Positions 1-34,582 of a DNA stretch of 34,582 bases are shown in pieces. Positions within the stretch are counted from its first letter, which is position 1. Every line of letters begins with the position of its first letter. The translations under genes were made by a program, and so were the position numbers. The notes under the pieces are model-generated. The model had not been told where the DNA came from. It worked only from the letters and a program-made list of their open reading frames with translations, and made no database searches. Source of the DNA: a candidate division FCPU426 bacterium (GTDB taxonomy: Bacteria > Oederibacteriota > Muellerivitia > Muellerivitales > Muellerivitaceae); the NCBI GenBank assembly GCA_027452205.1, contig DAIDGV010000028.1, positions 1-34,582 of the forward strand, given 5' to 3'.

Positions 1-1
1 G

Positions 2-2484
2 GCCACGAACAGCGCCACCAATACGAACACGGATACGGCGACCAACACCTCGACCGATACGGCTACGAACACCGCCACGAACACCGCAACTAATAGCGCG
101 ACTGATACGGATACCAACACGGCAACAGATACGGCGACGGATACGGCGACCAATACCGCCACAAATACGGCGACGAATAGCGCTACAAACACTTCGACCA
201 ATACGGCCACGAACAGCGCCACCAATACGAACACGGATACGGCGACCAACACCTCGACTGATACGGCGACCAACACCGCCACGAACACGGCGACCAATTC
301 AGCCACTAGCACCGATACGGATACCAGTACGGCGACCAATACGGCTACCAATACCGCGACCGACACCGCGACCGACACCGCGACCAACACGGCCACGAAT
401 AGCGCCACCAATACGAGCACGGATACGGCGACCAACACCTCGACCGATACAGCCACGAACACCGCCACCAACACGGCTACCAATTCGGCCACGAACACCG
501 ACACGAATACCGTGACCAATACTCAGACAAACACCTCGACGGATACAGCCACGAATACCGCCACGGATACGTTCACCAATACTTCGACCAATACGGCGAC
601 CAATTCCGCCACGGATACCGCGACCAATACGGCCACTAATACGTCGACGGATACATCGACCGACACCGCCACGAATACGGCTACCAATTCAGCCACGAAC
701 ACCAACACGAACACCGTGACCAATACGCAGACCAATACGCAGACCAATACCGCTACCAATACCGCCACGGATACGGCCACCAATACCTCGACCAATACGG
801 CCACGAACAGCGCTACGGATACCAATACGAATACGGCCACGAACAGCGCTACCGACACTTCGACCAATACGGCCACGAACACGGCTACCAATAGTGCCAC
901 CAATACTGCGACGAATACGGCGACCAATAGCGCCACCGACACCAATACGAATACAGTCACAAATACCGAAACAAACACCGCGACCAATACGGCGACCAAT
1001 ACGGCCACCAACAGCGCGACCAATACCGCGACCAATACGGCAACGAACTCAGCCACCAACACCTCGACCAATACTCCCAGCAGTACTTCCACCGATACTT
1101 CGACCGATACAGCGACGAACACGGCGACCAACTCGGCTACGGCCACTTCGACCAATACAGCCACCAATTCGCCCACGGCTACTTCAACCAACACGGCCAC
1201 CAATACGGCTACTAACAGCGCGACCAATACGGCGACCAATACGGCGACCAACTCAGCAACGGCCACTTCGACCAATACGCCTAGCAGCACTTCCACCAAT
1301 ACTTCGACCGATACAGCCACGAATACGGCCACCAACAGCGCCACTGATACTTCAACCAATACAGCTACCAATTCGCCCACCGCCACTTCGACCAATACCG
1401 CGACTAACACACCTACCAATAGCCCGACGAGCACTTCGACCAATACGGCTACCAACAGCGCCACCAACACGGCGACCCATACGGCTACCAACTCGGCCAC
1501 TGCTACTTCGACCGCTACACCTTCCAGTACTGCCACGAACACGGCAACCCATACCGCCACGAATACGGCAACGAATTCGGAAACCAACACAGCCACACAT
1601 ACCTCCACCAACACGCATACTTCGACTTCGACCAATACCACGACAAACACCGTGACTCATACGGCGACACGTACTTCGACCAATACTCCTACGAATACAA
1701 AGACCTCGACCAGCACCCAGACCCCGACCAATACTGGAACCAATTCGGCCACGGCCAGCAGCACGAATACGCCAACCAATACGAAGACACAGACCAATAC
1801 GCCTACCCCGTCCAGCACAGCCACTAGTACTGCCACCAATAGCGCGACCAACTCCGCCACTAATTCAGCCACGGCGAGCAGCACGAATACGCCGACTAAT
1901 ACTAAGACGCAGACCAATACTCCTACTCCGTCCAGTACGGCCACTAGTACTCCTACCAATAGTGCGACCAATTCCGCCACTAACTCAGCCACGGCGAGCA
2001 GCACGAATACACCGACCAACACCAAGACCGCGACCAGCACTCAAACAGCGACCAATACAACCACCAATAGCGCGACCCGTACCAGCACGGCCACTCCGAC
2101 CAATACGAATACCCAGACCAATACCAACACGCCTATCAACACTAAGACCTCGACCAATACAGCTACCAGCACGGCCACGGTGGCCTCGACCAACACGTTC
2201 ACCAGTACAGCTACGTCGACCGTCACTCATACGGTCACCAGCTCGGCGACGGCCAGGGCTACCAGCACCTCGACCAGCACAGGATTGAGTACGGCCACCA
2301 TGACCGCCACCTCAAGCGCGACGCGGACAGCCACCGATACGGCCACGAATACCGTGACCAAGACGGCCACGAATACCGCTACGACCACGGCGACCCAGAC
2401 CAATACCAACACCCTGGCGATCCCGAATACCCAGACCAGTACGGCTACGGCCACCGAAACCAGTTCGCCGGTGAACACTTGGAC
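2..2484 (+). repeat. Degenerate 12-nt (4-residue) tandem array encoding Thr-x repeats
   Basis: The basic unit is four codons, (Asn/Asp)-(Thr/Ser)-(Ala/Ser/other)-Thr, with occasional two-codon slips that shift the phase by 6 nt. Synonymous Thr, Asn and Ala codons are freely mixed, so the DNA is much less repetitive than the protein. Larger copies are also present: bases 1-55 recur almost exactly at 205-259 (204 nt away, 17 units) and again, with a few changes, from 391. Towards the end the array becomes more varied, with Pro, Lys, Gln, Val, Arg and His replacing some Ala/Asn positions. Confidence 0.95.
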
Positions 2485-2797
2485 GCCGACACCGACGCCG
2501 GGCACCGAAGTATTCCAGATCTGCAAGAACGTCTTCAATATGACGGTGGATACCAGCGTCTGTATCACGGTGGGTAGCAACCAATACCCAGGTATGTTGG
2601 AATTGAAAATCTACAACTCGGCGGGGGAACACATCCGTACGCTTATCGAACAACCAGTATCGGGACCTTTCCCGGTCACCACTTATAACTGGGATGGAAA
2701 GAACAAATACGGTCAACCTGTGGCGAGTGGTGTTTATATCGTGTACTTGATCAAGCCTTATGGCCGACTTTTGGCTAGGTTAGTGGTTGTTCACTAA
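2..2797 (+). CDS. Thr-rich repeat surface protein with C-terminal FlgD-Ig-like domain (5' end outside window)
   Basis: The reading frame is already open at base 2 and runs 931 codons to a TAA, so the true start lies upstream; internal GTG codons such as the one at 512 are not credible starts. About 830 residues are a Thr-dominated array in which Thr or Ser occupies nearly every second position and the others are mostly Asn, Asp, Ala or Ser. The last ~100 residues are ordinary globular sequence with YNSAGEHIRTL, a Y-x-W-D-G-K-N-K-Y-G turn and ASGVYIVY, which resembles the FlgD Ig-like fold found at the C-termini of many secreted bacterial proteins. Nearly the same domain ends the next gene. 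I infer an exported stalk-like protein, probably O-glycosylated or extended, with the end domain serving in anchoring or sorting. The N-terminal head is unknown because it is not in the window. There is no enzymatic motif in the visible part. Confidence 0.85.
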   Translation, partial: ATNSATNTNTDTATNTSTDTATNTATNTATNSATDTDTNTATDTATDTATNTATNTATNSATNTSTNTATNSATNTNTDTATNTSTDTATNTATNTATNSATSTDTDTSTATNTATNTATDTATDTATNTATNSATNTSTDTATNTSTDTATNTATNTATNSATNTDTNTVTNTQTNTSTDTATNTATDTFTNTSTNTATNSATDTATNTATNTSTDTSTDTATNTATNSATNTNTNTVTNTQTNTQTNTATNTATDTATNTSTNTATNSATDTNTNTATNSATDTSTNTATNTATNSATNTATNTATNSATDTNTNTVTNTETNTATNTATNTATNSATNTATNTATNSATNTSTNTPSSTSTDTSTDTATNTATNSATATSTNTATNSPTATSTNTATNTATNSATNTATNTATNSATATSTNTPSSTSTNTSTDTATNTATNSATDTSTNTATNSPTATSTNTATNTPTNSPTSTSTNTATNSATNTATHTATNSATATSTATPSSTATNTATHTATNTATNSETNTATHTSTNTHTSTSTNTTTNTVTHTATRTSTNTPTNTKTSTSTQTPTNTGTNSATASSTNTPTNTKTQTNTPTPSSTATSTATNSATNSATNSATASSTNTPTNTKTQTNTPTPSSTATSTPTNSATNSATNSATASSTNTPTNTKTATSTQTATNTTTNSATRTSTATPTNTNTQTNTNTPINTKTSTNTATSTATVASTNTFTSTATSTVTHTVTSSATARATSTSTSTGLSTATMTATSSATRTATDTATNTVTKTATNTATTTATQTNTNTLAIPNTQTSTATATETSSPVNTWTPTPTPGTEVFQICKNVFNMTVDTSVCITVGSNQYPGMLELKIYNSAGEHIRTLIEQPVSGPFPVTTYNWDGKNKYGQPVASGVYIVYLIKPYGRLLARLVVVH
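1754..2035 (+). repeat. 120-nt (40-residue) higher-order repeat, two full copies and part of a third
   Basis: Copies begin at 1754, 1874 and 1994, exactly 120 nt apart. Each starts with codons for A-S-S-T-N-T-P-T-N-T-K-T and continues through a T-P-T-P-S-S-T segment to three N-S-A-T units. The first two copies differ mostly at third codon positions (one Ala/Pro exchange), and the third diverges after about 14 codons. Confidence 0.9.
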
Positions 2798-2834
2798 TAC
2801 ATTTAAGGGAATAGACGTTATTAGTGGCTTAAAA

Positions 2835-2846
2835 GCAAACGTTTGC
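2835..2846. promoter_or_regulatory. Perfect 12-bp palindrome, candidate LacI/GalR-family operator
   Basis: GCAAACGTTTGC is a perfect palindrome with a central CG. It matches the core form of LacI/GalR-family operators such as PurR boxes. It lies 38 nt after the first stalk-protein gene and 221 nt before the start of the second. No regulator gene is visible in the window, so the assignment rests on the site alone. Confidence 0.4.
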
Positions 2847-2975
2847 AATTTTAGGGGAAAGGTTTGTTGAATCGTTACATTTAAATGACGACTTATTGAT
2901 ATTAAAAACTGACCAAATCTAGTTTACTTATCCTTGAGGTTAAGCGTTTACAACCATCCTCTACCCACACCGCTA

Positions 2976-2985
2976 AAAACGTTTT
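2976..2985. promoter_or_regulatory. Second AACGTT-core palindrome upstream of the stalk-protein gene
   Basis: AAAACGTTTT is a perfect 10-bp palindrome whose central eight bases are the same as those in the palindrome at 2835-2846. It lies 82 nt before the start codon of the next gene. It is AT-rich and could occur by chance in this region. Confidence 0.25.
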
Positions 2986-3067
2986 AAACATAAAAGCCCT
3001 TTCGCGACTCAGCATGTGTTGACGCACTTTTGGGATCAAAAGGGGATGGAATAAGGACAGGCTCAAA

Positions 3068-6000
3068 ATGTTTTTTTTGCCGAAACAAAAAAAACGAATT
3101 CATAAACCATGGCTTAGCCTCTGCGTGGCTTTTTTCATATATATAGCGATGCCGTCAAAGTCTTGGTCCGACTTTGATATGACCTTTGTGATCCCTCAAG
3201 CCAATTGGGGTGGACCGCCCATTACGATCACGAACCGCCAACCCGCCCAAGGGACCGCAAACTATCTTTGGAATGATGATGTTTTTGATGTGGTGGCAGT
3301 GGGATTCAATACGACTTCGACCACAACGTCGCCTGCCACATTTGATACTCTTTCAACCGATATGTATGGAGGGAAGCAATATCGTTTCCCAATTCTCTAT
3401 GCAACGATCAATATCAATCCGGGAGCTACCGGTAACACGAGCGCTGGCGGGGTCAACTCCAGTTTGACCGGTAATCTCGCATACCCACAATTCCCACACA
3501 TTGTAGTCCGTGAAAAACCCGCATGGGGGCCGCTGTATCCGGATACTACTACCTACGCACCACCGGTAAATGCAACGGATATTAATGCCGCTACCGGGGC
3601 TTTGAGCAATGCCGATTATTATAATCCTGCCGCTTGGGTCGCGCATGATGATGCTCCCTTAACGGTTGTTACGACAGGCGCCACGGCCCAGCATCCAACG
3701 CAGCTTTGGATAGGTATGCCCATCATGCCCAAGAACACAATGGTCAACGATAGCGCCTGTAATTGTAATGATTATCCCGGGGTTATGGCCATGCAGGTAA
3801 CTAATGCTTTAGGCATTCAATTCATGCCGAATAACTTGACCGGTCTGAGCGGTCCCGCTTATACGCCTACGAATGGTGCCGTGGCTCCAGCGGGTTTAAT
3901 GTGGGTCATGTCAGCTGCTTGGGTGCAGGAATTCACTGGGTACAATATGCGTGTTCCCCTGGTTATAGGTTCACGTGAAACTGGAATGGGGCTTTTTTAT
4001 CAAGGCGATGCGGGACAGGGTTTCCCCGATGGCACCTATGCAGGATCGAATCAAGCTTCTGTTGGAACTTTTGGAGTTCCTTATCAATTTGTGGGTGGCG
4101 GTCCAGGCGCGGATGGGACGGATTCCATTACGGGCTTCCCTGATTATTGGACCCAAGCCAATGCGAATTTTGTTCCCTATGGAAACGCCGCAAACGCACC
4201 TGGTAATTATGGAATTATTACCCACACCATAGCTTTGATCTGTGACCTTTCCAGCCGTTACTACAATTATTTCGCTTCAGCCCGAAGCTTGAAGCTAAAC
4301 CAACTAGCAGCCTCTTCAAGAGATCCCTATTTGTTATTGAAAACGGTTGCCTATGGTTATAACCAAGGGCCTTATACCGGTAATATTTGGTTAATGGGTT
4401 GCGGAAATGCCCACCGGACAACAGCCATTAATTCAACCAATGTTGCGGTTTCCAATGGTATTACGGGTTTCTCCAGCTATGCCTCAACGGTTTCAGATCT
4501 GTCCCGCCGGATCGGTCGAGATACGACGGTTTATGACTGGGGTATCACCTGGGGCGACGTGCTTTCGTTCCTGAACGATCTTCGCACAAATAATTTCGCA
4601 AACGGTGTACCCTCCAACGCGGACTGGACATCAATGACAAATGAATTGCAAACCGCTTTCAATGCGATGGCGGGGAAATCCCCGAATGTCCTTTCCGACG
4701 GCACAATGGTCGGGCCCACTCGGATCAGCTTTCGTTACAATTGGCTTACGATGCTTCGGATCATGAAAAAATGGCTTCCGCAACCCCGGATGTATTTGGC
4801 AAAAGGGGAGGATATGAACGACCAGATCGGGAATTACGGCGGGTATGACTCGACTGCGACAGCTTTTACGTCTTCTACGGAAAGCTCACCCACTTTGTGC
4901 AGCGCTAATCATCTTGCGCCGGAGATCTATTGGACCAACCCCGCTTATGCCGCTCCTTGGCCCACCCAATCCTTCGCGCCGATCACGATCTGCAATACCT
5001 CGCCGATCCCACTGGCCGCGGACGTGAAATATTACAACGATGATAGTACGTCCTTGACCGTTCGCTGGGCTTTGTCGCCTGGGGATCCGACGGCGGGCGG
5101 TTACTCCATTTGGCATGATGCCTTTAAGACAGGCGGGATCATAGGGGATATAGCGACCCAACTTACCGATTGGAGCAATTTGGCTGCTGGTGGAGCGGGA
5201 GCGGTAGCGGGTTCCACGCATTACACTGGTTCGGTGCCTGTGGCGGGCATTACAGGATTGCGTCGCATTTATATGGATGCCGATGACGGTGATGGGTTCA
5301 GGACCATTAGTTGGGTGGATGTTTATTTGAAGTCTTGCGTAGTCTCGACCAATACGATGACCGCTACTAATACGAACACCCAGACCCAGACAGCCACCAA
5401 TACACCCACGATGACCCAGACTAACACAAACAGCCCCACGCCCAGCCCGACCAATAGTAGTACCAACACATCGACGGTCACCAATACTGTAACATCTTCG
5501 CCGACCGCCACGTCGACCGATAGCCCCACATCAACACCAACGTCGACCAATACAGTCCCTTCGACAAGCACCATGACCCCCACGAATAGCCCGACTGCGA
5601 CCCAAAGTTCCACGTCGACGGCCACGGCGGTCAATAGCTTTACCGCTACCTTGACCTCCACGGTTTCACAAACCGGAACGTCAACGGAAACGGTTACGAT
5701 GACCCCGACACCTTTGGCCAATACTGCTACCAATACCGTTACTACAACTGATACGGCGACCGCCCAATCGACCAGTACCTTTACGGCTACGGTCCAATCC
5801 ACCAATACCCAGACTCTGACCGAAACCGAAACGAATACAGCCACGGCGACCGACAGCTCGACACCTTTGGCGGATACGGCGACCTCAACCGCCACCTCGT
5901 CAGGTACGGCCACCTCTCAAGCGACCAATACTTCCACGCTATCAGCGACAGGGACCGGGACATTTACGCCCACAATGACCTCAACGGCTACCTTACAATC

Positions 6001-6394
6001 CACGGCTACTTCGACTTTGACCGCTACGGCGACCCGTAGATCAACCTCGACCATGACAGCTACCTCGACAGTGCCCTTTACCTTTACGCCGACCTATACC
6101 CCGGTGCCGGATAATTTCTTCATCTCAAAGAACGTGTTCACGCAGGATGGGGGCGTCGAGATCAATGTGGGGATCGATCGGGTTCCAGGTTATTACGATC
6201 TTTCCATCTATAATTCAGCGGGCGAACACATACAAACGTTGGACCATAAATATTTGACCCAGCCTTTTGCCCAAACCTATACATGGAACGGAAAGAACAA
6301 GTATGGGGCTCAGTGCGCGGCCGGGATCTATGTGATCTACGCCACTTATCCTTTTAAACGGCTCTTGGGCCGGGTAGTCTTGTTACACCGCTGA
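3068..6394 (+). CDS. Secreted protein: possible lysozyme-like head, Thr-rich stalk, FlgD-Ig-like C-terminus
   Basis: The product is 1108 residues. ATG at 3068 follows AAGGA by 10 nt. Residues 1-34 form a signal peptide: a basic start, a hydrophobic core around LCVAFFIYIAM, and a likely cut near SKSWS. Residues ~35-755 show no family I can name with certainty. Two motifs recall lysozyme/transglycosylase folds: SRETGMG with Glu304 in the position of the catalytic acid of goose-type lysozymes, and AYGYNQGP at 428-435, like the AYNAGP motif of Slt enzymes. Their 125-residue separation is longer than usual, so this is only suggestive. Residues ~758-1010 are a Thr/Ser/Pro/Ala stalk. Residues ~1015-1108 repeat the end domain of the upstream gene (YNSAGEHIQTL, W-N-G-K-N-K-Y-G, AGIYVIY, and a closing LLGRVVLLHR). 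I infer an exported, surface-held protein, perhaps acting on peptidoglycan or another polymer. Confidence 0.85.
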   Translation: MFFLPKQKKRIHKPWLSLCVAFFIYIAMPSKSWSDFDMTFVIPQANWGGPPITITNRQPAQGTANYLWNDDVFDVVAVGFNTTSTTTSPATFDTLSTDMYGGKQYRFPILYATININPGATGNTSAGGVNSSLTGNLAYPQFPHIVVREKPAWGPLYPDTTTYAPPVNATDINAATGALSNADYYNPAAWVAHDDAPLTVVTTGATAQHPTQLWIGMPIMPKNTMVNDSACNCNDYPGVMAMQVTNALGIQFMPNNLTGLSGPAYTPTNGAVAPAGLMWVMSAAWVQEFTGYNMRVPLVIGSRETGMGLFYQGDAGQGFPDGTYAGSNQASVGTFGVPYQFVGGGPGADGTDSITGFPDYWTQANANFVPYGNAANAPGNYGIITHTIALICDLSSRYYNYFASARSLKLNQLAASSRDPYLLLKTVAYGYNQGPYTGNIWLMGCGNAHRTTAINSTNVAVSNGITGFSSYASTVSDLSRRIGRDTTVYDWGITWGDVLSFLNDLRTNNFANGVPSNADWTSMTNELQTAFNAMAGKSPNVLSDGTMVGPTRISFRYNWLTMLRIMKKWLPQPRMYLAKGEDMNDQIGNYGGYDSTATAFTSSTESSPTLCSANHLAPEIYWTNPAYAAPWPTQSFAPITICNTSPIPLAADVKYYNDDSTSLTVRWALSPGDPTAGGYSIWHDAFKTGGIIGDIATQLTDWSNLAAGGAGAVAGSTHYTGSVPVAGITGLRRIYMDADDGDGFRTISWVDVYLKSCVVSTNTMTATNTNTQTQTATNTPTMTQTNTNSPTPSPTNSSTNTSTVTNTVTSSPTATSTDSPTSTPTSTNTVPSTSTMTPTNSPTATQSSTSTATAVNSFTATLTSTVSQTGTSTETVTMTPTPLANTATNTVTTTDTATAQSTSTFTATVQSTNTQTLTETETNTATATDSSTPLADTATSTATSSGTATSQATNTSTLSATGTGTFTPTMTSTATLQSTATSTLTATATRRSTSTMTATSTVPFTFTPTYTPVPDNFFISKNVFTQDGGVEINVGIDRVPGYYDLSIYNSAGEHIQTLDHKYLTQPFAQTYTWNGKNKYGAQCAAGIYVIYATYPFKRLLGRVVLLHR
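5341..6105 (+). repeat. Thr-rich stalk-coding array
   Basis: This stretch codes for an alternating Thr-x array like that of the upstream gene but shorter (about 255 residues), richer in Ser, Pro, Val and Gln, and with less exact internal repetition. Local duplications are visible, such as two copies of a T-P-L-A-(N/D)-T-A-T segment. Confidence 0.85.
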
Positions 6395-6420
6395 CCCTTT
6401 GAAAAGCTACTGAAAATAAA

Positions 6421-6453
6421 AAAAGCCCCGGGCCTTTTGGTCCGAGGCTTTTT
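6421..6453. terminator. Bidirectional intrinsic terminator between convergent genes
   Basis: AAAAGCC at 6421-6427 pairs with GGCTTTT, the stem continues inward through a GC-rich part, and the loop is near TTTT. The structure has an A-run on the left and a T-run on the right, so it can stop transcripts from both sides. It lies between the convergent ends of the stalk-protein gene and the aldolase gene. Confidence 0.8.
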
Positions 6454-6473
6454 GCTTTTAGATCGCTTTTGGA

Positions 6474-7544
6474 TTAAGCGATGGTCACATCTTTGTTCAA
6501 ATACACGTCTTGAATGGTATGCAGTAGCTTGGCACCTTCGTCCATGGGGCGTTGGAACGCCTTACGGCCAGAAATAAGACCCATGCCACCCGCTCGCTTG
6601 TTGATGACGGCGGTTTTCACGGCTTCGGCGAAGTCGTTGTCGCCCGAAGCGCCACCCGAATTGATGAGCCCCGCGCGGCCCATGTAGCAGTTGGCCACTT
6701 GGTAGCGGGTGTACTCGATCGGGTGATCCGGGATCAGGGTGTCATACATGCGCTTGTCGAACTTGCCATAGTTGGATTCTTGGTTCAAGAACTGGAATCC
6801 ACCGTTATTTTCCGGCAACTTTTGCTTGATGATGTCGGCTTCAATGGTGACACCCAAGTGGTTGGCTTGGCCAGTTAGGTCAGCGGCCAAGTGGAAGTCT
6901 TTATCCTTGGTCTTGAAGGCCTTGTTGCGCAAATAGCACCAGAGAACAGTGAACATGCCGTATTCATGGGCTTGTTGGAAGGCCCGGGTGGTTTCTTCAA
7001 TTTCACGTTGGGAAGAGTCGTTGCCGAAATAGATGGTCGCGCCGATACCCGCCGCGCCCATCTCATAGGCTTGCTTAACGGAACCGAAATAGAATTCCGA
7101 AGCCTTGTTAGGGTAGGTCATCAATTCATTGTGATTGAGTTTCACGATGAAGGGGATCTTGTGGGCGTATTTGCGGGAAACGATGCCCAAGACACCCAGG
7201 GTGGAAGCCACCGAGTTACAACCGCCTTCAATGGCCAGCTTCACGATGTTCTCGGCGTCGAAATAGATGGGGTTCTTGGCGAAAGAGGCTCCCGCGGAGT
7301 GCTCGATGCCTTGGTCGACCGGCAAGATGGAAACATAGCCGGTGTTCGCCAGACGGCCAGTGGAGTGCAGCCATTGCAGGTTGCCCAAAACGCGGTTATT
7401 GCGGTCCGAAAGGGAGAAAATGCGATCCACGGAGTCATGGCCCGGCAAATGCAGGGATTCTTTGGAGATGCCCTTGGCCTTGTAGTTCAACAAATCCTTA
7501 GCTTCGCTGCCCAGGTGTTTTTCGATTTCCGCAATATTCATCAT
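6474..7544 (-). CDS. fbaB: Fructose-bisphosphate aldolase, class I (FbaB/DhnA type)
   Basis: The enzyme cleaves fructose 1,6-bisphosphate to dihydroxyacetone phosphate and glyceraldehyde 3-phosphate through a Schiff-base lysine, in the cytosol. The 356 residues match the length of E. coli FbaB (350) and share long conserved blocks: [10 protein letters not shown] at ~74-83, [15 protein letters not shown] at 235-249 with Lys240 as the likely Schiff-base residue, [18 protein letters not shown], and [19 protein letters not shown] near the end. The gene opens with two ATG codons in a row; GAGGA lies 6 nt before the first. It is the downstream member of a minus-strand pair with the Spx/ArsC-family gene, separated by 138 nt. 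The nearby PPi-phosphofructokinase makes its substrate. An A5CGT5 palindrome lies in its leader. Confidence 0.95.
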
Positions 7545-7571
7545 GAGTCATCCTCGCACCGTTTAGAGTAA

Positions 7572-7583
7572 AAAAACGTTTTT
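7572..7583. promoter_or_regulatory. AAAAACGTTTTT palindrome in the fbaB leader
   Basis: This perfect 12-bp palindrome with an AAACGTTT core lies 28 nt upstream of the aldolase start. It shares its central eight bases with the palindromes at 2835-2846 and 2976-2985. LacI-family regulators such as Cra act on glycolytic genes through cores of this kind, but no regulator is present here and the flanks are low-complexity A/T. Confidence 0.25.
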
Positions 7584-7682
7584 GGCCTGAAAGCTCAAAA
7601 ACAAGGCACTACTAATACAAAATATAAGGGGAATAAGCAAGCTTTCTGAAAGCGGCAAAAAGGTTTTGTCGTCAAAAAAATG

Positions 7683-8036
7683 CTATTTCCAAGTCTTCTT
7701 AAACTCTTCTTCTTTAAAACCGATCGTTGCGGTCGAGCTATCGAACACCAAAGGGCGTTTGATCAAGCGGCCATTCTTGGCCAAAAGGTCCAAGATCTGG
7801 TCTTCGGTCATGATCTTGACCTTATCCTTCATATTAAGGACCCGGTATTGCTCACCGCTCTTATTTAAAAGGTCGGCGATGGTCTTGCCGCTGGTTTTCA
7901 GCACTTTCTTCAGCTGGTCCTTACTGGGAGGGGTCAGGGTGATATCCACCGCATCCAGCTCGACCTTGTGGTTTTGCAGCCATTTTTGGGCGTTCCGGCA
8001 GGTGGAGCAGTTGGGATAATGGTAAAACTTTGGCAT
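7683..8036 (-). CDS. Spx/ArsC-family thioredoxin-fold protein
   Basis: The 117-residue product has the size and layout of the ArsC/Spx/YffB family. Near the N-terminus YHYPNCSTCRNAQKWL carries a C-x-x-C pair (Cys10, Cys13), as in Spx rather than the single-Cys arsenate reductases. The C-terminal half has the typical R-L-I-K-R-P-L-V-F segment. In this family the proteins are either redox-sensing RNA polymerase regulators or glutathione/thioredoxin-linked reductases; the sequence alone does not decide. The start has GAGG about 7 nt upstream and a TATAAT on the minus strand about 33 nt upstream (8069-8074). It is divergent from the PfkB-family kinase and lies upstream of fbaB on the same strand. 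Confidence 0.85.
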   Translation of the reverse strand: MPKFYHYPNCSTCRNAQKWLQNHKVELDAVDITLTPPSKDQLKKVLKTSGKTIADLLNKSGEQYRVLNMKDKVKIMTEDQILDLLAKNGRLIKRPLVFDSSTATIGFKEEEFKKTWK

Positions 8037-8068
8037 GAGGCACCTCGTCTGGAATAATGAGAGCCCGC

Positions 8069-8076
8069 ATTATAGT
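8069..8076. promoter_or_regulatory. Overlapping divergent -10 elements (TATAAT minus, TATAGT plus)
   Basis: The 8-bp block ATTATAGT reads TATAAT on the minus strand (8069-8074), towards the Spx/ArsC-family gene, and TATAGT on the plus strand (8071-8076), towards the PfkB-family kinase. The -35 regions are weak on both sides. The plus-strand transcript would begin only about 8 nt before the GTG start. Confidence 0.5.
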
Positions 8077-8090
8077 AAGAAAGGCCGTCC

Positions 8091-9041
8091 GTGAAACCTA
8101 AAGCAAAGAAACCTTACCGGGTGGTCTGTTTGGGTAATGTGCTGGTCGATATTTTGGTCAAGCCGGTCCAAGGTTTACCGCCCAAGGGCGGACTTTTGCC
8201 GGTGGATCGGGTGGAAATGGCCCTGGGAGGCTGCGCCTCGAACACGGCGGTGGCCTTAAGCCGATTGGGAGTCCCCACTTCCCTCTGGGGAAAGCTAGGA
8301 CGGGACTTTTTCAGCGAATTCGCCCTGAAAGAACTGATGAAAGCGAAGGTGGAGGTCTCCGGGCTTTCCATCGACCCTTCTTGTTCCACTTCGGCCACGG
8401 TGGTCCTGGTTGATCGAAAAGCCCAAAGGTCTTTCCTCCATTCGGTGGCCGCCAATGACCATATATATGAAGAGGATGTTCGGACCGAGAGGTTATCCCG
8501 GTTCAGCCATCTTCATATCGGGGGCTATTTTCTTTTCCCAGCCCTGGATGGAAAACCGATGGCGGACATCCTGAAAATTGCCCAACAAAAGGGCCTAACC
8601 ACTTCTATGGACACGGCCTGGGACCTCAAGAACCGTTGGATGAAAGTGTTGCGGCCTTGTTTGCCTTATTTGGACTATTTCATGCCCAGTGAAAGAGAAG
8701 TTAAAAAATTATTGGGCCATAACCAACCCCGAAATGCGGCCCTGGCTTTTTTAAAGATGGGTGCCAAGGCTGTCATCCTTAAGCTGGGTGAAAAGGGCTC
8801 CTATTTTTTAAATGCTCAAGGTGTCGAATATCAGACAAACGCTTTCAGGGCTAAGGTAGTGGATACGACCGGCGCGGGCGATTGCTTTTGCGGAGGTTTT
8901 TTGAAAGGTCTTTCTATGGGCTGGGACGTAGAAAAGTCTTTAAAGCTAGCCAATGCCGCAGGGGCTTGCGCCATTGAGGCCTTGGGAGCCACGGCAGGGA
9001 TCGAAAATGAGGCACAGGTGCGCAAACGCTCGCGGACCTGA
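8091..9041 (+). CDS. PfkB-family carbohydrate kinase
   Basis: The product is a 316-residue ATP-dependent sugar or nucleoside kinase of the ribokinase/PfkB fold. The first PfkB signature is at GGCASNTAVALSRLG, and the second at VVDTTGAGDCFCGGFL, where Asp264 of GAGD is the expected catalytic base and the GAG forms the anion hole. YFMPSEREVKKLLG is the usual N-P-x-E-like segment before the ATP site. The substrate cannot be read from the sequence; fructokinase, ribokinase and adenosine-kinase-like activities are all possible. The GTG start at 8091 follows a weak GAAAGG. It lies 67 nt upstream of the PPi-phosphofructokinase, which has its own -10 element, so the two may be expressed separately. 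Confidence 0.9.
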   Translation: MKPKAKKPYRVVCLGNVLVDILVKPVQGLPPKGGLLPVDRVEMALGGCASNTAVALSRLGVPTSLWGKLGRDFFSEFALKELMKAKVEVSGLSIDPSCSTSATVVLVDRKAQRSFLHSVAANDHIYEEDVRTERLSRFSHLHIGGYFLFPALDGKPMADILKIAQQKGLTTSMDTAWDLKNRWMKVLRPCLPYLDYFMPSEREVKKLLGHNQPRNAALAFLKMGAKAVILKLGEKGSYFLNAQGVEYQTNAFRAKVVDTTGAGDCFCGGFLKGLSMGWDVEKSLKLANAAGACAIEALGATAGIENEAQVRKRSRT

Positions 9042-9070
9042 ATTTTGGTGGATGGACGAAAAGCGAGGCT

Positions 9071-9076
9071 TATAAT
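9071..9076 (+). promoter_or_regulatory. Consensus -10 element upstream of the PPi-PFK gene
   Basis: TATAAT lies 32 nt before the ATG of the phosphofructokinase gene and just after the kinase stop. The best -35 (TTGGTG, 9045-9050) is 20 bp away and poor, so the promoter call depends on the -10 alone. Confidence 0.4.
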
Positions 9077-9108
9077 ACGCCCCGTTCAAATTTTTCCTGG
9101 AGGAATGG

Positions 9109-10776
9109 ATGAAATCCACAGTTTCCCCTTTGCAGACCGCCCGGGCTTCCTATAAGCCCCAACTTCCGCAGATCTTGAGCGGCTCGACCTCGAAAGTCGG
9201 GGTGAAATTCGGCAAAAAGACCCAATCCATCGCCGATCAAAAAGAGATCGAACGTCTGTTTTCCCAAACCTACGGCCAGGGCGAGGTGTCCTTCGTGCCG
9301 GGGAAGAATCCGGCCTCGATGAAAAGCCCATTGAAGGTGGCCTTGGTGCTTTCCGGCGGACAAGCTCCAGGCGGTCACAATGTGGTGGCGGGTCTTTATG
9401 ACGGCTTAAAGAAGCTCAACTCCAAGAACAGTCTGCGCGGCTATTTGGGCGGTCCTTCGGGACTGTTGGAAAATAAATACATCGAGATCACTGACAAGCT
9501 CTTGGCGGGTTACCGCAACACCGGTGGGTTCGACATCATCGGCTCGGGCCGCACCAAGCTGGAAAGCGCTGAGCAATTCGAGGCGGTCGCCAAGAACTTG
9601 AAGTCAGCGGGCATCACTACTTTGGTGGTGGTCGGCGGCGACGATTCCAACACCAATGCCGCGGTGTTGGCAGAATATTTCAAAGGGAACCACATTCCCA
9701 TCCGCGTTATTGGTTGCCCTAAGACCATCGACGGCGACTTGAAGAATGAGCAGATCGAGATCAGCTTCGGTTTTGATACCGCCACGAAGGTTTATTCCGA
9801 ATTGGCGGGCAATGTGGGCCGGGATTGTCTTTCGGCCAAGAAATATTGGCATTTCATCAAGGTCATGGGCCGGTCGGCCAGTCACATCGCCCTGGAAGTG
9901 GCCTTGAAAGTACACCCGAATGTGACGCTTATTTCTGAAGAGGTGGCGGCCAACCAATGGACCTTGGAGCAGATCACCGAACAGGTAGCCAAGGTCATCG
10001 CGGACCGAGCCCTGGCCAAGAAGAATTATGGCGTAGTGGTCATACCCGAAGGGCTTTTAGAATTCATCCCTGAAATGAAGAAGCTCATCGCGGAGTTGAA
10101 CGACCATCTGGCCCATAACCCGGAATTCGAAAAGATCGACAATGCCAATGAGAAGGTCGCCTTTGTGTTGAAACACCTGAAGGAAGACTCGCAGAGAGCC
10201 TTCAATTCCTTGCCCCACTCCATTCAGGTCCAGCTCTTAGCGGACCGGGACCCGCATGGCAATGTGCAGGTGGCCAAGATCGATACCGAAAAGCTCCTGA
10301 TCGAGGCGGTGGAACTCAAGTTGCGTCATTGGAAAAAAGAGTCCTTGTATCACGGTAAATTCTCGGCCCAGGGCCATTATTTCGGCTATGAAGGCCGCTG
10401 TGCGGATCCTTCCAATTTCGACGCGGATTATTGTTATGCCTTGGGTTTCAACGCGGCCTATTTATTGGCTGCGGGGTTGACGGGTTATCTATCGAGCATC
10501 CGTAATCTTCTCAAACCGGCTACACAATGGAAAGCAGGCGGTGTACCCCTGACGATGATGATGAATTTGGAACGCCGTCACGGTAAGGATAAACCGGTCA
10601 TCCTGAAGGCCTTAGTGGACCTGAAGGGCAAACCTTTCAAGCTTTTTGCCACCAACCGTAAAAAATGGGCTATCGAGGATAATTACCAAAGCCCGGGGCC
10701 TATCCAATTCTGGGGACCGGCGGAGGTGGCCAATGTGCCGCCTGAAACCTTGAAGTTGGAACGCGGGACGAAGTAA
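9109..10776 (+). CDS. pfp: Diphosphate--fructose-6-phosphate 1-phosphotransferase (PPi-dependent phosphofructokinase)
   Basis: The enzyme makes fructose 1,6-bisphosphate reversibly from fructose 6-phosphate, using pyrophosphate in place of ATP. The 555-residue length and sequence fit the long PFP group known from plants, spirochaetes and chlamydiae. Motifs: SGGQAPGGHN (phosphate loop, Gly83-Asn91), GGDDSNTNA with Asp178-Asp179, where the second Asp in place of Gly is the hallmark of PPi use, PKTIDGD at 204-210 with Lys205 and catalytic Asp208, and MGRSASH at 253-259. GGAGG precedes the ATG by a few bases. A strong hairpin terminator follows the stop. With class I aldolase nearby, the cell can run this step of glycolysis or gluconeogenesis at low ATP cost (inference). 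Confidence 0.95.
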   Translation: MKSTVSPLQTARASYKPQLPQILSGSTSKVGVKFGKKTQSIADQKEIERLFSQTYGQGEVSFVPGKNPASMKSPLKVALVLSGGQAPGGHNVVAGLYDGLKKLNSKNSLRGYLGGPSGLLENKYIEITDKLLAGYRNTGGFDIIGSGRTKLESAEQFEAVAKNLKSAGITTLVVVGGDDSNTNAAVLAEYFKGNHIPIRVIGCPKTIDGDLKNEQIEISFGFDTATKVYSELAGNVGRDCLSAKKYWHFIKVMGRSASHIALEVALKVHPNVTLISEEVAANQWTLEQITEQVAKVIADRALAKKNYGVVVIPEGLLEFIPEMKKLIAELNDHLAHNPEFEKIDNANEKVAFVLKHLKEDSQRAFNSLPHSIQVQLLADRDPHGNVQVAKIDTEKLLIEAVELKLRHWKKESLYHGKFSAQGHYFGYEGRCADPSNFDADYCYALGFNAAYLLAAGLTGYLSSIRNLLKPATQWKAGGVPLTMMMNLERRHGKDKPVILKALVDLKGKPFKLFATNRKKWAIEDNYQSPGPIQFWGPAEVANVPPETLKLERGTK

Positions 10777-10780
10777 AAGA

Positions 10781-10802
10781 AAGGGGCCCTCGGGCCCCTT
10801 TT
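10781..10802 (+). terminator. Intrinsic terminator after pfp
   Basis: AAGGGGCCC at 10781-10789 is followed at once by its complement GGGCCCCTT at 10792-10800 and a T-run. The core is almost a perfect palindrome, so the inner pairs must open to form a loop. It starts 4 nt after the pfp stop. Confidence 0.8.
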
Positions 10803-10818
10803 CCATTTAGGACCGGAT

Positions 10819-11586
10819 ATGGAACGAGTCACTTTCACAACCGACGGCCAATGGAACTGTCCCCGCTGCGGCGATCAAGCCTCGGGCAAGAAATGCCCGA
10901 ATTGTAAGTTCCTCATCTACGCGGGATTCTTTCCGCGGGCCATCGCGGGGCTGGTGGACGGTGGCATCATCAAGGGCGCGGTTTGGCTTTTTCTTTTCCT
11001 TCGGTGCAACTCCCTGGCGGCCTATATCGCGGTCACTTTGTTCGGTTTTGTCTTCTTCCGTCTATACAACATCCTCTTTGTGGCGCTTTGGGGACAGACC
11101 CCGGGGAAGATGCTGGCCCGAATCCATATCGTCCAGAAGAATGGTTCGCCGGTCGGCTGGTGGCACGCCATCATGCGCAATTCAGTGGAAACCGTCATTG
11201 TGTCGGTCATGACCTTTTGTGAGATCTATGTGGCTTTTCATATCCCACCGGAGGACTTCGCCAAGGCGATGATCGGTGAACGGGAAGCCTTGATGCGACA
11301 AATGATGCCGGCCTTCACCCGTCATTTGTCCCTGGTCATGGTGCTCTACGCCTATAGCGAATATGTGGTCATGTGGCTGAATACACGCAAGCGGGCCATC
11401 CATGATTTCATCGGCGGTACAGTGGTCATCCATGATCCCCGGCAGGCCATCCTGCCTTGGCGCCGGTTGAAAGTGATGCGGGATATCGAAGATAAGATGG
11501 AAGAGATCAGTTTCGACGAATTCCTGGAAAATCACCGCAAACGAAAGGGTTTTTTAGCCAAGGAAGAAACGCCCGAAGATCTTTGA
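10819..11586 (+). CDS. RDD-family membrane protein with N-terminal zinc ribbon
   Basis: The 255-residue product begins with a short zinc ribbon, CPRCG and CPNC (residues ~14-33), then an RDD domain: FFPRAIAGLVDG with the Arg and Asp of the family name, two or three membrane helices around residues 55-90, WGQTPGKMLARIHIV, another helix, and NTRKRAIHDFIGGTVVI near residue 195. The last ~45 residues are charged and probably cytoplasmic. RDD proteins are small integral membrane proteins; some are linked to ion transport, but most have no proven role. AGGA precedes the ATG by 6 nt. It is followed by a promoter for rpsF, so the two genes are probably separate units. Confidence 0.85.
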   Translation: MERVTFTTDGQWNCPRCGDQASGKKCPNCKFLIYAGFFPRAIAGLVDGGIIKGAVWLFLFLRCNSLAAYIAVTLFGFVFFRLYNILFVALWGQTPGKMLARIHIVQKNGSPVGWWHAIMRNSVETVIVSVMTFCEIYVAFHIPPEDFAKAMIGEREALMRQMMPAFTRHLSLVMVLYAYSEYVVMWLNTRKRAIHDFIGGTVVIHDPRQAILPWRRLKVMRDIEDKMEEISFDEFLENHRKRKGFLAKEETPEDL

Positions 11587-11638
11587 TCTTTCGGTGACCT
11601 GGGCCTGTAAAATCCAACAAAACCCCGCCTTTTTGACC

Positions 11639-11667
11639 TTGCGAAGCCCTGGTCTCAAGCCTATACT
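11639..11667 (+). promoter_or_regulatory. Candidate promoter of the rpsF operon
   Basis: TTGCGA at 11639-11644 and TATACT at 11662-11667 are separated by 17 bp. A better -35 word, TTGACC (11633-11638), is 23 bp away and too far. Transcription would begin near 11674, leaving a leader of about 128 nt before rpsF. Confidence 0.5.
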
Positions 11668-11673
11668 TCACCT

Positions 11674-11694
11674 CCCCTGGAACTTGTTCCGGGG
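11674..11694 (+). promoter_or_regulatory. Hairpin at the predicted 5' end of the rpsF transcript
   Basis: CCCC-T-GGAA pairs with TTCC-GGGG around a CTTG loop, leaving one bulged U. It begins at the predicted transcription start, so it would cap the mRNA. A role in mRNA stability is an inference. Confidence 0.4.
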
Positions 11695-11764
11695 ATGTTC
11701 TTCCATTGGTCCGCTCAGGCCGGGGAAGGACCCTGTTCCCGATCGAAGACTGAAAGGGGACTAA

Positions 11765-11782
11765 CCTCACCGCCTGGTGAGG
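11765..11782 (+). promoter_or_regulatory. Candidate S6:S18-binding leader hairpin upstream of rpsF
   Basis: CCTCACC (11765-11771) and GGTGAGG (11776-11782) form a 7-bp stem closing GCCT, ending 8 nt before the GGGAGG Shine-Dalgarno of rpsF. A conserved hairpin with a CCG sequence, bound by the S6:S18 complex for autoregulation, is known in rpsF leaders of many phyla. The position and the CACCGCC word fit, but I cannot run a covariance model. Confidence 0.5.
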
Positions 11783-11801
11783 AATCCAAAGGGAGGTAGT
11801 T

Positions 11802-12275
11802 ATGAGCCAACTCTTGAAGTACGACGTTATTTATATCCTGAACCCCAATTCCACCACGGCCGAAGCCGACGCGGTTTCCGCGAAGGTCGAGCAGATCGTG
11901 GCGGATTCCAAGGGGACAGTCCTGAAGAAAGACGACTGGGGCAAGCGCCGTTTGGCGTACCTGGTGCAAAAACACCGGGAAGGCCACTACGTTTTCTATC
12001 ACCTGTCCATTCACGCGGACGCGGTGGCGGAAGTCACCCGTAACCTGCGCTTGATGGAAAAGGTCATCAAGTTCTCGGTGGTCAAAGACACCATCAGCCA
12101 CTTGAAGCCGAAGCCCCGGCCGGTGCGCACCAGCACCCCGCGTCCGGAAGGTTCGACGTCCCGTCCAAGCTATAACCGTTCGGGTTCCTCGTCCTCTTCA
12201 CATTCTTCGTCTTCGGCCCCCGTTAATCCCTCGCCGGCGCCTGCTGCTGCCCCGGCTCCTACGACCCAGGCTTAA
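11802..12275 (+). CDS. rpsF: 30S ribosomal protein S6, with a low-complexity C-terminal tail
   Basis: S6 binds with S18 to the central domain of 16S rRNA in the platform of the small subunit. Residues ~5-105 show the S6 fold: Y-D-V-I-Y-I-L at the start, W-G-K-R-R-L-A-Y at 46-53, and Y-V-F-Y-H-L as the next strand. Most S6 proteins are 95-135 residues; this one has 157, the last ~50 being a Pro/Ser/Ala/Thr tail with an initial basic patch (KPKPRPVR). The ATG is 5 nt after GGGAGG. It heads the rpsF-ssb-rpsR-DUF2232-rplI run. Confidence 0.95.
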   Translation: MSQLLKYDVIYILNPNSTTAEADAVSAKVEQIVADSKGTVLKKDDWGKRRLAYLVQKHREGHYVFYHLSIHADAVAEVTRNLRLMEKVIKFSVVKDTISHLKPKPRPVRTSTPRPEGSTSRPSYNRSGSSSSSHSSSSAPVNPSPAPAAAPAPTTQA

Positions 12276-12295
12276 TTCCTTAGGGGAGATACGAT

Positions 12296-12724
12296 ATGCC
12301 TAATTTCAACAAAGTGTTCTTGATGGGCAACCTGACCAAGGACCCGGAATTGCGTTATACCGCCGGCGGGGCCCCCGTGGCCAACCTGCGTATGGCGATC
12401 AACCGTGTTTACCAATCCCAATCGGGCGAAAAGAAGGAAGATGTTTGTTTCGTCACGGTGGTGGTCTGGCGTAAACAGGCCGAGTCCGCGGGCGAATACT
12501 TGAAAAAAGGCGATCCTCTCTTCGTGGAAGGTCGGCTCCAAAGCCGTACCTGGGAAACCGACGACAAACAAAAGCGGACCATCATGGAAGTGGTGGCCGA
12601 ACGGATCCAATTCCTCAACCGTGGAAAGGGAGGCGCCTCTAGCGAGGGCTTCCAAGAGCACGTGGAAGAGGAAGGCGGTTCGCCCGCTCCTGCGTCGGGT
12701 AGTGAAGAAGACATTCCTTTTTAA
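12296..12724 (+). CDS. ssb: Single-stranded DNA-binding protein
   Basis: SSB coats single-stranded DNA during replication and repair. The 142-residue product has an N-terminal OB fold (residues ~1-110), with NKVFLMGNLTKDPELRYT at the start and FVTVVVWRKQAE in the middle. A short acidic linker follows, and it ends in E-E-D-I-P-F, the acidic tip that recruits other replication proteins. GGGGAGA lies 7-8 nt before the ATG. Its place between rpsF and rpsR is a common bacterial arrangement. Confidence 0.97.
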   Translation: MPNFNKVFLMGNLTKDPELRYTAGGAPVANLRMAINRVYQSQSGEKKEDVCFVTVVVWRKQAESAGEYLKKGDPLFVEGRLQSRTWETDDKQKRTIMEVVAERIQFLNRGKGGASSEGFQEHVEEEGGSPAPASGSEEDIPF

Positions 12725-12767
12725 CTAATAACCAATTAACGAACTATAAATTCAAGGAGAGATCAAA

Positions 12768-13070
12768 ATGGAACAAACTGCACCTCAAGCGCCGCAACCT
12801 CGTCGGGAAGGGGGCTCCAAGGGCCCGGGCGATCGTCCTCGCGGTGAAGGCGGCTCTCGTTTCCGCCGTCCGCGCCGTAAATCCTGCCGTTTCTGCGCTG
12901 ACCACGTGGTGGCCATTGATTACAAGAATTACAATCAATTGCGCGCCTTCGTCAGCGAAAAGGGCAAGATCGTTCCGAGTCGCATGACCGGTACCTGCGC
13001 CAGCCACCAACGCGAGTTGACCCAGGCCATCAAGCGGGCCCGCAACATCGCCTTGTTGCCTTTCGCCTGA
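12768..13070 (+). CDS. rpsR: 30S ribosomal protein S18
   Basis: The product has 100 residues. The last ~65 are the conserved S18 core: R-K-S-C-R-F-C, then [18 protein letters not shown] and [13 protein letters not shown]. The two C-x-x-C-like cysteines near residues 40 and 43 and another near 77 could hold zinc as in some S18 forms. The first ~35 residues are a Gly/Arg/Pro-rich extension. A strong AAGGAGAG precedes the ATG. S18 is the partner of S6 on 16S rRNA, and both are in the same transcript. Confidence 0.96.
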
Positions 13071-13091
13071 TTGCCGGTCTAAGGTACTCCC

Positions 13092-13844
13092 TTGGACATC
13101 CTGTTGAGCCTGCTCTTTAAACTGGCCACCGTCCTAGTTTTCCTAGGACTGGCCAGTTTATCTGTTTATTGGGCACTTTTGAGGAACCTGCGACCTACCC
13201 TGGCGATTCTAATGGGTGCCGGGATGATACTGATCTATATCGGGTTTCCCTTCGTCACGGACTGGGTCGGCCATAAGACGGACACCTGGGTGGAATTGCA
13301 GCAGTCCTTTGAGCAGATCTGTCAGGACAAGGCCAAGTCCATGACCGATGAAAAGATGGCTCCGGCGGACATTGCGGCCATCCTGGACCTGCTCAAAAAA
13401 TATTTCCTTTTTTGTTTCCCGGCTTGGCTGATCGCCGGATCGCTTTTCACCGGGTTCCTCGCTTATTACCTGGTCTCTTCGGTGGGTTCCCGATTCACCA
13501 TGCGTATCCCTCCGCCCCAGCCTTTTTGGCAATGGGTGGTGCCCGAGCCCTTGGTTTTTGGACTTATCCTCGGCGGTGGACTTAAGTTGTTAGCGGGGGA
13601 GAATAGCCACTTGGAGATCGTGGCGGATAACCTGCTGGTACTTTTCCTGGCGCTTTACACCTTTGCCGGATTGACCATCACCTCCTACTATTTCAAGAAG
13701 TGGCGCTTCTCCTGGTTGTTACGGCTTCTGAGCTATGTGCTGCTTTTCGAACTAACCTTCAACGCCGTCTGCATCCTGGGCGTCATGGATATTTGGCTGG
13801 ACTTCAGGAAACTCAAGAAACCTACAACGGAGTCAACATTATGA
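13092..13844 (+). CDS. DUF2232 (YybS-like) membrane protein
   Basis: The product is a 250-residue, very hydrophobic protein with about five or six membrane helices: two near the N-terminus (residues ~5-58), one at ~111-130, then helices between ~150 and 235. The closing segment G-V-M-D-I-W-L-D-F-R-K is typical of the DUF2232 family, whose function is not known. Genes of this family are often found between rpsR and rplI, exactly as here. The start is TTG at 13092, 11 nt after AAGGT. The stop overlaps the ATG of rplI as ATGA, so the two are probably translationally coupled. Confidence 0.8.
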   Translation: MDILLSLLFKLATVLVFLGLASLSVYWALLRNLRPTLAILMGAGMILIYIGFPFVTDWVGHKTDTWVELQQSFEQICQDKAKSMTDEKMAPADIAAILDLLKKYFLFCFPAWLIAGSLFTGFLAYYLVSSVGSRFTMRIPPPQPFWQWVVPEPLVFGLILGGGLKLLAGENSHLEIVADNLLVLFLALYTFAGLTITSYYFKKWRFSWLLRLLSYVLLFELTFNAVCILGVMDIWLDFRKLKKPTTESTL

Positions 13845-14284
13845 AAGTTCTCATGAAACAAGACGTGCCGAAGATCGGTAAAAAAGGCGAGCTGCTGGAA
13901 GTGAAAGAGGGTTATGCCCGCAATTTTCTTATCCCCAATGGGTTGGCTGTCGAGGCCTCGGGTGGAGCCATGAAACAGCATCAACAAGAAAAAGCGGCCC
14001 AAGACCGCCGCAAGGCCCAGGAAAAACAAGAAGCGGTGGATCTGGGCAAGAAGATCGAGGGTGTTACCGTGGCTTTGAAACATAAGGCCGGAGAAGAAGG
14101 CCGTTTGTTCGGCTCCATTACTTCCGCCGAGATCGCTGAGGTCCTCAAACAAAAGGGCTTCGACATCGACAAGAAAAAGATCCATCTGGAAGACCCGATC
14201 CGTTTGGTTGGGGATTACACCGTGAAGATCAAGCTACATCCCGAGGTCACCGCCGAACTGCCGGTAAAGGTCGATAAGCTCTGA
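13841..14284 (+). CDS. rplI: 50S ribosomal protein L9
   Basis: L9 bridges the base of the L1 stalk and reaches towards neighbouring ribosomes. The 147-residue length is normal. The N-terminal domain has MKVLMKQDVPKIGKKGE and V-K-E-G-Y-A-R-N-F-L-I-P, the rRNA-binding part; a long charged helix follows (residues ~45-75), then the C-terminal domain with G-R-L-F-G-S-I-T. The frame is open 141 nt further upstream, but the L9 signature begins at the ATG at 13841, which has GGAG 8 nt ahead and overlaps the DUF2232 stop by 4 nt. Confidence 0.96.
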   Translation: MKVLMKQDVPKIGKKGELLEVKEGYARNFLIPNGLAVEASGGAMKQHQQEKAAQDRRKAQEKQEAVDLGKKIEGVTVALKHKAGEEGRLFGSITSAEIAEVLKQKGFDIDKKKIHLEDPIRLVGDYTVKIKLHPEVTAELPVKVDKL

Positions 14285-14341
14285 AAAATATTTTGGTTTT
14301 GATCCCGGATGTTTATTTTTAGAAGGGGTGTTTGTTAATTG

Positions 14342-14372
14342 GCGGTCCTGGGGCCGTATTTAGACCGCTTTT
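14342..14372 (+). terminator. Probable intrinsic terminator between rplI and dnaB
   Basis: GCGGTC (14342-14347) pairs with GACCGC (14363-14368), followed by TTTT. The stem is only 6 bp with a 15-nt loop, so it may be partial. It would separate the ribosomal run from dnaB. Confidence 0.45.
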
Positions 14373-14375
14373 GCC

Positions 14376-14392
14376 TGTGGATATCTGGATAA
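14376..14392 (-). promoter_or_regulatory. Two adjoining near-consensus DnaA boxes upstream of dnaB
   Basis: Read on the minus strand, 14384-14376 is ATATCCACA and 14392-14384 is TTATCCAGA. Each matches the DnaA box TTATCCACA at eight of nine bases, and they share one base. They lie about 50 nt before the candidate -35 of dnaB. Confidence 0.35.
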
Positions 14393-14435
14393 GTTCCTGG
14401 GCCTGTGCATGAAAACCCCGCCTTTTCTAAGTTTT

Positions 14436-14465
14436 TTTACGCCTTTTCAGGACCCTGGCTAAAAT
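14436..14465 (+). promoter_or_regulatory. Candidate promoter of dnaB
   Basis: TTTACG (14436-14441) and TAAAAT (14460-14465) are 18 bp apart. The -10 is good, the -35 matches four of six. It lies 39 nt before the dnaB ATG and after the probable terminator of the rpsF run. Confidence 0.45.
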
Positions 14466-14503
14466 AATCACCTTACTTAATCCATTTCTTTTGGAGTTCG
14501 TTC

Positions 14504-15895
14504 ATGGAAGCTGTTCGCCGAAATAACCCGACACCCATATCCAATAGTTCCGAGTTCCGCGTGCCTCCCCAGGACCTGGAGGCCGAACAGTCCGTCCTCG
14601 GCGCGATGATGCTTTCGTCCGAAGCGATCCGGACCGTCATCCCCATCTGCCGGGAAGAGGATTTTTACCGCGAGGCTAATCGCAAGCTCTATCACGCCAT
14701 TGTGGCCTTGGACGACCGAAAAGAGCCGGTCGATATCATTACCCTGACCAATGAATTAAAGCGCTCGGGCGATTTTGACACCATCGGAGGTGTTTCGACC
14801 CTAACGACCTTGCTCGACCGGGTACCTACGGCCGCCAACGCCGAATATTACGCGAATATCGTCAAAGAAAAGTCCTCGGCCCGCAAACTCATCACCGCCG
14901 CCACTCAAGTGGTGGCTGATGCTTATTCGGATAGTATGCCTATTAAGGAACTCTTGGACAGCGCTGAACACCGCATCTTCGAGGCCACCGAGGTCCGTGA
15001 GAATAAGGATTTCAACAGCATCAAGGACCTCATCGGCAACAGCTATGAGTATGTCAATAACCTGTCCGAACAAAAGATGCATATCACCGGGGTGCCGACA
15101 GGCTTCTACGATCTGGACGAACTGACTGCCGGGTTCCAGCCCTCTGAAATGATCGTCATCGGCGCTCGTCCCTCGACCGGTAAAACGTCCCTGGCGCTCA
15201 ATATCGCCCAGCACGCCTGTATGGGCACGAACGAACTGAAAAAGAAGATCTCGGTGGGGTTCTTTTCCATCGAAATGACGGCCAAGCAATTGGCCCTTCG
15301 TCTGCTTTGCTCGGTGGCCCGCATCGACCTGAAAAAGGCCCGGTCCGGTTATCTGAGCGATGGTGACCGCGGTCGTTTGGTGAACGTGACCGGTCAATTC
15401 TATGACACCAAACTTTACATCGATGATACCTCCTCTATTACAGTGCTGGACCTGAAGGCCAAGGCCCGCCGCCTGAAACGCGAGTTCGATATCGGCATGC
15501 TGGTGGTCGACTATTTGCAGCTCATCCAAGCGGGGGTCAAGGTTGATAGCCGTGAGCAGGAGATCGCCTATATTTCCCGCCAGCTCAAGGCCCTGGCCAA
15601 GGATCTGGACATCCCGGTGGTGGTCTTGGCCCAGCTTTCCCGTCCCATCAAGGGACAAGAAGAAAAACGGCCTATCCTTTCGGACCTTCGTGAGTCGGGC
15701 GCTATCGAACAAGACGCCGACGTGGTCATCTTCATCCATAAAGAGACCGAAGGCACCACCGATGAGGGCAAACCTATCTATAAGCACGAACTGGTGGTCG
15801 CCAAACAACGTAACGGCCCGACGGATAATGTGCCGGTGGTCTTCCGCCGCGAATACACCACGTTTGAGTCCGCTTCCCGGATATCGGACCGCTGA
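14504..15895 (+). CDS. dnaB: Replicative DNA helicase DnaB
   Basis: DnaB is the hexameric helicase that unwinds the chromosome ahead of the fork. The 463-residue length is normal. The N-terminal helicase-loader/primase domain (residues ~17-120) has P-Q-D-L-E-A-E-Q-S-V-L-G. The RecA-like ATPase domain has Walker A as A-R-P-S-T-G-K-T (Lys227), the FFSIEM segment, Walker B as V-V-D-Y-L-Q-L-I (Asp336), and the L-S-D-L-R-E-S-G-A-I-E-Q-D-A-D segment. No intein interrupts it. GGAG lies about 10 nt before the ATG. Its TGA overlaps the alr ATG by one base (TGATG). Confidence 0.97.
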   Translation: MEAVRRNNPTPISNSSEFRVPPQDLEAEQSVLGAMMLSSEAIRTVIPICREEDFYREANRKLYHAIVALDDRKEPVDIITLTNELKRSGDFDTIGGVSTLTTLLDRVPTAANAEYYANIVKEKSSARKLITAATQVVADAYSDSMPIKELLDSAEHRIFEATEVRENKDFNSIKDLIGNSYEYVNNLSEQKMHITGVPTGFYDLDELTAGFQPSEMIVIGARPSTGKTSLALNIAQHACMGTNELKKKISVGFFSIEMTAKQLALRLLCSVARIDLKKARSGYLSDGDRGRLVNVTGQFYDTKLYIDDTSSITVLDLKAKARRLKREFDIGMLVVDYLQLIQAGVKVDSREQEIAYISRQLKALAKDLDIPVVVLAQLSRPIKGQEEKRPILSDLRESGAIEQDADVVIFIHKETEGTTDEGKPIYKHELVVAKQRNGPTDNVPVVFRREYTTFESASRISDR

Positions 15896-17016
15896 TGGTT
15901 CCCTCGACGCCTGCCTGGGCCGAGATATCCCTCTCCGCTTTGCGGCATAACTTCAAGGCTTTGAGCGGCCTGGCCAAGGGCTCTCAAGTGCTGCCGGTAG
16001 TCAAGGCCAATGCTTACGGCCATGGGGCGGCGCCGGTGGCCAAAGCTTTTGTCCAAGCAGGAGCTAAATTCCTGGCGGTTGCTTTTGTTCAAGAAGGCGT
16101 GGCCCTTCGTGAAGCGGGCATCCAAGTGCCTATCCTGGTCCTGACCCCGACCCTGCCGCCTGAAATACCGAGCCTCCTCGAATACGGTCTTATCCCCCAA
16201 GTGAGTTCGATCGAAGGGGCCAAGGCCCTTTCGGCGTTCGCTCAAAAGATGCGTATCCCTGAGGTTCCTGTCCACGTGAAGATCGACACGGGCATGGCCC
16301 GAGTCGGGTTCCGGCCCCAAGAAGTCCTTCAGGCGGTGGCGGCCATCCAAAAGGTGCCCCGCGTCAAGGTAGAGGCCGTCTATACCCATTTGGCGACCGC
16401 GGATTGGACAGACCCGGTCTATGCCTGGAAGCAGATCACCCTTTTCCGCCAATCACTGGAGAAGCTTGAACAGTCCGGTGTTCACCTCGGAACCCATGTG
16501 GCCAATAGCGCGGCCTTGATGACCTATTACCCACAATCCAAGGGTACTTGGGTTCGTCCCGGTATCGCGCTGTATGGTCTTTATCCCCATGTGAGCATGA
16601 AAAATAAAGTGAAACTGATCCCGGTCATGCAGGTCCGGGCCAAGGTGCTTCATGTTAAGACCTTGGAGAAGGGTGAATCCATCAGCTATGGGCGCACCTT
16701 TACGGCCCCTAAAAAAATGACCGTGGCGACGATCGCCATGGGTTACGCCGACGGCCTTTTGCGCGGTCTTTCCAATAAAGGGAAGTTTTTGATCAAAGGC
16801 CAAAAGGTCCCGATCGTGGGCCGGGTCTGTATGGATATGACCATGGTGGATGTGAGCCGCCTTTCGGGGGTGAAAACCGGTGATAGAGCGACCTTCTTCG
16901 GAAAAGACGGCAAGGCCTTCTTGCCCGTGGAGGAACAGGCGGGCTATGCTGGGACCATCTCTTATGAACTGTTGTGCGCGGTGGGTCAAAGGGTGACTAG
17001 GGTCTATTCGAATTAA
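15895..17016 (+). CDS. alr: Alanine racemase
   Basis: The PLP enzyme interconverts L- and D-alanine for peptidoglycan. The 373 residues fit the family. PLP Lys37 lies in V-V-K-A-N-A-Y-G-H-G, the second catalytic residue Tyr284 in G-Y-A-D-G-L, and the conserved R-P-G-I-A-L-Y-G and V-C-M-D-M segments are present. H-V-K-I-D-T-G-M-A-R-V-G-F marks the barrel. Its start shares one base with the dnaB stop, so coupling is likely; no independent Shine-Dalgarno is clear. It is followed by mlaE after 15 nt, placing cell-wall and outer-membrane functions in one run. Confidence 0.96.
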   Translation: MVPSTPAWAEISLSALRHNFKALSGLAKGSQVLPVVKANAYGHGAAPVAKAFVQAGAKFLAVAFVQEGVALREAGIQVPILVLTPTLPPEIPSLLEYGLIPQVSSIEGAKALSAFAQKMRIPEVPVHVKIDTGMARVGFRPQEVLQAVAAIQKVPRVKVEAVYTHLATADWTDPVYAWKQITLFRQSLEKLEQSGVHLGTHVANSAALMTYYPQSKGTWVRPGIALYGLYPHVSMKNKVKLIPVMQVRAKVLHVKTLEKGESISYGRTFTAPKKMTVATIAMGYADGLLRGLSNKGKFLIKGQKVPIVGRVCMDMTMVDVSRLSGVKTGDRATFFGKDGKAFLPVEEQAGYAGTISYELLCAVGQRVTRVYSN

Positions 17017-17031
17017 AGGGAACGGATTGAA

Positions 17032-17826
17032 ATGAAATCCATCTATCGATCCATCGAAGACTTTGGCCGGTTCCTCGTCTTTTTCATCAACGATATGGGC
17101 GAGATGGTCTTTTTGACCTGGCGTATCAATGTTTGGATGTTCAAGAAACCATTTGACGGAAAACTCATCTTCGAACAAATGGTGAAGATCGGCGTTGAGT
17201 CCATTCCAGTGGCCCTCAACACGGCCCTCTTTACCGGCATGGTCCTCGCCCTTCAATCGGGCTATACCCTGGAAACCAAGATCAAAGGCGTTTCCCAGTT
17301 CATTGGGTCCGTCGTTTCCATTTCCATGGTCCGCGAACTGGGCCCGGTCTTGACGGCCATGGTCATCGCGGGACGTATGGGGTCCGCGGTGGCGGCCGAG
17401 ATCGGCACGATGCAGGTGACCGAACAGATCGACGCGCTTTATACCCTGGCGGCGAATCCGGTGAAATACCTGGCGGTTCCCAGGTTCCTGGCCTTTACCT
17501 TCATGCTGCCGCTTCTGATCATCTTTTCCGACTTTATCGGCTGGTGGGGCGGGCTCTTCATCTGCTCCATGAAATTCACGTCTTCGACCATCTATATCGA
17601 GAGTACCCGGTCGTCCTTGGAAACCGGCGACATCATGGGTGGGGTCATCAAGGGTCTTTTTTTTGGAGCTATCATCGCCATCGTGGCTTGTCGCCAGGGT
17701 TTTGCCACGACGAACGGGGCCGAAGGCGTAGGCCGGGCGACCACTAACGCGGTGGTCTTTTCCTTCATGCTCATCCTTATTTCCGACTATTTCCTGAACG
17801 CGATCCTCATCGCGTTGCATATTTAG
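17032..17826 (+). CDS. mlaE: MlaE-type phospholipid ABC transporter permease
   Basis: This inner-membrane subunit of the Mla lipid-transport ABC system has 264 residues, the usual length. The N-terminal amphipathic region is followed by the family core: L-F-T-G-M-V-L-A-L-Q, M-V-R-E-L-G-P-V-L-T-A-M-V-I-A-G-R and A-A-E-I-G-T-M at residues ~95-130, which forms the coupling region, then several helices and G-V-G-R-A-T-T-N-A-V-V near the C-terminus. GGGA lies upstream of the ATG. mlaF follows after 9 nt. Confidence 0.95.
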   Translation: MKSIYRSIEDFGRFLVFFINDMGEMVFLTWRINVWMFKKPFDGKLIFEQMVKIGVESIPVALNTALFTGMVLALQSGYTLETKIKGVSQFIGSVVSISMVRELGPVLTAMVIAGRMGSAVAAEIGTMQVTEQIDALYTLAANPVKYLAVPRFLAFTFMLPLLIIFSDFIGWWGGLFICSMKFTSSTIYIESTRSSLETGDIMGGVIKGLFFGAIIAIVACRQGFATTNGAEGVGRATTNAVVFSFMLILISDYFLNAILIALHI

Positions 17827-17835
17827 GAGGCGAAA

Positions 17836-18603
17836 ATGGAATCCAATTCTCCCGCCATCCGATTGGTGAAAGTCTCCAAAAGCTTTGGTGACCGTAAGGT
17901 CCTGGATCAAGTCGATCTGGATGTAAAAGCCGGCGAGACCTTGGTCATTATTGGCCGGTCTGGAGTAGGAAAAAGCACTATTTTGAAACATATTGCGGGA
18001 CTTTTGGCGCCCGACGAGGGAGAAGTGTGGGTCGAGGGGCAGGATGTTGCCAAGTTGAAAGAGGACGAGGTCAACGAACTACGCAAGAAAATGGGAGTGG
18101 TCTTTCAATACGCGGCGCTTTTCGATTCCCTGACGGTCTATGAGAACATCGCTTTCCGTTTGCTTCGCGACTTCAAGATGCCGCACGCGAAAGCCCTGGA
18201 AGTGGTCCGCCGAAAAATGGAACTGGTGGGGTTGAAGGATGATCTTTTGGACCTGAAGCCCGCGCAGCTTTCGGGCGGTATGCGCAAGCGGGTTGGGTTG
18301 GCGCGGGCCATCGCGGTGGAGCCGGAGATCATCCTTTATGACGAGCCCACTTCGGGACTGGACCCGGTCACTTCCGAGGCCATCAATGATCTGATCCTCG
18401 ACATGCAAAAAAAACTGGGGGTCACTTCCTTGGTGGTAACCCACGATATGCACAGCGCCTACAAAGTGGCCAACCGTATCGCCATGATATATGATGGCAA
18501 GATCATCGGAGCTGGGACACCGGATGAGATCAAAAGCAGCCGGGATCCTTATATTCACCAGTTCGTCACGGGTAGTGTGGATGGCCCGATGCCGATCCGC
18601 TAA
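17836..18603 (+). CDS. mlaF: MlaF-type phospholipid ABC transporter ATPase
   Basis: The 255-residue ABC ATPase energizes MlaE/MlaD lipid movement. Walker A is G-R-S-G-V-G-K-S-T (Gly40-Thr48), the signature L-S-G-G-M-R-K-R starts at Leu145, and Walker B with the catalytic Glu is I-I-L-Y-D-E-P (Asp169, Glu170), followed by T-S-G-L-D-P and a His switch in V-T-H-D-M. The signature L-S-G-G-M-(x)-K-R-(V/A) is typical of MlaF rather than other ABC proteins. A strong AGGAGG precedes the ATG. No MlaB (STAS) gene is seen beside it. Confidence 0.95.
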   Translation: MESNSPAIRLVKVSKSFGDRKVLDQVDLDVKAGETLVIIGRSGVGKSTILKHIAGLLAPDEGEVWVEGQDVAKLKEDEVNELRKKMGVVFQYAALFDSLTVYENIAFRLLRDFKMPHAKALEVVRRKMELVGLKDDLLDLKPAQLSGGMRKRVGLARAIAVEPEIILYDEPTSGLDPVTSEAINDLILDMQKKLGVTSLVVTHDMHSAYKVANRIAMIYDGKIIGAGTPDEIKSSRDPYIHQFVTGSVDGPMPIR

Positions 18604-18641
18604 CAGCATACTGTCGGCAGCCATAGGTTAGAACAAGCCGC

Positions 18642-18647
18642 TAAAAT
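18642..18647 (+). promoter_or_regulatory. Possible -10 element before mlaD
   Basis: TAAAAT lies 38 nt after the mlaF stop and 83 nt before the mlaD start. No good -35 is found at the right distance. If real, mlaD and the beta-barrel gene could be transcribed apart from mlaEF. Confidence 0.25.
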
Positions 18648-18682
18648 ATGGTTCTTATTTATTGTGGCTTGTTTGTAAATAT

Positions 18683-18709
18683 GAAAAAGTCCTTTGAAAA
18701 GACTTTTTC
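18683..18709 (+). terminator. AT-rich hairpin with T-run between mlaF and mlaD (terminator or attenuator)
   Basis: GAAAAAGTC (18683-18691) and GACTTTTTC (18701-18709) form a perfect 9-bp stem with a 9-nt loop. The T-run is inside the stem, so it could act as a weak terminator in either direction. It sits in what should be a continuous mlaEFD transcript, 21 nt before the mlaD ATG. Confidence 0.4.
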
Positions 18710-18730
18710 AACATCTTGCTAGGAACGACC

Positions 18731-19588
18731 ATGAAAGCCTCCCTGGAATTTAAAGTCGGCCTGATGACCATCTCGGCGCTTTTATTGCTGATGGTCTCCC
18801 TGCTTTTTATCAATAATTTCCAACTTGGCGCGGTAGGCCGGGTCGTTACGGTCCAGTTCAACTTCCTGGGCGGGCTGAAGACCAACGCGCCGGTGCAATA
18901 TGCCGGCGGCATCAAAGTGGGCATCGTCAAGGACATCCGCTTGGGGGAGAATAAAGCCCTGGTGGATATGCTCATCACCAACCCGGACCTGAAATTGCAT
19001 AAAGATTCCAAAGTTGCTCTTTATAGCGACGGCTTGTTGGGCTCCCGCTACGTGCAGATCAACGCGGACTTGGGAAAGGACGCGGAGATCCAAAAGGGCG
19101 ATGTGTTGGTCGGCCAAGACGCCAATAATCTGGACCAAACCTTCGCCGAATTGGGTGACGTGATGGAGGCCTTCGAGAAGATGATGGGCGATCCGGTGGC
19201 CAAGGAGAATTTCCTGAGGTCTTTTGAGAATATGAACCGAATGACCGATCAATTGCTGCAATTGACCCTGCAAAGCCGCGCTAAGGTCGAAAAAATGATC
19301 GACGACCTGTCCAAATCCAGCGGGGACGTGACCCAGATCGTGGCCGGCGCCCAAAAGGTCTCCAAGAACTTGGCGGCTTTGACCGATTCGCTTCGTAAGA
19401 ACGACATGGACCTGACCCTGAAGAACGTCAATAACACCATGAAGGTCATGAACCAATTGGCCAATGACGTGAACGCCGGCAAGGGTACGGTAGGGGTATT
19501 GCTCAAGGACGACCAAATGGCCGACGACATCAAGGCCCTGGTCGAGGAACTGAAAGCCCACCCGTGGAAATTATTATGGAAAAAATAA
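18731..19588 (+). CDS. mlaD: MlaD-type MCE-domain lipid-transport protein
   Basis: The periplasmic, membrane-anchored substrate-binding part of the Mla system. The 285-residue product has one N-terminal membrane helix (residues ~9-28) and an MCE domain (~38-115) with V-Q-Y-A-G-G-I-K-V-G-I-V-K-D-I and S-D-G-L-L-G-S-R-Y-V. The remaining ~165 residues are mostly helical and hydrophilic, longer than E. coli MlaD (183 residues), and may extend the tunnel. I chose the ATG at 18731, with AGGA 6 nt ahead, over a TTG 15 nt upstream. Its 3' end overlaps the next gene by 13 nt. Confidence 0.92.
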   Translation: MKASLEFKVGLMTISALLLLMVSLLFINNFQLGAVGRVVTVQFNFLGGLKTNAPVQYAGGIKVGIVKDIRLGENKALVDMLITNPDLKLHKDSKVALYSDGLLGSRYVQINADLGKDAEIQKGDVLVGQDANNLDQTFAELGDVMEAFEKMMGDPVAKENFLRSFENMNRMTDQLLQLTLQSRAKVEKMIDDLSKSSGDVTQIVAGAQKVSKNLAALTDSLRKNDMDLTLKNVNNTMKVMNQLANDVNAGKGTVGVLLKDDQMADDIKALVEELKAHPWKLLWKK

Positions 19589-20880
19589 AAACCTTTCTTT
19601 GGGCCTGCTTGTTCCTGGCCTTGGTCCCGATGGCTTGGGCCGCGGATGCCTCGATGATGGATTCGATGATGCCCAGTATGAAAGAAGGGGGCATCCTTCT
19701 AAACCCAACTCCCCAATTGGGCCAGATGGAGATCTTCGACGAGGATATGCAGATGGTCATGCCTTTCGCCCAGCCCCATATGGGCATGACCATGCTCATG
19801 CTGCACGGTTACGGTTTTTTTGAGGCGATGGGCGAAGAAGGGGTCCAACGGGGCCGGGCGGACTTTTCCGCCCCCAATATGTTCATGGCCGACCTGGGAA
19901 CCACCCTGGATGACCACCAATACCTCAATTTGGACGTGATGCTCACCAGCGATCTTTGGTTGGTGCCGAAGACCGGCACGCCGGAATTGCTCCAGATCGG
20001 CGAGAACCAATCGAATGGCCAGCCTTTTATCGACGCCCAACATCCCCACAGTTCACCCTTGATGGGGCTTACTTTGAGCGACACGATCTCCCTCGCAGAT
20101 GACAAAAGCGCGCTCAAACTTTTTGCCGCACCCCGGGGTGAATCGACCGATGGCCCCATCGCCTTTATGCACCGTATCACCGGCATGGTGAACCCCAGCA
20201 CACCTTTGGGTCATCATATTGGGCAGGACGTAGGGCACATCACCAGTACGGTCTTGGGGGAATCCCTCAAACTTGGAAGCTTTCATATCGAAGCTTCGGT
20301 CTTTAATGGTACAGAGCCGAACCCGACCCAGGTGGACCTGCCTTTAGGCCCGATCAATTCTTTCGCGGTGCGGGCCATGGATGAATTAGCCCCCAATATC
20401 CTGTTCATGGCCTCTTATGCCAATGTGGGAACCCCGGAACCAGGTATCGCCAATGATGAGCGTTTTTCCGCCTCGCTCTATACGCATACGCCCTTGGATG
20501 ACATTTGGACCTTCCATAACACGCTCATCTATGGAGGCATCACGAATATCGACAATGCGACTTTTTTGAACTCGGTCCTGGATGAGTTCCTCTTCAACAC
20601 CAAGGTTTTCAATGTTTATGGACGTATCGAAGAATTGCAGCGCACGCCGAATCAGTTGGCGGTCAGCGGTTCAGCCACGCCCAATACGGGTGAATGGGTG
20701 ACGGCGCTCACGGTCGGGTTCAGCCACCAAGTAGTCGCGTGGGACGGCTGGGAATTGATCGCGGGGCTTCAAGCTACCAACGACCAATTGCCGTCGGACT
20801 TTCAGGCCGCTTATGAAGGAAACCCCTTTTCTTACCAGTTTTTCTTCCAATTAGGCGGAACCCAGGCTTATTCACTTTAG
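19576..20880 (+). CDS. Predicted outer-membrane beta-barrel protein, HPH-motif family of unknown function
   Basis: The 434-residue product starts at the ATG at 19576, inside the end of mlaD; a GTG at 19564 in frame is less likely. A signal peptide ends at A-W-A/A-D. A Met-rich segment follows (M-M-D-S-M-M-P-S-M). The body alternates polar and hydrophobic residues like a barrel, with F-I-D-A-Q-H-P-H, a further A-F-M-H-R-I-T-G-M-V-N-P, L-G-H-H-I-G-Q-D and V-F-N-G-T-E-P-N. I recognise these from a family of uncharacterised exported proteins often annotated only as hypothetical and sometimes found beside metal-efflux genes. The last residues end with aromatic and hydrophobic strands, and the protein ends Y-S-L. 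Its overlap with mlaD suggests a shared transcript and perhaps an outer-membrane role in lipid transport (inference). Confidence 0.7.
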   Translation: MEKIKTFLWACLFLALVPMAWAADASMMDSMMPSMKEGGILLNPTPQLGQMEIFDEDMQMVMPFAQPHMGMTMLMLHGYGFFEAMGEEGVQRGRADFSAPNMFMADLGTTLDDHQYLNLDVMLTSDLWLVPKTGTPELLQIGENQSNGQPFIDAQHPHSSPLMGLTLSDTISLADDKSALKLFAAPRGESTDGPIAFMHRITGMVNPSTPLGHHIGQDVGHITSTVLGESLKLGSFHIEASVFNGTEPNPTQVDLPLGPINSFAVRAMDELAPNILFMASYANVGTPEPGIANDERFSASLYTHTPLDDIWTFHNTLIYGGITNIDNATFLNSVLDEFLFNTKVFNVYGRIEELQRTPNQLAVSGSATPNTGEWVTALTVGFSHQVVAWDGWELIAGLQATNDQLPSDFQAAYEGNPFSYQFFFQLGGTQAYSL

Positions 20881-20975
20881 CCTTTCCCTTAGTTCATTGA
20901 AAAAGCCCTGTCTTTTATAGAAAATAGCTTCCCGATTCGTTCCTCACCTATCCCTGCCGTTCGAAAGGTCGCCGC

Positions 20976-22157
20976 ATGAGCCCAACCAGTTTGAAGTTAG
21001 ACGGTCCCCGGAACCCCCACTCCAAAGAATACGCGTCCCTCCTTTACTTCTTGAGCCAAGCCTATGGTTTTTCGGACCTGCGCTGGTTCGAGAATGACAC
21101 TTCCTTCTTTTATGGCACCCGGCCGGACCAATTGAAGACCAAATGGGTCCTCAAAAGCGGGGACCAATTCGCTTCCCATGTGGGTATCTTTCCATTTACC
21201 GCGATGGTCGATGGTAGGCCTATCAAGGTGGCCGGTATCGGCTCGGTGGCGACCCATCCCGAATACCGGGGCCGGGGTTTGATGAAAAAGCTGATGAACC
21301 ATGTGGACAAACAAATGGTGGAAGAGGGGTATGACCTTTCCATCCTATGGGGTGAAAGGTCCCTTTACCAGCCTTTGGGCTATGAAAGGGGATTGTTCCA
21401 GGACCGTTTCTCCTTCAACCGCCGGTTCTTGAAGCCCTTGCCAGTCGGTAAATCCATCCGGCCGGTGAAGTCCGGCGATTGGGCCAATTTGCAAAAGCTT
21501 TTCGTCCGTCATCCTTTCCATACCGAACGCAACGTGGACTATTTCAAGACCTTGCACCGCCGTTTCAACCGGGGCATTCCGGAGCCCATTTGGGTCATGG
21601 AAAAGGCGGGAAAGATCACGGCCTATGTCATTGTTTTCAAGATCAACGAGGGTTATGAGGTGGCCGAGTGGGGCGGAGACACCAAGGCAGTGATCGACCT
21701 GATCGCCTCGGTGCTGCCGAAACCCTCCACGGGCAATGTTTGGATCTCCATCTATCCGGGTTGCGAGCTTTACCGCTGGGCTTTGGACCACCATGAAAGC
21801 CAAGCCCGTATGCCGGGGTCCTGCATGGTGAAGATACTCAACTTGGGCAAGGTCCTGAAGGCTTTCGAATCCCAACTACAAGAACGGTATGAGAACTTGT
21901 CCCTTCGCAACTTGGGCTCGCTTTCGCTCCAATTGCCGGACCAGGAAAAGGTGACCTTGAACTTCGGCAAGAAATTGGTCATCGAGATGGGGGGCAAGAA
22001 CGGCAAACCCTTGATGCTGACCCAATCCCAATGCGTACGGATGCTCTTTGGCGGCACTTCGCCCAGCTATGAACTAAAGTCGAAAAACATGGAACTGGAG
22101 TTGTTGGATTCTTTGTTCCCGCTGGAATGGTATTGGTGGCGAAGCGACTGGATATAA
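20976..22157 (+). CDS. Eis-like GNAT N-acetyltransferase with C-terminal SCP2-like domain
   Basis: The 393 residues have the layout of the Eis group: a GNAT domain, a second GNAT-like domain, and a C-terminal sterol-carrier-like part. The acetyl-CoA loop is V-A-T-H-P-E-Y-R-G-R-G-L-M (Arg98-Gly101). L-Y-Q-P-L-G-Y at 130-136 corresponds to the I-Y-G-x-F-G-Y segment that holds a catalytic Tyr in this group. The C-terminal part (residues ~290-393) ends in L-F-P-L-E-W-Y-W-W-R-S-D-W. Known members acetylate aminoglycosides or other amines, but the natural substrate here cannot be told. AAAGG precedes the ATG by 7 nt. Confidence 0.8.
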   Translation: MSPTSLKLDGPRNPHSKEYASLLYFLSQAYGFSDLRWFENDTSFFYGTRPDQLKTKWVLKSGDQFASHVGIFPFTAMVDGRPIKVAGIGSVATHPEYRGRGLMKKLMNHVDKQMVEEGYDLSILWGERSLYQPLGYERGLFQDRFSFNRRFLKPLPVGKSIRPVKSGDWANLQKLFVRHPFHTERNVDYFKTLHRRFNRGIPEPIWVMEKAGKITAYVIVFKINEGYEVAEWGGDTKAVIDLIASVLPKPSTGNVWISIYPGCELYRWALDHHESQARMPGSCMVKILNLGKVLKAFESQLQERYENLSLRNLGSLSLQLPDQEKVTLNFGKKLVIEMGGKNGKPLMLTQSQCVRMLFGGTSPSYELKSKNMELELLDSLFPLEWYWWRSDWI

Positions 22158-22174
22158 AGACGAAAATCTGTTTT

Positions 22175-22248
22175 AAGCCACAGATGCAGGGGATCCATGG
22201 GATGGATCTTAAAGACCGATCCCCTTTATCCCATGTATCCGCGGCTAA
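22175..22248. repeat. Imperfect palindromic element resembling dispersed CCACAGAT-type repeats
   Basis: Outer arms AGCCACAGAT (22176-22185) and ATCCGCGGCT (22237-22246) pair at eight of ten positions, and inner arms GGATCCATGGGAT (22191-22203) and ATCCCATGTATCC (22228-22240) pair at twelve of thirteen. A competing stem, GGGGATC (22189-22195) with GATCCCC (22218-22224), excludes the inner pairing. Palindromes of this general form are scattered through many environmental bacterial genomes. Confidence 0.45.
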
Positions 22249-22284
22249 ATAGGCGTTGTTTTGGAATTTAAATGGAGGCAGTTC

Positions 22285-23580
22285 ATGTTCAAATCTTGGA
22301 TGGCTCTTTTTTTATCGGTGGTTTTTTTGGGCTTAGCTGGTTGCGGCAGCAAGGAAAAACCGGGGACGATCCATCTTTCGTCCTGGGGGGATCCTCAAGA
22401 GAACGAGATCCTGCAGGACCTGATCGATCAGTTCGAGAAACAGAATCCGGATATCCCGGTGAAGCTGGACCGGGTGCCTTATAGCGATTACACCGACAAG
22501 CTATTGACCCAATTCGCTGCGGGGCTCGCCCCGGATGTCATCTTCGCTTCTTCTGAAAATATGCCGAACTTCTATCCCCGTCATCTTTTGGAAGACCTGA
22601 ATCCTTACCTGGAAAAGGACAAGTCGGTCGATATCAACGCCGTCTATCCGGCGCTGCTCAAGACCTACCGTATCAAGGGGCACATGTACGCCATCCCCCG
22701 GGACATTGCGCCGGTTTGCGTAGTTTATTACAACAAGAAGGCTTTCGACGCCGCGAAGCTGCCTTACCCCAAGGACAATTGGACCACTCAGGATTTCTTG
22801 AAGGACTGTCTGAAACTGCAAAAGGTGGATGACAAGGGCAACGTGACCCAATGGGCTTTTGTGGAAGACTATCCTTTGCCGGACGCCTGGATCTATGACT
22901 TCGGCGGGCGCTTTGTGGACGATGTTTATAACCCCAAAAAGTATATGGTGGACCAACCAGGGTTCCTGAACGGTGTGAAGTTCAGGGCAGACCTGATGTT
23001 GAAATATAAGGTCATGCCGACACCGGCCAGCCTGTCCCAACAGGGTGGGGTGGGCACATCGGATATGTTCGCCAATGGCCGTGCGGCCATGATCATGTCG
23101 GGCATCTGGAAAGTGCCAATGTTCCGCCAAAGCAAGAACTTGGACTGGGATGTGGTGCTGATCCCGCGAGTGCCGGGTGTGCCCCGCGCGGTGGTGGGTG
23201 GCAGCTCTGGTTACGGTATCGTGACGACCTCCAAACATAAGGATTCGGCTTGGAAGCTGGTAGCCTTCCTGTCTGGCGCCCAGGGTCAAAAATTATTCGC
23301 CCATACGGGGTTGGTGCAGCCTGCCCTGAAGGTCGTCGCCCAATCGCCTGACTTCTTGGATGGTCAGGACCCGAAGAACAAGAAGATGCTCCTCAAGGCG
23401 GTCGATTATTCCATCGACGTGCCTTTGGCCGAGAACTGGAAAGAAGTCGAGAACGGCGTCATTTATAGTGAACTGGACAAGGTCTGGATCGGCAACGAGA
23501 CGCCGGAAGACGCTATCACCAAGATCAAGGTGGAATTGCTTAAGAATCCACCCGAATCGGAAGACGCTGCGGCGAAGTGA
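22285..23580 (+). CDS. Extracellular solute-binding lipoprotein, family 1 (ABC sugar transport)
   Basis: The 431-residue product starts at the ATG at 22285, with GGAGG 6 nt ahead; a TTG 24 nt upstream is less likely. A lipoprotein signal ends in L-A-G-C with Cys20 as the lipidated residue. The body has the family 1 binding-protein pattern: I-H-L-S-S-W-G-D near the start, I-D-Q-F-E-K-Q-N-P-D-I-P-V, L-A-P-D-V-I-F-A-S, Y-A-I-P-R-D-I-A-P-V-C-V-V-Y-Y-N-K-K-A-F, and F-A-N-G-R-A-A-M-I-M-S-G-I-W. Such proteins bind oligosaccharides or glycerol-phosphate-type compounds in the periplasm. No permease or ATPase gene is adjacent, so the partner transporter must be elsewhere. A clear terminator follows. 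Confidence 0.92.
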   Translation: MFKSWMALFLSVVFLGLAGCGSKEKPGTIHLSSWGDPQENEILQDLIDQFEKQNPDIPVKLDRVPYSDYTDKLLTQFAAGLAPDVIFASSENMPNFYPRHLLEDLNPYLEKDKSVDINAVYPALLKTYRIKGHMYAIPRDIAPVCVVYYNKKAFDAAKLPYPKDNWTTQDFLKDCLKLQKVDDKGNVTQWAFVEDYPLPDAWIYDFGGRFVDDVYNPKKYMVDQPGFLNGVKFRADLMLKYKVMPTPASLSQQGGVGTSDMFANGRAAMIMSGIWKVPMFRQSKNLDWDVVLIPRVPGVPRAVVGGSSGYGIVTTSKHKDSAWKLVAFLSGAQGQKLFAHTGLVQPALKVVAQSPDFLDGQDPKNKKMLLKAVDYSIDVPLAENWKEVENGVIYSELDKVWIGNETPEDAITKIKVELLKNPPESEDAAAK

Positions 23581-23584
23581 CCTT

Positions 23585-23610
23585 AAAGCCCCGCTAAAAC
23601 GGGGCTTTTT
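23585..23610 (+). terminator. Intrinsic terminator after the solute-binding protein gene
   Basis: AAAGCCCCG (23585-23593) and CGGGGCTTT (23600-23608) form a 9-bp stem with a CTAAAA loop, followed by further T residues. Confidence 0.9.
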
Positions 23611-23691
23611 ATTTTTGTGACGCAGAACATGGATTTTTGAAGGATTCTTAGGGAAGATGAAACGTCGTTATTTCTTTTAGGGGGTGTGGGA

Positions 23692-24039
23692 ATGGGTGGA
23701 CATCATATCGTCGCTTATTTGATCTCGCTGGCGGTGGGTTATTGGGTATTGACCTTGGCGAGCAAGGAAGAAAAATCGAACCGGACCATCGGTCAAGTCA
23801 TCGGTTGGGCCATTATTGTGGTCTCTCTCTTCGGCGTTCTTTGCCTGGGTGCTTGCAAGCTGATGGCTTGCCATTCGGGAATGGGGTCTTGTGATACTTC
23901 CTATTCTTGTCCCTATTCGGGCGGCAAGATGGGTTCCTGCCCGGACATGAAGAGTATGGATGGTAAGGACATGATGCATGGCCACGAGGGTGATCCTTCG
24001 GCCCCAGTAGAAGGCGGAAAGAAGCCAGCCGCTAAGTAA
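23692..24039 (+). CDS. Small membrane protein with Met/His/Cys-rich tail, unknown function
   Basis: I do not recognise this family. The 115-residue product has two predicted membrane helices, residues ~5-24 and ~38-55, separated by a charged loop (A-S-K-E-E-K-S-N-R). After the second helix lies a dense metal-ligand-like stretch: C-K-L-M-A-C-H-S-G-M-G-S-C, then S-C-P-Y-S-G-G-K-M-G-S-C-P-D-M, M-D-G-K-D-M-M-H-G-H-E-G-D. It has six Cys, several Met and several His within ~50 residues. The tail ends in Pro/Ala/Lys. The ATG at 23692 was chosen over a GTG 6 nt upstream, with AGGGGG about 8 nt ahead. It has its own surroundings: a terminator before it and three hairpins after it. A metal-binding or metal-sensing role is an inference. 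Confidence 0.7.
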   Translation: MGGHHIVAYLISLAVGYWVLTLASKEEKSNRTIGQVIGWAIIVVSLFGVLCLGACKLMACHSGMGSCDTSYSCPYSGGKMGSCPDMKSMDGKDMMHGHEGDPSAPVEGGKKPAAK

Positions 24040-24057
24040 GAAAGACAGTTCAAAGCT

Positions 24058-24109
24058 TCTGTCCCTCAAATTAGGGGCAGAGGCGCCAATTTCTTTTATG
24101 TAAATTGGC
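24058..24109 (+). other. Two consecutive hairpins after the Met/His/Cys-rich protein gene
   Basis: The first hairpin pairs CTGTCCCT (24059-24066) with AGGGGCAG (24073-24080), with one G-U pair. The second pairs GCCAATTT (24085-24092) with AAATTGGC (24102-24109). Neither has a good T-run. With the terminator that follows they make three stems in a row within 100 nt. Confidence 0.5.
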
Positions 24110-24119
24110 ACACTCAAGT

Positions 24120-24160
24120 CTCTTCCCTCGGCTGGTGGGCCTCGGGGAAGAGGCTTTTTT
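24120..24160 (+). terminator. Intrinsic terminator before radA
   Basis: CTCTTCCC (24120-24127) pairs with GGGAAGAG (24145-24152), the 17-nt interior can pair further (CGGC/GCC-type), and six T residues follow from 24155. Confidence 0.8.
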
Positions 24161-24161
24161 A

Positions 24162-24190
24162 TTGCCTTCGTTGGTATACAAGTGTATTAT
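24162..24190 (+). promoter_or_regulatory. Candidate promoter of radA
   Basis: TTGCCT (24162-24167) and TATTAT (24185-24190) are separated by 17 bp. It begins directly after the T-run of the preceding terminator and lies 31 nt before the radA ATG. Confidence 0.55.
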
Positions 24191-24221
24191 TCGGATATCG
24201 ACCTGAAAAAACGAGGTTTTT

Positions 24222-25616
24222 ATGCCGAAAACCAAGACCCAATATGTCTGTCAAACTTGCGGGACCAAATCGCTCAAGTGGCAGGGCAAATGCAATGCCT
24301 GCGGCGAATGGAATACCTTCGTGGAAGAACTGGTCGAAAGGGTCAAAAGCGAGGAGCGGGGCCGCAAGTTATCCGGCGCGGGCGAAACGGCCAAGCCTTT
24401 ACCCCTCCAGCATATCGATGTGGACGAGGGGTTCCGCCTCAAGACCGGCATCAACGAGTTCGACCGGGTTTTGGGCGGGGGTATCGTGCCTGGTGAGACG
24501 GTAATGATCGGCGGAGATCCGGGCATCGGTAAGTCCACCTTGCTGCTGCAAGTGGTGGATAAACTTTCCAAACTGCAAAAAGACGGCCAGGGCAAATGTC
24601 TTTATGTGACGGGCGAGGAATCGGCCCAACAGATCAAACTGCGGGCGGAAAGACTGGGCATCCGCTCGAACAACCTTTATATCTATGCCGAAACCGATGT
24701 GCTGGCCATCTTGGATCAGATCGAAAAGACCAAGCCGGTCCTGACGGTCATCGACTCCATCCAGACCATGTTCCTTTCCGAGATCACCTCGGCCCCGGGG
24801 AGTGTTTCCCAGGTGCGGGAGTCCGCGGCCCGGCTGACCTATTTGGCTAAAAGAGAGAAACTGCCTTTGTTCCTCATTGGTCATGTAACCAAAGAAGGAT
24901 CCATCGCGGGGCCGATGACATTGGAACACATGGTCGACGCGGTGCTCTATTTTGAAGGCGATATGCAGCGCCAATACCGGTTGCTGCGGGCGGTTAAGAA
25001 CCGTTTCGGAAGTACCCAAGAGATCGGTATTTTTGAGATGCAGGGGAGCGGATTGGAAGAAGTCGAAGATGCTTCCAAAGCCTTTTTGGACACTCATTAT
25101 GTGCATCACTCGGGTTCGGTGGTGACCGCCAATTTAGAAGGGACGCGGCCGCTTTTGTTGGAAGTGCAATCCCTGGTAAGCCCTACTAACTTTGGAATGC
25201 CCCAAAGACGCTCCTCGGGATTGGACCCTAACCGTTTGGCGCTCATCCTGGCCATCCTCGAAAAACGCCAGGGAATGGCCATTTCGTCCCAGGACGTTTT
25301 TCTCAACATCGCGGGGGGCATCAAGGTGGTTGAGCCCTCGATTGACCTGAGCGTGGCCATCGCGGTGGCCTCCTCCTTCCGGGAAGTGCCAGTGGACCCG
25401 AAGACCATGGTCTTGGGCGAATTGGGATTGTCGGGCGAGGTACGGGCGGTCTCCCAGATCGGTCCCCGGATAGCCGAGGCGGCAAGGCTAGGCTTTAAGC
25501 AAGTCATCATCCCTTACGGCAATCTGAAGGCGGTCTCCATGATGCCGGACGCGCCGGTCGAGATATTGGGAGTGAAGACCCTTTCGGAGGCCGTGGGGCT
25601 GTTGGTGCCCCGGTAG
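24222..25616 (+). CDS. radA: DNA repair protein RadA
   Basis: RadA is a DnaB-like ATPase that promotes branch migration in recombination. The 464 residues are normal in length. The N-terminal zinc finger has C-Q-T-C-G and C-N-A-C-G (Cys10, 13, 24, 27). Walker A is G-D-P-G-I-G-K-S-T (Lys104). The diagnostic RadA motif K-N-R-F-G-S is at 259-264. The C-terminal Lon-like domain has S-G-L-D-P-N-R-L, I-A-G-G-I-K-V and G-E-L-G-L-S-G-E-V-R. GAGG lies 5-6 nt before the ATG. Only a weak hairpin follows before ispD. Confidence 0.97.
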   Translation: MPKTKTQYVCQTCGTKSLKWQGKCNACGEWNTFVEELVERVKSEERGRKLSGAGETAKPLPLQHIDVDEGFRLKTGINEFDRVLGGGIVPGETVMIGGDPGIGKSTLLLQVVDKLSKLQKDGQGKCLYVTGEESAQQIKLRAERLGIRSNNLYIYAETDVLAILDQIEKTKPVLTVIDSIQTMFLSEITSAPGSVSQVRESAARLTYLAKREKLPLFLIGHVTKEGSIAGPMTLEHMVDAVLYFEGDMQRQYRLLRAVKNRFGSTQEIGIFEMQGSGLEEVEDASKAFLDTHYVHHSGSVVTANLEGTRPLLLEVQSLVSPTNFGMPQRRSSGLDPNRLALILAILEKRQGMAISSQDVFLNIAGGIKVVEPSIDLSVAIAVASSFREVPVDPKTMVLGELGLSGEVRAVSQIGPRIAEAARLGFKQVIIPYGNLKAVSMMPDAPVEILGVKTLSEAVGLLVPR

Positions 25617-25621
25617 TGTCT

Positions 25622-25640
25622 TTACCTTCCAAAAAGGTAA
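25622..25640 (+). terminator. Weak hairpin after radA
   Basis: TTACCTT (25622-25628) and AAGGTAA (25634-25640) form a 7-bp stem with a 5-nt loop. No T-run follows directly, so it may only slow transcription or protect a 3' end. Confidence 0.35.
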
Positions 25641-25666
25641 TAAAAGCCCGTTTTTAGTCGGTTTTC

Positions 25667-25695
25667 TGGAAACAACCCTTCGGTTTTGTTAGACT
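25667..25695 (+). promoter_or_regulatory. Candidate promoter of ispD, possibly leaderless
   Basis: TGGAAA (25667-25672) and TAGACT (25690-25695) are 17 bp apart, each matching four of six consensus bases. Transcription would begin near 25702, at most a few bases before the ATG at 25707. Confidence 0.35.
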
Positions 25696-25706
25696 TAGCC
25701 CCCCTT

Positions 25707-26417
25707 ATGAGCCAAAAGAAAATAAAGCAAAAGGCTGGTTCTTGGGCCCTTTTATTGGTGGCCGCAGGACAGTCGAAACGGTTAAAAAGCTCGGTTCCCA
25801 AGCCCTTTCTTTATTTGGATGGCAAACGGACCTTATTGGACCTTTGTTTGGCGGTCTTTAAGAAGGTGCCGGGTCTGGCCTATACGGTGGTAGTGACCCA
25901 AAGGGACTATGTGTTCGAAGCGGCGGGGTTGGTGCTCAAAGCGGGTCTGCCAGGTGTGGTAACGGTTGGTGGAGAACAACGGGAGGATTCGGTTAAGCGG
26001 GGGTTAGAGGTCATTCCGCCTGGCGTGATGTATGTGTTGGTCCATGACGCGGCCAGGCCCTTTGTTCCGGTCTCGGTCGTAACAGCAGTGCTGAAAGAAA
26101 CGAAAAAGTCCGGGGCGGCGATCCCGGTGATGCCGGTAAAAGATACGTTGAAAATGGTCGTGGGCAACCAAGTGGTCAAGACTTTGGACCGGGCGACCTT
26201 GCGGGCGGTGCAAACCCCCCAGGGTTTTCGAACGGAGCTTTTGAAGAAAGCCTTTCAAAAGCTGGGTTCGAAAGCCTCTTCCATGACCGACGATGCCGCG
26301 GTGTTCGAGGCGGTGGGTGGCCGAGTGAAGGTAGTCGATGGGGACGCGGTGAATTTCAAGGTAACGACCCCGGATGACCTTCAAAAGGCCCGAGAGCTTC
26401 TGAAAAAGAAAGGTTGA
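25707..26417 (+). CDS. ispD: 2-C-methyl-D-erythritol 4-phosphate cytidylyltransferase
   Basis: IspD is the third enzyme of the MEP isoprenoid pathway and joins CTP to methylerythritol phosphate. The 236-residue product has L-L-V-A-A-G-Q-S-K-R-L-K at the nucleotide loop, V-P-K-P-F-L-Y-L-D, V-H-D-A-A-R-P-F-V, T-P-Q-G-F-R, T-D-D-A-A-V-F-E and F-K-V-T-T-P-D-D-L. I chose the ATG at 25707; an in-frame TTG at 25686 would add seven residues. No Shine-Dalgarno is visible ahead of the ATG (the bases are C-rich). ispF follows after 3 nt. Confidence 0.92.
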   Translation: MSQKKIKQKAGSWALLLVAAGQSKRLKSSVPKPFLYLDGKRTLLDLCLAVFKKVPGLAYTVVVTQRDYVFEAAGLVLKAGLPGVVTVGGEQREDSVKRGLEVIPPGVMYVLVHDAARPFVPVSVVTAVLKETKKSGAAIPVMPVKDTLKMVVGNQVVKTLDRATLRAVQTPQGFRTELLKKAFQKLGSKASSMTDDAAVFEAVGGRVKVVDGDAVNFKVTTPDDLQKARELLKKKG

Positions 26418-26420
26418 ACC

Positions 26421-26900
26421 TTGGATTCTCGTGTTGGAACAGGCTATGACGCGCATAAGTTGGTGGCGGGCCGCCCCTTTATCCTGGGCGGAGTGATCAT
26501 TCCCCACGAGAAAGGTTTGCTGGGCCATTCGGACGCGGATGTCCTGGCGCATGCCATTAGCGACGCGGTCCTAGGCGCGGCGGCTTTAGGGGACTTGGGA
26601 AAATACTTCCCGGATTCGGACCCCAAATGGAAAGGCGCCGATAGTTTGACGCTGCTCAAAGAATGTGTCCGGTTGGCCCAAGAGAAGGGTTGGTCCGTGG
26701 CCAATGTGGATTCGACGATCGTGTGTCAAAAACCGAAATTGGCGGGTCATCTCCCCTCGATGATCGGGAAAGTCGCTGAAGCCTTGGGAGTTTCGGCGGA
26801 CCGGGTCAGTGTGAAGGCTAAAACGACCGAAGAAATGGGCTTTGAGGGACGACAAGAAGGCGTTTCCGCTCAAGCGGTCGTGATGCTGCAAAAGAAATAA
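26421..26900 (+). CDS. ispF: 2-C-methyl-D-erythritol 2,4-cyclodiphosphate synthase
   Basis: IspF cyclises the product of IspE later in the MEP pathway. The 159 residues are of normal length. The metal ligands Asp10 and His12 lie in G-Y-D-A-H and the third, His44, in G-H-S-D-A-D-V-L; K-A-K-T-T-E-E-M-G-F-E-G-R is the usual C-terminal block. The start is TTG at 26421, 3 nt after the ispD stop, with AAAGG about 7 nt ahead inside ispD. In many bacteria the two genes are adjacent or fused; here they are separate. Confidence 0.95.
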   Translation: MDSRVGTGYDAHKLVAGRPFILGGVIIPHEKGLLGHSDADVLAHAISDAVLGAAALGDLGKYFPDSDPKWKGADSLTLLKECVRLAQEKGWSVANVDSTIVCQKPKLAGHLPSMIGKVAEALGVSADRVSVKAKTTEEMGFEGRQEGVSAQAVVMLQKK

Positions 26901-26912
26901 GGAAAGCAAGAC

Positions 26913-28364
26913 ATGACAGAACAAGTAAGAGTTCGATTTGCGCCCAGCCCCACCGGGGACATGCACTTGGGCAACGTAAGAACGGCCCTTTATAACTGGC
27001 TCTATGCCCGGCATACTAAGGGTGTGTTCTTATTGCGTATCGAAGACACGGATAAAGAACGGTCCACCGATGAGTATTGCGACAACCTGCTCAAAATCAT
27101 GAAGTGGATGGGCCTGACCTGGGACGAGGGACCGGAAGTGGGCGGACCTTATGCGCCCTATAAACAGTCCGAGCGCACATCCATTTACGAAGAACATTTG
27201 AGCCTTTTGAAGACCAAGAAGATGGTCTATCCCTGCTATTGCACCGAAGAGGAATTGGACCTGGAACGCAAACGTCAATTGGGCCGGGGCCATATGCCCA
27301 AATACAGCGGTAAGTGCAAGCAATTGACCCCGGAAGAGATCAAGCAATTCGACGCCCAGGGAAAACCTTCGGTGCTTCGCTTTAGGGTGCCTGCGGGCGA
27401 GATCATCGTGCATGACGAGGTGCGTGGGGAAGTGCGCTTTCCGGATGATCAGATCGGCGACTTCGTCCTGACCCGCTCGGACAAGAGCCCCACCTATAAT
27501 TTCACGGTGGTGGTCGACGACTCTTTGATGAAAGTAACCCACGTCATTCGAGGCGAGGACCATTTGTCCAATACACCCAAACAGATACTTCTTTATGAAG
27601 CGATGGGGTATAAACCGCCTAAGTTCGCCCATCTTTCCATCATCAAAGGCGCAGATGGTCAAAAACTGTCCAAACGACACGGCGAGACCAGTGTGGAAAG
27701 CTATAAGGCTAAGGGTTATTTGCCCGACGCTTTCTTGAACTACCTGGCCCTGTTGGGATGGGCCCCCAAGAGCGGGGAGATCCTGTCGTTGGACCAAATG
27801 GCCGCGGAATTCGACCTGACCCATGTGGGTAAGAGCGGCGCCATTTTTGACCATGTAAAACTGCACTGGATGGGCATGCAATATATGGCCAAGATGTCCT
27901 TGGAAGACCTGACCCGCGCCTTGCTGCCCTATTTGATCGAGGCTAATTACTTCACGCGAGAACAAGCACGAAGCAGGTTTGAATGGCTCAAAGGTGTGGT
28001 GGACACGGTACGCACCAGCTTGGGTTGCTATTCTGACATCATTAAAGAAACCTTTTATTTTTTCTCCGACGAGCTGAGCTTTGAGCCGAACCAAACCGAG
28101 GAAATGATGGGCCAGAAGGCTTTGTTGGAAAGCTACGAAGCGGCCTTTGCGGCGGTCGAGGATTTCAATGGGGAGAATTTCATGAAGGCCGTTAAGGAAG
28201 TCGGCAAGCAAACGGGTTCGAAGGGCAAAGCCCTTTATCACCCGCTTCGGTTGGCGATGACAGGCCGTGAAGATGGACCCGAACTGGCCAAGATCGGCCC
28301 CTTGTTGGGTAAAGCCGAGGTCTTGAAGCGTTTGGCGGTCTGGACGAAACAAGAAGTTCAATAA
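26913..28364 (+). CDS. gltX: Glutamyl-tRNA synthetase
   Basis: This class I synthetase charges tRNA-Glu. The 483 residues are normal. The HIGH-type motif is H-L-G-N (18-21) in A-P-S-P-T-G-D-M-H-L-G-N, and the KMSKS-type motif is K-L-S-K-R (251-255). A zinc site is intact: C108-x-C110 and Tyr131-x3-C135, with the same spacing as Cys98, Cys100, Tyr121 and Cys125 of E. coli GltX. Whether it also charges tRNA-Gln cannot be told here. AAGGAAAG lies 6 nt before the ATG. Confidence 0.97.
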   Translation: MTEQVRVRFAPSPTGDMHLGNVRTALYNWLYARHTKGVFLLRIEDTDKERSTDEYCDNLLKIMKWMGLTWDEGPEVGGPYAPYKQSERTSIYEEHLSLLKTKKMVYPCYCTEEELDLERKRQLGRGHMPKYSGKCKQLTPEEIKQFDAQGKPSVLRFRVPAGEIIVHDEVRGEVRFPDDQIGDFVLTRSDKSPTYNFTVVVDDSLMKVTHVIRGEDHLSNTPKQILLYEAMGYKPPKFAHLSIIKGADGQKLSKRHGETSVESYKAKGYLPDAFLNYLALLGWAPKSGEILSLDQMAAEFDLTHVGKSGAIFDHVKLHWMGMQYMAKMSLEDLTRALLPYLIEANYFTREQARSRFEWLKGVVDTVRTSLGCYSDIIKETFYFFSDELSFEPNQTEEMMGQKALLESYEAAFAAVEDFNGENFMKAVKEVGKQTGSKGKALYHPLRLAMTGREDGPELAKIGPLLGKAEVLKRLAVWTKQEVQ

Positions 28365-28379
28365 ATCGGGAAAGCGGCT

Positions 28380-29012
28380 ATGTTCGACTATTTTAAATCC
28401 ATCCTTGATCGCGATCCCGCCGCCCGCTGGTGGGAACTGCCGCTTTATCCCAGCTTGTACGCTATTTTTTTACACCGCGTGGCCCATTTGATCTGGTTAT
28501 TGCGTATTCCGTTCATTCCCCGGCTCATTTCTCAGATATCTCGGTTCCTAACGGGCATCGAGATCCATCCAGGCGCCACAATCGGCAAGAATTTCTTCAT
28601 CGACCATGGTATGGGCACGGTCATTGGCGAGACCTGCGAGATCGGCGATAACGTGACCATCTTCCAAGGCGTTACTTTGGGCGGAACGGGTAAAGAAAAA
28701 GGGAAGCGTCATCCGACCCTGCGGGACCATGTGGTCGTCGCCGCCGGGGCTAAGGTTTTGGGCAATATTGAACTGGGTGAATATGCCAAGGTGGGCGCTA
28801 ACGCTGTAGTGGTCACTCCAGTACCTGCTCATTCCACAGTGGTGGGGGTTCCGGGCCGGATCGTTACTTTGCGGGGCAAAAAGCTGGTGGGTCACGAGCT
28901 GGACCACACCAATCTGCCCGATCCGTTGCTACGACGCTTGGAACAACTGGAGCGAGAACTGGCCCATCATGCCGGGTCTTACGCGCCAAAGCCGAAAAAG
29001 AAATCCAAGTAA
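28380..29012 (+). CDS. cysE: Serine O-acetyltransferase
   Basis: The enzyme makes O-acetylserine, the first step of cysteine synthesis. The 210 residues are the short form seen in many non-enteric bacteria. The left-handed beta-helix is evident from hexapeptides: I-E-I-H-P-G-A-T-I-G, I-D-H-G-M-G-T-V-I-G-E-T, V-T-I-F-Q-G-V-T-L-G-G-T-G, and V-G-V-P-G-R-I-V. His in I-D-H-G and the one in K-R-H-P-T-L are the expected active-site residues. It precedes cysS by two genes, linking cysteine synthesis and charging. The Shine-Dalgarno is weak. Confidence 0.95.
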   Translation: MFDYFKSILDRDPAARWWELPLYPSLYAIFLHRVAHLIWLLRIPFIPRLISQISRFLTGIEIHPGATIGKNFFIDHGMGTVIGETCEIGDNVTIFQGVTLGGTGKEKGKRHPTLRDHVVVAAGAKVLGNIELGEYAKVGANAVVVTPVPAHSTVVGVPGRIVTLRGKKLVGHELDHTNLPDPLLRRLEQLERELAHHAGSYAPKPKKKSK

Positions 29013-29014
29013 TC

Positions 29015-29773
29015 TTGTTAATTCTCCTTTTAAAACTCATTTTGGCGCCCACCTTCGTCGCCCTCGTTTCCTTGGCGGGACGGCGATGGGGACTTCAGGT
29101 CGCCGGTTGGATCGGTTCTTTTCCCATCGTCGCGGGGCCCATTCTTTTCTTTTTCGCGTTGGAACAGGGAACGGTCTTTGCAGCCGAGGCGGCCCAAGGG
29201 ACTTTAATGGGCCTGGTCGGGTTCGGTTGTTTCGCGGTGGTCTATTCCTGGACCAGTCGTTGGTGGGATATTCCCTTTAGCATCCTCGCTTCCTGGTCAG
29301 CATTTTTGATCTCGGGTTATCTTTTGGCCCCGGTCCAATTGCCATTGTGGGCTGCCTTGGTGGTGGGCTTGGGAGCGTCGAACCTGGCCCGGGTACTTAT
29401 GCCTAAGCTGCCTGCAAGACCGCATGTGTCGAAAAATGAAAGCGCAAGCTGGGACCTGCCTTTACGGATGGCCGCGACGGCGGGATTGGTTTACGGGTTG
29501 ACCACGATGGCCCAAAAATTGGGGCCTGGCTTTAGCGGCGTTCTGACGCCCTTTCCGGTCGCCAGTACGGTCCTCGCGGGGTTTACCCATTATCACCATG
29601 GCGGGGAAGGGGTTGCCCGGCTGCTCCGGGGTTCGATCAACGGTATGCAGGGTTTTGCCCTCTTTTGTGCCGCGCTTTCCATGACCTTGATTCCCTGGGG
29701 TTTGACCGGTGCCTTTGTTTTGGCCTTGGTGGTCTGCGCGGTGGCGCAATGGGTGGTCTTAAAGGTCAGTTGA
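29015..29773 (+). CDS. Multi-pass membrane protein with two similar halves, unknown function
   Basis: I do not recognise this family with certainty. The 252-residue product has about eight membrane helices. The start is TTG at 29015, 2 nt after the cysE stop. The N-terminal half contains G-W-I-G-S-F-P-I-V-A-G-P-I-L followed by E-x-G and a helix, and the C-terminal half contains S-G-V-L-T-P-F-P-V-A-S-T-V-L followed by G-G-E-G and a helix. The two segments align over about 45 residues, so the protein looks like an internal duplication. This is common in small transporters. It sits between cysE and cysS but nothing in it points to sulfur metabolism. A candidate cysS promoter follows it. Confidence 0.75.
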   Translation: MLILLLKLILAPTFVALVSLAGRRWGLQVAGWIGSFPIVAGPILFFFALEQGTVFAAEAAQGTLMGLVGFGCFAVVYSWTSRWWDIPFSILASWSAFLISGYLLAPVQLPLWAALVVGLGASNLARVLMPKLPARPHVSKNESASWDLPLRMAATAGLVYGLTTMAQKLGPGFSGVLTPFPVASTVLAGFTHYHHGGEGVARLLRGSINGMQGFALFCAALSMTLIPWGLTGAFVLALVVCAVAQWVVLKVS

Positions 29774-29785
29774 TCTTTTCCGGGG

Positions 29786-29812
29786 TTGTCACTGGTAGGG
29801 CTGCCGTGTAAT
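29786..29812 (+). promoter_or_regulatory. Candidate promoter of cysS
   Basis: TTGTCA (29786-29791) and TGTAAT (29807-29812) each match five of six consensus bases, with a short 15-bp spacing. It lies 30 nt before the cysS ATG. Confidence 0.45.
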
Positions 29813-29842
29813 TTAGAGGCCAATTCAATAGGGGATCGATCC

Positions 29843-31261
29843 ATGCTGAAAGTCACCAACACGCTGACGGGCAAAAAAGAAGAGTTCCAGCCCTTAACTC
29901 CCGGACAGATCAAAATGTATGTCTGCGGGCCTACGGTCTACGACGACATCCATATCGGCAACGCCCGTTCGGCGGTCAATTTCGACACTATCCGCCGGTA
30001 CCTGATCTATTCCGGATTCAAAGTCACTTATGTCATGAACATCACGGACATCGACGACAAGATCATCAAAAAGGCCATCGACGAGAAGAAGGATTTTCAT
30101 GAGATCGCTGGCGCTTACACTCAGGCTTATTTCGAAGTGATGGACAAGTTGGGGGTGATGAAGCCGGATATCCAACCCAAAGCCACCGATTCCATTCCCG
30201 AAATGATCCAACTTATCTCAGGTCTTATCGAAACAGGTCACGCCTATGTGGCGAACGGCGATGTTCTTTATGATTCCACGACCTTCAAGACCTATGGCGC
30301 TTTGTCGGGAAAGAACCTGGACGAGATCATGGAAGGGGCCCGGGTCGAAAAAAACCAGGACAAGAAACACCCTATTGATTTCGTTCTTTGGAAAGCCGCC
30401 AAGCCTGGGGAACCTTCTTGGGATTCGCCCTGGGGGAAGGGGCGCCCGGGTTGGCATATCGAATGTTCCGCCATGGTGCGTAAGAACTTGGGGGACTCCA
30501 TCGATATTCATGGGGGCGGGGTGGACCTGATCTTTCCGCACCACGAGAACGAGATCGCCCAGTGCGAGGCCTTCACTCAAAAACCCTATGTCAAATATTG
30601 GCTGCATAACGGCTTTATCGAGATATCCGGCCAGAAGATGAGCAAGTCCCTGGGCAATATCTGGAAGACCAAGGATGCTTTGAAGGATTTCAGGGCTGAA
30701 GTGCTCCGTTATTTCTTTTTGAGCGCCCATTACCGCAGTGGGCTGAATTATGACCGTGATATTTTAGAAGCCAACCGCCGGGGTTGGGATGAGTTCAATC
30801 AGACCTTCCAGCGCATCGAAGAAGCTTTGAACGGGCCGGATTTCTCAACACCGATGGATTTGTTGGAATTGCGTCTTGCTATTGATGATGTGGAAGATAA
30901 GTTTAAAGAAGCAATGGATGATGACTTTAATACTCCTAAAGCAATGGCCGTTTTGTTCGATTTGGCCCGTGAAGTCCGTAGGGTGTTGAGTCAATCCGCT
31001 CGTGTTTCGCCAGGTGCGAAAAGCCTTTTAGGTGAAGCTTTAGATAAGTTAAATAAATTGGGTGAAGTGCTTGGAGTTGTTTCTTCCGAACGGGTTTCAA
31101 TCCCTGAAGAAGTTGAAAAGCTGGCCATGAGTAGGGTTCAGCTAAAGCAAGAAAAGAAATATAAAGAAGCTGATGAGGTCAGGGCAAAAGTTTTGGAAAT
31201 GGGTTTTTTAATAGAAGATATTGATAAAGGTGGCGCATTCAGGATTCTTCCGAAGTCTTAA
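29843..31261 (+). CDS. cysS: Cysteinyl-tRNA synthetase
   Basis: This class I synthetase charges tRNA-Cys. The 472 residues are normal. Motifs: C-G-P-T-V-Y-D with zinc ligand Cys28, H-I-G-N (37-40), W-H-I-E-C-S with Cys208, H-H-E-N-E (His233-Glu237), and K-M-S-K-S (265-269). I chose the ATG at 29843, with GGGGA 8 nt ahead, over a TTG start 57 nt upstream. The last ~140 codons, from about 30841, are much richer in A/T and in codons such as GAT, AAA and GTT than the first 330: by my hand count GC is about 41% in 30841-31260 against 52% in 30361-30780. The C-terminal part still reads as a normal CysS helical domain. Confidence 0.96.
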   Translation: MLKVTNTLTGKKEEFQPLTPGQIKMYVCGPTVYDDIHIGNARSAVNFDTIRRYLIYSGFKVTYVMNITDIDDKIIKKAIDEKKDFHEIAGAYTQAYFEVMDKLGVMKPDIQPKATDSIPEMIQLISGLIETGHAYVANGDVLYDSTTFKTYGALSGKNLDEIMEGARVEKNQDKKHPIDFVLWKAAKPGEPSWDSPWGKGRPGWHIECSAMVRKNLGDSIDIHGGGVDLIFPHHENEIAQCEAFTQKPYVKYWLHNGFIEISGQKMSKSLGNIWKTKDALKDFRAEVLRYFFLSAHYRSGLNYDRDILEANRRGWDEFNQTFQRIEEALNGPDFSTPMDLLELRLAIDDVEDKFKEAMDDDFNTPKAMAVLFDLAREVRRVLSQSARVSPGAKSLLGEALDKLNKLGEVLGVVSSERVSIPEEVEKLAMSRVQLKQEKKYKEADEVRAKVLEMGFLIEDIDKGGAFRILPKS

Positions 31262-31303
31262 AGAGCTATTATTGCTAAGTGGGTCAAGGTTGAAGAGGTC
31301 CAA

Positions 31304-32314
31304 ATGAGTGAAAAAATCTACGGGCGCAAACCGGTCTTGGAAGCCATCCGTTCGGGCCAAAGAGGCATTACTCGGGTCTATCTGTTGCAGGGCTCCCGCG
31401 ATAACGCGTTGGACCAGATCGAGACCCACGCCAAAGCCCGGAATATCCCCGTCAGCCTCGAAACTCGCCACCGCATGGATACCATGGCCCCGAACCAGAA
31501 CCACCAGGGAGTCATCGCGGTCGCGGAGGATTTCAAATACGCCGACCTGCAGGATGTTCTGGATATCGCCCGGGACAAAAAAGAACCCGCTTTTATCCTA
31601 TTGCTCGATGAGATCGAAGACCCGCATAACTTAGGCGCCATCATCCGTTCGGCGGACGCGGCAGGGGTGCATGGGGTGGTCATCCCCAAGAATCGAGCGG
31701 TGGGAGTGAACGCCACGGTATTAAAATCTTCAGCAGGCGCTTCCGAGCATGTGACGACGGTACAGATCGCTAACTTGAACGATGCTATCAAAAAACTGAA
31801 AGAAGCCGGTGTCTGGGTCGTCGGCACTGACATCGATACGAACAAGAATTTTTACGAATATGACTACCGCCAACCCGTGGCCATCATCATCGGCAACGAA
31901 GGGCGGGGATTACGCCGATTGGTCAAAGAGAATTGTGATGAGCTGGTCAAGATCCCGATGGCGGGGAAGATGTCCTCGTTGAACGCTTCGGTGGCTTCGG
32001 CCCTGATGCTTTTTGAAGTGACCCGCCAACGCGAATGGCAGACCCAGCCTCCGGTCACGCCCCAACCGGTGATGCCTCCACCCCCTCCAAGGGTTTTTTC
32101 GCCTTCTTGGGATAGTGAGACGCCGGTTCGGGTGGAAACACCTACGGTCTATTTAGAAGAACCCAACCCGCCCGAAAGGGACTTTTTTCGTTCAGGCCCT
32201 GATCCGGGTCTTAAAGCGCCGGATGAGGGCGGTCCTCAAGGGGATGTAACCAGCGATGAAACGCCTTCTTCGGATAGCCCTGGAAACAATAAGGGTGGCG
32301 GTTTTCATTGGTGA
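31304..32314 (+). CDS. rlmB: 23S rRNA (guanosine-2'-O-)-methyltransferase RlmB/TrmH family, with Pro-rich tail
   Basis: SPOUT-fold methyltransferase. The N-terminal substrate-binding domain (residues ~1-75) begins I-Y-G-R-K-P-V-L-E-A-I. The catalytic domain has D-E-I-E-D-P-H-N-L-G-A-I-I-R-S (Asn109, Arg115), I-I-I-G-N-E-G-R-G-L (Asn198-Gly202) and I-P-M-A-G-K-M-S-S-L-N-A-S-V-A. The usual protein ends at about residue 245. Here ~90 further residues are rich in Pro, Glu, Asp, Gly and Ser, and seem disordered. GAGG lies before the ATG. The likely target is G2251 of 23S rRNA by family; other TrmH-type targets are possible. Confidence 0.9.
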   Translation: MSEKIYGRKPVLEAIRSGQRGITRVYLLQGSRDNALDQIETHAKARNIPVSLETRHRMDTMAPNQNHQGVIAVAEDFKYADLQDVLDIARDKKEPAFILLLDEIEDPHNLGAIIRSADAAGVHGVVIPKNRAVGVNATVLKSSAGASEHVTTVQIANLNDAIKKLKEAGVWVVGTDIDTNKNFYEYDYRQPVAIIIGNEGRGLRRLVKENCDELVKIPMAGKMSSLNASVASALMLFEVTRQREWQTQPPVTPQPVMPPPPPRVFSPSWDSETPVRVETPTVYLEEPNPPERDFFRSGPDPGLKAPDEGGPQGDVTSDETPSSDSPGNNKGGGFHW

Positions 32315-32322
32315 AAAAGGCC

Positions 32323-32351
32323 TTGTGCTGACCTTAGGGCACTCCTATAAT
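32323..32351 (+). promoter_or_regulatory. Promoter of the tRNA-Thr/Tyr/Gly cluster
   Basis: TTGTGC (32323-32328) and a perfect TATAAT (32346-32351) are 17 bp apart. It begins 9 nt after the rlmB stop; transcription would start about 30 nt before the first tRNA. Confidence 0.75.
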
Positions 32352-32388
32352 CCGTGTTCCCTTGTGGAAAAAATGCTGGTTTGCCTGG

Positions 32389-32464
32389 GCTGGCGTAGCT
32401 CAGTTGGTAGAGCAGCCGCCTTGTAAGCGGCAGGTCACCGGTCCGATTCCGGTCGCCAGCTCCA
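32389..32464 (+). tRNA. tRNA-Thr (anticodon TGT)
   Basis: All arms fold: acceptor GCTGGCG/CGCCAGC, D arm GCTC/GAGC, anticodon stem GCCGC/GCGGC with loop CTTGTAA giving anticodon TGT, T arm ACCGG/CCGGT. The discriminator is T and CCA is encoded. It reads ACA codons and is first in the cluster. Confidence 0.97.
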
Positions 32465-32489
32465 TTTTTTCCTCATAAATGTATGTCAT

Positions 32490-32576
32490 GGGCAGGTGCC
32501 CGAGTGGTCAATGGGAGCAGACTGTAAATCTGCCGGCCGACGGCCTTCATAGGTTCGAATCCTATCCTGCCCACCA
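32490..32576 (+). tRNA. tRNA-Tyr (anticodon GTA)
   Basis: The acceptor is GGGCAGG/CCTGCCC, discriminator A, CCA encoded. The anticodon loop is CTGTAAA (anticodon GTA). A long variable arm makes it 87 nt, as expected for bacterial tRNA-Tyr. Confidence 0.97.
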
Positions 32577-32650
32577 TTTTTTTCATGAACAAGTTTGGTA
32601 AAATGGTGATGTTGTTAGTTCGTTGAGCAGTCGCACGATGGACTGAAATT

Positions 32651-32725
32651 GCGGGCGTAATTCAATGGTAGAATGGCAGTTTTCCAAACTGCACGTCGCA
32701 GGTTCGATTCCTGTCGCCCGCTCCA
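32651..32725 (+). tRNA. tRNA-Gly (anticodon TCC)
   Basis: The acceptor is GCGGGCG/CGCCCGC, anticodon stem GCAGT/ACTGC with loop TTTCCAA (anticodon TCC). CCA is encoded. It lies 74 nt after tRNA-Tyr with no clear promoter of its own. Confidence 0.97.
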
Positions 32726-32803
32726 ATTTTTCTTCCTCTTCCAATTTCGATCCCCAGAGTTTTAAATAGTCGTCCGTTGATCAAACCATTCGGGAGGTCT
32801 GTC

Positions 32804-34213
32804 TTGAGCTATCGCGTTGAGCATGATTCTATCGGTGAGTTGAAAGTCCCCCAGGAAGCCCTTTATGGCGTCCAAACCCTTCGCGCGGTACAGAATTTCC
32901 CGATCAGCGGTATCAAGCCCCATAAAGTCTTCGTCGATGCTACCGTTCACATCAAGAAGGCTGCGGCCCGGTTTCACTCCAAGGCCGGCATGCTGGACAA
33001 GAAAAAAGCGGATGCCATCATCAAGGCTGCCGATGAGATCCTGGACAAGGGTAAGTGGTTGGACCAATTCGTGGTGGATGTGTACCAGGCGGGTGCCGGT
33101 ACCAGCCATAACATGAATACCAATGAGGTCTTGGCTAACCGAGCCATTGAGATTTTAGGTGGTAAACGGGGCGACTATAAGCTGGTCCATCCCAATGACC
33201 ACGTCAATATGGGTCAATCGACCAATGACGTGATCCCCACGGCGATCCGTGTTTCGGGGCTTTTGCTGGTCCGTGACTTTTTGCCCGTGTTGGACAAGCT
33301 GGCCAATAGCTTCTTAAAGAAGGGCAAAGAATTCGCGAAGGTCTATAAGTCGGGCCGTACCCATCTGCAGGACGCGGTGCCTATCACTTTAGGTCAAGAA
33401 TTCACCGCTTATGGCCATTGTTTGAAGCTTCACCACGACCGCATCAAACGCGCTGCGGAAGATATGACCTCTTTAGGTATTGGTGGTTCGGCGGCAGGTT
33501 CGGGTCTTAATACCCATAAAGATTATGCGGTGGGTATGGCCAAACTGCTTTCGGAGCAGACGGGGTTGAAGTTAACCTCCAATCCGGATCTTTTCGAGGC
33601 CATGCAAAGCATGGCTCCGGCCCAGTCGGTCTCGAACGCTATCCGCAACCTGACCTTGGACTTGATCCGTATCGCCAATGACTTCCGTTTGATGGTCTCG
33701 GGCCCGACAACAGGTTTTGGAGAGATCCTTCTGCCGGTCATGCAACCGGGTTCGTCCATCATGCCGGGGAAGGTCAATCCGGTCATGGCTGAATGCCTGA
33801 ATATGGTTTGTTTCCAATTGCTGGGTTTTGATACCACTATCGCCATGGCGGTCCAAGCGGGCCAAATGGAGTTGAACGTGATGATGCCTGTGATCGCTTA
33901 TAACCAGAACCAAATGCTGACCCTGATTACCCAGATGCTGCGGGTGTTCGACGAAAAGTGCGTGAGCGGCATCAAGGCGGACGAGAAACGCTGCCTCTAT
34001 TTTGCCGAAATGAGCGTGCAGGTAGCGGCGGCTTTGAATCCGGTTATTGGCTATGAAAAGGCCGCGGATGTGGTGAAAACCGCCCTAAAAGAAGGGAAAT
34101 CCATCCGCCAAGTGGTGATGGAAAAGAAGCTTTTGACCGAGGAACAGTACAATCAAGCGGTCAAAATGGAGAAGATCGTTGATCCGCATGGGCGGAGTAT
34201 CAAGAAGAAATAG
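32804..34213 (+). CDS. aspA: Aspartate ammonia-lyase
   Basis: The enzyme interconverts aspartate with fumarate and ammonia; it belongs to the aspartase/fumarase superfamily. The 469-residue product starts at TTG 32804, 6 nt after GGGAGG; an in-frame TTG 27 nt upstream lacks a site. The signature G-S-S-I-M-P-G-K-V-N-P begins at Gly316, so catalytic Ser318 falls at the same number as in known aspartases. G-T-S-H-N-M-N-T-N-E-V at ~99-109 and S-G-R-T-H-L-Q-D-A-V-P favour aspartase over class II fumarase (which usually has S-G-T-Q-x-N-M-N and H-L-M-D-A). Fumarase cannot be fully excluded. It lies between tRNA-Gly and tRNA-Thr(GGT). Confidence 0.82.
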   Translation: MSYRVEHDSIGELKVPQEALYGVQTLRAVQNFPISGIKPHKVFVDATVHIKKAAARFHSKAGMLDKKKADAIIKAADEILDKGKWLDQFVVDVYQAGAGTSHNMNTNEVLANRAIEILGGKRGDYKLVHPNDHVNMGQSTNDVIPTAIRVSGLLLVRDFLPVLDKLANSFLKKGKEFAKVYKSGRTHLQDAVPITLGQEFTAYGHCLKLHHDRIKRAAEDMTSLGIGGSAAGSGLNTHKDYAVGMAKLLSEQTGLKLTSNPDLFEAMQSMAPAQSVSNAIRNLTLDLIRIANDFRLMVSGPTTGFGEILLPVMQPGSSIMPGKVNPVMAECLNMVCFQLLGFDTTIAMAVQAGQMELNVMMPVIAYNQNQMLTLITQMLRVFDEKCVSGIKADEKRCLYFAEMSVQVAAALNPVIGYEKAADVVKTALKEGKSIRQVVMEKKLLTEEQYNQAVKMEKIVDPHGRSIKKK

Positions 34214-34269
34214 GCAAATGGACAGGGCTAAAAACTAAGTAAAAAGGCCTTAAATCGAGGCATTTCTCC

Positions 34270-34297
34270 TTGACACTGGTTTTTTGCTCCCTAAAAT
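34270..34297 (+). promoter_or_regulatory. Promoter of tRNA-Thr(GGT)-tuf
   Basis: A perfect TTGACA (34270-34275) and TAAAAT (34292-34297) are 16 bp apart. Transcription would begin near 34304, about 16 nt before the tRNA. Confidence 0.8.
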
Positions 34298-34319
34298 ATG
34301 CCACTCTTGAATTGTCCCC

Positions 34320-34395
<76 letters not shown>

Positions 34396-34442
34396 GTTGT
34401 GTTTGAGAACTAGATATTTAAATATTTTGAGGAGCGAGTGAG

Positions 34443-34582
34443 ATGGCAAAAGAAAAATTCGTAAGAAGCAAGCCGCATGTGAATATCGGAACGATCGGCC
34501 ACGTCGACCATGGGAAGACGAGCTTGACGGCGGCGATCACGACGGTGTTGGCCAAGAAGGGCTGGGCCACGGCGAAGGGATA
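34443..34582 (+). CDS. tuf: Elongation factor Tu (3' end outside window)
   Basis: EF-Tu carries aminoacyl-tRNA to the ribosome. Only the first 46 codons are present. They match the conserved N-terminus: [18 protein letters not shown] and the G1 loop G-H-V-D-H-G-K-T-S (residues ~19-27). GAGGAG lies 8 nt before the ATG. It should be co-transcribed with the tRNA-Thr(GGT) just upstream. Confidence 0.96.

Follow-up and report, generated by a model that had tools for sequence, protein, structure and literature searches.

A probable, divergent type IX-like sorting domain at the C-terminus of stalked proteins in candidate phylum FCPU426

Two stalked genes with a common C-terminal domain

The DNA analysed here, referred to as the window, is a stretch of 34,582 nucleotides that constitutes one whole contig (C28) of an FCPU426 genome of 2.89 Mb (99.4% complete). 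In the NCBI taxonomy, FCPU426 is a candidate phylum whose placement is uncertain. Near the left end of the window lie two forward-strand genes, each containing a threonine-rich stalk followed by a C-terminal domain, hereafter the tag. For gene 1 (2..2797, +), 931 aa of open frame are visible from the contig end onward; because the gene crosses this end, its N-terminus and cargo lie outside the sequence. Its visible part comprises a Thr/Asn/Ala-rich stalk (2..2506, +) of 835 residues (44% T, 16% N, 15% A) and a tag (2507..2794, +) that resembles type IX secretion system (T9SS) C-terminal domains (CTDs), in particular those of the FlgD_ig/PorU/PorZ subclass. Gene 2 (3068..6394, +), a complete frame of 1108 aa, encodes a predicted Sec signal peptide (MFFLPKQKKR...PSKSWS; 3068..3169, +), a cargo region (3170..5335, +), a Thr/Ser-rich stalk (5336..6112, +) of 259 residues (40% T, 15% S), and the tag (6113..6391, +). 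The signal peptide was located by a heuristic hydropathy and cleavage-site scan, with an inferred exact cleavage site. A promoter or terminator pattern was looked for between the two genes, and none was found.

The sequence-only reading of this locus had described two open frames with stalks and a shared end of about 95 residues. Both frames are indeed open, that of gene 1 with its 5' end cut off, a Thr-rich stretch precedes each tag, and the two ends align with 50% identity over 116 residues (E 7e-36). The shared end is real and far beyond chance. The motifs that had been named were located in both tags on the forward strand: YNSAGEHI at 2612-2635 in gene 1 and 6209-6232 in gene 2, GKNKYG inside 2690-2713 and inside 6284-6307, and L-L-(A/G)-R-(L/V)-V at 2768-2785 and 6362-6379, respectively.

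In the window (2-2506) and at a second locus (L074:16868-18208, -), the two contigs break within highly repetitive Thr-Asn stalk DNA, with a near-identical tag behind the break. Assembly probably fails at these repeats, and stalk lengths should therefore be read as lower bounds.

Enzymes of the ChiD type are known from archaea. The cargo of gene 2 matches no Pfam family, and its stretch at 4163-4837 resembles a ChiD-like glycoside hydrolase, as judged from a phmmer match (E 4e-14) to PDB entry 5xsv, which we take to be the archaeal chitinase ChiD and which the PDB itself lists as 'Chitinase'. A paralogue on contig C23 matches the same entry (E 3e-14). ChiD-like cargo within stalked putative surface proteins, with no covering Pfam model, was observed at window:4163-4837 and L076:5497-8610. 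In the chitin degrader Chitinispirillum, glycoside hydrolases that act at the cell surface and bear a Por sorting domain have been described (PMC4814513).

Profile identity of the tag

FlgD is the flagellar hook-cap protein, in which FlgD_ig is a structural domain, and domains of the FlgD_ig type are also found in proteins that bear no relation to secretion. FlgD_ig (PF13860) is the best Pfam match of the tag, which passes its cut-off of 27 bits by a narrow margin (27.3 bits in gene 1, 28.7 in gene 2). Both tags stay below the cut-off of CHU_C (PF13585), the T9SS type B signal, with 16-18 bits versus 27, and the tag of gene 1, which also has PorU and PorZ C-terminal matches, does not pass the T9SS type A model TIGR04183 (13.5 bits versus 23). 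Among 41 tag members, matches at E <= 0.01 were obtained to FlgD_ig in 40, to CHU_C in 36, to the PorU C-terminus in 36, to the PorZ C-terminus in 27, and to Por_Secre_tail/TIGR04183 in 8. A direct alignment also places the tag profile on the PorZ hairpin 'VKWNARGADGNRVASGVY'.

Other CTDs of the window's genome pass TIGR04183, with 34.5, 31.4, 31.2, and 25.2 bits. With these type A domains (TIGR04183/PF18962), the tag shares its terminal position and a G-x-Y followed by a basic hydrophobic last strand, but it lacks the PNP start and falls below the cut-off that its siblings exceed. Unlike the FlgD_ig domain of the hook cap, the tag is strictly C-terminal and resides on secreted stalked proteins. 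Within its CTD subclass, a Cys ahead of ASGVY is common (alignment A2, motif GDxCASGVY); gene 1 and its relative on contig C13 do without this Cys and have two Cys close to the domain start instead.

Predicted fold and essential motifs

The AlphaFold model of the gene 2 tag (mean pLDDT 93.6) consists of seven main strands and a short additional one (15-17), and a small hairpin separates the strands at 59-65 and 78-85. Among the Ig-like folds that it matches in Foldseek searches are those of PorZ (E 3.7e-4), PorU, and FlgD; the TM-scores are moderate (0.5-0.6), and the rank-one match is an unrelated peptidase fibril. This confident model predicts a T9SS CTD topology with a hairpin of the PorU/PorZ type.

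T9SS CTDs form a 3+4 sandwich in which two motifs are experimentally essential for export: one is the strand 3-4 loop, with a single conserved Gly at which strand 4 begins, and the other is the C-terminal end, or 'motif C-t.' (Open Biology 2024, PMC11285876). In PorU and PorZ, whose CTDs are not cleaved, an additional hairpin follows strand 5 (PMC11285876). In the tag, YNSAGEHI, with its invariant Gly, lies across the junction between the strands at 33-41 and 46-55 (alignment and AlphaFold model), WDGKNKYG is the hairpin of the model, and the end (..R-V/L-V/L-V/L-H/R), a closing basic strand, corresponds to the position of 'motif C-t.'. The motifs of the sequence-only reading thus fall on known T9SS elements. 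Its view that the tag ends differently from type IX signals is not supported, since the end matches 'motif C-t.' and both fold and HMM point to a PorZ/PorU/FlgD-type domain. Compared with the features described for T9SS cargo (PMC11285876), the tag possesses the Gly motif between strands 3 and 4, the conserved C-terminal motif, and an Ig-like CTD at the extreme C-terminus.

The closest counterparts are the non-cleaved CTDs of Porphyromonas gingivalis PorU and PorZ. Like the tag, they are Ig-like sandwiches of seven strands in which strand 5 is followed by an extra hairpin, for which a common pattern can be written (W-x-G/A-x-x-x-x-G-x-x-V-A-S-G-V-Y), and they share the conserved Gly in the strand 3-4 loop and the C-terminal end that is essential in T9SS CTDs. 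However, PorU and PorZ are proteins of the attachment complex, whereas the tag is found on cargo proteins with long Thr-rich stalks, and sequence identity is low.

Distribution, terminal position, and exchange of tags

Five proteins of the window's genome carry a close version of the tag (E 2e-35 or better), two of them encoded on C28 and the others on C13, C18, and C23. Genomes of the same family have 2-16 tag proteins each, and a tag match at E 1e-10 was found in 23 of the 39 genomes searched, nearly all of which belong to FCPU426. The cargo of the carriers falls into many unrelated groups, and the tag end occurs on unrelated cargo both in the window's genome and in 16 of the 25 FCPU426 genera searched. 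All confident matches lie at the C-terminus, with alignments that end 0-19, nearly always 0-2, and mostly 0-1 residues before the stop. When the FlgD_ig frames of the window's genome are considered, the match lies within 23 residues of the stop in 27/32; four more have upstream copies followed by a terminal motif of the same kind, and one is a real exception. A signal-peptide-like N-terminus is present in gene 2 and in nearly all complete carriers, as assessed by a simple, heuristic hydropathy rule. The earlier proposal of a sorting or anchoring tag is supported by these data: the domain is neither confined to two paralogues nor located in mid-protein positions, and occurs on many proteins with diverse cargo, always terminally and nearly always together with a signal peptide, in a genome that has secretion genes.

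Two paralogues on contig C18 (L075:6270-8927 and L075:12475-14928, -), of 886 and 818 residues, illustrate the exchange of tags. Their cargo is 45% identical (E 4e-117), and their CTDs are 21% identical: one protein carries the window's tag and the other a CTD of the 'ANGLYY...KVLVLK' subclass. For the cargo of the C18 paralogue, no match was obtained in Pfam or the PDB. Judged by its sequences, the pair represents a natural tag swap, as would be expected of exchangeable sorting modules.

In 24-29% of the signal-peptide proteins of the window's family (L074-L123 and the window), Gln comes right behind the cleavage site given by a heuristic predictor, compared with 3% in other FCPU426 families and a background of 3-4%. 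This position resembles the Bacteroidetes 'Q-rule', which has been reported as specific to Bacteroidetes (PMC5837995). The JAJPJW01 records (L163, L167, L169, L174, and L177) are labelled 'Proteobacteria bacterium', group in the same family as FCPU426 genomes, and are probably mislabelled.

Secretion machinery in the genome and the phylum

The window's genome encodes a divergent SprA/Sov translocon, which barely exceeds the cut-off of TIGR04189 (203.3 bits versus 200). SprA was detected in 34 of the 39 genomes searched (nearly all FCPU426) and in no control genome. PorV-family proteins (NF033709) are present in 39/39; the window's genome has ten copies, the best of which scores 167.2 bits against a cut-off of 90. 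With the Pfam PorV model (PF19572), the score stays below the cut-off (20 bits versus 27). SprA/Sov and PorV, known from Flavobacterium and Porphyromonas, are thus both found here by curated models, but the FCPU426 SprA is divergent, the PorV family is represented tenfold, and the window's family has no C25 sortase. The idea that the tag defines a separate pathway is not supported, as ordinary T9SS type A CTDs occur in this genome alongside SprA and PorV-family proteins.

Peptidase_C25/PorU (PF01364) gave no match in the family of the window's genome and is present in four other FCPU426 genomes. Among the partners anticipated for the tag, signal peptides, SprA, and PorV-family proteins were found, whereas profile searches for PorP, GldL, and GldM gave no match. 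As the GldM model gave no match in Bacteroidota genomes either, absence of the motor cannot be deduced from this result, and the argument that a T9SS is excluded for want of a motor was not accepted. The genes ahead of SprA in other families were examined for possible motor parts and set aside; the protein of one has a chemoreceptor-type signalling domain, and that of the other is weakly DUF3108-like.

In the window's genome and at most related loci, the gene right after SprA encodes a large CTD protein or its homologue truncated at a contig end; some FCPU426 families have a ComF-like gene in this place instead. The CTD protein of about 1500 residues follows SprA in most FCPU426 families (L085:8578-13089 and L085:13086-19169, -), a difference from Bacteroidota, where no such protein after SprA is known to us. 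In the window's family, a LytTR response regulator lies ahead of SprA, and a LytS-type kinase is adjacent in relatives. The ~1500-residue protein and the LytTR regulator are candidates for a new T9SS component and a regulator, respectively. PorV-family genes adjoin tag genes on the same strand at four loci of other FCPU426 families and at one locus of the window's family.

Export route and alternative explanations

We conclude that the tag, both real and widespread, belongs with the C-terminal sorting domains of T9SS as a divergent subclass. Very probably, the two genes encode stalked surface proteins exported through a T9SS-like SprA/PorV route in FCPU426, with the shared ~95 residues as the sorting domain. 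In F. johnsoniae structures, the CTD is bound inside SprA to loops of PorV and leaves together with PorV by a side opening (PMC10994853), and the same mechanism is proposed here by homology. Tagged proteins would cross the inner membrane by means of the signal peptide; in the periplasm, a PorV-family carrier would recognise the terminal Ig-like domain inside the SprA barrel, and the protein would exit by the side opening of SprA. The Thr-rich stalk may then keep the cargo, in gene 2 the ChiD-like glycoside hydrolase, at a distance from the surface. The tag would probably be retained and the protein displayed while attached to its carrier, given that the hairpin is of the PorU/PorZ kind and no canonical PorU peptidase was found in the family. 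Retention is the least certain step of this mechanism; a hairpin grafted onto RgpB did not stop cleavage (PMC11285876), so the hairpin by itself is no proof of it. Transport and recognition, too, we infer.

Several observations count against export by a SprA/PorV route: the tag fails TIGR04183, C25 is missing from the family, PorP, GldL, and GldM gave no match (the GldM search being uninformative), SprA is divergent and close to its cut-off, FlgD_ig-type domains occur outside secretion as well, and the Foldseek TM-scores are moderate, with an unrelated protein ranked first. A rival reading is a purely structural role, in which the Ig-like tip of stalked secreted proteins would be a folding cap or binding module without a sorting function, and export would take another route. 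That FlgD_ig, a structural part of the flagellar hook cap, is the best Pfam match speaks for such a role, and so do the proteins that have FlgD_ig-like repeats upstream of the last copy. We nevertheless regard it as improbable, since the domain is strictly terminal, to the last residue, co-occurs with SprA, and is linked to SprA and PorV-family genes, while sibling CTDs pass the T9SS model and one cargo is common to different tag subclasses.

Even less probable, in our judgement quite unlikely, is a separate pathway that merely looks like a T9SS, with the divergent SprA and FadL-like proteins serving other ends and different machinery reading the tag. The want of a canonical PorU in the window's family and of matches to GldL, GldM, and PorP would fit it, but SprA exceeds an equivalog cut-off, PorV_fam lies far above its own, and absence of the motor is not established by an HMM that failed in Bacteroidota genomes as well. 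That the shared end is a functionally meaningless remnant of recent tandem duplication could be suggested by the adjacency of the genes and the 50% identity of their tags; the same end on unrelated cargo, in this genome and across genera, contradicts this reading and leaves it virtually no probability. A novel tag unrelated to T9SS was rejected in view of the HMM, fold, and translocon evidence, and an anchor for a Gram-positive-type sortase was set aside, these C-termini having no LPXTG motif.

Occurrence beyond FCPU426

According to a 2024 paper, a T9SS is possible in several FCB phyla and absent elsewhere (PMC11285876), and no report of a T9SS in FCPU426 was found in the part of the literature covered. 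The kind of pathway is already known; what is new is the divergent CTD subclass and the phylum. SprA, PorV-family proteins, and CTD cargo in FCPU426, together with SprA in Elusimicrobia and Poribacteria, would widen the range of the T9SS past FCB. They would also serve as a natural experiment on whether sortase, motor, or carriers are truly required, and would allow the surface proteins of an uncultured phylum to be listed by sequence alone. A more far-reaching and rather doubtful proposal is that FCPU426, and probably Elusimicrobia and Poribacteria as well, possess a reduced T9SS in which SprA works with numerous PorV-type carriers and with a hairpin-type CTD that is not cleaved, without a C25 sortase. 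Each cargo would then stay bound to its own carrier, sorting and anchoring would be a single step, and the system would extend well beyond Bacteroidota and FCB.

Outside FCPU426, 18 genomes chosen for having a similar domain were compared with 14 control genomes. The former comprised Bacteroidota, Chlorobiota, Ignavibacteria, Caldithrix, Marinimicrobia, KSB1, Zixibacteria, Latescibacterota, Cloacimonadota, Eisenbacteria, WOR-3, Poribacteria, Elusimicrobia, and one genome labelled Caldisericaceae. SprA was found in 18/18 of the genomes so chosen (above the cut-off in 14/18) and in 0/14 controls, and a profile built from FCPU426 SprA in return detects all 18 of these non-FCPU426 genomes.
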